44,738 nt of DNA from Candidatus Woesearchaeota archaeon (GTDB lineage Archaea; Nanobdellota; Nanobdellia; Woesearchaeales; GW2011-AR9). The stretch covers positions 7,315 through 52,052 of the forward strand of contig DUFZ01000034.1 in assembly GCA_013331635.1 (NCBI GenBank), written 5' to 3'. Below the pieces are notes generated by a model, which saw only the letters and a program-made list of their open reading frames with translations, had not been told where the DNA came from and did no database searches. Both the position numbers and the translations under genes were made by a program. This document shows, in pieces, positions 1 through 44,738 of this stretch. Each line of letters begins with the position of its first letter. Positions within the stretch are counted from its first letter, which is position 1.

Positions 1-39
1 CTATAGTCTAATTTTTATGGTTGGATTTATATTACTCAT

Positions 40-201
40 CTATATAATATGGTCATTAGTCCAAAAGAAATAATTTTGAATCCTATTCACAACTTCATCA
101 ATTTTCTTCATCAATTGTTGATATAGCTAATGGTCTCTTTGAGATAATTTAGTCAGAACATTTTGAAGGTGCTCACTGATTTTAAAGTTTTTGGTAATAA
201 A
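40..201 (-). pseudogene. Degenerate RelE/StbE-like toxin remnant
   Basis: The minus strand reads, from 201 downward, a frame beginning FITKNFKISEHLQNVL and continuing TKLSQRDH, then an in-frame TAG at 129-127, then LYQQLMKKIDEVVNR, ending at a TAG at 42-40. The pattern of a lysine-rich helical hairpin (LxKLxxRD..LYxQLxKKIDE) is what one sees at the N-terminus of RelE-family mRNA interferases. No start codon is clear and the catalytic C-terminal part is absent. It is read as a decayed toxin, consistent with the intact toxin-antitoxin genes next door. The remaining 1-263 bases hold nothing else apart from the promoter of the next gene. The family call rests only on this short helical pattern. 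Confidence 0.4.
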
Positions 202-263
202 GCCACTTTAGAACCAAAAGACTTAAATAAGTGTAACCACAGGTTTACACTAGGTGATAAAAA

Positions 264-485
264 ATGACCAATATAACTTTAGCCATCCCCAATGAGTTAC
301 ATGAAAGGATGAAGCTCCATTCAGAAATAAGATGGAGTGAAGTAGTGAGAAAATCAATATCTCGTAAAGTTGAGATGCTCGATGCCATGAATAAGATTGC
401 GAGTAAGAGTATATTAACCAAAAAAGATGTTGATGCTATCTCCAAGAAAATTAAAGCTGAGAGCTTTGATGAGTTAAACCGATAA
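264..485 (+). CDS. VapB-like antitoxin (first VapBC module)
   Basis: A 73-aa protein whose start MTNITLAIPNELHERM is a typical ribbon-helix-helix beta strand plus first helix, followed by a WSEVVRKSISRKVE helix. The C-terminal half is charged and helical, as expected for the toxin-binding tail of VapB antitoxins. AGGTGA at 252-257 is a good ribosome-binding site for the ATG at 264. The stop TAA shares one base with the ATG of the PIN toxin (TAATG), so the two are translationally coupled. Family knowledge: such antitoxins neutralise the PIN RNase and repress their own operon. The 73-aa antitoxin at 1475 is a homologue (same VxITLxVPxE start and WSxVxR helix). Confidence 0.8.
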   Translation: MTNITLAIPNELHERMKLHSEIRWSEVVRKSISRKVEMLDAMNKIASKSILTKKDVDAISKKIKAESFDELNR

Positions 486-904
486 TGATCATCATTATTG
501 ATGTCAATGTTTTTCTTTCTGCTTTGATTAAAGATTCAACAACTAGGGAGATAATCTTAACCTACGAGCAAGAATTTTGTTTTCCTGAGAAATCATTGCA
601 AAAGATACGAAAATATAAAAAACTCATCCAACAAAAATCGGGACTCTCTGATTTGGAATTTCTAAAATTATTCCATACTCTATTAAAATTTATAAGAATT
701 ATCCCTGATGAGGAATTGTTAGCGTATTGGGATGAAGCTAAACTCATTATGGAACACATTGATCCAGAGGATGTTACTTTTATTGCCGCTGCCTTAAGCC
801 AAGAAGGTGCCATAATTTGGTCTGATGATCGTCATTTTGAGAAGCAAGATAAGGTGATTACGCTGAAAACAAAGTATTTGATACATTTATTTAAGAATCA
901 CTAA
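485..904 (+). CDS. VapC-like PIN-domain toxin, atypical active site
   Basis: A 139-aa PIN-domain protein. D6 in IIIIDVNVF is the first acidic residue and the C-terminal block DPEDVTFIAAALSQEG followed by WSDDRHF supplies the others. The length is normal for the family. Compared with the second copy (1697-2104), which has LEEF at residues 38-41, this copy has LQKI, so the acidic residue expected on the second helix is replaced by Gln39-Lys40. Loss of that carboxylate would impair metal binding in most PIN nucleases. It is coupled to the antitoxin by a one-base overlap. The toxin may be inactive or use another residue. Confidence 0.8.
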   Translation: MIIIIDVNVFLSALIKDSTTREIILTYEQEFCFPEKSLQKIRKYKKLIQQKSGLSDLEFLKLFHTLLKFIRIIPDEELLAYWDEAKLIMEHIDPEDVTFIAAALSQEGAIIWSDDRHFEKQDKVITLKTKYLIHLFKNH

Positions 905-961
905 CAATTCCCCTTATTGATGCGGGTAATAGCTTATTCCTACAACGAAATTGTTAAGAAT

Positions 962-1006
962 AAAGCCACTTACCCACTGACAAGTTCGGCTAAGATATAT
1001 AAACCA
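962..1006 (+). promoter_or_regulatory. BRO promoter region, copy 1
   Basis: AAGCCACTTACCCACTGACAAG and the following TATA box ATATATAAACC closely match the segment upstream of the intact BRO gene at 34252-34296. The TATA element lies about 28 bp before the ATG at 1028, as expected for an archaeal promoter. A shorter piece, AATAAAGCCACTT, is also found at 196-208 upstream of the first VapB gene and at 959-971 here. This suggests a mobile or recombining promoter module. Confidence 0.5.
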
Positions 1007-1027
1007 GAAGAGCTCTAGAAGAAAATT

Positions 1028-1339
1028 ATGGTTAATTATGCTTTAGTGGTTTTTCAGGATTCAAAAATACGTAGAATTTGGCATAATGAACAGTGGTATT
1101 TCTCGGTTGTTGATGTGATTGGGGCACTTACTGATAGCTCTAACCCCCGAAACTATTGGAATATGCTTAAAGCAAGAGAAGCAGAACAGGGAATTGAATT
1201 GTACACAATTTGTGTACAGTTGAAACTTACAGCGGAGGATGGTAAGCTGCGGGAAACTGATTGCACCAATACTGAAAGCCTATTTCGCATCGTTCAGTCC
1301 ATCCCATCTAAAAAAGCTGAACTCTTCCATACGGTCTGA
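1028..1339 (+). pseudogene. Truncated BRO-N (phage antirepressor-type) gene
   Basis: 103 aa that align with the first third of the intact protein at 34316-35152: NYALVVFQDSKIRRIWHNEQW matches NALVVFQGKDIRRTWFNEEW, and FRIVQSIPSKKAELF matches FRLVQSIPSPKVESF. The match stops at AELF, the frame then reads HTV and a TGA, and none of the C-terminal 180 residues of the paralogue can be found downstream. BRO-N domains are DNA-binding modules of viral antirepressors. It is best read as a decayed copy of a virus-derived gene, although a short BRO-N protein could still bind DNA. Confidence 0.65.
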
Positions 1340-1418
1340 ATGTTTACTGGTTGAGAATCTTATTTTGATAGAGTCCAATCATTTTTTTCTTTTATAAAAT
1401 TTTTACTACAGCCGAAAC

Positions 1419-1469
1419 ATTTAAATATTTGAACGTAATAAACATATTAAACGTAATGTGCAGGAGGTA
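1419..1469 (+). promoter_or_regulatory. Promoter, putative operator and strong RBS of second vapBC
   Basis: An AT-rich TATA-like element ATTTAAATATT is followed by two direct copies of AACGTAAT (1432-1439 and 1450-1457) bracketing the inverted pair TAATA/TATTA, and then by a full AGGAGGT ribosome-binding site at 1463-1469 before the ATG at 1475. The repeats lie where a VapB dimer of dimers would be expected to bind for autoregulation. The repeats and RBS are seen directly; the operator role is inferred. Confidence 0.5.
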
Positions 1470-1474
1470 CGAAC

Positions 1475-1696
1475 ATGGTCAGTATAACTTTATCAGTCCC
1501 AGAAGAAACCAAACAGGAGATGGATATTTTTCCAGAAATAAATTGGAGCGCTGTAGCTCGTGAGGCGATACAGCAACGGCTTATTATGCTCCATAAGTTT
1601 CAAGAATTTACCAAAGATTCTCTCTTGAAAGAAGAAGATGCTCTACGGCTGGGAGCAGAAGTGAGCAAAAAAGCTCGATTGAGGCATAGGAAGTAA
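1475..1696 (+). CDS. VapB-like antitoxin (second VapBC module)
   Basis: A 73-aa ribbon-helix-helix type antitoxin: MVSITLSVPEETKQEM forms the beta strand and helix 1, and NWSAVAREAIQQRLIM is helix 2. The C-terminus is basic (KKARLRHRK). The start is fixed by a perfect AGGAGGT six bases upstream. The stop TAA directly abuts the ATG of the toxin at 1697. It is clearly homologous to the antitoxin at 264-485 but diverged enough that the two modules are not a recent duplication. Expected role: neutralisation of the PIN toxin and autorepression through the repeats at 1432-1457. Confidence 0.8.
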   Translation: MVSITLSVPEETKQEMDIFPEINWSAVAREAIQQRLIMLHKFQEFTKDSLLKEEDALRLGAEVSKKARLRHRK

Positions 1697-2104
1697 ATGG
1701 AACTGGTTGTAGATGCAAATATATTATTTGCCATATTAATAAGGGGAGGAACGACCGCGATGCTTCTTTTTAATCCCAATCTGAGGCTGTATTGCCCAGA
1801 ATTTATTCTGGAAGAGTTTATGAAATATTCTTATCTTATTGTTGAAAAGATGAAACGAACGCCAGAAGAGTTTGTGACCATAATGCATCAACTCCATCAG
1901 GTAATTATGGTTATACCACAAGAAGAGTACGAGCTATATATGAAAGAAGCAGAACGCATATCTCCTGATGATAAAGATGTTCCCTACTTGGCATTAGCAT
2001 TAAAGTTAAAATGTGGTCTATGGTCAAACGATGCTGCCTTAAAGAAACAAGACAAAGTTACTATCCACAATACCAAAGAGATATTCGTTTTGTTGGGCGA
2101 ATAA
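1697..2104 (+). CDS. VapC-like PIN-domain toxin
   Basis: A 135-aa PIN-domain protein of the PIN_2-like group. Acidic residues are seen at D6 (VVDANILF), E39/E40 (LEEFMKY), the PDDKDVPYLALAL block and the C-terminal WSNDAAL. All expected carboxylate positions are present, unlike the copy at 485-904. By family knowledge it would be a metal-dependent ribonuclease inhibited by the adjacent antitoxin. It directly follows the antitoxin stop codon. The downstream 120 bases before prefoldin contain only the prefoldin promoter. Confidence 0.85.
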   Translation: MELVVDANILFAILIRGGTTAMLLFNPNLRLYCPEFILEEFMKYSYLIVEKMKRTPEEFVTIMHQLHQVIMVIPQEEYELYMKEAERISPDDKDVPYLALALKLKCGLWSNDAALKKQDKVTIHNTKEIFVLLGE

Positions 2105-2227
2105 TAATTTTTCTCAGGAGCATAATAAATTTTTTGTAGAGAGCTGATGGAGGGTTAATTTTATGATATTTTCACACTTGGCTTTTCTATCCAAAAACCT
2201 TATAAAAACACTGGAAAAAGAGGAGAT

Positions 2228-2650
2228 ATGGCTATACCATCTCATGAGGAGCAAATTCGGCAGAAGTATGCGCGGTTTCAGCAGCTGCAGCAGCACATTG
2301 AGCAGATCTCCGCGCAAGTGGAGCAGATGAACCAGCAGCAGGAGGAATTGGAGATATCCAAGAACGCGGTGGCGGAACTGGGCAATACTGCCCCTGATGA
2401 AGAGATATTAGCGCCCATTGCCAACGGTATTTTTTTCAAAGCTAAATTGATGGACACCCAACGATTCGTGATTAATGTGGGCTCGAATGTTACGGTGGAA
2501 AAAAGCGTTTCGGAAGTGGTGGATTTACTTCAGAAAGAACAGGAGAAAATGACGGCAAGGATTACAGAAGCTTCCGCTATTCTGGAACAATTAAGCGAAC
2601 AGGCCTTGAGGATCTATAAGGAAGTGGAGAAACATGTTCAGCAAACTTAG
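2228..2650 (+). CDS. pfdA: Prefoldin subunit alpha
   Basis: 140 aa. It has the prefoldin-alpha arrangement: an N-terminal coiled-coil helix rich in Gln/Glu (about 5-55), a central beta-hairpin region with LAPIANGIFFKAKL and VGSNVTVEKS, and a C-terminal coiled coil. It would form the alpha2-beta4 hexamer that hands unfolded proteins to the thermosome. A TATA-like CTTATAAAAA lies around 2198-2207 and GAGGAG just before the ATG. The last 17 bases overlap the start of ftsY. The pfdA-ftsY order is common in archaea and supports both calls. Confidence 0.92.
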   Translation: MAIPSHEEQIRQKYARFQQLQQHIEQISAQVEQMNQQQEELEISKNAVAELGNTAPDEEILAPIANGIFFKAKLMDTQRFVINVGSNVTVEKSVSEVVDLLQKEQEKMTARITEASAILEQLSEQALRIYKEVEKHVQQT

Positions 2651-4589
2651 GGATAAACTGAAGGGCGCACTGTCAATCTTTTCCCGCAAGACCGAGGAAG
2701 AGGCAGTAGAGAAAAAAGCAGAGCAAGTTCTTGAAAGACCAGTGGTTAAGGAAAAGGTTGAGGAGAATAAACCAAAAGTAGAAAGTAAGAAACCAATTTT
2801 ACCTCACCTTGAGAAAAAGGAGAAAGAAGCACCTTTTACACATAAGAAAGTTGAGGGAAAAAAGAAAGAAACTGTCCAGCCAAAGAACATTGAAAAGGCA
2901 GAAAGGGAAAAAATAGAAATTCAGCCCAAAAAAAATGAAGAGAAAAAAGAGATTCCAAAAAAAGAAAAAATTAAAGGAATTAAAATTACCTATTTTGTTC
3001 ATGGTACTACTACTGATAATGAGCAAGGCCTTTGCACGGGATGGAACCCGGGGAAGCTATCGGAAGCAGGCAGGCAACAATCCATACAGCTTAGAAACCT
3101 TATCGGCAAGGAAGAGTTTGATGTTATTTTCTGTTCTGACTTACAGCGAGCGGTGGATTCGGCAAGATTGGCTTTTGCCAAAGACCCCTATAAGATTGTT
3201 CCTGACCAACGGCTTCGGGAATGTAATTACGGGGAACTCAACGGGCAGGACGAAGCAAAAGTAAAAATTGATGTAACCAAAAGGATCTATCAGCCCTTTC
3301 CACAAGGGGAGAGTTATCATCAGGTAGAACTGCGGGTAGCTGACTTTCTCAATGAAATCTGGAAGCCTCATTACGGGAAACATATTGCTATTGTCGCTCA
3401 CCAGGCGCCGCAATTAGCGCTCGAAGTTTTATTGAAAGGAAAAACTTGGGAACAAGCCTTCAAAGAGGATTGGAGGAATACCAAGAACTGGCAGCCAGGC
3501 TGGGTATATTGGATGGAGCAGGAAGTGAAGGTGAGTGAAGTTCCTGCAGTGCTTGAAGAAGAAAAAAAACCTGAATCAAAATCTGGTTTCTTTGGGAAAT
3601 TCAAAAAAACTTTTACTTTCAAGAAAGAAGAAGCTAAAGCGCCCGAACCAGTGGCAGTTGAAGAGCCAACAGCGGAGCCTAAACTTGCTGAAAAGGAAAT
3701 AGAACAGGAAGAACCGGGCTTCTTTCAGAAAATCAAGCAGACCATTACGACTAAGACTATTTCTGCTGAAAAGTTTGAGGAGTTGTTCTGGGATTTAGAG
3801 CTGGCACTGCTGGAAAATAATGTGTCGGTGGAAGTGATTGACAAAATTAAAATTGATTTGAAGAGCGAGCTGGTCGATAAGCCCCTGCCTCGGGAGGTGG
3901 AAACAAAAATTATGCAAACCTTGACCAGGACTTTAAAGGAAATCTTGTCCTATGAACCAGTCGATATTCCAGCATTAATCCGAAACCAGCAGAAGAAGCC
4001 GTTCATTATTGCTTTCTTTGGCATTAACGGGACGGGAAAGACGACTTCTATCGCCAAGCTGACGCATTATTTACAGCAGCGGAAAATTTCGGTGGTATTG
4101 GCAGCCTGTGATACCTTTCGGGCAGCAGCAATACAGCAATTGGAAGAGCATGCGGACAAGCTCAAAGTTAAGATGATCAAGCATGATTATGGCTCTGATT
4201 CAGCGGCAGTAGCCTTTGATGCGGTGAAATATGCGGAAAAGAATAAGATTGATGTGGTGATGATCGACACTGCCGGGCGGCTGCATAGCAATACTAACTT
4301 AATGGAGGAATTGAAGAAGATCATTAAGGTGACTCAACCGGACTTAAAGATTTTTGTGGGAGAAAGCATTACCGGGAATGACTGCATTGAGCAGGCGAGG
4401 AAGTTTAATGAGCTGGTAGAGATGGATGGGGTGATCTTAACTAAAGCTGACGTGGATGAGAAAGGCGGTGCGCCTTTGTCTATTTCATATACGATTAAGA
4501 AGCCGATATTATTTTTAGGAGTGGGGCAGCGCTATGAGGATTTGGAAGAGTTTGATGCCGACGTAATTATGGAAAGGTTGGGATTGTGA
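2634..4589 (+). CDS. ftsY: SRP receptor FtsY with an inserted histidine-phosphatase domain
   Basis: 651 aa, nearly twice the usual archaeal FtsY. Residues 1-115 are a Lys/Glu-rich linker. Residues about 117-300 form a histidine phosphatase (phosphoglycerate-mutase-like) domain: H123 in FVHGTTTDNE, the SDLQRA..SARLA block, the REC..GELNG glutamate, and a second histidine H256 in IVAHQAP. The Arg of the usual RHG motif is Val122. A second charged linker (about 300-360) leads to a complete NG GTPase: GINGTGKTT from about residue 463, DTFRAAA about 493, DTAGR about 545, TKAD about 603. Family knowledge: FtsY receives SRP-ribosome complexes at the membrane. The phosphatase partner is unexplained. 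The reading frame is continuous, with no in-frame stop, and overlaps pfdA by 17 bases. Confidence 0.93.
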   Translation: MFSKLRDKLKGALSIFSRKTEEEAVEKKAEQVLERPVVKEKVEENKPKVESKKPILPHLEKKEKEAPFTHKKVEGKKKETVQPKNIEKAEREKIEIQPKKNEEKKEIPKKEKIKGIKITYFVHGTTTDNEQGLCTGWNPGKLSEAGRQQSIQLRNLIGKEEFDVIFCSDLQRAVDSARLAFAKDPYKIVPDQRLRECNYGELNGQDEAKVKIDVTKRIYQPFPQGESYHQVELRVADFLNEIWKPHYGKHIAIVAHQAPQLALEVLLKGKTWEQAFKEDWRNTKNWQPGWVYWMEQEVKVSEVPAVLEEEKKPESKSGFFGKFKKTFTFKKEEAKAPEPVAVEEPTAEPKLAEKEIEQEEPGFFQKIKQTITTKTISAEKFEELFWDLELALLENNVSVEVIDKIKIDLKSELVDKPLPREVETKIMQTLTRTLKEILSYEPVDIPALIRNQQKKPFIIAFFGINGTGKTTSIAKLTHYLQQRKISVVLAACDTFRAAAIQQLEEHADKLKVKMIKHDYGSDSAAVAFDAVKYAEKNKIDVVMIDTAGRLHSNTNLMEELKKIIKVTQPDLKIFVGESITGNDCIEQARKFNELVEMDGVILTKADVDEKGGAPLSISYTIKKPILFLGVGQRYEDLEEFDADVIMERLGL

Positions 4590-4600
4590 GATTTCACTCT

Positions 4601-4945
4601 TCAAATCCTATCCCTCACCACATCATAGCGTGCGTTTCGTGCTTCCGCACTAAGCCAGGCGAACAGTCCTGCATCATGCGGCACGCGACAGAGCAATTCT
4701 AGTGGTATGTCTGGGGCAAGTTCTTTCTCCGGATGCGATAAGTAACGACCGAGGGGATCCTGCTGCAGGTCGGACAGCAATTTTGCTTGTTGCGGCGTGA
4801 GCTGTGCATAGCCGAACTGCTGCTCACTGCCCGTATGAAAAAATACCTGTACGGACTGCCTCGCTTCCCGTCCGAGATAGCGCGCAATTTGATCTAAGCG
4901 CAGTCTATCGTAATTGCCGTTATGGCCGCTTTCTTGAGTTATCAT
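4601..4945 (-). CDS. Hypothetical protein, last gene of the zincin/GHKL operon
   Basis: 114 aa, no recognised domain. It is hydrophilic with a GREARQSVQVFFHTGSEQQFGY stretch split by charged helices and a C-terminal LFAWLSAEARNARYDVV segment. Its ATG at 4945 overlaps, as ATGA, the TGA (4944-4942) that would end the GHKL/zincin reading frame if the amber at 5022-5020 were read through. That links it to the upstream genes as one operon. A TATA-like TTATATAAC about 25 bases upstream could also serve it independently. It converges on ftsY with a 12-base gap. Confidence 0.65.
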   Translation of the reverse strand: MITQESGHNGNYDRLRLDQIARYLGREARQSVQVFFHTGSEQQFGYAQLTPQQAKLLSDLQQDPLGRYLSHPEKELAPDIPLELLCRVPHDAGLFAWLSAEARNARYDVVRDRI

Positions 4946-5019
4946 GGTTTGTCCTCTATCGATGTGTTATATAAACGTAACGCTAATGTTGCCGCCCAGT
5001 CATAGCCTTGTTGGGTGTT

Positions 5020-6441
5020 CTAGCGGGAATGATCCTGAGCGCGAGTGGTAAAATGGCCTAGCTCGTGAAGGTACGTAGGAAGCACTTTTTCCAGTCCTTT
5101 CTGAAGATGTGATCGTTTCAGTCCCACGTACTGAGGAGCCTTCATAAAGCTAAATATCGTAACCCCCATTGCAGATTTCTGTTCAACGCCCTGATTGGTA
5201 AATAAACCTTCATACACGCGGACTTCGGGTATCTTTGCGCATCCAAGCATGGTAGTGAGTTGTTTTAATTCGCTCAGGGTACCATGCTCTTCTTCGGTGA
5301 GCGTTCCTGATTCAACCCAGCGATAGTCCTGCTTTACCGCTGTGGCATAATCATCTGCTTTTCCTATCCCATGCTCTCGCAAGTATTGCACCACATTGAC
5401 GTTCATCTTTACAGGGACGTATCCCATAAGACTCGCATCTTCATTGTGATTGGTGTTATCGGAAGCAATGACGGCGTTGTCACCAAACATCCTTTTGAAT
5501 ACCGCTGCCCAGCGTGCTCCTTGGTCAGAGACAGCTTTGGCTGGTCCAAAAATAGAGGAAAAATCTATGTCTTGGGGATAAAACCGCTTAATGTCCACCT
5601 CTACCTTAGATAACATAACAATATCATTAGCTAAAAATTCATTAGGTTGACGTTGGACTCCATGCCACAATGGATCGTAGAAGAATCGACTACTTTGAGG
5701 TGAATTTCGAGGAGGATTAAACGCCCGCATTTCATCGTGATCAGAGGTAGTAACTTCATGGGCATGTTTCAAGATGGCCTCAATGACTGCTTCATTGGTG
5801 CAACTTTTAATGAGGGCTCCCATCTCGACAACCACCTTATCACGGTCAGCATAAATCCTGTCTGGTGTGATATCTTCAAGCCCTAAATCATAGCTGAATA
5901 AAATCCCCTGGCGGCTCATGCGTACTCCTTTGACAAACAAATTTTGGTGACCCGTTTCGTCTGGTATTTTTTCTATGATACGGGAGGGATAGGCGTTGCC
6001 TTCCTGCGGCTCAACATAGAGGACACGATATTGATGCGGCAAGGTAGGGGTATGATTAACTTCCTCGCCCAACACCAGCACTTTCTCGGGCAAGGTGAGC
6101 ACCTCTTGCACAAACTTGGCAGAAGGATTACGGAATATAGTTTGCGATTCTTTCACATCATAGCCATTTTCTGTGACATCAAAACATAACCGCTGTACCT
6201 GTCTTCCTCCAATGGTTTCCCGTTTCGCCAAGGGCTTTGCCACCCAATTATGGGAACGATATTCCATATCTATGTTTTCCCGCAGCGCAGCGGCAGCAAT
6301 CAATTTCAGTCCTTCACCAAACTGTCCCACACTCAAGGCATCAGCCCTTTTGGTGGAAAATAACACGGAAAGTAACCCGGCATCATAGCCCGCACCATTA
6401 TCTTCAAATAACAATTTCCTCAACGCTTTTCGTTGAGTCAT
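5020..6441 (-). CDS. GHKL ATPase / HELGH zincin protein, main open part
   Basis: 473 aa as an independent frame. Residues 13-18 (EDNGAG) and 39-46 (GQFGEGLK) are the D-box and G-box of the GHKL (HSP90/histidine kinase/MutL/TopoVI-B) ATP-binding fold; the preceding N-box helix is in the separate frame at 6404-6622. The C-terminus carries H459-E-L-G-H463 after a helix, a zinc-metalloprotease motif. The middle 350 residues are not recognised. The only available start (ATG 6441) lies inside the ATPase fold, so this piece alone would be misfolded unless joined by frameshifting to the upstream 72-aa frame. Neighbours suggest a paired role with the zincin encoded upstream. Confidence 0.75.
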   Translation of the reverse strand: MTQRKALRKLLFEDNGAGYDAGLLSVLFSTKRADALSVGQFGEGLKLIAAAALRENIDMEYRSHNWVAKPLAKRETIGGRQVQRLCFDVTENGYDVKESQTIFRNPSAKFVQEVLTLPEKVLVLGEEVNHTPTLPHQYRVLYVEPQEGNAYPSRIIEKIPDETGHQNLFVKGVRMSRQGILFSYDLGLEDITPDRIYADRDKVVVEMGALIKSCTNEAVIEAILKHAHEVTTSDHDEMRAFNPPRNSPQSSRFFYDPLWHGVQRQPNEFLANDIVMLSKVEVDIKRFYPQDIDFSSIFGPAKAVSDQGARWAAVFKRMFGDNAVIASDNTNHNEDASLMGYVPVKMNVNVVQYLREHGIGKADDYATAVKQDYRWVESGTLTEEEHGTLSELKQLTTMLGCAKIPEVRVYEGLFTNQGVEQKSAMGVTIFSFMKAPQYVGLKRSHLQKGLEKVLPTYLHELGHFTTRAQDHSR

Positions 6442-6622
6442 ACTGCTTCATATCAACATAAGCACCATCCTGCTTGAATTTAACCGATACAGTGGTGCCT
6501 TTACTATCCGCAGGCAGGTGATTGGAGATGCCATCTAATACAATTCTCTCCAGTCCCCAGCGTTCTTTTCTATAGTCCGTGGTTAAAGAGGTTTCGATGC
6601 GATAGGTCTTGATTTCCGTCAT
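6404..6622 (-). CDS. N-terminal piece (N-box) of the GHKL ATPase
   Basis: 72 aa. The helix ERIVLDGISNHLPADSKG followed by the strand TTVSVKFKQDG corresponds to the N-box helix and next strand of a GHKL fold; the D-box lies in the other frame at 6441 and below. The ATG at 6622 overlaps the stop of the upstream zincin gene as ATGA. It ends VEEIVI, TGA, at exactly the point where +1 shifting gives EDNGAGYD. It is therefore the 5' part of one gene rather than a free-standing small protein. Confidence 0.6.
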   Translation of the reverse strand: MTEIKTYRIETSLTTDYRKERWGLERIVLDGISNHLPADSKGTTVSVKFKQDGAYVDMKQYDSTKSVEEIVI

Positions 6623-7311
6623 TCTTCCTCCAACACTTTTCTTAATTTATCATATTGGGGTAATATTCTTCTCATTTCCTGGGGTTTGTCAGGGTTGATG
6701 CTGGCCAGAAGATCCAGCACAGCCAGACCCGCCTGACGAACGGCTTCTTTGTTTTCTTTTAGAGCATCATAATTTCGAGCAAATTCATCGGGGAAATAGC
6801 GAAAGACGCTTAGTGCTGAGGCGAATAACTCATAATGGTCATCATGAGGATGAGTACTTTGAGAATGATTGTAATGAGATTCATTAAATATCCTGAACCA
6901 AGGTAGTTGGTCCAGTCCGGGAGCTCTTGGTAAATCCCAGAACGTACTTTTCAAACGGTCATACTGATCAAGATTATGCGGATACATGCCCCGCTGCATC
7001 AGTACGTGCGACAACTCATGATAAGCTACCTGTTCACCTTGCCTGGGGAATTCTGGATGAGTAAAGCAAGCATCGGCAATGATCACCCCCTGTGGAGTTG
7101 CCGCGGCATCACACTCGGCTTCATGGACAAATGTCATGGGTGCGGTTTCTCTATATTGATCAAAGGCAGCATGAAGAGCGTTTGCTTCCTGAACTAGTTC
7201 CTCATCAAGGGAAATGGAAGCGCCTGCTTTAAAAGAAGAAGTAATTCTCGACGCACCCAAGAGTACGGCAGCGGCAATACCAGCTACTCCAATCAATTTA
7301 AGAGTTTTCAT
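6619..7311 (-). CDS. Membrane-anchored HExxH zinc metallopeptidase
   Basis: 230 aa. Residues 4-20 are a hydrophobic signal/anchor segment after MKTLK, with no clear cleavage site. H98-E-L-S-H102 in VAYHELSHVL is a zincin motif, and HYELFASALSVF (E161) is a good candidate for the third zinc ligand of a gluzincin. If anchored by the N-terminal segment, the catalytic part would lie outside the cell. The gene overlaps both its upstream RHH gene and its downstream GHKL gene by ATGA, so the three are translated as a unit. The substrate is unknown. Four residues of extra His (THPHDDH) between the motif and E161 are notable. Confidence 0.75.
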   Translation of the reverse strand: MKTLKLIGVAGIAAAVLLGASRITSSFKAGASISLDEELVQEANALHAAFDQYRETAPMTFVHEAECDAAATPQGVIIADACFTHPEFPRQGEQVAYHELSHVLMQRGMYPHNLDQYDRLKSTFWDLPRAPGLDQLPWFRIFNESHYNHSQSTHPHDDHYELFASALSVFRYFPDEFARNYDALKENKEAVRQAGLAVLDLLASINPDKPQEMRRILPQYDKLRKVLEEE

Positions 7312-7442
7312 TGTTCCTCCAACAATCTCTTCGTGGCATGTTCAGTGAAATGGCTTTTGTTGCGGAAAATACTGTCTTTGATGCGTTCTTCTACTTTGCT
7401 TAAAGTATCCTGTTCCATGGAAATAGAGACTTTAATCTTCAT
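7308..7442 (-). CDS. Small ribbon-helix-helix regulator
   Basis: 44 aa. The sequence starts MKIKVSISMEQDTLSKVEER and continues as two amphipathic helices (IKDSIFRNKSHFTEHATKRL). A beta strand followed by two helices is the CopG/ParD-type DNA-binding fold. Its stop overlaps the ATG of the metallopeptidase as ATGA. The TATA box TTTATAAAT at 7467-7475 lies 25 bases before the ATG, implying a leaderless transcript that starts with this gene. It is the probable autoregulator of the operon. It is easily missed because of its length. Confidence 0.7.
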   Translation of the reverse strand: MKIKVSISMEQDTLSKVEERIKDSIFRNKSHFTEHATKRLLEEQ

Positions 7443-7553
7443 TCTAGGTAGCAAAAATTACCCTTATTTATAAATCTTTTGTACTTTTTACTACTTATTA
7501 ATTAATAATATAAAGCTCATAACTTTTAAAAATGAAATGAGCAGAAACTGCCC
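7443..7553. promoter_or_regulatory. Divergent promoter region
   Basis: The near-palindromic TTTATAAAT at 7467-7475 serves the minus-strand operon (start 7442). On the plus strand, AATATAAAG at 7507-7515 and CTTTTAAAAA near 7523-7532 are TATA candidates for the methylthiotransferase at 7554; the second has the right distance for a leaderless start. No clear operator repeats were seen. Confidence 0.5.
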
Positions 7554-8804
7554 ATGACCAGCTTTTTCATTGAAACCGATGAATGTGCCCACACCGTTGC
7601 TGATGCTGAAAGGATGGCCGGGCTCTTGAAGCAAGCTCAATTCGAGCCAGTCCAAACGATGGAAGACGCAGATGTGGTTATCTTGGTCTCTTGTCATGAC
7701 GCTGGTGGGAATATCCTCTTTACTCGACTGGAGAATCTTAAAACCAAATACCCCTACAAAATCCTGATTATTGCTGGCTGTATCGCTCAGGCAGACTTAG
7801 CCAAAGCGAAGAAATATTCGTGGGTAGGAACCTGGCAGATTCATCGCATCGTAGAGGCAGTGGAAGAAGCCTTGCATGATTCTCACCTTCATTTGCGGGG
7901 AGCGGATGAAATGCCTCCGTTAGATTTACCCAAGATTCGTCTAAATCCTCTGCTGGAAATCATTCCCCTGAGTCGAGAGTGTTTCGGTTTCTGCGCTTTC
8001 TGCAAAACTAGAAAAACCGGGAAAATTGAATCCTATCCGGTTGCTGATATTGTTACTGCGGCTCGGAAAGCAGTTGAGGAAGGCGTCCAGCAGATCTGGC
8101 TCACCTCCCATGACACGATGAGCTATGGATTGGATATAAAGACTCATCTAGGGCAGCTGCTGAAAGAGCTGGTCTCCGTGCCGGGCAATTTTAAAATTAA
8201 AGTGGGAAAGGGAAATCCGGCTCATTTTCCGAGGATAAAGGACGACGTAATTCCCTGGTTTGCACACGACAAAATGTTTAAGTTGGTGCATCTGCCTTTC
8301 TATGATGAAAATACGGCTGGGGATGGCCAGGAATTCGTGGCGATCGTGGATGAATTCCGGGAGAAAATACCGCATATTACTATTGCCATGGATATTATGA
8401 TCGGACACCCGACGGAAACGGAGGATACCTATTGGAAGAAATTAGAGCTGCTCAAGAAAACCAATCCGGATGAACTTACTCTCTCTCGTTTTGCGCCAAA
8501 ACCTAAAACTCCGGATGCGAAACTTCCGCCGCTGGCAGAGGAGATAGTCAGCCATCGTTTCAAGGTATTAACGGATGTATTTCAGAATATCTCTAAGATG
8601 AATAATGAACGGTGGCTGGATTGGGAAGGGGAGATCAGCATCGATGCCCAAGGAAGGGAAGAACGACAGTGGGTGGGGCGGAATTTTGCCTATAAGCCGG
8701 TGATAGTGGAAGGAAATTATAAAATGGGTGATATTCATAAAGTACGAATCATCCAAGCCACGACTTTTGATCTACGGGGGAGGGTGATAAATGAATTAGG
8801 TTGA
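7554..8804 (+). CDS. tRNA t6A37 methylthiotransferase (MtaB/CDKAL1-like)
   Basis: 416 aa. The order is: N-terminal MTTase domain with three cysteines (C11 in TDECAHT, C47 in LVSCHD, C76 in IAGCIAQ), radical SAM domain with CxxxCxxC at C143-C147-C150 (ECFGFCAFC), and a C-terminal TRAM-like segment (YKPVIVEG..MGDIHKVRI). All six cluster-binding cysteines are present, so the enzyme should be active. It converts N6-threonylcarbamoyladenosine at position 37 of ANN-decoding tRNAs to the 2-methylthio form. Length is normal for the archaeal type. It is transcribed divergently from the zincin operon and converges with the gene at 8818. Confidence 0.9.
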   Translation: MTSFFIETDECAHTVADAERMAGLLKQAQFEPVQTMEDADVVILVSCHDAGGNILFTRLENLKTKYPYKILIIAGCIAQADLAKAKKYSWVGTWQIHRIVEAVEEALHDSHLHLRGADEMPPLDLPKIRLNPLLEIIPLSRECFGFCAFCKTRKTGKIESYPVADIVTAARKAVEEGVQQIWLTSHDTMSYGLDIKTHLGQLLKELVSVPGNFKIKVGKGNPAHFPRIKDDVIPWFAHDKMFKLVHLPFYDENTAGDGQEFVAIVDEFREKIPHITIAMDIMIGHPTETEDTYWKKLELLKKTNPDELTLSRFAPKPKTPDAKLPPLAEEIVSHRFKVLTDVFQNISKMNNERWLDWEGEISIDAQGREERQWVGRNFAYKPVIVEGNYKMGDIHKVRIIQATTFDLRGRVINELG

Positions 8805-8817
8805 TACTAACTTGCTT

Positions 8818-9402
8818 TTACTCTCCTTTCCCAATCTCTTCTTCCATCTTCTTTCGGATGTCTTCTTCCTTGATTCTGGTCATCTCTCGGGGGGAATAAG
8901 ATTGAAGAAGATTCTTGATGTGAGCGTAGACGTAAGCCGTATCGCCCCCCAGCTCAGCAATAAAACCGCGCTCTAACGGAAATTTGTAAATGAATTTGTT
9001 AATGATGCCTTTGGTAAAATAGACCCAGGGCTTCATGCCCCAGCGCTGTTCATAATCGGTTAAGGACCAGGCATCAAAGATAATTTCTACGTCGCCCTGC
9101 TGGAATTTTCGCTTCACGCCTTGGACTTTCTCTACGACATCGGTGACGTGGTCCAGAGTTATCTTTATCTTAATCATCAGAGCAGCATAATTCGATTTTT
9201 CTTTGTAAGGGCGAAGCTCAACATAAGTCCTACGGCCTTCCTCGGTGACCATCTCTTCTGTTTTCTTTTCTTTTTTTTCATAGCCTCGCTCTTCCAGGGC
9301 ATGGTTAATGACGGAAAACAATTCATCAGCGAGAAAAATACCTTTATATTTCAATTCCCGGTTATTGATGATTAAGTTCTTCTCGCAATGGGTGTCGATC
9401 AT
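8818..9402 (-). CDS. Lineage-restricted conserved protein, family member A
   Basis: 194 aa, no known function. It shares its plan with the proteins at 9404 and 14388: an opening strand (RELKYKGIF), a helix pairing with a GYxxxEK/MVTxxG hairpin, alternating strands (RTYVELRPYKE, YAALMIKIKI, VEIIFDAW), then WGMKPWVYF and a C-terminal helical region. It sits two bases after the upstream family member and is probably co-transcribed. No signal peptide or membrane segment is seen. A soluble alpha/beta protein specific to this lineage is the most that can be said. Confidence 0.75.
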   Translation of the reverse strand: MIDTHCEKNLIINNRELKYKGIFLADELFSVINHALEERGYEKKEKKTEEMVTEEGRRTYVELRPYKEKSNYAALMIKIKITLDHVTDVVEKVQGVKRKFQQGDVEIIFDAWSLTDYEQRWGMKPWVYFTKGIINKFIYKFPLERGFIAELGGDTAYVYAHIKNLLQSYSPREMTRIKEEDIRKKMEEEIGKGE

Positions 9403-9403
9403 G

Positions 9404-9916
9404 TTAGAGATGGTAGTTGTAGTTAAAGACGTTCAGATAGCTTTTTATCTTGGTGTGAAGGTCATCCAGGTCGCTCTTAAGCCAAGTTTCCATCTTGGTG
9501 AAGTGATCGCGGTAAAAATACTTCTGGGATACCACCGACAGGAACCAGTAAAAAGGAGTGCTTTCCCATCTGCCTTTCCTATCGGCGATGACGTAGCCGT
9601 CAAAGGTAATATGAATCACCCCATGGTTGACCTTCAGCGTCTGGCCTTCATGTTCGACCTCTACATCACGGACGTCGGTCATCAGCATCTTGATGGATAC
9701 GGTTAATTTATAAAAATCGCTGACGTTCTTCCAGGGCTCCAGGACTATCTTAATCTGTTTTCCGGTGGGAGTTACCATCTCCTGGTTGATCCTTTCATAC
9801 CAGTCCCAGCCTTTTTCATAGAAGAAATTGGCAATCATCCCATACAGCTCGGCGAGGTTGAACACTCCCTCATAGCTGAATTTAAGATGATCTATAATCA
9901 GAGTTCTTTCCGGCAT
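9404..9916 (-). CDS. Lineage-restricted conserved protein, family member B
   Basis: 170 aa, homologous to the genes at 8818 and 14388: LKFSYEGVFNLAELYGMI matches LKYKGIFLADELFSVI, EMVTPTGKQIKIVLEPWK matches EMVTEEGRRTYVELRPYK, and HITFDGYVI matches EIIFDAWSL. It contains many aromatic residues near the C-terminus. The 47-aa membrane protein upstream overlaps its first 35 bases. Two adjacent copies suggest tandem duplication followed by divergence. Function unknown. Confidence 0.75.
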   Translation of the reverse strand: MPERTLIIDHLKFSYEGVFNLAELYGMIANFFYEKGWDWYERINQEMVTPTGKQIKIVLEPWKNVSDFYKLTVSIKMLMTDVRDVEVEHEGQTLKVNHGVIHITFDGYVIADRKGRWESTPFYWFLSVVSQKYFYRDHFTKMETWLKSDLDDLHTKIKSYLNVFNYNYHL

Positions 9917-10025
9917 GCTCTTCCTCAGGATGTAGTTGTTTTTGAAGCTTGCGCTGGCCGATGAAGAACCAGTACAAGCTGAGATTGCCTATGATAATCA
10001 TAATAAGTAAGAGGAGCGGTTCCAT
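9882..10025 (-). CDS. 47-aa single-pass membrane protein
   Basis: A short frame with a strong hydrophobic segment (LLLLIMIIIGNLSLYWFF, residues 4-21) and a charged tail containing HPEEEH. A TATA-like TTTATAAG about 26-30 bases upstream implies a leaderless transcript starting at this ATG. It overlaps the first 35 bases of the 170-aa gene in another frame. The membrane segment and promoter position support a real gene; no family is recognised. Confidence 0.5.
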   Translation of the reverse strand: MEPLLLLIMIIIGNLSLYWFFIGQRKLQKQLHPEEEHAGKNSDYRSS

Positions 10026-10149
10026 GCTTGGAACTAATCGTTTTTTACTTATAAATCTTTGCAGGCGCTTAAAGTAACCCTTCTAGCACCAAAAACTTTA
10101 AGAAGAAGGAGAGTACCTCTGTCCCAGACTAAAGGGTGAGTGACAGACT

Positions 10150-10788
10150 ATGGTGACTTCGTTTTTCAAAGGATTTCTCAAAAGGTTTAGCTTTAATCCT
10201 CTCAGCCGGAAATCAAACCTGAAACTGGGATTATATGGTCCGCCTAATGGCGGGAAATCGACCTTAGCCAACCGGATCTGCGTTGATTGGCTGGGGCAGG
10301 AGATGTCCACGGTTTCTCATATCGCCCATGAAACCAGGGAAATCAATATCAAAGAGCAGGTCAATATCAAAAATAAGAAAGGCAAGGAATTGACTTTTTC
10401 ATTGGTGGACACGCCGGGCATCGCGACCAGGATCGATTATGAGGATTTCATCAAGAAGGGATTGAAAAAAACGGATGCTAAAAAACGGGCCAAGGAAGCA
10501 ACCAAAGGAGTGATTGATGCCATTAAGTGGCTGGACAACATGGATTCAGTCGTAGTGGTGCTGGATGCTACCATCGATCCGTATTCGCAGGTCAATATTA
10601 CTATCATCGGGAACTTGCAGGCCCGGAATATACCAGTGTTGATCGTCGCCAATAAGGTGGACCTGAAGAAGGCTAATATCGAGGCCATTAAGGCGGCTTT
10701 CCCGCAATATCCCATCGTCAGCATTTCCGCCAAGTATGGAAAGAACGTGGAGGAGTTTTATGAGCAGATATTCAAGTTGGTAAAATAG
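10150..10788 (+). CDS. arvA: Era-like small GTPase of the ArvA/OapA type
   Basis: 212 aa. G1 is GPPNGGKST (30-38), G3 is DTPG (87-90), G4 is NKVD (168-171) and G5 is SAK (192-194). It is followed by genes of the DUF2073 (OapB/ArvB) and zinc-ribbon DUF2072 (OapC/ArvC) families. In haloarchaea this trio is known as OapABC, later ArvABC, and the GTPase is required for extracellular vesicle formation. The first 20 residues are basic and hydrophobic (FFKGFLKRF), possibly a membrane-binding helix. The vesicle role here is inferred from synteny and family. Confidence 0.85.
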   Translation: MVTSFFKGFLKRFSFNPLSRKSNLKLGLYGPPNGGKSTLANRICVDWLGQEMSTVSHIAHETREINIKEQVNIKNKKGKELTFSLVDTPGIATRIDYEDFIKKGLKKTDAKKRAKEATKGVIDAIKWLDNMDSVVVVLDATIDPYSQVNITIIGNLQARNIPVLIVANKVDLKKANIEAIKAAFPQYPIVSISAKYGKNVEEFYEQIFKLVK

Positions 10789-10868
10789 GCTAATAAAATA
10801 GCAATTAAAAATAACATTTAAAAACTATACGGTATTACTAGGTAGAGAAAAGAGGTTAGGCAACAAAA

Positions 10869-11270
10869 ATGGTGACATTTCAGTTTATCCCATATAATGA
10901 CATTGAGAATCTTACCTCTGCCAAGAGAATCAATAAGCTCCTGAATGTGGTCAAGGAAAATAGGATTGTGCTGATGGAAGGGCGATTGTCACGGGAAGAA
11001 GAAGCGGACCTGATCGAGATTACCATGGAGGAAATCGGGCCAAAATTCAAGGGAGTGGAGATTAGCGTGATTTATCCGGATCGGAGCAAACAGGATCCCA
11101 TGCAGAAAATTAAAGGAACCTTTGCCAATCTGTTATTAGGCGAGAGGCAGGGGTTTACCATTATCGGGCCGGCATCTATCGTTAAAAAAATTGAAAAGAA
11201 TCCTGATAAGATTGAGTTGTTTACCAAAGAAGCAAACAGCCAACGAAGAAGTAAAGTAAGGAAATCATAA
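10869..11270 (+). CDS. arvB: DUF2073 protein of the OapB/ArvB family
   Basis: 133 aa. Recognisable features are the opening FIPYNDIENLTSAKRI, the VLMEGRLSREEEADLIE segment, and LLLGERQGFTIIGPA. This family is archaeal and usually lies between the ArvA GTPase and the ArvC zinc ribbon, as here. The C-terminus is Arg/Lys-rich (RRSKVRKS). It has its own TATA-like ATTTAAAA about 40 bases upstream, so it may be transcribed separately from the GTPase. It ends 3 bases before the next start. Confidence 0.85.
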   Translation: MVTFQFIPYNDIENLTSAKRINKLLNVVKENRIVLMEGRLSREEEADLIEITMEEIGPKFKGVEISVIYPDRSKQDPMQKIKGTFANLLLGERQGFTIIGPASIVKKIEKNPDKIELFTKEANSQRRSKVRKS

Positions 11271-11273
11271 ACC

Positions 11274-11654
11274 ATGCCTCACCAATGTGTTCGCTGCAAC
11301 ACCTTTTATCCCGACGGTGCCCAGGAAATCTTAAAAGGATGTAGCTGCGGCGCTCGATTGTTCTTCTTTATCAAGAAACAGGATATTGAGTATGGCAAGG
11401 AGTTGATCAGCAATCTTTCCGATGAGGATAAAAAGAACATCGAAGAAGATGTGCGGGAAATCTTAAACCTTCCCCAGGAGACGGACAGCCCGGTGGTATT
11501 AGAATTGGAGGCTATCCGGATTTTAAAACCGGGAAAGTATGAGTTGGATCTAGTTCATTTGTTCAAGAAAGACCCTTTGATCATTAAGTTAGATGAAGGG
11601 AAGTACATGATTGACTTAGGGCAGGCGTTTAAGAAAGAAGAGAAGAAGCCTTAA
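11274..11654 (+). CDS. arvC: Zinc-ribbon protein of the OapC/ArvC family (DUF2072)
   Basis: 126 aa. Cysteines C5, C8, C23 and C25 (CVRC...CSCG) form an N-terminal zinc ribbon, followed by a helical segment and two similar strands-and-turn units: ILKPGKYELDLVHLFKKDP and IKLDEGKYMIDLGQAFKK. The repeated GKYxxDL..xFKK unit is typical for the family. It is coupled to the preceding gene. The protein probably acts together with the GTPase at the membrane, by analogy with haloarchaea. Confidence 0.85.
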   Translation: MPHQCVRCNTFYPDGAQEILKGCSCGARLFFFIKKQDIEYGKELISNLSDEDKKNIEEDVREILNLPQETDSPVVLELEAIRILKPGKYELDLVHLFKKDPLIIKLDEGKYMIDLGQAFKKEEKKP

Positions 11655-11688
11655 TATATTTCTTATTGGAAATTAGTTTAGACTGAAC

Positions 11689-12222
11689 TTATGAATCCCG
11701 AGGAAAGGAAGCACATAGATAGGCTAAGGCCTCACTGGGGACAGTAGGATTATTCAATTGAAATGGACTATTTAGTGGAACACCGGGAGGACAATTAATT
11801 TGTACAAATGGGCCTATCTCTTCTACCTGTTGAATCACCCAGCCGGTGTCCTGCTGGCGTAGTTGATAAGTAAATAAAATACCCTCCGCGCCGGAATCAT
11901 AGCTATTTAAGACGCATCCAATAACGTACGCTGACTGGGCATCCAGAATTATTCTCTGAAACATATCAGAGTCTTGTTGGGATAATTCCCGCCGTTTTTG
12001 CTGTGAACGGGGTTCAGGCCTAAAAAGATCAGTGGGGAAAGTCTTTTCGGCTAAATACTCTCCTGGCCCTACAAAAAAGTCCTGGACATGCGGGTGATAG
12101 GCTTTTTCCGGCGGGAGTGAGAGTATCCTTCGCTCTAAATCAGAGATTACAACCACTTTGATATTTTCTGCATCAGCCATAATTCCATCTCCTGCCAGAA
12201 CGTATTTTTCAATGCTTAACAT
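11689..12222 (-). CDS. Hypothetical protein downstream of the ZPR1 gene
   Basis: From the ATG at 12222 this is 177 aa (MLSIEKYVLAG...); an in-frame ATG further upstream at 12297 would overlap the ZPR1-like gene by more than 60 bases and is less likely. No domain is recognised. The C-terminal half has a strand-rich character (AYVIGCVLNSYDSG, ILFTYQLRQQDTGW) that resembles a nuclear-transport-factor or cystatin-like fold, but this is only an impression. It lies 13 bases after the ZPR1-like gene and is likely co-transcribed. It converges with arvC. Confidence 0.65.
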   Translation of the reverse strand: MLSIEKYVLAGDGIMADAENIKVVVISDLERRILSLPPEKAYHPHVQDFFVGPGEYLAEKTFPTDLFRPEPRSQQKRRELSQQDSDMFQRIILDAQSAYVIGCVLNSYDSGAEGILFTYQLRQQDTGWVIQQVEEIGPFVQINCPPGVPLNSPFQLNNPTVPSEALAYLCASFPRDS

Positions 12223-12235
12223 AATTTCATATTTC

Positions 12236-12748
12236 TTACAGCTTGCTTCGCTGCGCCTTCTCGGAAATAATCGCACTGTGCCCGGTCTCGTCTTCAATGA
12301 TGATCTTAAGAGTATCTCTCCCGACGAGAACCTGGTTGATTTTCTTAATCATGTTCTTGGCTTTCTTTTTGGCAATTTCGTCTTCTTCTGCTTCCATGGT
12401 TGATTCAATGGTTTTTTTGATCCGATCCAGAAGCCCTTCCACATTGGTGATGTAGCCTTCGGAAGCTGGGCCGGCATCTATAGTGATTATATGGGGAATT
12501 TTGACGGTAGCATCCCCGGATTTGACTATCTTGATGTTGAGGTCATCTTCAGAAGTCACTTCTAAGGTAAACCGGCAGGGCTCTTTTGGCTCCGCTGGCT
12601 CAACGTCTGATTTCCGCGCGCCACAACCTTCACATTCCATGACAAAGACAAAGAGGCGGCCAAAGTAGGGAATATCGACTTCGTCTTCTTTAAGAGTACA
12701 TTTATTTTCATTGCAAAACGGGCAGGGCTGCCCTTTTATTTCTGACAT
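12236..12748 (-). CDS. ZPR1-type zinc finger protein
   Basis: 170 aa from ATG 12748 (181 aa from the alternative ATG 12781). CPFC and CEGC separated by 26 residues form the ZPR1 zinc finger, with DIPYFGRLFVFVMEC between them, followed by the family's beta-rich region (IPHIITIDAGPASEGYITN) and the VEGLLDRI helix. Archaeal proteins have one ZPR1 unit; eukaryotic ZPR1 has two and binds eEF1A. TTTTTAAAAC about 25 bases before 12748 supports a leaderless start there. It is separated from the tRNA-Gly gene by a shared divergent promoter region. Confidence 0.85.
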   Translation of the reverse strand: MSEIKGQPCPFCNENKCTLKEDEVDIPYFGRLFVFVMECEGCGARKSDVEPAEPKEPCRFTLEVTSEDDLNIKIVKSGDATVKIPHIITIDAGPASEGYITNVEGLLDRIKKTIESTMEAEEDEIAKKKAKNMIKKINQVLVGRDTLKIIIEDETGHSAIISEKAQRSKL

Positions 12749-12853
12749 AAGAGGAATTAAGCGGGACTGTTTTAAAAACATTTTGTTTCTGAAATAACTT
12801 GCCGAACTTTCCTCGTAAGTTTTATAAAGAACTAGCCTACCTTGGGAAGCTAT

Positions 12854-12992
12854 GCACCGGTGGTATAATGGCTAGTATCTCAGCCTTCCATTCACTCTCA
12901 AAAGTCAGATGAGAGCTGATGATCCGGGTTCGAATGCACCTTTTAGAAAGCTGCAGCGAAAAGAAGAGTGCTCGAAAGTCCCGGCCGGTGCA
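12854..12992 (+). tRNA. tRNA-Gly(TCC) with two introns
   Basis: The acceptor stem GCACCGG pairs with CCGGTGC (12985-12991), with discriminator A12992. The D-arm is 12863-12878. The anticodon stem TCAGC pairs with GCTGA, and the loop CTTCC then A gives anticodon TCC (12887-12889). A 23-base intron (12891-12913) sits at the canonical 37/38 site. A second, 44-base intron (12935-12978) lies in the T-loop: T-stem CCGGG pairs with CCCGG, and removal of the intron restores the loop TTCGAAT. The second junction forms a bulge-helix-bulge: 4-bp helix TTCG/CGAA with 3-base bulges AAT and AGT, cut after the second base of each, corresponding to position 59/60. The mature RNA is 72 nt plus CCA. A TATA box TTTTATAAAG lies about 30 bp upstream. 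Confidence 0.88.
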
Positions 12993-13049
12993 TTCATTTT
13001 TAATCTATTTTCCATAAGTCTTTTAACTCTTGCTAAATTACATCTGCCT

Positions 13050-13442
13050 ATGTTCCATGTCAATGAGTATGCCCAAAAAGTTGGCGGCATCAATGGGTTG
13101 ATGTTTTCTTTTTTGCCAGAATTCTACGCAGCTACCTCCATTAGAGATTTTCTGGATAACAAAGATGAGATGAAGCTTACTGACAGCCTTTTGCCTCCCG
13201 CTGTATTGCTTAGGAAAGGGGCTTTGATAAAATTCCCCTGGCTTAACTTTGAGTATTTGCATTCATCTTCTATGAGAGTAAAGGTAAGCGACTTACAAGG
13301 GGAGTTGGATGTTGACTTTTTGAATGGGAGGCTTTTTCTTGACAATGGCTCTGAGATACCCTACACTGAAAAAAAGAGAATATGCCAACCAGTCTTGATG
13401 TATCGACAAAAAAAAATATCACAAGGAGCTGAGACTTCTTGA
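13050..13442 (+). CDS. Hypothetical protein after tRNA-Gly
   Basis: 130 aa from ATG 13050. The open frame extends upstream to 12909 but that would start inside the tRNA, so the internal start is preferred. No domain is recognised. There are no cysteine motifs and no signal peptide. The C-terminal half (MRVKVSDLQGELDVDFLNGR) is strand-rich. Base composition resembles the neighbours. It could be a genuine small gene or an old remnant. Confidence 0.5.
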   Translation: MFHVNEYAQKVGGINGLMFSFLPEFYAATSIRDFLDNKDEMKLTDSLLPPAVLLRKGALIKFPWLNFEYLHSSSMRVKVSDLQGELDVDFLNGRLFLDNGSEIPYTEKKRICQPVLMYRQKKISQGAETS

Positions 13443-13568
13443 CTTTAAACTTCATGGACCAGAAGCGCCAGGCACGCTGGAAAATAGGGTTCTTAGTTAT
13501 GGTTTTGGCCAATTTATCTGAAACCAAGCGACACATTTATAAAGCGAAATAATTTTCTTTTTGTGATA

Positions 13569-14318
13569 ATGGTACCGTATCCTGAAAAACGTCCTGAACC
13601 ACGCTTATTGGATCATGAAATAAATCTTAAAATTAATGTTCGTTCTTTGTTACGGGGCTTGCTCTTAGTCTTTGTTTTTCTGGGTGTCTTCATGCTGGGC
13701 AGATGGAGTGTATCACCCCCAGACCTATCTTTAGATATTTCGGGTGTAACCGGGATGATTGTGGCGGCGGAAGACCCAGCAGCGGAAGAGCCTGCTCCAG
13801 CCACCAAGGAGAATAAAACGGCAACTGCACCAGTGGCTGATTCACCAGTTGCAGAAACGCCAGCAGTTACGCCAACTGCCAATACTTCAGCGAACACTAC
13901 TGTTAATACTACCGTTGCTGAAGAAGGCCCGGTTGTCACATCCTATTCCAAAGTTGCTGTTTCCCTAAATCGGGCGATTGTGAAATGGTTTGATACCTGG
14001 GGAAAAGTGACACAGTTGGATTATACTATCAAGAACAACGAAGCAGGAATTATTAAGCCGTCCTACTTATTATTAAGCGTGGAGGGATATAATGATGAAT
14101 TGGCAAAACGAAAAATTTCTTTACCCCTCTCCTCACAGAGCATACAACCGGGTGCGAGTGTGAGCAAAGTCGTTAATGTTCCTCCCCAGGGATATGCGTA
14201 CAGTGATTCATCAACAGGCGATCTTCATAATGTGATGCTCACCGTGGGATTGTATGACAGCAAGGATACCCTGATGGGCGAGTTCCATAAGGAGTTTGAT
14301 TTGTCAGTCCCTCAATAG
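13569..14318 (+). CDS. Membrane-anchored surface protein with Ala/Thr/Pro-rich stalk
   Basis: 249 aa from ATG 13569 (an ATG two codons upstream at 13563 is also possible). A cytoplasmic basic tail (about 25 residues) precedes one membrane helix (LLRGLLLVFVFLGVFMLG). A low-complexity stalk rich in Ala, Pro, Thr and Asn with several N-glycosylation sequons (NKT, NTS, NTT) follows, and then a beta-rich C-terminal domain (about 130-249; YTIKNNEAGIIKPSYLLL). The TATA box ATTTATAAAG around 13535 is about 28 bases before ATG 13569, favouring that start and a leaderless mRNA. The glycosylated stalk suggests a cell-surface adhesin or envelope role. Confidence 0.75.
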   Translation: MVPYPEKRPEPRLLDHEINLKINVRSLLRGLLLVFVFLGVFMLGRWSVSPPDLSLDISGVTGMIVAAEDPAAEEPAPATKENKTATAPVADSPVAETPAVTPTANTSANTTVNTTVAEEGPVVTSYSKVAVSLNRAIVKWFDTWGKVTQLDYTIKNNEAGIIKPSYLLLSVEGYNDELAKRKISLPLSSQSIQPGASVSKVVNVPPQGYAYSDSSTGDLHNVMLTVGLYDSKDTLMGEFHKEFDLSVPQ

Positions 14319-14387
14319 AGAGTATAGAATTTGGTTTTTTCTGGTTAAGTAAATCATTATTGAAAAGGAGTTGGCAAACCTTGGACC

Positions 14388-14945
14388 TTAATTCTCTCCT
14401 AAATATCCTTTGTAGGGGTGCTTCTTGGCCTGCATATCAAAGTATTTTTTCAAAATGGCATGAAGACCCCACAGGCGGTAATATAACTGGTCAAAGTACT
14501 GATCCTGATCCCGGGACAATAATTTGTCATACCATTTGCCCAAAGTGGCGGCAAACTTGCTTTCTTTATACATCTCACCAAACATACCCGGCCCATAGTG
14601 AATCTTTCCATCTATCCAGAGGTACAGCCGGGCATTGGAAAGTGGTTTCTTTTTGCCGTTTTCTTCTACTTCCACTTCCAGCAAGTCCCACATGTGGACC
14701 GTAATCCAAATTTCGTACTTAAGGTATTCAGTAACTTTTTTGGTCAGAATCCATTTAAATTCCTGCTCTGCACCGCTGGGGGAAGGAACTTTATGTTTAA
14801 AATCAGCTTCATGATACATGTATCCATAATTTTTAGCCCAGTCGACAATAGCAGCATACATGCCGTCAAAATCAAAAAGCCCACTATATCGCAAAGTAAT
14901 TCGTTTGTCAGCATCTCTATAAAAATCAACGGTTTTTGGCATCAA
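14388..14945 (-). CDS. Lineage-restricted conserved protein, family member C
   Basis: 185 aa, third member of the family at 8818-9916: ITLRYSGLFDFDGMYAAI matches LKYKGIFLADELFSVI, KVPSPSGAEQEFKWILT matches the MVTxxG hairpin, and YEIWITVHMWDLLEVEVEENGKK matches the VSIKMLMTDVRDVEVEHEGQ strands. The C-terminal region is helical and aromatic. No membrane helix or known motif. Its presence 5 kb from the tandem pair implies an expanded family in this genome. Confidence 0.75.
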   Translation of the reverse strand: MMPKTVDFYRDADKRITLRYSGLFDFDGMYAAIVDWAKNYGYMYHEADFKHKVPSPSGAEQEFKWILTKKVTEYLKYEIWITVHMWDLLEVEVEENGKKKPLSNARLYLWIDGKIHYGPGMFGEMYKESKFAATLGKWYDKLLSRDQDQYFDQLYYRLWGLHAILKKYFDMQAKKHPYKGYLGEN

Positions 14946-14977
14946 AAAAACTATTATTGCGTGCTATATAAATATTT

Positions 14978-15149
14978 CTACCTTGAGCAGGTATTACGTT
15001 CACGTTGTCGTGGGGCTGGCAGGCCGTCTTGCTGAGCAAAAATTATCTTTACTATTTGATTATTTTTGCACAATAACTTCGTAGACAGCAGTTTCAGCAA
15101 GACTTCTTGGCCCAGCCAGCCCTCCTAACTTAATACGTACTACCTTGAG
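14978..15149. repeat. Palindromic MITE-like element flanked by 10-bp direct repeats
   Basis: CTACCTTGAG occurs at 14978-14987 and again at 15140-15149. Between them the ends are imperfect inverted repeats: GTATTACGTT on the left against GTATTAAGTT on the right (reverse complement), then GGGGCTGGCAGGCC against GGGCTGGCTGGGCC, then GTCTTGCTGA on both, with an inner hairpin GCAAAAATTATC / GATTATTTTTGC. The whole folds into one long interrupted hairpin. A 10-bp flanking duplication plus terminal inverted repeats is the signature of a non-autonomous transposable element, but a structured RNA cannot be excluded. No gene lies here. Confidence 0.55.
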
Positions 15150-15152
15150 TCT

Positions 15153-18100
15153 TTATTCTACCACATCAAACCAAATTGAGAATTCTTCCTGTTTGACTTT
15201 AAATTGGGCGTGATGCTGATATTTCTTCAGGGGGTTAACGGAGACTACGTCGAGACCAAGTGCGCCTACCTTTTCTTGTATGTCTTCTGCGCGTTTTTCC
15301 AAGCGAGTTTTCATGACTGGACTTACCTTGAGAAAAAGCTCTATCCGATCCAATTTGCCCAGACCAGCATCTTTACGCGCCTGCTGGATATTGCGCATGG
15401 CTTCACGCAGATATCCCTCGGCTTCCAGCTCATCGTTCCGGTCCAGATTAAGGTAGATATACCCATACTTGAACTCTGCTTCCTGATAAGGGGAAGGAAC
15501 TTCATGCTGGATGATGAGCATCTCTTTGGTAATCTTTACTTCCTGCCCATCAACGGTGAAGATGTGGGCTTTATCGCGTTCTAGATGGCTGATGATAGTC
15601 TCCGGGCTGTCAATGGTGAGCTGGGTATGTATCTGCGGGGATAAGGGGCCGTAGACGGGACCTATTTTTCCATGATTCGGCTTGACGCTTACTTTAAGCC
15701 CGGGGAGGTATTCCTTAGTCTTTATCTGACGGGCATTGGCTTGCTTTTGGAGGATTTCCTGAATTTGCGGCATACTGGCAAGGACTTCTTTATCTTTAGT
15801 GATGATAACAATCTCCTGAAGCGGCCAGCGTAATCCTAATTTTACTTTATCCCGAGCGTTGTAGACAGCCTGAAGAATGTTCCCGGAAATAGCCATCTGC
15901 TGTTCGATGGCAGCATCAATCTTTTTGTCATCAGCAACCGGCCAGGGGTAATGGGAAATACTTACTTCTTTGAGCTGAAAGGCATCTTTGAGATTAAGGT
16001 ACATGGCTTCGGCAATAAATGGAGCAATAATACTGAGCATCTTGAGGCTTTCAAGGAGAACTTGGGCGATGGTGTACAAACAGACTTCTTTCTCTTGTTC
16101 TTCGCCCAGGGTGCTTTTGTCACGCACGATCTGGATGTAGGTGCGGCTGAGCTCTAAGAATAATTCTTCGAGCGGCATGATGATTTCATCCAGACGATAA
16201 GTTTCCAGAAGAGCGGTTACTTTCTTGATGGTGGAATGCAATTTGGAGAAGATGTATTTCTCTTCAAAGGCCAGCAAGCGGGACATACGGCTTTGGTTTA
16301 AGGTAAATGGATTCATTCCTTGCTCTTCTGCAAGATGGAGAAGAAACTTATGGACATTCCAAAAGATGTGCAGATACCTGCTCTTGGTTGCCGCTTCCTC
16401 CCAGCTAAAGTTGATATCTTCACCGGCAGTGGTCTGGGACATATAGTAGCGTAAGGTATCAGCGCCATGCTTTTCTATCAGTTCATTGGGGGAAATAATA
16501 TTACCTAAGGATTTAGACATTTTTACCCCGCTGGCATCATTGATGAAGCCGTGCATATAGACGCTCTTAAAGGAGGGACGATCAAAAGCCAGGAAGGACG
16601 CAATCAACAAGAGATTGAACCAGCCGCGAATTTGATCCTTGCCTTCGAGAATAAAATCAGCCGGGTATAGCTCATCAAACAGTTTCTTATTCTTCGGATA
16701 GCCCAAGGCATTCCAGGAGGCAGTGCCGGCATCAATCCAGACATCTAAGACATCCGGAATACGATGATAAACTTTTCCATCTTTCTGGATGATGATTTTA
16801 TCAATATCAGGAAGATGCATCTCTTTGACTTTCTGTTTCGATACTTTTTCCAGTTCTGCCAGGCTGCCGATGACGATATAATCACCGGTCTCTTTACATT
16901 GCCAGATGGGAACGGGGGTTCCCCAATATCGTTGTTTAGTAATGGAATTGTCACGTAAATTTTCCAGCCAGGAGGTAAAAGCGTTTTTGCCTCCAAGGGG
17001 ATTCCAATAGATGGATTCATTGGCTTTCAGCAATTTATCTTTAAGGTCTTCTACCTTGAAGAACCATTGTTTGGTAGTTCGGAAAATGACCGGCTGATGG
17101 CTTCGTTCGCCATGGGGGTATTCGTGGACATAGGGCTCTTTAGCAATCAAGACACCAGCTTCATCGATAGCTGCGATGAATTTTTTGTCATCGAGTTTCG
17201 CGCGCAAACCGGTGAAAGGGCCGAAGTTTTCAAACAGGCCGGCTTCATCGACGCAGTTAAAAGGGGGAATGCCATACTGATGCCCGACTTCATAATCCTC
17301 GGGACCGCAGCCGGGAGCGCAATGGACCAATCCGGTTCCGGAAGAGGCATCAACGTATTCTGAGGAAAGGAGAACGGTAAATAAATTTTTATTTTTCTGT
17401 AAAGAGGGAGGAAGGAATTGGCTGATTGATAAGGGATGGAGATAGGATTTTCCTTCTAGATTTTTGCCGGGATATTTTTTTTTAATGGTATAGTGTTGCT
17501 GATTGGCTTTAGCCATGACTTCATTCAAACGGTCTTGGGCAAGTATCCACGTTTCGTTCCCCACCTCTACTTCAATGTAGCTTAGTTCAGGATTGGCCAT
17601 GATAGCTAAGTTTAAAGGAATGGTCCAGGGAGTGGTGGTCCAAATAAGAAAAAAAGTGTTGGATTTGCCTCTGAGAGGAAATTTCATATAGATAGAAGTG
17701 TCCTGGATGGTCTTGTACTCTAATTCATGTTTGGCAACGGCAGTCTGGGTTGCGGCATCCCAGTGCATGGTCCTAAGGCCCTGATACAGCCGTTTCTTTT
17801 TATGGGCTTGCTTAATGAGCCACCATTCTGCATCCATGAATTCTTTGCTGATGGGCTGGTAGGGATCAGTAAAGTCTAAAGTGGCTCCAAGACGAAGGAA
17901 GTCTTCATTCATCTTCTGCATCATTTCTGTACAGAAAGCGTGGCATTCTTTCATGAATTTTTTAAGGCCGAACTTTTCAATGTCTTCTTTGTTTTTCAAG
18001 CCCAGCTTCGCCATCACTTTCTGCTCGGTGGGCAGGCCATGCATATCGTAACCCATGCGATCCCATACCTTGAATCCACGCATTCGCTTGTATCTCAGAA

Positions 18101-18293
18101 TCATATCTTTTAATCCCATGTTCCAGGCATGGCCGAGATGAATATGCCCGGAGGTGTACGGGGGACCTTGTAGGAAGTAATAGTTGGGGCCTTTCTGGTT
18201 TTTGGCTCTCAGCTTATCCAGTACTTTCTTGGACTGCCAGTACTGGAGAACTTCTGGCTCTATCTTTTGAGAGTCGTAGACCGGAAACTTCAT
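15153..18293 (-). CDS. ileS: Isoleucyl-tRNA synthetase
   Basis: 1046 aa. The class I signatures are HLGH at 52-55 (GHIHLGHAWN) and KMSKS at about 591-595 (GVKMSKSLGNIISP). The editing domain is present (TWTTTPWTIPLN region). The C-terminal extension is long, as in archaeal/eukaryal IleRS. It charges tRNA-Ile with isoleucine. It is transcribed from just after the sigma-like gene (44-base gap), probably in the same direction of operon. It ends 4 bases from the palindromic element, so transcription runs into that hairpin. Confidence 0.96.
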   Translation of the reverse strand: MKFPVYDSQKIEPEVLQYWQSKKVLDKLRAKNQKGPNYYFLQGPPYTSGHIHLGHAWNMGLKDMILRYKRMRGFKVWDRMGYDMHGLPTEQKVMAKLGLKNKEDIEKFGLKKFMKECHAFCTEMMQKMNEDFLRLGATLDFTDPYQPISKEFMDAEWWLIKQAHKKKRLYQGLRTMHWDAATQTAVAKHELEYKTIQDTSIYMKFPLRGKSNTFFLIWTTTPWTIPLNLAIMANPELSYIEVEVGNETWILAQDRLNEVMAKANQQHYTIKKKYPGKNLEGKSYLHPLSISQFLPPSLQKNKNLFTVLLSSEYVDASSGTGLVHCAPGCGPEDYEVGHQYGIPPFNCVDEAGLFENFGPFTGLRAKLDDKKFIAAIDEAGVLIAKEPYVHEYPHGERSHQPVIFRTTKQWFFKVEDLKDKLLKANESIYWNPLGGKNAFTSWLENLRDNSITKQRYWGTPVPIWQCKETGDYIVIGSLAELEKVSKQKVKEMHLPDIDKIIIQKDGKVYHRIPDVLDVWIDAGTASWNALGYPKNKKLFDELYPADFILEGKDQIRGWFNLLLIASFLAFDRPSFKSVYMHGFINDASGVKMSKSLGNIISPNELIEKHGADTLRYYMSQTTAGEDINFSWEEAATKSRYLHIFWNVHKFLLHLAEEQGMNPFTLNQSRMSRLLAFEEKYIFSKLHSTIKKVTALLETYRLDEIIMPLEELFLELSRTYIQIVRDKSTLGEEQEKEVCLYTIAQVLLESLKMLSIIAPFIAEAMYLNLKDAFQLKEVSISHYPWPVADDKKIDAAIEQQMAISGNILQAVYNARDKVKLGLRWPLQEIVIITKDKEVLASMPQIQEILQKQANARQIKTKEYLPGLKVSVKPNHGKIGPVYGPLSPQIHTQLTIDSPETIISHLERDKAHIFTVDGQEVKITKEMLIIQHEVPSPYQEAEFKYGYIYLNLDRNDELEAEGYLREAMRNIQQARKDAGLGKLDRIELFLKVSPVMKTRLEKRAEDIQEKVGALGLDVVSVNPLKKYQHHAQFKVKQEEFSIWFDVVE

Positions 18294-18337
18294 AGATGGT
18301 AGTGAGAAAGCGGATATTTAAAAAGGTTTGGTGAAAG

Positions 18338-19552
18338 TTAGAGGTATTTCTCGAGAACCTGCCGGCGGGAAGGATGCATCAATTTGCCCAAAGAGTCTTT
18401 TTCTATTTGATGAATTCGTGCTTTTGAAACAGCCTGTACTTTCCCTATTTCTTCCAGAGTATAGGTTTGAGGATGCCCTATCCCAAAATGCATTCTCACT
18501 ACTTGTTCTTCACGTTGGCGCAGCGTGGAGAGAACTGATTCTACCGCACTTTCCAAAGGTGCCAATTCCTGGAGTTCAATACTTTTATCTGCTGGAATGA
18601 GGGTTTGATCTATTACCCTATCTTTCAAAGTAGGACTATCAGGATCGTTTGAGAACACGTTTTCATCCAAAGAAATATGGGTTCCGTTCATCAACGCGAT
18701 TTCTGTTCTGGCTTGAAATGCTTTGCTCTGCTGGCCTAGGCCTAAATGTTGTGCCATCTCAAAGTCTGTTGGTTCGCGCCCTAACTCTTCCATCAGTCTA
18801 GATTGAGCTTGAAAGTAGTGCCTCTTCTCTTTTGAAGCTTTCCTTGATAAACTGGTAGCACTAGAATTTTCGGCAACTACTTTAAACATAGCTCCTTTAA
18901 TCGGCCACCTGAGCATCGAACCAAAGTTCTTTTCCTTCCGATAATCAAATCTATCAGCAACCCGTAATAATCCTTCCATGCCTGCCTGTACCAGATCATC
19001 AAAACTAGCTCCCCATAAATATTCCTCCACCAAAGGATGCACTTCCTGAGCGTACTTAAAGACCCTTCCAAAATAAGGGTTAACTAACTGCTCATTATCT
19101 TTTCCTTGCCGAATACAAGCCCGGTCTATTTTTAATATCTTTTCTTCTAGTTGGGCAACACGCTGTTGATATTCTTCAGTTTGGCCATTCATCCCCCTTT
19201 GTAAAGCCAATTCAACTTTATCTTTTTCCTGCTGGAGATGAAGCCGTAGATTTTGGGCGGCAGCACGGGTATATGACCTCGACATCTGATAACAAGTTAA
19301 ATCCATCAGTTTATCCCAATCGGCCCTTATCTCATTCATTTTTGAAACATAGGGAGATCTGCTATAGAGGGCTTCTTTATAGAAATCTATCATTTCCGGC
19401 TGTTGGGAGCTCTGAAGCTGAAAAAGCAAATTTCGATGTTCTGCCTCAAAGGACTTGCCAATCTCTACTTCTTTTTCACGGCTCAGCAACTCCGGAGAAC
19501 CAGCCCGATATCTATCCCTAATGTCGGGCATAAGAAAATCTTGAACCACCAT
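18338..19552 (-). CDS. Bacterial-type sigma-70-like factor
   Basis: 404 aa with all conserved sigma-70 regions in order. Region 1.2: DIRDRYRAGSPELLSREKEVE (split by one residue step; about 10-40). A helical insertion occupies about 60-150. Region 2 (about 155-230): ASFDDLVQAGMEGLLRVADRFDYRKE and FGSMLRWPIKGAM. Region 3: MEELGREPTDFEMAQHLGL. Region 4 (about 340-404): LRQREEQVVRMHFGIG, then YTLEEIGKVQAVSKARIHQIE and HPSRRQVLEKYL. Promoter-contact positions differ from E. coli: the WW pair is W216-P217, Y430 is Met, Q437 is Gly, T440 is Phe, and TRERIRQIE is SKARIHQIE. The gene itself has an archaeal TATA box (19571-19580) and archaeal neighbours. It may have been acquired from bacteria and retuned. 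Whether it binds archaeal RNA polymerase is unknown. Confidence 0.92.
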   Translation of the reverse strand: MVVQDFLMPDIRDRYRAGSPELLSREKEVEIGKSFEAEHRNLLFQLQSSQQPEMIDFYKEALYSRSPYVSKMNEIRADWDKLMDLTCYQMSRSYTRAAAQNLRLHLQQEKDKVELALQRGMNGQTEEYQQRVAQLEEKILKIDRACIRQGKDNEQLVNPYFGRVFKYAQEVHPLVEEYLWGASFDDLVQAGMEGLLRVADRFDYRKEKNFGSMLRWPIKGAMFKVVAENSSATSLSRKASKEKRHYFQAQSRLMEELGREPTDFEMAQHLGLGQQSKAFQARTEIALMNGTHISLDENVFSNDPDSPTLKDRVIDQTLIPADKSIELQELAPLESAVESVLSTLRQREEQVVRMHFGIGHPQTYTLEEIGKVQAVSKARIHQIEKDSLGKLMHPSRRQVLEKYL

Positions 19553-19570
19553 AAACGCGAAAACACCTCA

Positions 19571-19580
19571 TGCTATAAAA
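19571..19580 (-). promoter_or_regulatory. TATA box of the sigma-like gene
   Basis: On the minus strand CTTTTTATAG lies 19-28 bases before the ATG at 19552. Allowing about 25 bp from TATA to the transcription start, the message would be leaderless or nearly so. This shows that the sigma-like gene is itself served by the ordinary TBP/TFB-type promoter of its neighbours. Confidence 0.55.
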
Positions 19581-19699
19581 AGATATCGTTAGGAAATTTT
19601 GTACAGTTGGCTTTAGGTGGTGGAATATCCTTAGGTATAATTTCTAGATGCGGGAGAGAATTAACCATTTTACTTAATTTATAGAAAGGTTTGAATACC

Positions 19700-20464
19700 T
19701 TATCTAAAAGCCCCCTCTACTGATTCAGACGGAGCAGGCTCGGATACTTTCTCTTTCAATAGAATCACGTTCCCCCGGCCTTTTTTGACCCGTTCAATTC
19801 TGCCTTTGTGCTCTAGCTCGGTTAAAATCAGGCTTACCTTGGCTTCCGAAAGATAGAGCATTTCTTTTCGCAGTTCCTTTTGGGTGATGCGCCCTTGGTG
19901 CCTTTTGATAATCTCCAGAGCGTTATCAAGATATCCGGGCTCTTTAGCAAGCTCTTCTTGATGCTGCTCAATGGTTTTATGGCTTTCGGCTTTTATTTTT
20001 CGGCGGAAGAAGGGGAGAGAGCCGTATTTCTTTCGAGCTCGATAAATGCGATAGAGAGCAAAGAGGACAATGAGGCTTATGAGGGTGTAGCGCCACCAGT
20101 TTTGAGGAAGAGTTGATTCTTCCGTGAAGTAATCCTGCGTGGTTTCATTCCAGAGGTCTTCTTCCTCACTTACCCCGGGCAATAAGAACAAGTCAACGAC
20201 ATACTCGCCGTCGCTGATGATATTGATGTTTTCCAAGACTATTGTATCTTCTTTTTGGGCGGTGAGGGTGTATTTTCCTAAGGCCAGCGTGAAGATATAG
20301 GAACCATCCTTAGCTAGGAATTTCTGCTGGGGCTGGCTGTCAACGCTCACTAAAACGTCCGGCTCGAGCTGAAGATGATCGTTGTAGATACTACCGTGGA
20401 TGGTAGCAGCGGAGACGGAGTAGAGAGATAGCAATAATAATACCAAAGCTGACAGATATCTCAT
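19700..20464 (-). CDS. Membrane-anchored winged-helix regulator with extracellular beta domain
   Basis: 254 aa. A signal peptide (MRYLSALVLLLLSLYSVSAA) leads to an extracellular carboxypeptidase-regulatory-like domain (about 21-100; VLVSVDSQPQQKFLAKDGSY), then a membrane helix (YTLISLIVLFALYRIY), and a cytoplasmic winged helix (ITQKELRKEMLYLSEAKVSL then ILTELEHKGRIERVKKGRG). The topology is that of a one-component membrane sensor acting directly on DNA. It is the first gene downstream of nothing obvious and sits beside the sigma-like factor, which makes a functional link worth testing, but the two are not overlapping. Confidence 0.78.
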   Translation of the reverse strand: MRYLSALVLLLLSLYSVSAATIHGSIYNDHLQLEPDVLVSVDSQPQQKFLAKDGSYIFTLALGKYTLTAQKEDTIVLENINIISDGEYVVDLFLLPGVSEEEDLWNETTQDYFTEESTLPQNWWRYTLISLIVLFALYRIYRARKKYGSLPFFRRKIKAESHKTIEQHQEELAKEPGYLDNALEIIKRHQGRITQKELRKEMLYLSEAKVSLILTELEHKGRIERVKKGRGNVILLKEKVSEPAPSESVEGAFR

Positions 20465-20691
20465 ATTTGGACTTAATCGTCCTTATTTTAAAAAGATATC
20501 GAAAGGAAAGGCTCTGTCCTAAATCTCGCTTTGCTCGACCGCCACGAGCTTCTCGCCTCTCGCTTAGGCAATCGCAGGCGCTCATTCCCGTAGGGAGCTT
20601 CCCCTTTTCGCGCTTGATGATGCTCTCGAAGAGGCTCAACTTTATGCTCATTGTGGACTTTTTCTACAGAGCCAGGGCTTCCTGCAGAATT
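20465..20691. other. Non-coding stretch with a GC-rich block
   Basis: About 227 bases without a convincing gene. The part at 20520-20640 is unusually GC-rich with several short self-complementary words (CGAGC, GAGGCGAG). A 15-mer, CTTCTCGCCTCTCGC, at 20549-20563 recurs exactly at 44689-44703. Open frames across it give biased Arg/Ser sequences and look non-coding. It may be a structured RNA or a dispersed repeat. Confidence 0.35.
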
Positions 20692-21078
20692 TCATCGTAA
20701 CACTACTTCTTCCTGGGCCATCGTTTTCTTAACTTCCTGATAAAGGAGATGGATTTTAGTGATGATTTCTGGCTGGGGTCTTTTCTTGGCCAGCGCTAGA
20801 TAGGATCGCAGTTTTTTGATTTCTTCCATTTCTCTTTTGAATAAAGCCAAGAATTGAGCTTTCTTTTCCGGGGAAAGTGTAGCCGCTGACTTTTTGGCAA
20901 CATTAAGGCTTTTTTGCAGGCTTTGTAAAAAAGTACTGATTCGTTGGGCTAACTCCCGGGTATGTTTATCCTGCTGGCCGATGGCATTATTAAGCACTTC
21001 CAGCAAATCTTCTATTTTGATGACAATTGCGGCGTAGACCTGGCCGATTTCACGGATAAATTCAGGCAGTTCCATCAT
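20692..21078 (-). CDS. Helical hypothetical protein
   Basis: 128 aa, almost entirely predicted helix, with coiled-coil character (LSPEKKAQFLALFKREMEEI). No domain is recognised. It lies one base downstream of the DUF2391 membrane protein and is probably in the same operon. Just past its stop, the -1 frame reads YDEILQEALAL and a TAG, which looks like a natural helical ending, so the last few residues (VVLR) may result from a small frameshift. Confidence 0.65.
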   Translation of the reverse strand: MMELPEFIREIGQVYAAIVIKIEDLLEVLNNAIGQQDKHTRELAQRISTFLQSLQKSLNVAKKSAATLSPEKKAQFLALFKREMEEIKKLRSYLALAKKRPQPEIITKIHLLYQEVKKTMAQEEVVLR

Positions 21079-21079
21079 T

Positions 21080-21613
21080 TTATTCCTTCCCTAAGATATC
21101 CGCCGTACTCGCACCCAAAACTGCCAGCAACAGAGTAGTGGCAACGATTTTATAACCCTGGGCAAAGTTGCTGGCAAAATCCACCAAGCCGAACAAAAAT
21201 AAAGTGCCAACGACGACCAGGATAGAAATGCAATACACCACCAGTACCCGGATAGGAATAAAGCGAAAGATACGCACTTCTTTCACTTTGCGAAAGCCGG
21301 AATAATACATGAAGAAGAAACAAACGATCAAAGATATGAAGTACAGTGATGTCGCTCTGGCCACAGAAATCTTTTCCGCCAGTTCTGCGCCATAGAAAAA
21401 CGCAAAATGACCAACGGTTCCAATTAAGGCTCCGATGATGCTGCGCACGATATCCGCCCGGGTGATTTTAGTCAAAGGATGCGCGCCGGTGCTTTGAGTC
21501 ACCTCTTTTTTCAGGCTTTGCAGGCTTTGCAGTTCCTGCTCCTGCATTTTTTCAATTTTCTGCTCTTCTTTCAGCAGTCGTTTTGACGAGTTTTTCCTCT
21601 TTTTGATTGGCAT
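21080..21613 (-). CDS. DUF2391-like integral membrane protein
   Basis: 177 aa. An N-terminal Lys/Gln-rich cytoplasmic coil (1-45) precedes a TRADIVRSIIGALIGTVGHF segment and four hydrophobic helices, ending with LLLAVLGASTADILGKE. The ADIVRSxxGAxxG and the final ASTADxxG motifs are those of the DUF2391 family found in archaea and some bacteria. Function is unknown. TATA-like CTTATAAACC precedes the ATG closely on the complementary strand. It is followed by the 128-aa helical gene. Confidence 0.78.
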   Translation of the reverse strand: MPIKKRKNSSKRLLKEEQKIEKMQEQELQSLQSLKKEVTQSTGAHPLTKITRADIVRSIIGALIGTVGHFAFFYGAELAEKISVARATSLYFISLIVCFFFMYYSGFRKVKEVRIFRFIPIRVLVVYCISILVVVGTLFLFGLVDFASNFAQGYKIVATTLLLAVLGASTADILGKE

Positions 21614-21748
21614 AGTACTTATAAACCGATGCTGGGATATAAAGGTTTTTGTTGGAATTGAATGAGATTTTCAGGTTTTATGTCTATTCCCTTTCCTGTG
21701 TTATCCCTTTCCACAATTCTTTTAAAGTCCTGTTTCTTTAGAACCACT

Positions 21749-22048
21749 ATGCCCTTTTCCAAGACCTTTCCCAAGCCAGTGCTGGGAAGCAATTATCCTT
21801 CCTGGGAGGAAGTTTTTTTGAGCGAGGAAGAAGAGAAGCAGGTCGAGCAGGACTGCCGACGGGAGAACATCAGGATTCTCGATGAGTGTTTAAGCGATGC
21901 CAAGGCAATTGCCATCAAACATCGGCTCAATACCGAAGAAAATCAAGTGCGGTTGGCAATCACTTTATTTGAAAAGCGGGCATCTCATGAGATTTTCTGG
22001 AAGGAAAGCAAAGCCAAAGAAAAGTTTGATGTGATGTTTAAGCATTAG
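21749..22048 (+). CDS. Small acidic hypothetical protein
   Basis: 99 aa from ATG 21749; the frame is open to 21662 but the first 29 residues look non-coding (Phe/Ser/Leu-rich). It is highly charged, with SEEEEKQVEQDCRRENIRIL and a helix rich in Lys/Glu near the C-terminus. No domain is recognised. Its last 11 bases overlap the end of the convergent membrane protein gene. Confidence 0.6.
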   Translation: MPFSKTFPKPVLGSNYPSWEEVFLSEEEEKQVEQDCRRENIRILDECLSDAKAIAIKHRLNTEENQVRLAITLFEKRASHEIFWKESKAKEKFDVMFKH

Positions 22049-22490
22049 GTTTCGTATACTTACTTATAAATTTGCCAAAGCGTTCTAATTCCTGGCGGGT
22101 GTTAAAGTACAGCAGGTGTTTTTTGCCTTGCTTGGTGACTAAATAGCCGCCCAGAAAGAACCTATCCAGCTTATGCTTCACAATATGTTTCAAAGGTACT
22201 TTCAGTTTACTTGCCCGGTTTTTGGTTTTGCTGGTATGTTCCAGATGCGTCTTCGTAAAATGATACTGTTCTTCGTTTTGGCGAACGGACTTAGTGATAT
22301 AGGCTACAAGTACATAGAAGATGATGAAAACTAAGGCCAGCAAAATAGCCCACAGGACCTGCCCATCGAGCTGGAAGTAAGAGAAGAGGAGTATAAAGAG
22401 AGCCAGAAGACCGACAAAGAAAGCTTCAATCTTGAGCAGCGCCAATTTTTGTCGGGGAAATTTCCAGGATACTTTAGAAGTTGCTGTCAT
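22038..22490 (-). CDS. Two-helix membrane protein with PH-like cytoplasmic domain
   Basis: 150 aa. Two adjacent membrane helices (FFVGLLALFILLFSYF and VLWAILLALVFIIFYVLVAY) are followed by a charged soluble part (70-150) with the pattern VPLKHIVKHKLDRFFLGGYLVTK and HLLYFNTRQELERF, reminiscent of bacterial PH-like (bPH2/YdbT) domains. It lies 4 bases after the 78-aa membrane protein, so the two are likely co-expressed. Confidence 0.65.
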   Translation of the reverse strand: MTATSKVSWKFPRQKLALLKIEAFFVGLLALFILLFSYFQLDGQVLWAILLALVFIIFYVLVAYITKSVRQNEEQYHFTKTHLEHTSKTKNRASKLKVPLKHIVKHKLDRFFLGGYLVTKQGKKHLLYFNTRQELERFGKFISKYTKPNA

Positions 22491-22494
22491 CTCT

Positions 22495-22731
22495 TTAGGT
22501 CCTCTCGTTGATGATGGGTGCTTTGGTCATGCTGACGACCGAAGCAATGAACATAACTGCAAAGACCAGCATGAAAGTGATTCCGTAATTAAAATTAAGG
22601 GGATAGACATAATATGCCGATATTAAGAAGCCCAGAATGGCCGTAAGCATGAAACTTCCTTTTAAGGGGACCGCATGCCAGCGGGAAGGTAGTTTAGACG
22701 CATTCTTTTTTCTCTTAGCCAATACTATCAC
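22495..22731 (-). CDS. Small two-helix membrane protein
   Basis: 78 aa. A basic N-terminus (AKRKKNASKLPSRW) precedes two hydrophobic helices (SFMLTAILGFLISAYYVYPL and ITFMLVFAVMFIASVVSM). No domain is recognised. It is first in a two-gene unit with the PH-like membrane protein. The N-terminal positive charge indicates an inside N-terminus. Confidence 0.65.
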   Translation of the reverse strand: MIVLAKRKKNASKLPSRWHAVPLKGSFMLTAILGFLISAYYVYPLNFNYGITFMLVFAVMFIASVVSMTKAPIINERT

Positions 22732-22813
22732 CTCTTAAAGAGAAGGAGGCGTTCCTGGTATTTAAATGTTTTTGTGGGTCAACTATTTAAATTGGTTTTG
22801 CTTTTCCACTTAG

Positions 22814-23047
22814 ATGATTAAAAAAGCCCATCGAAATCGCTGGAGCATCCTCTGGTGTTCTTTATTTATCCTCATTTCTGCCCTCTTCTTAGGCATCGGA
22901 TTCCGTTTTCAGTCTGATTTTTATACCGTTTTTCATTGGTATCTCTGGATGGGCACGTCTTTCATTTTTCTGATGGTGGGGATAATGACTTGGATCTGGC
23001 AGGTCAAAAGGTTAGGAAAGAAAGGAAAATCCAGTTTTACAAAATAA
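22814..23047 (+). CDS. Small two-helix membrane protein
   Basis: 77 aa. It starts with a basic tail (MIKKAHRNRW), then WCSLFILISALFLGIGF and WYLWMGTSFIFLMVGIMTWIW as membrane helices, and a basic C-terminus. No known family. TATA-like ATTTAAATTG lies about 25 bases before the ATG. Its end overlaps the end of trpS by 11 bases, in a convergent arrangement. Confidence 0.6.
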   Translation: MIKKAHRNRWSILWCSLFILISALFLGIGFRFQSDFYTVFHWYLWMGTSFIFLMVGIMTWIWQVKRLGKKGKSSFTK

Positions 23048-24152
23048 ATTTACTGATGTTCTTAGCTGCATCCTTGCGTTTTTTCTGATGTTCCAATAAA
23101 AAAGCCGTCAGCTTTTCAATCAGCAAGGCTTTTAATTCTCCCGACAGCAGTTTCCCGGATGTATACTCTTTATAGATTTTTTCCAATTTCTTATCATCTT
23201 CTTCAAAAAACATCAGCCATTGGTAGGAGACATCAATTTCAGGATTGCCTCCTAACTTGCGATGTTCTTCAACCGTATCCTTGCCGCCAGAGAAAGCATG
23301 TTTATTGATCTTATTTTTAATGGTCTTAGCATCATCAGTGGTATAGATAGCCGTGGCAGCTTCTGAAGAAGACATCTTTCCATCTTCTTCCAGACCCCGT
23401 AATCCTGGCAAGAACCGGCATTGGATGGATGCTGGCTTGTAATGACCTAATTTGGGAATAACATCCCGCGAGACCCGAAAATGAGGGTCCTGGTCAATGG
23501 CATGAGGAATCAAACAGGGAATTTCTTTTTTCTTCAGGACACTGGGCAAGAACGCCGGTACGGCCTGCATGGCAGTGTAAAAAATACTTCCAATATTAGT
23601 CTCATTGCTCATCCCAAAGGCGGCTTTGACCGTGGAAAAGGTGATTCTCTTAGCTACTTTAATAGCTTCTGGGTACAGCAGATTTGCATGCTGAGTGTCG
23701 ATGATGAACTTAGTTTTTTTGGGGTCAAAGCCCAGAGCAATCACATCCAGCATATTTTCCTGCAAATATTTCTGCGAATCTTCCCAGCCCAGGTTGTCTT
23801 TAAACAGATATTTTTCTTCATCGGGGAACTGAAAGTAGAGCTCAACATCAAACTTATCCTGCAGCCATTTCGTAAACAGCCAGGGCACTAAATGCCCGAT
23901 ATGCACCGGACCCGAAGGAGCTCGTCCCGTATACAGAAAGAACTTGTTGCCTTTTTCATACTGATCGAGAATGAAATTTAAGTCCCGATGGGCAAAAAAG
24001 ATTTTTCTCCTTAGGAAAGGATGCAGTTCTTTGGTATGCTTTTTGATGCGTTGCAGGATTTTATCATCAATTGCCGAAACCCCAAACTCCTTGATGAGCT
24101 TATCGTAATCAATATTACCTTTGACTTCCCAGGGGGTGACTTTCGATTCCAT
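23037..24152 (-). CDS. trpS: Tryptophanyl-tRNA synthetase
   Basis: 371 aa, the size of archaeal/eukaryal-type TrpRS. The HIGH motif is H84-I-G-H87 in GPVHIGHLVPW, and KMSSS follows GLEEDG in the last third. YTGRAPSGP and IDQDPHFRVSRD are typical for the archaeal form. It attaches tryptophan to tRNA-Trp. No insertion or missing motif was noticed. It is a single gene with its own TATA-like TTTATATATT upstream of 24152. Confidence 0.95.
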   Translation of the reverse strand: MESKVTPWEVKGNIDYDKLIKEFGVSAIDDKILQRIKKHTKELHPFLRRKIFFAHRDLNFILDQYEKGNKFFLYTGRAPSGPVHIGHLVPWLFTKWLQDKFDVELYFQFPDEEKYLFKDNLGWEDSQKYLQENMLDVIALGFDPKKTKFIIDTQHANLLYPEAIKVAKRITFSTVKAAFGMSNETNIGSIFYTAMQAVPAFLPSVLKKKEIPCLIPHAIDQDPHFRVSRDVIPKLGHYKPASIQCRFLPGLRGLEEDGKMSSSEAATAIYTTDDAKTIKNKINKHAFSGGKDTVEEHRKLGGNPEIDVSYQWLMFFEEDDKKLEKIYKEYTSGKLLSGELKALLIEKLTAFLLEHQKKRKDAAKNISKFIL

Positions 24153-24199
24153 AGGAAGAAGAGGGGGGTCTTGCTTTATATATTTTGTTGCTGGGAAGC

Positions 24200-24949
24200 C
24201 TACTGAAGGTTATGGACTGGTAGCTTTTGTATGCGATTGGTGAGTTCCTTATACACAAAATCCATCACTCCTTTCAGATTCTCGATATCCTCCCGATTGT
24301 ACTCCAGCAGCAATTCCAAATATTCTTTATCACCGGAGGCATGAAAAGCTTTCCACAATTCCACCGGGTTGCCATGCAAATGATCTGGCCGTTTCAAATT
24401 CAACAGCTTTTCCACTTCTTTTAATCCCCCCACTAACCCCAACTGAGCGCACAGCGGTTTTAAGTCAATGTGGGGAATAGTAATTACCACCCCTAGTCCT
24501 TTCTGCAATTTAGGAAAATCAAAAGTTTTCCCATTAAAAGAAACGATAATCTTATATTTCTGAATTTCCTTTTCCAGTTCATTCTTCTCCAGATTAAATC
24601 CTTTAACAAAACTGACGCTGCGATAATAATTAGAAATTCCCACCACACTTATGTTTCCCTGCGAATCAACCTCGACATCTAGAAATCCACACTCATCTCT
24701 AAAATGCGGGTATAACCTCCACGTTTCCCTGCCCGGCAATTTTCCTACAAAATAAGAAGAGTCATCTTCCTGCAATTTTTTCATCGCTTCCCACAATTGG
24801 CGGTCATAATAATGCTTTTTTGCAGCAGAAATTCCTTTGATCTTTTTGGCGCGCAGAAAATCAGGCCATTGTTTGATCCCCTGCGCCCACAGCTGTTGTT
24901 CTTTGGTGGCGCTTATTTTCTCTAAGAGGACAAAAGAATCACGGATCAT
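24200..24949 (-). CDS. YprB-like RNase H-fold 3'-5' exonuclease
   Basis: 249 aa. DEDD-type acidic residues lie in FLDVEVDSQG (exo I), SFNGKTFDFPKL (exo II) and YNREDIENL (exo III), in the order expected for the RNase_H_2/YprB family. A short N-terminal helical region of about 75 residues precedes them. It overlaps the RqcH-like gene upstream by 4 bases (ATGA), so the two are made together, which may hint at a role in RNA cleanup during ribosome rescue; that link is inference. Confidence 0.8.
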   Translation of the reverse strand: MIRDSFVLLEKISATKEQQLWAQGIKQWPDFLRAKKIKGISAAKKHYYDRQLWEAMKKLQEDDSSYFVGKLPGRETWRLYPHFRDECGFLDVEVDSQGNISVVGISNYYRSVSFVKGFNLEKNELEKEIQKYKIIVSFNGKTFDFPKLQKGLGVVITIPHIDLKPLCAQLGLVGGLKEVEKLLNLKRPDHLHGNPVELWKAFHASGDKEYLELLLEYNREDIENLKGVMDFVYKELTNRIQKLPVHNLQ

Positions 24950-26040
24950 AACTCTATAACCACTTTTTTATTCTTTAAATCAACCTTCTTGATTTTCTTT
25001 TCTTTGCCTAATTCGACTGCTATATCTTTCCAGTCCTTGTTTTTTCGCAGCTGTTTGACAATTTCCAGCATTTTGTGCAGGGGAGCATACTTTTCGTAGA
25101 TTCTTTCTCCTTTAGCAGTGTTGAGAATGATGAGTTCTTCTTGTTTTGCTATGGCTTCCTGCTGTTCCATCACCATATGTTCGATGGATTTAATTCTTTG
25201 ATGATAGGGAGAGACTTTGCGGGAAGGATTGAGCGTATCGATCGCTTCCGTATAAGTTTGTTTCACTTCTGATGGCGTTTGTCCCTGCAGCGGAAAGGGG
25301 GTTACTTGTTCCAGGTACATATATCCCCTCGGATTTTTTATTTTTTGAATGAATGACCGCAAGGTTTGAAATAAAGCACCAGCTTCATTGCTCTTCAATG
25401 CCGGAGGCAAGGTATCTTTATGTATTCCTGCAACCAGGCACAGTTCTTCCGCATACACCCCTCCTAATCCTAAGTCCGTGGCGAGGGCAGTTGCCAGGTT
25501 TCGTTTTTGGCTTTGCTGTAACAATTCATACAGTTGTTTTTCCGTTATCGTTTTCCAGTTAAGGGGGGAAGGGGGATACACATAAGGTTCTTTGGCTTTG
25601 ATGGTTCTATCCTTCCACACCCGTTCTTCCAAGGCTCTGATAATGATATTGTTCTTATCGGTAAGAATAACATTCCCCTTGGAAAAGAGTTCAATGATCA
25701 GAAAATAGTTTGACTCTTTTTCCAATTCAAAAATCATAATGCGTTCCGCATCTTTCTGATATAAAGCCCGGATAATAGCATTATCCAGATATTTTCGCAG
25801 CAGCATAGTGAAGCCGGACGGCTTTACTGCCGTCTCTTTATGGGTAGTGATACAAGCCAGTTTCCCCGGAATGATCTTAAGCAGTTGTTTTCCCTTTCCC
25901 GGAGCATGAAGCTGCAGCAAGAGCTCATCGAAATCTCCCTCCCAATGATGGTACAGTTGGGAAATTTTTCCCTGGACCAAGAACTGCAGTTCATTGATTA
26001 AAGCCGCCACTTCCAGCGAGGCCAGTGATTTTTTGGGCAT
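24946..26040 (-). CDS. RqcH/NEMF-like protein lacking the NFACT-R domain
   Basis: 364 aa, against roughly 600 or more for typical archaeal RqcH. The NFACT-N domain is present (SLEVAALINELQFLVQGKI, KPSGFTMLLRKYLDNAII, FSKGNVILTD), followed by the HhH region (ALATDLGLGGVYAEELC) and part of the coiled coil. The protein then ends in KKVDLKNKKVVIEL with no NFACT-R domain. The DR pair that binds the 60S-side tRNA end in RqcH is here D97-A-E-R100, so the Asp-Arg dipeptide is not intact. It may bind ribosomes without adding C-terminal tails. A TATA-like TATTTAAAATA is upstream. Confidence 0.82.
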   Translation of the reverse strand: MPKKSLASLEVAALINELQFLVQGKISQLYHHWEGDFDELLLQLHAPGKGKQLLKIIPGKLACITTHKETAVKPSGFTMLLRKYLDNAIIRALYQKDAERIMIFELEKESNYFLIIELFSKGNVILTDKNNIIIRALEERVWKDRTIKAKEPYVYPPSPLNWKTITEKQLYELLQQSQKRNLATALATDLGLGGVYAEELCLVAGIHKDTLPPALKSNEAGALFQTLRSFIQKIKNPRGYMYLEQVTPFPLQGQTPSEVKQTYTEAIDTLNPSRKVSPYHQRIKSIEHMVMEQQEAIAKQEELIILNTAKGERIYEKYAPLHKMLEIVKQLRKNKDWKDIAVELGKEKKIKKVDLKNKKVVIEL

Positions 26041-26143
26041 GTGGGGATAAACTTAGGCTATTTTAAATACTTTTAGTCTAGGTACCACCCCCAAGGTCAT
26101 TTTTGGCAGGAAGTTTTTTATAGTTCACTGTAATATCACATTT

Positions 26144-26614
26144 ATGAAACTTATTCCCCCTTTTGATGATGATGATCTTCCCGGACACCAACGAGAAGGA
26201 ATTCTTGCCGGATGCTTTGAAAATGACTCCCGATTAGGTGTTACCTCTCGATTTCGGGAAGAAGCATCTTCATTAGTACGGGGCATAGAACAAAGATATC
26301 CCCCAACCAGATTTTCCAAGCTGTACCAAGGAAGCACAGAAATTCCTTACGATAGTTTGGTGATCAGAGTACTCAACTATGTTGACGTTCATTATCAAGA
26401 CACTAGTGAATATTTAGATCAATTTGAAACAACCCAGGAAATTTTCCGGATTGGTTCTCAATTTGGAAGATGCCGTACTTCTACCATAGAAATTGGCCTG
26501 GCTGCACTTCTTATTCAAAAAGCAGTGCAACAAGGGTATCTGCAGGAAAAAGTAAAATTGGTTGAAGGAAAACGAGTTCCATATCTTTCTGTAGCCAATC
26601 CAGATCTGAACTGA
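26144..26614 (+). CDS. Hypothetical protein
   Basis: 156 aa, no recognised domain. The N-terminus is acidic (FDDDDLPGHQ). The segment QEIFRIGSQFGRCRTSTIEIGLAALLI could be a helix-turn-helix-like or simply helical region. TTTTTTATAG about 24-30 bases upstream supports a leaderless start at 26144. It is transcribed divergently from the RqcH-like gene and followed by two strong inverted repeats. Confidence 0.6.
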   Translation: MKLIPPFDDDDLPGHQREGILAGCFENDSRLGVTSRFREEASSLVRGIEQRYPPTRFSKLYQGSTEIPYDSLVIRVLNYVDVHYQDTSEYLDQFETTQEIFRIGSQFGRCRTSTIEIGLAALLIQKAVQQGYLQEKVKLVEGKRVPYLSVANPDLN

Positions 26615-26643
26615 TTTTTACTGATTTTTAATAACTTTAGCGA

Positions 26644-26696
26644 ATATATAGTGTCGGACAAAAATAAATGAACAATTATTATCCGACACTATATAT
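26644..26696. repeat. Perfect 15-bp inverted repeat, 23-base loop
   Basis: ATATATAGTGTCGGA at 26644-26658 and its exact complement TCCGACACTATATAT at 26682-26696. It lies between two convergent genes, so it may act as a two-way terminator or be the ends of a small element. No T-run follows the stem. Confidence 0.6.
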
Positions 26697-26735
26697 GAAG
26701 GACATAACAAATATGATTAATTATTTATGTCCTTC
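26697..26735. repeat. Perfect 11-bp inverted repeat overlapping a gene end
   Basis: GAAGGACATAA at 26697-26707 and TTATGTCCTTC at 26725-26735, immediately adjacent to the 15-bp hairpin. The right arm includes the last codons of the nucleotidyltransferase gene (stop at 26721-26723 lies in the loop). A terminator for that minus-strand gene is the simplest reading. Confidence 0.55.
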
Positions 26736-27548
26736 AGTATATAAAGCACCCAGCTTAGACAATTCAAATTTAGTCCTATCCTGAATACTCTCTCGTACCT
26801 CCTTCGGCAGAGCCCAGTGCCCGGGCTGGGACTTAAGCACGCTGGTTTTTGATAGATCAAGTGCACCAGGATTTTCCTGCACTAAACGCTTCACTACTTC
26901 TGTCCACATCCAGTCAATATTGTGTTCTAGTTGTTGGTCTTTGGCAAAGAGAATTTCCGGTGCCATAATGAGATTGACCAGCGGCTCATAGGGAACAAAG
27001 TGTTTCTCAACCACTCGAAATACCGGGTACTCCTGCAAATATCCAATAGGAAGCGGCTTGGTCCAACGTTCTACATCCCGTTGCTGTCCTGAAAAATCGA
27101 GATGGATTCCGGACGTGCTTTTTGAACTCATAGTGCCTCGTAGAACCCGGGTAGTTTCCAATCGGGTAGCCTGGTATTGATATTCTTTATTCCAAAGATG
27201 GTATTCCACCTTAACCCTTTCTACCAGAGAGCGTAAACTTAAGGTTTGGATTCTATTATCCTGGAAATAGCGTAAGACAACCTGGCGCCAATCTCCCTCC
27301 TCTCCACCGACCTCTTCCGGAAGCAGTGAAACTTGCTTTGGCTCCATCACCACCAACAAATCAATATCGGAGGCTGCACGCACGGCATAATTTTTCCCAT
27401 ACGCTAACGAGCCGACCAGAATAAGCGCATCGGCACTTTCTTCCAGGCGCTGCTGGATGCTTTGTACAATATGCACTCGCTTGGCCGTTTCGCATATTGC
27501 CTCCTCTACTGAAGGTAAAGCCTCGTATGGTAATAGCATGGGGTTCAA
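26721..27548 (-). CDS. MNT-type nucleotidyltransferase
   Basis: 275 aa. The Pol-beta-fold signature is VGSLAYGKNYAVRAASDIDLLVV (GS...G...S-DxD, split over about residues 46-68). The third Asp is probably in the following RIQTLSL-type strand region. The rest is helical with no recognised partner domain. Such proteins transfer nucleotides to small molecules, proteins or tRNAs, and many are toxin or antitoxin components. No HEPN partner is seen next to it, so the role is open. Confidence 0.75.
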   Translation of the reverse strand: MNPMLLPYEALPSVEEAICETAKRVHIVQSIQQRLEESADALILVGSLAYGKNYAVRAASDIDLLVVMEPKQVSLLPEEVGGEEGDWRQVVLRYFQDNRIQTLSLRSLVERVKVEYHLWNKEYQYQATRLETTRVLRGTMSSKSTSGIHLDFSGQQRDVERWTKPLPIGYLQEYPVFRVVEKHFVPYEPLVNLIMAPEILFAKDQQLEHNIDWMWTEVVKRLVQENPGALDLSKTSVLKSQPGHWALPKEVRESIQDRTKFELSKLGALYTEGHK

Positions 27549-27653
27549 AAATGGTGCTTATTTATAATCTTAGCTGACTAAAATGCAAAGAATTTTCCAC
27601 CCGGTCTGCGACCGGTGGTGGGTGGTTCCTTTTTGAGATTCAAAAATAAAATA

Positions 27654-27726
27654 AGCGCCCGGAGGGACTCGAACCCTCGAATGATCGCTCTGCAGGCGAT
27701 TGCTTTAGCCGCTTAGCCACGGGCGC
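27654..27726 (-). tRNA. tRNA-Cys(GCA)
   Basis: The minus strand reads GCGCCCG acceptor paired with CGGGCGC, D-arm GCTAAGCGGCTAAAGC, anticodon stem ATCGC/GCGAT with loop CTGCAGA (anticodon GCA), and T-arm GAGGG/CCCTC with loop TTCGAGT. The discriminator is U, as required for CysRS. No intron. A TATA box around 27748-27757 lies 22-31 bases upstream. A GC-rich hairpin (CCGGTC/GACCGG) lies at 27601-27615, past its 3' end. Confidence 0.95.
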
Positions 27727-27785
27727 TTGAAAGGGCAAGAAGAAGGCGTATTTATATAATTTCTGGTCATGAAAGAGAGGTTCTC

Positions 27786-28325
27786 CTAGCGAAAAGCGTT
27801 CTTTTTTCTATACTCTTTTGCCGTCATATCATACAATATCTCATCCATGAATTTCCCGCCAATATTATTATATTCCCGGCGGATGCCGATTCTCTTGAAT
27901 CCGGCTCTTTCCAAGGCTTTCTGTGAAGGGATATTCCTGATGGTGGCAGTAGCAAACAGGCTGTTGAGGCGCATTTTCGTAAAAGCATAGTCCAGTAACT
28001 TCATTAGGATATCCTTGCTGTATCCCTTCCCCTGCTCTTCCTTATCCCCAATAAGAAAGAAGATCTCCGCTCTTCGGTCATGGGTGTCAATGTCATCAAT
28101 CCCGGCATGGCCGATGGGCTGTCTTTTGCCTTTACAAAGAACCATGAACAGCCGTTCATAGGAAGGATCCGCCTGGCGTATTTCCTGCTGGATGCTCTGC
28201 AGGGTATGTTTCTTACAGCGGATGAGAGTGCTCATATATTGTATGTTTTGGCGGTCATTGACCCATTGCACCAGCAGGGGCGCATCTTTTTGCTGGACCT
28301 TACGAAGAGTGATAGCGGTAGTCAT
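27786..28325 (-). CDS. GNAT acetyltransferase, RimJ/RimL type
   Basis: 179 aa from ATG 28325; an upstream in-frame start at 28388 would add 21 residues lying in the divergent promoter region. ITLRKVQQKDAPLLVQWVN is the family's N-terminal strand-helix, EQGKGYSKDILMKLLDYAF is the acetyl-CoA binding loop (Q/GxGxG/A-like, here QGKGYS), and NIPSQKALERAGFKRIG is the motif B region. It would acetylate an N-terminus or small molecule. It is single and transcribed divergently from the gene at 28422. Confidence 0.85.
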   Translation of the reverse strand: MTTAITLRKVQQKDAPLLVQWVNDRQNIQYMSTLIRCKKHTLQSIQQEIRQADPSYERLFMVLCKGKRQPIGHAGIDDIDTHDRRAEIFFLIGDKEEQGKGYSKDILMKLLDYAFTKMRLNSLFATATIRNIPSQKALERAGFKRIGIRREYNNIGGKFMDEILYDMTAKEYRKKNAFR

Positions 28326-28421
28326 GACCAGAAAGGTTAATTTAGGGGTATAAATATCTTTCTGCTGGCTACTTACCCCCAATAGCAAGATTTATTAGGA
28401 AAAAAGAAATACCCTCTTTCT

Positions 28422-29135
28422 ATGCCAAAACCGTATATTAAGACTTTTGGAAAAGTATCCCAATTCCTGGTCAAGCTGGTAGATGGGATGTACATCCGAA
28501 GCAATATGGATGAAGAATTTACGAATTTTGGCCAGCATTACCGCTTTAGTTTCATTCCCAAAAATGAGTTCTGGATTGACCATAAGTTTGACCATCCCGA
28601 AGAGATTCATTACTACATCGATCATCTGCTGGTCGAGTACCGTTTGATGGAGAGAGGGATGGAGTACGATCGAGCGCTCGCAAAAGCGGACCGGGTAGAA
28701 AAAAGTGAGCGGCTAAAATCAGTCCTGCTTCGCCGGATTAAAAGCAACGAAGTTATTGATCAAGTTCATAAGACCCTGCTCAAGAGTTATAGCCGCAAGA
28801 TAAAAGTTTGGGTGGTAGATGGTGAATTGGTACGCGACTTGTTTTTCATTGATTTCACCGAAGGCGGGCATGATCATGTCTATCATTTCGTACCCAAGAA
28901 CGAGATATGGATTGATAGCGATGTCAATCCCAAAGAGCGTAAGTTTGTCTTGCTGCATGAGCTTCATGAGCGAAACCTGATGGCCCAGCGTTTAAAGGTA
29001 GCACATACCGGGCGATTGAATCGGCATAAGATTTATTCCTGGGCGCATCGCTCTGCCAGTGAATTGGAATACCTCTATCGCCATAACCCCCAAGGCCTTG
29101 ATAAAGCCATCCAGCAAGAGCTGAAAAAGAGTTGA
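28422..29135 (+). CDS. Conserved protein with two tandem copies of one domain
   Basis: 237 aa. Two similar halves are visible: KTFGKVSQFLVKLVDGMYIR ... HYRFSFIPKNEFWIDHKF ... HYYIDHLLVEYRLMERGMEY, and SRKIKVWVVDGELVRDLFFI ... VYHFVPKNEIWIDSDV ... KFVLLHELHERNLMAQRLKV. Both share the xVPKNExWID block and a following helix with (H/E)xxxExxLM. The second half has HELHE, a cluster of potential metal ligands resembling but not matching HExxH. The function is unknown; a metal-binding hydrolase-like fold is possible. Its 3' end is 6 bases from the tRNA-Arg gene. Confidence 0.7.
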   Translation: MPKPYIKTFGKVSQFLVKLVDGMYIRSNMDEEFTNFGQHYRFSFIPKNEFWIDHKFDHPEEIHYYIDHLLVEYRLMERGMEYDRALAKADRVEKSERLKSVLLRRIKSNEVIDQVHKTLLKSYSRKIKVWVVDGELVRDLFFIDFTEGGHDHVYHFVPKNEIWIDSDVNPKERKFVLLHELHERNLMAQRLKVAHTGRLNRHKIYSWAHRSASELEYLYRHNPQGLDKAIQQELKKS

Positions 29136-29140
29136 AAAAA

Positions 29141-29251
29141 CGGACCCGGGGAGATTTGAACTCCCGATCTACAGCTCTCAACAATGCACCGCATTATAGA
29201 AGGCTGTCGCCTTATGTACCCTCTTGCCGATCCAGGCTAGGCTACGGGTCC
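29141..29251 (-). tRNA. tRNA-Arg(TCT) with two introns
   Basis: Minus strand: acceptor GGACCCG/CGGGTCC, discriminator G. T-arm GGGAG/CTCCC with loop TTCAAAT. Anticodon stem ACAGC/GCTGT with loop CTTCTA plus A gives anticodon TCT at 29198-29200. A 20-base intron (29177-29196) sits at 37/38 and contains an AATGC/GCATT hairpin. Between the D-loop GG and the anticodon stem there are 16 extra bases (29214-29229). Removing them restores a normal D-arm GCCT..GGATA..AGGC with A21 and the T13-A22 pair, so a second intron at about 20/21 is proposed. The mature RNA is 75 nt. I could not draw a perfect bulge-helix-bulge for the D-loop intron. Confidence 0.82.
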
Positions 29252-29293
29252 TTGGACTAGAAAACTTCCGCTGTCTTTTAAACATTTCGAGAA

Positions 29294-30202
29294 TTAATCA
29301 ATGTTCCATACCATCATCACATTGATAGATTGGTCATTTTTCTGCAAGGTTTTCTCCACGGATTTAGCCAAATAATTCTGTTTTTTAAGTACCACTACAT
29401 ATTTTTCACCGATTTCCACATTTTGAAAGTTGGTCTCGCCTTTCGTATCAGTGAACTCCGTGGTCAAAGGCACTGAATTCGGGCTGTTATAGCTTTCCTT
29501 GCTGTACAAGGCTACTTCTACTCTCGCGATGGGTTCGTCATCCGCATCAACGACTCGTACCGCCAGATGAGGCAAAGTACTAAGAGTGACGGCAGCAAGT
29601 TTTAGCTTTCCGTTCTTGGCATAGTTAATGTCCTCGTTCAGTGTAGCTTTTTCATAGTCTTCGTGATTGATTCTGAAAGTATAGGCTCCATCCGGGAGTT
29701 TTTCAAACGTAGCGATGCCATCCCGATTGGTAAAGATAGTCTCTAATGGCGCTGTTCCCTTTCGGGAGAATAACAATACTTTAGCATCGTCAACCTCATT
29801 TCCGTTTTCATCCCTGACTATGAGGCGGTATTCCGTTTTTTTCTTTTCCAGCATGAGGGTTACCGCCTGAATTTGTCCAGCCTGAGCGATAATAGACGTT
29901 TCTCGAGAGGGAATATATCCTTCTTTTTCCACCCGGATTTCATTTTCTTCCGGCGTTAAGACTACTGTTCTGGTTCCCTGAGAGCTTCCATAGCGATTGG
30001 TCTTTCCTTTAAACACGTTGTTAACGTAGATTTCCGCTCCATCCAGAAGTTTGCCATTTTCATCTTCCACGGTAACCATTAAAGTACTCACATCTTCCGT
30101 GGTTCTGACGGTAGAGCCTCCGGTAAGGGCATCTTCCGTGGAGCAGCCAATCACGAAAAGTAAAAATAATACCAGCAATACCAGAATAAACCGTTTACGC
30201 AT
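29294..30202 (-). CDS. Lipoprotein with repeated carboxypeptidase-regulatory-like domains
   Basis: 302 aa from ATG 30202. The longer frame to 30337 adds residues unlike a signal peptide and overlaps the divergent promoter. MRKRFILVLLVLFLLFVIGC is a signal peptide ending in a lipobox-like IGC. Three beta-sandwich units follow, each with a DEnG..(D/V)A..V opening and a GyY/F motif (VTVEDENGKLLDGAEIYV, VRDENGNEVDDAKVLLF, VVDADDEPIARVEVAL). Such domains are exposed at the cell surface and serve as binding or structural modules. It is divergent from the methyltransferase-like gene. Confidence 0.8.
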   Translation of the reverse strand: MRKRFILVLLVLFLLFVIGCSTEDALTGGSTVRTTEDVSTLMVTVEDENGKLLDGAEIYVNNVFKGKTNRYGSSQGTRTVVLTPEENEIRVEKEGYIPSRETSIIAQAGQIQAVTLMLEKKKTEYRLIVRDENGNEVDDAKVLLFSRKGTAPLETIFTNRDGIATFEKLPDGAYTFRINHEDYEKATLNEDINYAKNGKLKLAAVTLSTLPHLAVRVVDADDEPIARVEVALYSKESYNSPNSVPLTTEFTDTKGETNFQNVEIGEKYVVVLKKQNYLAKSVEKTLQKNDQSINVMMVWNID

Positions 30203-30266
30203 AAGCCACCTCTGTTGCCTGGTATCTTGGCGAACTTTTAAATATTTCGTTGCCCAAGTAGCTAGG

Positions 30267-30887
30267 ATGGGGCAGGTTATTAGTGTGATTGAAAGGCCGG
30301 TTACCGCCAAGGGATTGCGGAAAGAGGCTTTTCCCAACGAAAAAAGAGTGCGAAAGTATATCTTCGATGAAGAGTATGCCTCCTTAGGATTGCTTTCATC
30401 TCTGGTCCCATTTTCCCATCGTCAGGCAACTTTGCTCTACCCTGGCTGCGGGAGCGATATCTTGTTTCCACTCTTTTATCTGGACCGTTTATTTCCCCAG
30501 GTAGAGAACGTGCACTACATCTTTATTGATATCCAGCCCTGCCTGGGCTTGATAAAAACAATTTTGGATGATGTTGGGGTCAGTTTTAAGGAAAAAAAGA
30601 ATTCTATTGATTTCTACTGGAAAGGGAAACTAATTCAGGTAGATTTTATTCGCCAGGATGTTTTTTCGGCCTTGCCGACGTTGCCAGAATTTGATATCTA
30701 TTTTGAGCGGGCCTTCCGGATCATGAAAGATTCCTGTGCTCAGTACGAGCCGTTCATTATTTCAAAACTAAAGAAAAATGGTGTTCTTATCAGCGACTCA
30801 GGATTTAGCCAGTTTCCCTTGGAGAGACTGCCCGTGGACCAGCGATTGGGGGCGTACGGAGAGATGATAATAGGAAAGAAAAAGTGA
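30267..30887 (+). CDS. Methyltransferase-like Rossmann protein
   Basis: 206 aa from ATG 30267 (the long upstream extension overlaps the lipoprotein gene on the other strand and is not used). LLYPGCGSDILFPLFYLD resembles SAM-binding motif I (xxPGCGxD), followed by YIFIDIQP (acidic end of strand 2) and VDFIRQDVFSALPTLPEFDIYF. The C-terminal FIISKLKKNGVLISDSGF matches the late strand of the fold. The substrate is unknown. TTTTAAATATT about 25-31 bases upstream supports this start. Confidence 0.7.
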   Translation: MGQVISVIERPVTAKGLRKEAFPNEKRVRKYIFDEEYASLGLLSSLVPFSHRQATLLYPGCGSDILFPLFYLDRLFPQVENVHYIFIDIQPCLGLIKTILDDVGVSFKEKKNSIDFYWKGKLIQVDFIRQDVFSALPTLPEFDIYFERAFRIMKDSCAQYEPFIISKLKKNGVLISDSGFSQFPLERLPVDQRLGAYGEMIIGKKK

Positions 30888-31018
30888 AAAAAATTAACTA
30901 TTAGAACTCAACCCCCAAATGAACAGATTTTTGTTATTTCTATATCCAAAACAATAGCTTATTAATATTTCATAAATTATAGAAACATTTATAAATAAAC
31001 AAAGATATTAAGTGAAAC

Positions 31019-31621
31019 ATGAAACAAAAGGAACTGGTGTACCGGGAACTGCTCTTCCAAGCCATAGAGCAGAAGAAATATACCTTCACCCAGTTAGACC
31101 TGGCTCAAAGATTTAACCTCTCGCTTTCGGTAGTTAATTATGCTGTAAAGCCATTGCAACAGATGGGGGCTATTGTGATAAAGCCGCGCTGCTTCGAAGT
31201 AATTGATGTGCTCAAAATACTCTATTATTGGGCTTCGCTCAGAAATCTAAAAAAAGAAATTATCTACCAAACCAGAATAGAAGCACCTATAAGAAAAATT
31301 GAATCAGAACTTCCCGCCAACATTATTTTCGGAGCTTATTCCGCCTACAAGTTTACATTCAAAGACGTTCCCGCAGATTATTCCGAGGTGTATGTGTATG
31401 GTAATGCGGAAGAGATTAAAAAAAGATTTCCCCAATCTGATGAAAAATCGCCCCCTAATTTATTTGTATTAAAAAAAGACGAGTTTATGAAGAAGTATGG
31501 CAAAACTACAGCTATGGGGCAGACTTTTGTAGATTTATGGAACATTAAAGAATGGTATGCTCGGGATTTTCTGGATGCATTAAAGAAAAGGCTGGAGATG
31601 GCAATACAAAATGGACCATAA
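31019..31621 (+). CDS. wHTH protein, AbiEi-like antitoxin
   Basis: 200 aa. An N-terminal winged helix (YTFTQLDLAQRFNLSLSVVN, then a wing around GAIVIKPRCF) is followed by an alpha/beta domain (IIFGAYSAYKFTF, SEVYVYGNAEEIKKRF). The gene overlaps the downstream nucleotidyltransferase by 11 bases. A regulator with this fold upstream of an overlapping nucleotidyltransferase is the AbiE (type IV toxin-antitoxin) arrangement. A strong TATA box ATTTATAAATA around 30988 lies about 25 bases before the ATG. Confidence 0.75.
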   Translation: MKQKELVYRELLFQAIEQKKYTFTQLDLAQRFNLSLSVVNYAVKPLQQMGAIVIKPRCFEVIDVLKILYYWASLRNLKKEIIYQTRIEAPIRKIESELPANIIFGAYSAYKFTFKDVPADYSEVYVYGNAEEIKKRFPQSDEKSPPNLFVLKKDEFMKKYGKTTAMGQTFVDLWNIKEWYARDFLDALKKRLEMAIQNGP

Positions 31622-32243
31622 TACACCAGAATTTTGGAACTCCCTGCTCACGGAACAATCTTGGAATTTGCTCAAAGAATTAAGCACTAAGCCGTTTCAG
31701 TTTGCGGTTATTGGTGGCTGGGCAACGTATCTTTGGACTAGGCAGCACAAATCAAAAGATATTGACATATTGCTCTTTGACTTTAAAGGCTTGGAATATC
31801 TTAGGCAGAACTTTAATCTGGCTAAGAATGACCTACTGAAGAAATATGAGATAAAGAGCGGCGATTTTGATGTAGACATTTATGTTCCACATTATTCGGT
31901 GTTTCCTATTCCGCCGGAAGAGATGCTTAAGCATATCACCACGATTGAGAATATTAAAGTAGTTTCTCCAGAAATTTTGCTGATAACCAAGCAGGAAGCC
32001 GAAGAAGATAGAGAGCATTCCGTAAAAGGAATGAAAGACCGGATAGATATTTTATCCCTTCTGATTTTTACCAGAGTTAATTTTTCTTTATACCACCAAT
32101 TACTTCGAAAATGCGGGAAAGAAGAATTTTCAGGGCGCCTGAGGAAGATTATTTCTTCGTTTAGCGAATTGAAGTATTTGGGATTAAATCCGCGGGAGTA
32201 TAAATTAAAGAAGAAAGAGTTGTTGAAAAAACTCGGAGAATAG
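31611..32243 (+). CDS. Nucleotidyltransferase, AbiEii-like toxin
   Basis: 210 aa. VIGGWATYLWTRQHKSKDID is the GG...R.S.DxD signature of the nucleotidyltransferase fold; the third acidic residue is likely in DFDVDIYVPHYS. The C-terminal half is helical. In AbiE systems the enzyme transfers nucleotides to tRNA acceptor ends and is toxic. It is translationally coupled to the regulator. Substrate here not shown. Confidence 0.75.
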   Translation: MDHNTPEFWNSLLTEQSWNLLKELSTKPFQFAVIGGWATYLWTRQHKSKDIDILLFDFKGLEYLRQNFNLAKNDLLKKYEIKSGDFDVDIYVPHYSVFPIPPEEMLKHITTIENIKVVSPEILLITKQEAEEDREHSVKGMKDRIDILSLLIFTRVNFSLYHQLLRKCGKEEFSGRLRKIISSFSELKYLGLNPREYKLKKKELLKKLGE

Positions 32244-32321
32244 AACTATTCGGCCGTCTTAGTGATTGAAAGAAACCAACCGATGACATCAAGAAAGATA
32301 TGAAAAAAGGCCGGTAATTTC

Positions 32322-33095
32322 TCAAACTCCCGTATTCAGCCACTTCACATACGCATACAGCACCAAGGCTTTGTTGACCATTCTCATATTGGCATCGTAC
32401 GCTCGCTCAATACCTTTTTTGATAAGTTCAATGTTCTTCTGGATGTATTCTACTTCCGCTACTTTTTCAGCCGGAAGGCGCCGTTTCAGTTCATTGAAGT
32501 CAACTCTCTTCAGCTCTTCTTCCAGAGAGAAGTGAAAGAAGAAGCCTTTAGTCATGCTTTCATGCAGTCCATTGATCAAGGCGACATGTGATTCATTGAC
32601 AATGTCCGTCGCCAGGAACCCAAATTCCTGATTGCGCAGGACTCGTTCAAAAGGTTCATTGAGCCGTTGATTATGAAGCTGTTTTTCCTCCTGGCTGCGG
32701 AGTTTAGGAATGGCATTCAGCAAGGAAGTTACTTCCGGAATGAAGCTGGTTTTCTGCCATTCGGCGATTTCTTCAAAGTAGAGGATATTGTTCTTGATGG
32801 GCAAGGGCAGTTCTTTCAGGAGTTGCACAGCGCGCTGCAGGTTGATAGCTTCATGAAGTGGGTTGTTTTCAGCCAGTAAGGCTTCCACTGCTTCTAAGGT
32901 TGGCTGGACCAGCGGAAGAGCCTGCTCCGTAACATTTTTATCGGTATCAGAAATGAAGAAGTCCGCAAAATAATTCTGCAGCTGCTCTTCCCGAAGCGGG
33001 TAAGGAGTTTTTTGCTTAAGTTCCCTGATCAGATAGACGCTTTCTAATTCCGCCGATTTGACGGTCAACTGGTTTAACTGGTGGATGTACAACAT
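32322..33095 (-). CDS. Helical hypothetical protein
   Basis: 257 aa, essentially all helical and without cysteines or membrane segments. Segments such as KLRSQEEKQLHNQRLNEPFE and EELKRVDFNELKRRLPAEK suggest a long coiled or bundle architecture. It sits 26 bases after the zinc-ribbon gene, in the same orientation, so co-transcription is likely. No function is recognised. Confidence 0.65.
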   Translation of the reverse strand: MLYIHQLNQLTVKSAELESVYLIRELKQKTPYPLREEQLQNYFADFFISDTDKNVTEQALPLVQPTLEAVEALLAENNPLHEAINLQRAVQLLKELPLPIKNNILYFEEIAEWQKTSFIPEVTSLLNAIPKLRSQEEKQLHNQRLNEPFERVLRNQEFGFLATDIVNESHVALINGLHESMTKGFFFHFSLEEELKRVDFNELKRRLPAEKVAEVEYIQKNIELIKKGIERAYDANMRMVNKALVLYAYVKWLNTGV

Positions 33096-33121
33096 GCTCT
33101 CTCCTCTTTTTTTTAATATGT

Positions 33122-33439
33122 TTATACTTCTTTTTTGAGCCGGTCCGGCAGGCCGCAGTACGGGCAGTGAAGATTATGGCTGATGCCGGCTTTAGAGCGG
33201 TCTACTCGGAAGGAATAATTGCATCGTAAGCATTGGTAATTGCTGTACTCTGGCTTGGGAAGAGGAGCAATGCGCGAATTGGTAATCATGGTCTTGGGCT
33301 TAGCTGCTTCTTTGAGCTCCTCACAGCAGTTTTCACACACTAGGATATTCATATCCTTTTCTTTAGGGAATAAGCGCACTTTATCTAGAAGAACGACGGT
33401 CCGGCAGCGTTCACAGGTTCTGGTCTTGCGAATGTCCAT
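33122..33439 (-). CDS. Double zinc-ribbon protein
   Basis: 105 aa with four CxxC pairs: CERC (about 9-12) and CENC (about 35-38) in the first ribbon, CLRC (about 70-73) and CPYC (about 92-95) in the second. The linker is basic and proline-containing. Such proteins bind nucleic acid or act in protein complexes. It starts the two-gene unit with the helical protein and has a 17-bp hairpin upstream (33505-33559). Confidence 0.72.
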   Translation of the reverse strand: MDIRKTRTCERCRTVVLLDKVRLFPKEKDMNILVCENCCEELKEAAKPKTMITNSRIAPLPKPEYSNYQCLRCNYSFRVDRSKAGISHNLHCPYCGLPDRLKKEV

Positions 33440-33504
33440 GTTTCACTCTTTTTTGCTGGAAGCGTTAAGTATCAACGAGTATTTAAATATTGCTGGAGTT
33501 GAGA

Positions 33505-33559
33505 TTATATATGAAAAACGAGTTAATTGTAAAAGTCTTGGTCGTTATTTCATATATAA
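33505..33559. repeat. 17-bp inverted repeat with one bulge
   Basis: TTATATATGAAA at 33505-33516 pairs perfectly with TTTCATATATAA at 33548-33559. Internally AACGA (33517-33521) pairs with TCGTT (33542-33546) around a bulged A. The loop is 20 bases. It lies between the end of the interrupted gene at 33604 and the start of the zinc-ribbon gene, so it could terminate the former or regulate the latter. Confidence 0.55.
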
Positions 33560-33603
33560 AGAAAAGCAACTAATGTACCAAACTAGTGAAGAAAATCACA
33601 TAT

Positions 33604-34188
33604 TCAATGCATAAACGAACGTCTTCGAGCTTCTTTTAGGGACATCTTTTCAAGGCCCCTATAGTATTTTATTGCTTCTTCAAAATCAGACCAAAACCTT
33701 AAACGCTCTGTTTCATATTTCTTTTCAGTTGAAAGAAGATCTGTCAAAATCTTAACCAAAGACCCGGCATATTTCTCAGCTTCCACATACAACAGCTTTG
33801 ATTTTAGTTGAAACACGGTATTAGGATTATTTTTTTTCATTGAATTTACTTTTTCCATAAGACCTATAATATTCTGCGCTGTAGCCTGTATTGAGACAAT
33901 GCCATTATGATCCCTCTCTAACTTCTCTCTACCCAAACTAATGCTGGTCTCTAGCCAACGCACTTTAAGAGGATCTTTTTGGGGGTCTCCTCGATTCAGT
34001 CCTCTCGCATCATCAAGAATTTTTTCCCATCGCTTTAATCAACTTCCTCGATATCCAACCTTTCGAGCTTCACTATTAATATTTTTCATTAGGCTTGCCA
34101 CTCGAACAGGAGAGCCTTTTCCTTGAATTTCCTGCAGGCTTTCAATTGCCCATGCTTGTATAGCTTTTAATGACTGCGGAACATTCAT
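33604..34188 (-). pseudogene. Hypothetical gene interrupted by an in-frame TGA
   Basis: From ATG 34188 the frame reads MNVPQSLKAIQAWAIESLQE and on to EARKVGYRGS, then TGA at 34041-34039, then continues LKRWEKILDDARGL and VRWLETSISLGREKLERD to a stop at 33604. Both halves are helical and of one style, so a single nonsense mutation in a 194-codon gene is the simplest explanation. The downstream part alone has only a GTG start at 33963. TTTTTATAG about 26 bases upstream of 34188 supports the full-length reading. No domain is recognised. Confidence 0.6.
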
Positions 34189-34248
34189 AATATATGATTA
34201 TCAACTAGACTATAAAAATGTGCGTTACCCCCCCCCTCCACTCGTAAA

Positions 34249-34296
34249 AGTAAGCCACAACCCACTAGACAACTGCGGTCAAAGTATATAAACCAC
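34249..34296 (+). promoter_or_regulatory. BRO promoter region, copy 2
   Basis: GTAAGCCACAACCCACTAGA and the TATA box GTATATAAACC correspond to 962-1006. The TATA element is about 27 bases before the preferred ATG at 34316. The conservation upstream of the TATA box may mark a shared regulator-binding site or simply common ancestry. Confidence 0.5.
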
Positions 34297-34315
34297 CTTG
34301 CATCTTAAGAGGAAT

Positions 34316-35152
34316 ATGGATAAAGATAATGCCTTGGTGGTCTTTCAGGGGAAGGATATCCGAAGAACTTGGTTTAACGAGGAGTGGTGGTTTGTTGCTG
34401 TTGATATTATTGCAATTTTAACTGAGAGTACCAATCCTTCTGGCTACTTAAAAGACATGAGACGCCGCGATGAAGGTTTTGCTCAAGGGTGGGGGCAAAT
34501 TGCCACCCCCCTCTCCATAGAAACCAAGGGAGGCATTCAAAATCTTAATTGTGTTTCTACCAAAGGAGCATTTCGTTTAGTTCAATCCATTCCATCACCT
34601 AAAGTAGAATCATTCAAACTATGGCTCGCTCAAGTAGGCTACGAGCGTATCCAAGAAATTGAGAATCCAGAATTAGCCCAAGATCGTGCCAAAGAATACT
34701 ATGAACTCAAGGGCTATCCTAAAGAGTGGATCGATAAGAGAATAAGAGGTATTAATATCAGGCAAAAATTAACCGATGAGTGGAAAAAGAGAGGTATTCA
34801 GGAACAACGAGATTATGCTATTTTAACGAACGAGATTTCCCAGGCTACTTTTGGTGTTCCTATCAAAGAACATAAACAGATTAAAGGGCTCGATCCAAAA
34901 TTTAAGAATCAAAATCTACGTGACCATATGACTGATTTAGAGTTGGTTTTTTCTATGTTAGGAGAACAACTAACCACCGAAGTTACCCGAAAGAAAGATG
35001 CGCAGGGATTTCCGAAAAATGCAGAAGCAGCAAAGGAAGGTGGAGCAGTTGCTGGTAGAGCTAGAGTAGACACAGAACAAAGCTTGGGAATTAAAGTGGT
35101 TTCAGGAGAAAATTATCTCGATACACCAAAGAAGAAAATAACTAAGAAATAA
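34316..35152 (+). CDS. BRO-N domain protein (viral antirepressor-like)
   Basis: 278 aa from ATG 34316, which has AGAGGA just upstream; the TTG at 34298 is less likely. Residues 1-105 are the BRO-N domain (NALVVFQGKDIRRTWFNEEW, GAFRLVQSIPSPKVESFKLW). The C-terminal part contains KGYPKEWIDKRIRGINIRQK and DHMTDLELVFSMLGE, a conserved C-terminal region in BRO-like antirepressors. Such genes are spread by viruses and plasmids. The truncated copy at 1028 shares the N-terminal domain and promoter. Function here may be regulatory or anti-viral. Confidence 0.85.
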   Translation: MDKDNALVVFQGKDIRRTWFNEEWWFVAVDIIAILTESTNPSGYLKDMRRRDEGFAQGWGQIATPLSIETKGGIQNLNCVSTKGAFRLVQSIPSPKVESFKLWLAQVGYERIQEIENPELAQDRAKEYYELKGYPKEWIDKRIRGINIRQKLTDEWKKRGIQEQRDYAILTNEISQATFGVPIKEHKQIKGLDPKFKNQNLRDHMTDLELVFSMLGEQLTTEVTRKKDAQGFPKNAEAAKEGGAVAGRARVDTEQSLGIKVVSGENYLDTPKKKITKK

Positions 35153-35159
35153 TCTTACT

Positions 35160-36305
35160 TCAATCCAAAAACTCCGTTTTCTTAATCTTTTCCGGCAGGT
35201 ACTTCTCAGAAATAAAGCTAATCCCCCGGGAAGATAAAGCTTGAATCTCTACTTTGGCGCCAAATTCTTTCATCATCTTGAATTGGCGCTGCCAGAGTTT
35301 GTTTTTCTCAAACCATTCGTACTGCTGCATTTGCTTGAGGCGGGCAATATCCTGGTCAGTAAGTTTAATGAAATGCCGTTTCAAATCATAATTGACGATG
35401 TCATCGCAAGTAACACCAAGGAATCGAACTGAAGGAATCGCCATTTCTTCTGCCATGTGCGCTAAACTAATGGAGCCGTACTTGATAACCGAATAAATGT
35501 ACCATCCCCAGGGATCGCAGTCTGCCAGGACATAAATAGGAAGATGATGTTCGATGCTCAGGCGTTGAAGCAGTCGGCGAATTCCCCGGGTCGTTTGCCC
35601 TTGGGATGACATGATCAGGCAGTTCTGCTTTTCCCAGAATCTATCTTCATGCAGACGTTCCCATACGGCTGCTTTTTCCATGTACATGATATATTTCGCA
35701 TCAACTTTTTTGAATTTGATATTCTCTACGTTACTGGGAATAGACCAGCCACCGGAACCGAGCTTGGACCAGTCAATAATATCTCCCGAATCTTCAATCA
35801 CTACTTTTCCGGCAACGCTGCCCATTTTATTGGCGTTAACATGCAATTGTTCCCGCGAAAATTCTGTAATTATTTCTAAATCTTCAATAGCTTTGTCAGA
35901 TTCCTTCTGATCATCAACCACATTGATTTTAGTATTGGGAATAGTACGCTTGGCCATATAGAAAACGTCCCGCAAGCTGGCATGTTTTTGTACCTCTAAT
36001 AAATTTTTACAGATAGAAGCAACTTCAATGGTCTGCAGAAATTTTTTAGCATGAGCAACATTGAAGAAAAAGCGTTGGGCAGTTTTTTCACCCAGACTCA
36101 AAGTTTTGGATTTAGTGTTATAAATGACATTACTTAGTCCCCTCACGGAGAGTTCTATTTTTGGGTTTTCGCCTTTGTTGATATCTTTGATAATGCTTTT
36201 ACCTAAATTAATGAGTTCTTGTTTGACATCAGAGGAACTAATTTTAGGAGAATCTACCTTTTTTTTGATTTCCTGCAGTTGCTGCTGTTTCTCGTTGTTG
36301 CTCAT
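35160..36305 (-). CDS. top6A: DNA topoisomerase VI subunit A
   Basis: 381 aa from ATG 36305. The 5Y-CAP region carries the catalytic Tyr (SLRDVFYMAKR, about residue 116). The Toprim domain shows VVIEDSGD and LADCDPWGWYIY with the metal-binding Glu and DxD. Together with subunit B it makes staggered double-strand breaks to relax and decatenate DNA. It follows top6B with a one-base gap. An ATG 17 codons upstream would lie within top6B and is not favoured. Confidence 0.95.
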   Translation of the reverse strand: MSNNEKQQQLQEIKKKVDSPKISSSDVKQELINLGKSIIKDINKGENPKIELSVRGLSNVIYNTKSKTLSLGEKTAQRFFFNVAHAKKFLQTIEVASICKNLLEVQKHASLRDVFYMAKRTIPNTKINVVDDQKESDKAIEDLEIITEFSREQLHVNANKMGSVAGKVVIEDSGDIIDWSKLGSGGWSIPSNVENIKFKKVDAKYIMYMEKAAVWERLHEDRFWEKQNCLIMSSQGQTTRGIRRLLQRLSIEHHLPIYVLADCDPWGWYIYSVIKYGSISLAHMAEEMAIPSVRFLGVTCDDIVNYDLKRHFIKLTDQDIARLKQMQQYEWFEKNKLWQRQFKMMKEFGAKVEIQALSSRGISFISEKYLPEKIKKTEFLD

Positions 36306-36306
36306 T

Positions 36307-37932
36307 TTAATCCTCATCTTCGGCTCGTTCTGCCAATTTGGTTTCTGCTTCCACATCTCCTTTGAGGCTGGACATCTGGTGAATTGCTCGCTGGATATCT
36401 TCTTTCTTAATCATGTCCTGTAGTTTTTGAGTTAATTTTTCTTTATCTTCTCCAGTTAACCGAGCAAGAGCATCAGCAACTTCAGGGATGTAACGTTCAA
36501 ATAAATTGGCGCGTTCTAACTGTCCCTGAACCCGACCTTTTTTATTAACGTAAGATTGTAATTTTCGTCCCGCTTCTTGCAAGGCAAGTTTGATATCTTT
36601 GATGATTTCAGGATAATGAGTCACCGCTTCTTTAGATTCTGACGTAAAGGGAACCCAGACGGATGCGATATGGAGTAAGAAGGTTACCGGCCCAACTGGG
36701 AGACTTCCTTGACTTTGCTGTAGCCCATACGGTTTCCAGCTGGTGCTGCTGATTGATTTGGTGAAGGCACATGCACCAGGTTGGTACAATAAAGGAACTC
36801 GGTTGGCAAAACGAAGCAGAGTCACTAATTGATCCTTGGGCTGATCCCCTCCGTAGGCGATGCCTACTTCTATTTGGAAAGGATTACCTCGATAGACAAA
36901 GACCGGTCGGCTCACCGCACAATAAAATTCCGCATTGATTTCTTTTTTAAGACTTTTTTCAATCAAATCATGTCCAATGGGACTCAGACAGTCAGTTGGT
37001 GGGGCCATGATTTTGGTCGCTTGAATGCCTTTGTAGAGTGCTTCAGCCATATCCCTCGTTATATTTTCTGGCTTCATAGTAGGAAGCAATTTTGCATTTT
37101 CACAAATTTCCTTGGCTGTACCCGGTCCTACTCTTGAAAATTCTGAGCACAGGAACTGTTGCAGGGATCTTGCTTCGGTCATTTCCATCATTTTGATCAG
37201 CCGTCCCAGTTCCACTCCATAGGGGTGGGGTTGAATTTCTTTTGCCTCTTGAGGTAATTCCTGAGTGACTCTTGAAAAAAGAGTTTGCTGTGCTTCTGGG
37301 TTAGTGTAAATGATGGTGGCATGAGGATTGATAATGGCAGTTTCCTTAAGATATTCATCGACCGATTGCCGTCCTTTCATATAGGCACCTTCCAGATCCA
37401 TTTCAATTCGAGTGCCGTGATCCTTTTCATCCCACTTGATTTCGATATCTTCCATAATATCTGGCTCATTGGTCTGGGTGTTGATCTTTAATTTAAATTG
37501 ATGCGCCGGCTGTTTGTTCCCGGTTTTAGACATGATCGTTGCTGGTTTTCCGGTGGTTAATTGGGCATATAACACCGCGGCGGAAATTCCAATCCCTTGC
37601 TGGCCTCTGGTCTGGGATAATTTATGGAATTTACTGCCGTATAATAATTTGGCAAAAATTTTGGGAATTTGCTTGCGAATAATTCCTGGGCCATTATCTT
37701 CCATGATAAGACGAAAGCGAGTTTCTTCCAGCTGAATAATTTCTATGTTGATTTCCGGCAGAATCCGAGCTTCCTCACAGGCATCTAAAGCATTATCAAC
37801 CCCTTCCTTTACGGCGGTTAGCAGTGATTTTCTCGGATTGTCAAAGCCCAGTAAATGACGATTCTTCTCGAAGAATTCAGCTATAGAAATCTCTCGTTGT
37901 TTCTTGGCCAGTTCTTCCGCTGTTTTTTGCAT
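36307..37932 (-). CDS. top6B: DNA topoisomerase VI subunit B
   Basis: 541 aa. The GHKL ATPase motifs are [12 protein letters not shown] (N-box), MEDNGPGI (D-box) and [14 protein letters not shown] (G-box), followed by the H2TH and transducer regions. The length is typical. It binds ATP and drives the A subunit. It heads the top6B-top6A unit. In many archaea this pair follows rio1 and a KH gene directly; here 1.8 kb of accessory genes lie in between. Confidence 0.96.
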
Positions 37933-38055
37933 AACTTTCAGAAAACAGGAAAAGGTTTATAAGGGTTGTGGTAAGACTTGTTAATTATTTTTAAAAATTA
38001 CAATTTTCTATCTCGAGAAAAAGTTTTATGGTTCATGAATACGCAAAGCGTAAAA

Positions 38056-38757
38056 TCAAATTCCGCCCAGAGATTTTCTTTTATTAACTTCTCCAATAAA
38101 CTTTTTCATTCGTTCATCGTAAGGTTCCACAATATCCATTATTCGAGTAGCTTCAGCAGTTCTTTCTTTTAGATAATCAGCATTCCCTTGAGCGTGGTGA
38201 AGCTTAAATCCACTACGCAAAGTAGGTTCAAGAGTATAGGATACTGGGAGCGATACAAAACTATAGGCAACTAAACCTTCTTCTTCCGCTTTTTGGATAT
38301 GGTCTCTGAACGCTTGACTTGGTGCAGAATAAACATTAAATTGTGGCAATGGGGAATGCTTATCCTCATCGAGTCTCGAAGATGAAACTGCTTTATTCTC
38401 ACCATCCCAAAGATGAAGATAGGACGTGGTTGGATTAGGCCGTTGGTCTGATTCTCCCCTATAAACTTGCTCCAAAATCCAGCGATTCAAATGGCTTAGA
38501 ACATCCTCTCTTCCACTGGATTTAGCGCTCCCACTGAGAGTAAGAAAAGAAGGAAAATCTTCCTGGGGGAAAGGGGTTTTCGAATAAAAATTTGCTAAAA
38601 CATACGGTAATTCTTCCTGCAACATCCCATTCGTTGTTCCGCACAGAAGAAAGAACTCTCCTTTCCGACTATCAGCAGGAGCAAGTCCAAAATAATACGA
38701 CTCTTTTCCGGTAATCTCCTGAAGCGCTTCTTCGAGCAAACTAAAAGGTGTGTCCAT
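38056..38757 (-). CDS. Duplicated accessory protein, downstream copy
   Basis: 233 aa. It shares with the gene at 38934 the opening MDTPFSLLEEALQEIT, GKESYYFGLAPAD, the RPNPTTSYxHLWDG block and the C-terminal YLKER..EA.RIMD helix. A 79-base segment (38670-38748) is identical to 39590-39668. No known domain, no signal peptide. Soluble and mixed alpha/beta in appearance. Function unknown. Confidence 0.75.
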   Translation of the reverse strand: MDTPFSLLEEALQEITGKESYYFGLAPADSRKGEFFLLCGTTNGMLQEELPYVLANFYSKTPFPQEDFPSFLTLSGSAKSSGREDVLSHLNRWILEQVYRGESDQRPNPTTSYLHLWDGENKAVSSSRLDEDKHSPLPQFNVYSAPSQAFRDHIQKAEEEGLVAYSFVSLPVSYTLEPTLRSGFKLHHAQGNADYLKERTAEATRIMDIVEPYDERMKKFIGEVNKRKSLGGI

Positions 38758-38800
38758 ATCAAGATCATAAGAGAAAATTGTTCTTTAAATAATTATGTAT
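38670..38800 (-). repeat. Duplicated 5' gene segment (copy at 39590-39717)
   Basis: 79 bases of coding start (38670-38748 = 39590-39668) are identical and the match continues with few differences through the start codon into the upstream region (AGAGAAAATTGTTC then TTTAAATAATTATGTAT in both). The rest of the two genes is far more diverged. A recent gene conversion limited to the promoter and first 29 codons explains this better than uniform divergence. Confidence 0.7.
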
Positions 38801-38921
38801 GATACAAAATAGAATCTATTTCTTCACTTACATGCTCAGTTCCTTTTCCCCAGTGAGTAGGTCGAGCCAAACTTGTAAACTTGGGTCTTTTTCGCCGTAA
38901 TTCGGATCTTAATTTTTCCAT
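38793..38921 (-). CDS. 42-aa basic small protein
   Basis: MEKLRSELRRKRPKFTSL and then ARPTHWGKGTEHVSEEIDSIL, ending at a TAA at 38793-38795. It fits neatly between the two duplicated genes in the same orientation, starting 13 bases after the upstream gene ends. Composition is coding-like, but there is no recognised family. A remnant of a longer gene is possible. Confidence 0.4.
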   Translation of the reverse strand: MEKLRSELRRKRPKFTSLARPTHWGKGTEHVSEEIDSILYHT

Positions 38922-38933
38922 TGGCTAAATGTT

Positions 38934-39677
38934 CTATTCAGGAATTTCTGTAGTTACTGCCCATAATGGATTCTTTCCATTAGCTTTTTCAAAGAATGCT
39001 TCCATGAAAGGCACACGTGGTTGTATTGCATCCATTATCCTTATCGCTTCAGTTGCTCTTTCTTTAAGATATGCAGATGAACCATGAACATAGTGCATTT
39101 CAAACTCACTTTGGAAATGTGGCTGAAGAACATACGAGACGGAAGGCGATACTAAACTGTAATCAATAAATCCCTGCGCTTCTGCTTTTTGGATGTATTT
39201 TCTAAAAATCTCACTTGGTGCTGTATACACATCAAACTGAGGCATGCTACTGAGACTTTCTAAACTAGCCTCTTCTGAATCATCCCGAGCAATTGAGGGA
39301 GTATTTTTTCCATCCCACAGATGAATGTAGGAGGTTGTTGGATTGGGTCGTTGGTCTGATTCTCTTCCTTTTACTTTTCCTGTATCTATTTGTCCGGTAA
39401 GCCAATTATTCAAATATTGTATCACTCCTTTTTTTCCATTATCTTTCCATTTTTCTTGTGGACTGAAAAATGAAGGAAGGTCGTCACGTGGAAAAGGGGT
39501 TTTGGTATGAAATCGTGCCAGAAGATAGGGTTCTTCTACTAATAACTTTCCCATCGTTCCACACAAAAGATAGAATTGACCTTTCCTGGTATCAGCAGGA
39601 GCAAGTCCAAAATAATACGACTCTTTTCCGGTAATCTCCTGAAGCGCTTCTTCGAGCAAACTAAAAGGCGTATCCAT
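38934..39677 (-). CDS. Duplicated accessory protein, upstream copy
   Basis: 247 aa from ATG 39677, the position equivalent to the start of its paralogue at 38757; the frame is open to 39746 but those residues are not shared. The two proteins have the same block order and are moderately similar after the nearly identical first 29 residues. The gene begins about 65 bases after the KH gene, and together with the copy at 38056 interrupts the KH-top6B junction. Function unknown. Confidence 0.75.
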   Translation of the reverse strand: MDTPFSLLEEALQEITGKESYYFGLAPADTRKGQFYLLCGTMGKLLVEEPYLLARFHTKTPFPRDDLPSFFSPQEKWKDNGKKGVIQYLNNWLTGQIDTGKVKGRESDQRPNPTTSYIHLWDGKNTPSIARDDSEEASLESLSSMPQFDVYTAPSEIFRKYIQKAEAQGFIDYSLVSPSVSYVLQPHFQSEFEMHYVHGSSAYLKERATEAIRIMDAIQPRVPFMEAFFEKANGKNPLWAVTTEIPE

Positions 39678-39742
39678 TTCAAATGATAAGAGAAAATTGT
39701 TCTTTAAATAATTATGTATACTCCAAAGGTAAAGTAAGATAC

Positions 39743-40291
39743 TCACCCCCCAAACATCATTTCCTTCTTTTTCTTTTCCAGGAAATGATAGACAGTCTTG
39801 TGCATGGAGCCTTCCACCAGCATAGCCACGGCTTGACGGGCGATGCTCACCTGACTTATTTCACCGATGATGCCAATAGTTTTTCCGTAAATGGAAATAT
39901 GTGTTTCGGTGAGTCGTTCAATTTCTTCGCGTGATTTTCCTCCCTTGCCAATCACTCTTCCTTTAAGCCGTTCCATCATATTCTTATTTTTGCCAGCAAG
40001 GTCAGAAATGTCAATGATTTCCAGAGCGTAATCGGATTTTGCCAGCTGCAAGGCAATTTTAGGATTAAAACCCCGGCCGATTGACCTAACTATTTCCCTG
40101 GCTGTAAATAACGTCACCGCATCGTGGCCAGTGATGGCAACTTCACCCTCAGGAGTTATTTCTAAGTTTACGTGCATGGTGCTTTCTATTTCCTTTTTAG
40201 TTTCACCGTTGGTGCCAATGAGTACCGCAATGCGTTCCTGCGGAATCTTAAGTTCATAGGAAAATTCCTGGTTTTCTGAAGTATTGGTCAT
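39743..40291 (-). CDS. KH-domain RNA-binding protein (archaeal Pno1/Dim2-like)
   Basis: 182 aa with two KH units: IPQERIAVLIGTNGETKKEI (first GxxG is GTNG) and RLKGRVIGKGGKSREEIERL (second is GKGG). This is the universal archaeal relative of the ribosome-assembly factor Pno1/Dim2, acting on the small-subunit rRNA 3' region. It follows rio1 by 11 bases, the normal order. The RIO kinase partner supports a role in late 30S maturation. Confidence 0.92.
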   Translation of the reverse strand: MTNTSENQEFSYELKIPQERIAVLIGTNGETKKEIESTMHVNLEITPEGEVAITGHDAVTLFTAREIVRSIGRGFNPKIALQLAKSDYALEIIDISDLAGKNKNMMERLKGRVIGKGGKSREEIERLTETHISIYGKTIGIIGEISQVSIARQAVAMLVEGSMHKTVYHFLEKKKKEMMFGG

Positions 40292-40302
40292 GGTGTTGGC
40301 AA

Positions 40303-41031
40303 TTAATCTTTAACGTACTCTTTTCCCGTAATTTTTAAAAAGGTTTCCTCAAAATTGACCGCTATTCCTAGTTTCTTAAAAAAATGGATAATATTAGTTA
40401 CATCTCTCACCAACAATTCTTCTGAATTAGGAGTCTTAAGAACAGTTGATTGTGAAAAGTCTATCAAAACTGGCTTTTCCTGGTCATTTAAGATATTAAA
40501 AGCCGAAAGGTCGCCATGTATCAGTTTCGCAGCATAGAGTTTCTGCATTTGAGCAATGACCTCATCCAGAAATTGGTGTGGATGGAGTGGTAGAGCATCT
40601 TTCAGCTGGGGTGCCGGCTTTTCATCCCCGATCATCTCTTCCACTAAGATGTTAAACTTACAGGCTAAAGGTTTGGGAACAGTGACACCCGCCTGGTGGG
40701 CTTTGAGCAGATTTTTGTATTCTCGCTGCACCCAGGCAAAGATAATCTCCCGGCGATGGTTTTTGAGAAATTCATAGCGGGGATCTTTACGGATGTAATT
40801 GTACATGCGTTTAAAATCGCAGTTCTGGACGCGATAGATTTTAACGATGAGTTTCTTATTCCCTTTAGATGCAATAAATACATTGCTTTCTTTCCCCACT
40901 TCCAGCGGAGAAACCAGGTCCTCAAAGACCCTATGGCTGTGCAGTTCAAAGAGATTCCTATCAGTAAAAGCATCAAAGACACCTCTAAAAGTTCTAAAGC
41001 GTTCCTGATAGGTGAATTGGGCCATGCTCAC
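40303..41031 (-). CDS. rio1: RIO1-type serine/threonine protein kinase
   Basis: 242 aa. VGKESNVFIA is the glycine-loop equivalent, LIVKIYR carries the catalytic Lys, LIHGDLSAFNIL is the catalytic loop and VLIDFSQ the metal-binding loop. It is the standard archaeal RIO1 length. It acts in final small-subunit maturation together with the KH protein downstream. ATG at 41031 or two codons later. It is divergent from the polymerase-like gene. Confidence 0.95.
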   Translation of the reverse strand: MSMAQFTYQERFRTFRGVFDAFTDRNLFELHSHRVFEDLVSPLEVGKESNVFIASKGNKKLIVKIYRVQNCDFKRMYNYIRKDPRYEFLKNHRREIIFAWVQREYKNLLKAHQAGVTVPKPLACKFNILVEEMIGDEKPAPQLKDALPLHPHQFLDEVIAQMQKLYAAKLIHGDLSAFNILNDQEKPVLIDFSQSTVLKTPNSEELLVRDVTNIIHFFKKLGIAVNFEETFLKITGKEYVKD

Positions 41032-41091
41032 TCAAATGAAGCCTGTTTTATATAGATTTGGGTGTCTATGCTGCATTTGAACTAAGTTTAT

Positions 41092-44010
41092 ATGTTAAAA
41101 AAAGATGGTAGAATGGTGCAGACTATTCTGACGAATATAAAGGTGGTAGGACAGAAATTGCAGTTATCACTAGCCGGGCTGGGCAGCTTTACCGCTACTG
41201 ACTATCAGCATATCTTTCCCCTGCAACGCGTGTCGAGCGAGGTTCTGGAATGGGTTATTCATGAGTTAAGCTGGCGTTCATCTTTACAAAAATTACCCCG
41301 GCGTATCATTTCCACCTTCTTTGACACCGTGCAAGTAACCGCGCCTCTGTCGGTAGTGCAATCAAAGTGTTATACCCTGCAGCAGCTCCAGCGCTATCTA
41401 GTGGACCATCCTCACCTGGCCGAGCAGCATCGCTTTGTCCAGCGTATGTTTGACTATCTGATAGAACATCCTCCTGAACACCGAAAGCCGTATTCCCTTT
41501 CCGCCCTTCGTGATCACTTGTATGCGCATCCTCGAGTACAATCCAGACATAAGCCCACCATTGATTCCATTTTAAATGTCCTGGCCGAAGGCTGGCCCCT
41601 TGATTCCCTTCCTTTAATACCTCAAGATAAAACACCCCGAGTTCGTCTTCCTTCCCCTCTGCCGGCAGAATTCTATCGCGGAAGCTACAGTAAACTCGCG
41701 CGATGGACTATCGCGCCCAAAGGAAGTGTAGTAGAAGTCGATGCCACCTTGATACAAGAATTACAAGCTGGAAAAAAAGAAGTTTCCCTGCAGAACCGGA
41801 TTACCTATGCCCGTCAACGCACCTTGGATGAAATTCTCCAGCAGCCGATGGTAGTGCTAGATATCGAAAAGCCCTTATTTAACACTGATGAAGAAGAAAT
41901 AAGCTGGACCGCCCTGATCGCTCTTCAGCGGGGACAGATCCTAGAAAAAAATATCGTATCTCTTTATGCCCTGCCCTCTGAAGTCCAAGGGTTCCAGACC
42001 AAGGTAGCCCTCGATGAATTTGATCTGGTTGCCCAGGTAGCTCATCGTATTAGTCGTTACCGTCAGCCGTCCATTTTTGTCACCTATAACGTTCCCTTTG
42101 ATGCGATTCAATTACGGGAAGCCGGCGAGTTTACTATCGGCGAAGATGAAGAAGAGCCCAAGAAAATTTCTTCTCTCCGTTTTTTTGAACGTATTGGCAT
42201 CAAAAGTATGGAGGTGCTCGACCCTTTGCGTTGGGCGCGCACCCAATTTGACTATCTTCCCAATAAAAAATTAGTAACGGTGGCAAAGCACGTGCTGGGC
42301 GAGGCGTCCTTCCAAAAACAAATCACCTATGAACAACAGGCGGAGCTGGAGCATCTTTGCAAAAGTCGATCAATTGCTGCCAGTCCCCCGGTACAGCAGT
42401 TAGTAGCCCATCGTTCCGCTCCCGAGATCATTGCATCGTATGTCGGTGAAGATGCGCTGGCAGTAACTCGGCTTATTCAAAGTGAAGTGTTTCATCATGG
42501 GCTGGAAGACGTAGTTCAGATGTCTCAGTTATTTACCATCAATCCCTTTTTGCTGTTGCATGATGCCAAACGCATCCAAGACTATTTGGAGTGCAAATTT
42601 TTTCAAAAGGTGGGAATTTTTCGTGATGCCTTGTTTTCCCGATTTACCGTTTTTACAAAGTATGAGCAGAGAGTGAAAGATAGGTTATTCCGAGCCGTTG
42701 AAAAATCTTTTCCCTCTTCAGGTGAAGGTGTTTTTTCACCAATAACCAAAGTATATTTGCCTTTAGGCCGGGTTTTGCGTCAAGACGTGAGTTGGTTTTT
42801 CCCTGAAGCCAAGCAATTTTATGGCTCTGTTGATCAATATAAAGATGACCCCCAGCGGCAATTTTTCCTGGCTCGCTATGAAGATGCTTTGGCCGAATGG
42901 ATGTGGAAAGATTATGCCGCCTACCGCTTTGAGCGGGATAAGCTCAGGAAGATGATTCCCAAGATTGAAGAAAGAAAGCAGTTCCGTGACTATTGCTGGA
43001 ATTGGGCCAATCGTCTCCGTATCCAAGGGCTGGAAGAGAAACTGAACCGCTCAGCTGTCGCCCAAAAAGATTTGCTGCCCTTGATGATGGATACGGATCA
43101 GAAGTATCTGGCCCAGCGCGGTGTTTCCTTTCGGCTTTTCTTTGAAGAATTTAGGCAGTGGTGTAAAGTAAGGCAGAAAAACCGGATGTTGTGGGGCTCC
43201 TGGGAAGCCGGCTGGGATACCTTCGAGGAACGATTGAAAAATTTCTGTGATAGCGTAAACCAATACCTGCAGCAGCATGGCCTGAAAGTGGTTCACGCCC
43301 AGAATAGGTATTTATATCTTCAAGGGAATACCGCTGCGCTCTCTCAGCCGGAAAGCCCGGTCATTCCAGTGGATGAAATCGAAACCAGTTATGCTGCCGG
43401 GGGCAGCTTATATTACCAGAAGCATGGAGCCTGGGAAGGAATAAAACGAGAGAAGAAACCGATGCACCATCTTTGCGTCTATGAGATGGACACCTTCGGT
43501 GAATTTCTTGATGATATCCTGGCGAGGAAAATGGAAGAAGCACTAACGGGCTTATGGAGAAACCTGGATGCCTTGGGGTGTCATAAAGTGCCAAAAGAAG
43601 AATTGGTGTGGAAGACTGGGTACAGTGGTAAATACCGAGCCTATGAAGCGGGTGAGGAGATTCATTTCTATGAATGGAATTCCGAGGAGGAGAGCCAAAC
43701 TAAGCTATTGAAAGGAAAAAAATTCATCATAACCCGAGAAAAAGACGAAGCAGGAAGTGATTTTATCCAAGAGCCTTCGTACCAAGGCAAGGATTTAGTA
43801 TATCAGAAGCGGTGGTTGCGGTTCGTCCATGAGATTAAGCCCGATTGGGAGATATACGTTGCCAGGATAGCCGAGAAAGCAAAAGAGTTGGTGAAGCCTT
43901 TACTTGGGAGAGATGCCCAGCAGTTTGTACTGGATGCGCTGGCCAGAGAGCCGGAACAGAGGTTGGAGTTCTATCTTGGGAAGCTACCCCGGCAGATAGA
44001 ATTATTTTAG
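41092..44010 (+). CDS. Divergent B-family DNA polymerase homologue, polymerase motifs lost
   Basis: 972 aa. A long N-terminal region (1-245) is unlike standard PolB. The DEDDy exonuclease motifs are intact: D257-I-E259 (VVLDIEKPL), N333..D337 (TYNVPFDAI) and Y450..D454 (YVGEDALAV). C-terminal parts still follow the PolB order: a strand pair at about 730-742 (KVVHAQNRYLYLQG) sits where YGDTDS should be, then GSLYYQKHGAWEG and MDTFGEFLDDILARKMEEAL match the post-motif C region and thumb start. The two catalytic aspartates of motifs A and C are not seen. Family knowledge: inactivated archaeal PolB paralogues exist, with likely structural or proofreading roles. Confidence 0.72.
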   Translation: MLKKDGRMVQTILTNIKVVGQKLQLSLAGLGSFTATDYQHIFPLQRVSSEVLEWVIHELSWRSSLQKLPRRIISTFFDTVQVTAPLSVVQSKCYTLQQLQRYLVDHPHLAEQHRFVQRMFDYLIEHPPEHRKPYSLSALRDHLYAHPRVQSRHKPTIDSILNVLAEGWPLDSLPLIPQDKTPRVRLPSPLPAEFYRGSYSKLARWTIAPKGSVVEVDATLIQELQAGKKEVSLQNRITYARQRTLDEILQQPMVVLDIEKPLFNTDEEEISWTALIALQRGQILEKNIVSLYALPSEVQGFQTKVALDEFDLVAQVAHRISRYRQPSIFVTYNVPFDAIQLREAGEFTIGEDEEEPKKISSLRFFERIGIKSMEVLDPLRWARTQFDYLPNKKLVTVAKHVLGEASFQKQITYEQQAELEHLCKSRSIAASPPVQQLVAHRSAPEIIASYVGEDALAVTRLIQSEVFHHGLEDVVQMSQLFTINPFLLLHDAKRIQDYLECKFFQKVGIFRDALFSRFTVFTKYEQRVKDRLFRAVEKSFPSSGEGVFSPITKVYLPLGRVLRQDVSWFFPEAKQFYGSVDQYKDDPQRQFFLARYEDALAEWMWKDYAAYRFERDKLRKMIPKIEERKQFRDYCWNWANRLRIQGLEEKLNRSAVAQKDLLPLMMDTDQKYLAQRGVSFRLFFEEFRQWCKVRQKNRMLWGSWEAGWDTFEERLKNFCDSVNQYLQQHGLKVVHAQNRYLYLQGNTAALSQPESPVIPVDEIETSYAAGGSLYYQKHGAWEGIKREKKPMHHLCVYEMDTFGEFLDDILARKMEEALTGLWRNLDALGCHKVPKEELVWKTGYSGKYRAYEAGEEIHFYEWNSEEESQTKLLKGKKFIITREKDEAGSDFIQEPSYQGKDLVYQKRWLRFVHEIKPDWEIYVARIAEKAKELVKPLLGRDAQQFVLDALAREPEQRLEFYLGKLPRQIELF

Positions 44011-44074
44011 TAAACTACTTAAAAGTAACAACTTAACCAAAAGCTTTATATATTAGTACCTACTTTTTAGTTAC

Positions 44075-44132
44075 AAACACCTCAAAACCACCTCTTTTCC
44101 TCAGCGGGTCGCAAGGCCTGCTGGGGTTTTTT
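44075..44132 (+). ncRNA. Possible short RNA ending in an intrinsic-type terminator
   Basis: CTTTATATATTAG at 44044-44056 is a good TATA box with no ORF at the expected distance. A start near 44075 would give about 58 nt ending exactly at the hairpin and T6 run. Alternatively the hairpin only terminates the polymerase-like gene. The TATA box and hairpin are seen directly; an independent RNA is inferred. Confidence 0.35.
44099..44132 (+). terminator. Hairpin plus T6 intrinsic-type terminator
   Basis: CCTCAGCGGG (44099-44108) pairs with CCTGCTGGGG (44117-44126) as a 10-bp stem with two G-U pairs and an 8-base loop, followed by six T at 44127-44132. It lies 89 bases after the polymerase-like gene. 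Archaea usually terminate at T-runs without hairpins, so the bacterial look is notable in a genome with a sigma-like factor. Confidence 0.65.
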
Positions 44133-44169
44133 CATAATTTATATAAGTTAAGATTTATAGGAGATACAA

Positions 44170-44480
44170 ATGGATGAACTAATTGGATATATTTTTGCTT
44201 CGCAGTTATCACCACCATCAGAACGCCAAGAACCAATAATTTCTTACCATTTTGACTATAAGCACAGCGAAAGTAAACTAGGTCGAAGTTGTAGTATTGA
44301 CCATTTATCCCATTTTCTTCATTTTTAGAGGGAAATGTTCTTGATGGTAAGAATTGGTTTCCTTTCCCAGGAAGAATTGTTCGATTAGAAAATATGCCCT
44401 TTCCTGATGCCAAGGTATGGTCCGGTGGACATTATCGTCCCTTACATCAACAAGAAGTTGATAGATTATCTGAGCGCTGA
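44170..44480 (+). pseudogene. Small plus-strand gene split by a frameshift in a T5 run
   Basis: ATG 44170 has TAGGAGA just upstream and a TATA-like ATTTATATAAG before that. The frame reads MDELIGYIFASQLSPPSERQ and on to SIDHLSHFLHF, then TAG at 44326-44328. In the -1 frame the sequence continues LEGNVLDGKNWFPFPGRIV and RLENMPFPDAKVWSGGHY to a TGA at 44478-44480, with clearly protein-like composition. The shift falls on TTTTT (44322-44326); one extra T would give an intact product of about 103 aa. Minus-strand open frames over the same stretch are shadows. No family is recognised. Confidence 0.55.
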
Positions 44481-44738
44481 TACGTAAAGCTCTTAAGCCA
44501 TAATAAGCGTGGTTTTGGAATGCTTTTTTTCCCACCTTGCTCTTACTAAGCCTAAAGGATCTAAAGAACATATAACATTTTCTATATATTTTATATTTCA
44601 TCTGTTATTGTAAGTTGAATTGGCCTTTTGCTCTAGCTTAAAAATTTTCACCGTAATACTTCAGCTTTATGAAGTGAAGCGTTACCGTCTTCTCGCCTCT
44701 CGCAGTGTTTTATGGAGGGCAGACATCTCCGTCAAATG
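44481..44738. other. Right edge, no supported gene
   Basis: Short open frames only. The last 60 bases carry the 15-mer CTTCTCGCCTCTCGC (44689-44703) shared with 20549-20563 and a short palindrome around GCTTTATGAAGTGAAGC. A minus-strand frame at 44305-44601 exists but overlaps the plus-strand gene and is not supported. Confidence 0.3.

Follow-up and report, generated by a model that had tools for sequence, protein, structure and literature searches.

The gene at positions 2634–4589 of the window (the whole 44,738-nt stretch of Candidatus Woesearchaeota DNA analysed here) raises the question of why an SRP receptor should carry an enzyme. FtsY is among the most conserved proteins of the cell; it is regarded as a GTPase for targeting only, and its variable tail as free of enzymes. 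The sequence-only reading of this locus had described one frame that joins a charged N-terminus, a histidine phosphatase (HP) domain and a complete NG GTPase, and our Pfam and NCBIfam analyses bear out both this composition and its coordinates. It had also stated that no enzyme domain is known in the N-terminal region of FtsY. We likewise found no published precedent: in the open-access full text covered, where absence is weak evidence, no FtsY was tied to a histidine phosphatase or to another inserted enzyme. We conclude that HP–FtsY is genuine: a known protein in a new architecture that recurs, the added part being a subfamily, itself intact, of an enzyme fold already known.

The frame runs uninterrupted on the plus strand, as do all features of the gene described below, from 2634 to 4586 (4589 with the stop codon) and encodes 651 aa with no stop or frame break inside. 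The domain order is an amphipathic N-terminus, a K/E-rich linker, the HP domain, another linker and, at the end, the FtsY NG GTPase in full. Pfam assigns His_Phos_1 (PF00300) to residues 123–283 (E 1.2e-28; 100.6 bits against a cut-off of 21.7, profile positions 6–174 of 194 covered), SRP54_N to residues 364–418 and the SRP54 GTPase to residues 456–649 (E 2.3e-72). The protein reaches 311 bits with the FtsY equivalog TIGR00064, above the curated cut-off of 260.7, and the nearest solved structure to its NG part (3723–4580) is an archaeal FtsY (3dm9, E 4e-82). Both N and G domains are complete and a separate Ffh is encoded in the genome, which supports membership in FtsY: an SRP54-type GTPase of 456 aa on contig C23, taken as Ffh, is 29% identical to the FtsY NG part, and the 651-aa protein is the sole FtsY of this genome (1.32 Mb, 95% complete, 91 contigs). 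A distant histidine phosphatase (28% identity) is also encoded elsewhere in the genome. The gene for the prefoldin alpha subunit (2228–2650, plus strand; PF02996 E 1.9e-20, TIGR00293) precedes ftsY and overlaps its start by 17 bases. Close upstream, at 485–904 and 1697–2104, lie two small proteins that resemble PIN toxins as judged by eye. Elsewhere in the window, the minus strand carries two neighbouring near-duplicate genes (38056–38757 and 38934–39746) that share MDTPFSLLEEALQEITGKESYYFGLAPAD.

We determined the distribution of the fusion by searching relatives, the order and the class and by reading the sequences. The HP–FtsY fusion occurs in 21 genomes of nine families and two orders of the class, so that the architecture anticipated in related genomes is present in 20 others. 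Eight fusions belong to the window's own family (G000, G006, G009, G017, G018, G021, G294 and G625) and thirteen to eight further families (one each in f14, f21, f28, f55, f61 and f63, four in f42 and three in f90, the last from another order of the class). Contigs L033, L034 and L035, which stem from independent projects, also show the fusion; the named relatives are Candidatus Woesearchaeota MAGs. FtsY without HP is the majority in the window's family, and a free-standing HP gene, 50–60% identical and distant from ftsY, is found in about 33 genomes. Both forms belong to one subfamily, here called V-type, that lacks the Arg of the RHG motif. Only about 39 of the 334 genomes of the order carry a V-type copy, so the HP is accessory. 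No genome carries both a free and a fused HP; since only ~1.5 such genomes would be expected among 21 (free copies occur in about 7% of the order), this absence is not significant and was not used as evidence. Among the free V-type copies, the one in G015 (L105) ends in a tail of about 110 residues rich in Lys and Arg. The phosphatases of G197, G467, G502 and G013 (L088, L136, L138 and L090) are joined by very short branches even though each comes from a genome of a different family, and recent lateral transfer among them is therefore likely.

Phylogenetic analysis indicates how the fusion arose. In the HP tree, a single clade of all fused copies is rejected (AU p 0.00016), and the HPs of G017 and G625 are nested among free copies with successive branch supports of 98/98, 99/96 and 99/96. 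On this tree, the HP–FtsY fusion has at least two independent origins; a single origin of the remaining 19 fused HPs was not rejected (p 0.28), nor was monophyly of the six main HPs from family f1 (p 0.48), a result compatible with lateral spread as well as with repeated loss. The NG tree mixes fused and unfused FtsYs (15 label changes versus 18.9 with shuffled labels), and with only 6 label changes needed in the HP tree the histories of the two parts differ. The same-genus pair G625 and G020 displays the event itself: their FtsYs align throughout the tail save for two in-frame inserts in G625, (i) the HP, flanked by HKKEPE and EPQPEEKRGFF, and (ii) a NUDIX domain, flanked by FFSKLFGKKEE and PEEKKGFF with less exact borders.

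Other enzymes occupy the same region. By Pfam, a Ser_hydrolase accompanies the HP in the FtsY tails of G017 and G294 and stands alone in that of G338; NUDIX is combined with HP in G625 (L127:1349–3967) and occurs alone in G028 (L131:1096–2991), and an HD domain is present in G054 (L179:804–2636, E 1.1e-6). The long FtsY tails of many relatives consist of disordered K/E-rich sequence only, with no folded domain. The FtsY tail is thus a recurrent acceptor of unrelated small hydrolases. The same families are found in other hosts as well. A V-type HP forms the C-terminus of a GyrA-type topoisomerase subunit in G503 (L123:1188–4484), and another lies between the phosphotransfer enzyme's own domains in a PPDK_N/PEP-utilizer protein resembling PEP synthase in G264 (L107:2438–4690). 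The Ser_hydrolase family of the FtsY tails (PF06821) is inserted between the editing and anticodon-binding domains of leucyl-tRNA synthetase in three genomes of the order, G216, G232 and G148 (L195:1968–5210, L196:1953–5195 and L197:976–4209); in two of these three genomes it is 53–54% identical to one FtsY-tail hydrolase, and a literature search for a leucyl-tRNA synthetase with a hydrolase insert returned nothing relevant.

Two readings of these insertions have to be weighed above all. The one we prefer, at about an even chance, is that the V-type HP inserted into the FtsY tail acts there as an active, autonomous phosphatase that the helices of the tail tether near the membrane while the NG part works normally. 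Its main rival, serious though on balance unlikely, is neutral or selfish hitchhiking: an accessory gene would have inserted in frame where an essential gene tolerates it, and would persist through its expression and because its loss would easily harm the host gene, the FtsY site having no functional meaning. Such a process would readily produce four unrelated hydrolase types in one tail, V-type domains on GyrA and in the PPDK_N/PEP-utilizer protein, the hydrolase within three leucyl-tRNA synthetases and the lack of inserts in close relatives. It sits poorly with the preference for FtsY, which receives 21 of the 23 fusions of the V-type HP, far from an even spread over proteins if FtsY tails are taken as just one of many disordered stretches in the proteome, and with the finding that every insert detected in the tail is a hydrolase. 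A wider proposal, for Woesearchaeota and near relatives, is that accessory hydrolases repeatedly enter essential core genes in frame (mostly the FtsY tail, also leucyl-tRNA synthetase and GyrA) and that the SRP receptor serves as a modular membrane scaffold for interchangeable enzymes. We advance it tentatively, at somewhat less than an even chance; the carried enzymes would then be metabolic or house-cleaning ones (V-type histidine phosphatase, NUDIX, serine hydrolase, HD).

The preferred reading of an active phosphatase depends on the state of the catalytic residues. The V-type HP domain spans about residues 115–300 (186 residues, 2976–3533), and, as the sequence-only reading had recognised, it retains both catalytic His residues, the acidic residue and the SDLQRA block, with Val in place of the RHG Arg. 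The nucleophile His123 follows Val122 (2997–3002), the second catalytic Arg is Arg172 of SDLQRA (3147–3149), the acidic residue is Glu196 of LREC (3219–3221) and the second catalytic His is His256 (3399–3401), which opens an H-Q rather than an H-G motif. Arg172 and Glu196 are invariant in 57 of 57 aligned sequences, and among 56 V-type domains the first His, R172, E196 and H256, likewise T126, N129, G136 and L142, are invariant wherever the position is covered. The subfamily has two signatures, TT(T)DN(E) and a C-terminal DWRxxKxWxPGWxY; the latter reads DWRxxKxWQPGWxY in the window protein (residues 279–292, 3468–3509) and is kept in fused and free copies. At the site of the RHG Arg, 55 rows of fused and free V-type sequences have a residue, which is Val in 54 and Ala in one, the sole Arg in the alignment table being that of the outgroup G231. 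Actinobacterial relatives (32–43% identity), the only matches in a plasmid search for the V-type HP, have Thr at this site in the three sequences read and contain a related W-R-PGW-x-Y; in IMG/VR no V-type relative was confirmed. Since Val or Ala is found throughout the V-type and Thr in the actinobacterial relatives, Val122 is an old trait of the subfamily and not decay of the window gene. The earlier suspicion that Val122 hints at a dead enzyme does not hold, as the substitution is fixed in the whole subfamily including its strongly conserved free copies.

Sequence divergence points in the same direction. Pairwise identities in eight pairs of fused proteins are 57–83% for the HP, 67–83% for the NG part and 32–67% for tail and linkers, and between relatives the K/E-rich linker is 48–49% identical versus 57–70% in the HP. 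The HP domain diverges more slowly than its flanking linkers, and selection therefore preserves it. Because the catalytic residues are invariant, we infer that the domain is catalytically active, although the RHG Arg that it lacks is one of the catalytic residues clustered in characterised enzymes such as PGAM5 (PMC5501728). An alternative is a pseudoenzyme that, lacking the RHG Arg, merely binds a phosphorylated ligand or a protein partner; the Val at position 122 and the Thr of the actinobacterial relatives, also no Arg, speak for it. We consider it improbable, as the four other catalytic residues and TTxDN are invariant or nearly so whether the copy is fused, free or in another host protein, a degree of conservation that simple scaffolding would not require.

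Structure prediction, too, yields a confident HP fold. From 53 aligned sequences, AlphaFold modelled the HP domain with a pLDDT of 95.9 and a pTM of 0.91, whereas a single-sequence model of the full 651-aa protein (pLDDT 40) was unusable. The fold is phosphoglycerate-mutase-like (Z 21.9 to 4ij6 across 180 residues), and the closest solved structures are PSP1 phosphoserine phosphatase (Z 21.9), PhoE (Z 21.2) and CobC (Z 20.7), with glucosyl-3-phosphoglycerate phosphatase at Z 20.7. The two His, the second Arg and the acidic residue place the domain by homology in branch 1 of the histidine phosphatase superfamily, in agreement with the domain search of this region. It is no canonical two-His phosphatase with a full RHG, given Val122, and is filed as a divergent subfamily. 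None of the substrate-specific equivalog cut-offs of NCBIfam is reached: the domain scores 81.4 bits against 162.9 for CobC/alpha-ribazole phosphatase (TIGR03162), 48.7 against 225 for archaeal dPGM (NF038349) and 56.3 against 350 for PspA (NF045917). A PGAM5-type assignment fails on FVHG in place of the RHS variant and on the lack of WDxNWD within the 651 residues. The listed gene neighbourhoods of free V-type copies, judged by eye, have no neighbour in common that would point to a substrate.

Where the phosphatase would act depends on the tail. An amphipathic helix, MFSKLRDKLKGALSIFSRK (residues 1–19, 2634–2690), is likely membrane-targeting as judged by its motif, its hydrophobic moment and other FtsYs (PMC2572998); the motif MFxxLKxKLKxxLxxFSK opens the FtsYs whose tails were read, fused or not, and a GFFxKIK stretch closes the tail just before NG. 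Folded domains aside, the hydrophobic moment of the window protein peaks at residues 5–18, a ranking to be read with the result that none of its tested 14-mers exceeds its own shuffles. The helix is followed by the disordered K/E-rich linker (residues 20–114, 2691–2975; 53% K+E in residues 21–112). In the second linker, GFFGKFKKTFTFKK (residues 318–331, 3585–3626) is an MTS-like stretch that resembles the pre-NG stretch, and at the start of the N domain PGFFQKIKQTITTK (residues 361–374, 3714–3755), conserved in relatives, is a candidate membrane-binding extension by comparison with E. coli FtsY; neither has a moment above shuffles. E. coli FtsY is known to have N-terminal membrane anchoring and a membrane-binding N-domain extension, and the same has been proposed for the Pyrococcus protein (PMC2572998). 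Homology to these FtsYs and the amphipathic sequence suggest that the tail of the window protein is likewise placed at the membrane.

A tethered, active phosphatase could then be pictured as follows. A whole V-type HP gene has been inserted in frame into the disordered N-terminal region of an archaeal FtsY that is single-copy and otherwise ordinary. The phosphoryl group would pass to H123 and be held and stabilised by R172 and H256, with E196 as proton donor, and a residue of the subfamily would substitute for the missing Arg, R281 of DWR...WxPGW being a candidate by guess. The substrate would be a small phosphorylated metabolite, as for the free copies. Flanked by the amphipathic helix at the N-terminus and the helix preceding NG, the domain may form a flexible, independent bead close to the cytoplasmic membrane; the FtsY tail would also ensure its steady expression. 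The NG part would perform normal SRP docking independently of the HP, an independence to which two observations point: the HP also exists as free copies, and unrelated hydrolases replace one another in this part of the tail.

The sequence-only reading had proposed a phosphatase tethered to the translocon that could act on phosphoproteins. Membrane tethering remains the best reading, while a link to the translocon or to phosphoproteins is unsupported. Regulation of protein targeting, in which the HP dephosphorylates the SRP–FtsY–translocon system or senses phosphorylated metabolites for it, could be read from physical fusion to the SRP receptor in 21 genomes with at least two origins, but we regard it as improbable. 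Most relatives, even in the same genus, have an FtsY without HP; free HP genes stand elsewhere in the genome (66 kb from ftsY in G015), and no other tie to secretion was found. Moreover, a secretion-specific role is argued against because other hydrolases share the tail and the same HP is found on GyrA and the PEP-synthase-like protein. That assembly or binning wrongly joined ftsY and a phosphatase gene has a negligible chance: the genome is fragmented into 91 contigs and relatives do have the two genes apart, which had been named together with an assembly join as grounds for doubt, but there is no such join, because the same in-frame architecture recurs in 21 genomes of nine families and in the independent-project contigs, and the reading frame and prefoldin–ftsY order are undisturbed.

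If the preferred reading is true, recurrent enzyme cargo would mean that in some lineages the variable FtsY region works as a functional scaffold, and would show one way in which archaea with small genomes maintain the expression of accessory enzymes or their position at the membrane. In these uncultured Woesearchaeota, unrelated enzymes seem to have been carried time and again by one essential secretion protein, and the V-type itself is testable as a small free-standing protein.

Comparison with known systems places both halves of the protein. A survey of archaeal fusions (PMC11237513) includes one histidine phosphatase fusion, the Sat-HP of a Sulfolobus genome. Neither FtsY nor signal recognition is mentioned in its text, which describes fusions as widespread and DPANN as an exception. 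PSP1 (4ij5), PhoE (1h2e) and CobC (6nru) share with the window HP the whole fold (Z 20.7–21.9), both His residues, the second Arg and the Glu. They differ in that the window HP, at 21–25% identity, has Val for the RHG Arg, H-Q or H-K instead of H-G after the second His and a private C-terminal DWR-W-PGW motif, and is not free-standing. In PGAM5, likewise, the HP domain belongs to a membrane protein whose N-terminal extension is regulatory (PMC5501728), an analogy of placement only. Unlike the window protein it keeps the Arg of the RHG site (R104), part of the catalytic cluster in characterised enzymes (PMC5501728), forms dodecamers through WDxNWD and has no GTPase fusion. The FtsY of Pyrococcus furiosus (3dm9) shares with the window protein the complete NG GTPase, the charged N-terminal part and the role of SRP receptor; its N-terminal part is a charged helical extension with no enzyme domain (PMC2572998), whereas the window FtsY carries a 186-residue histidine phosphatase there.
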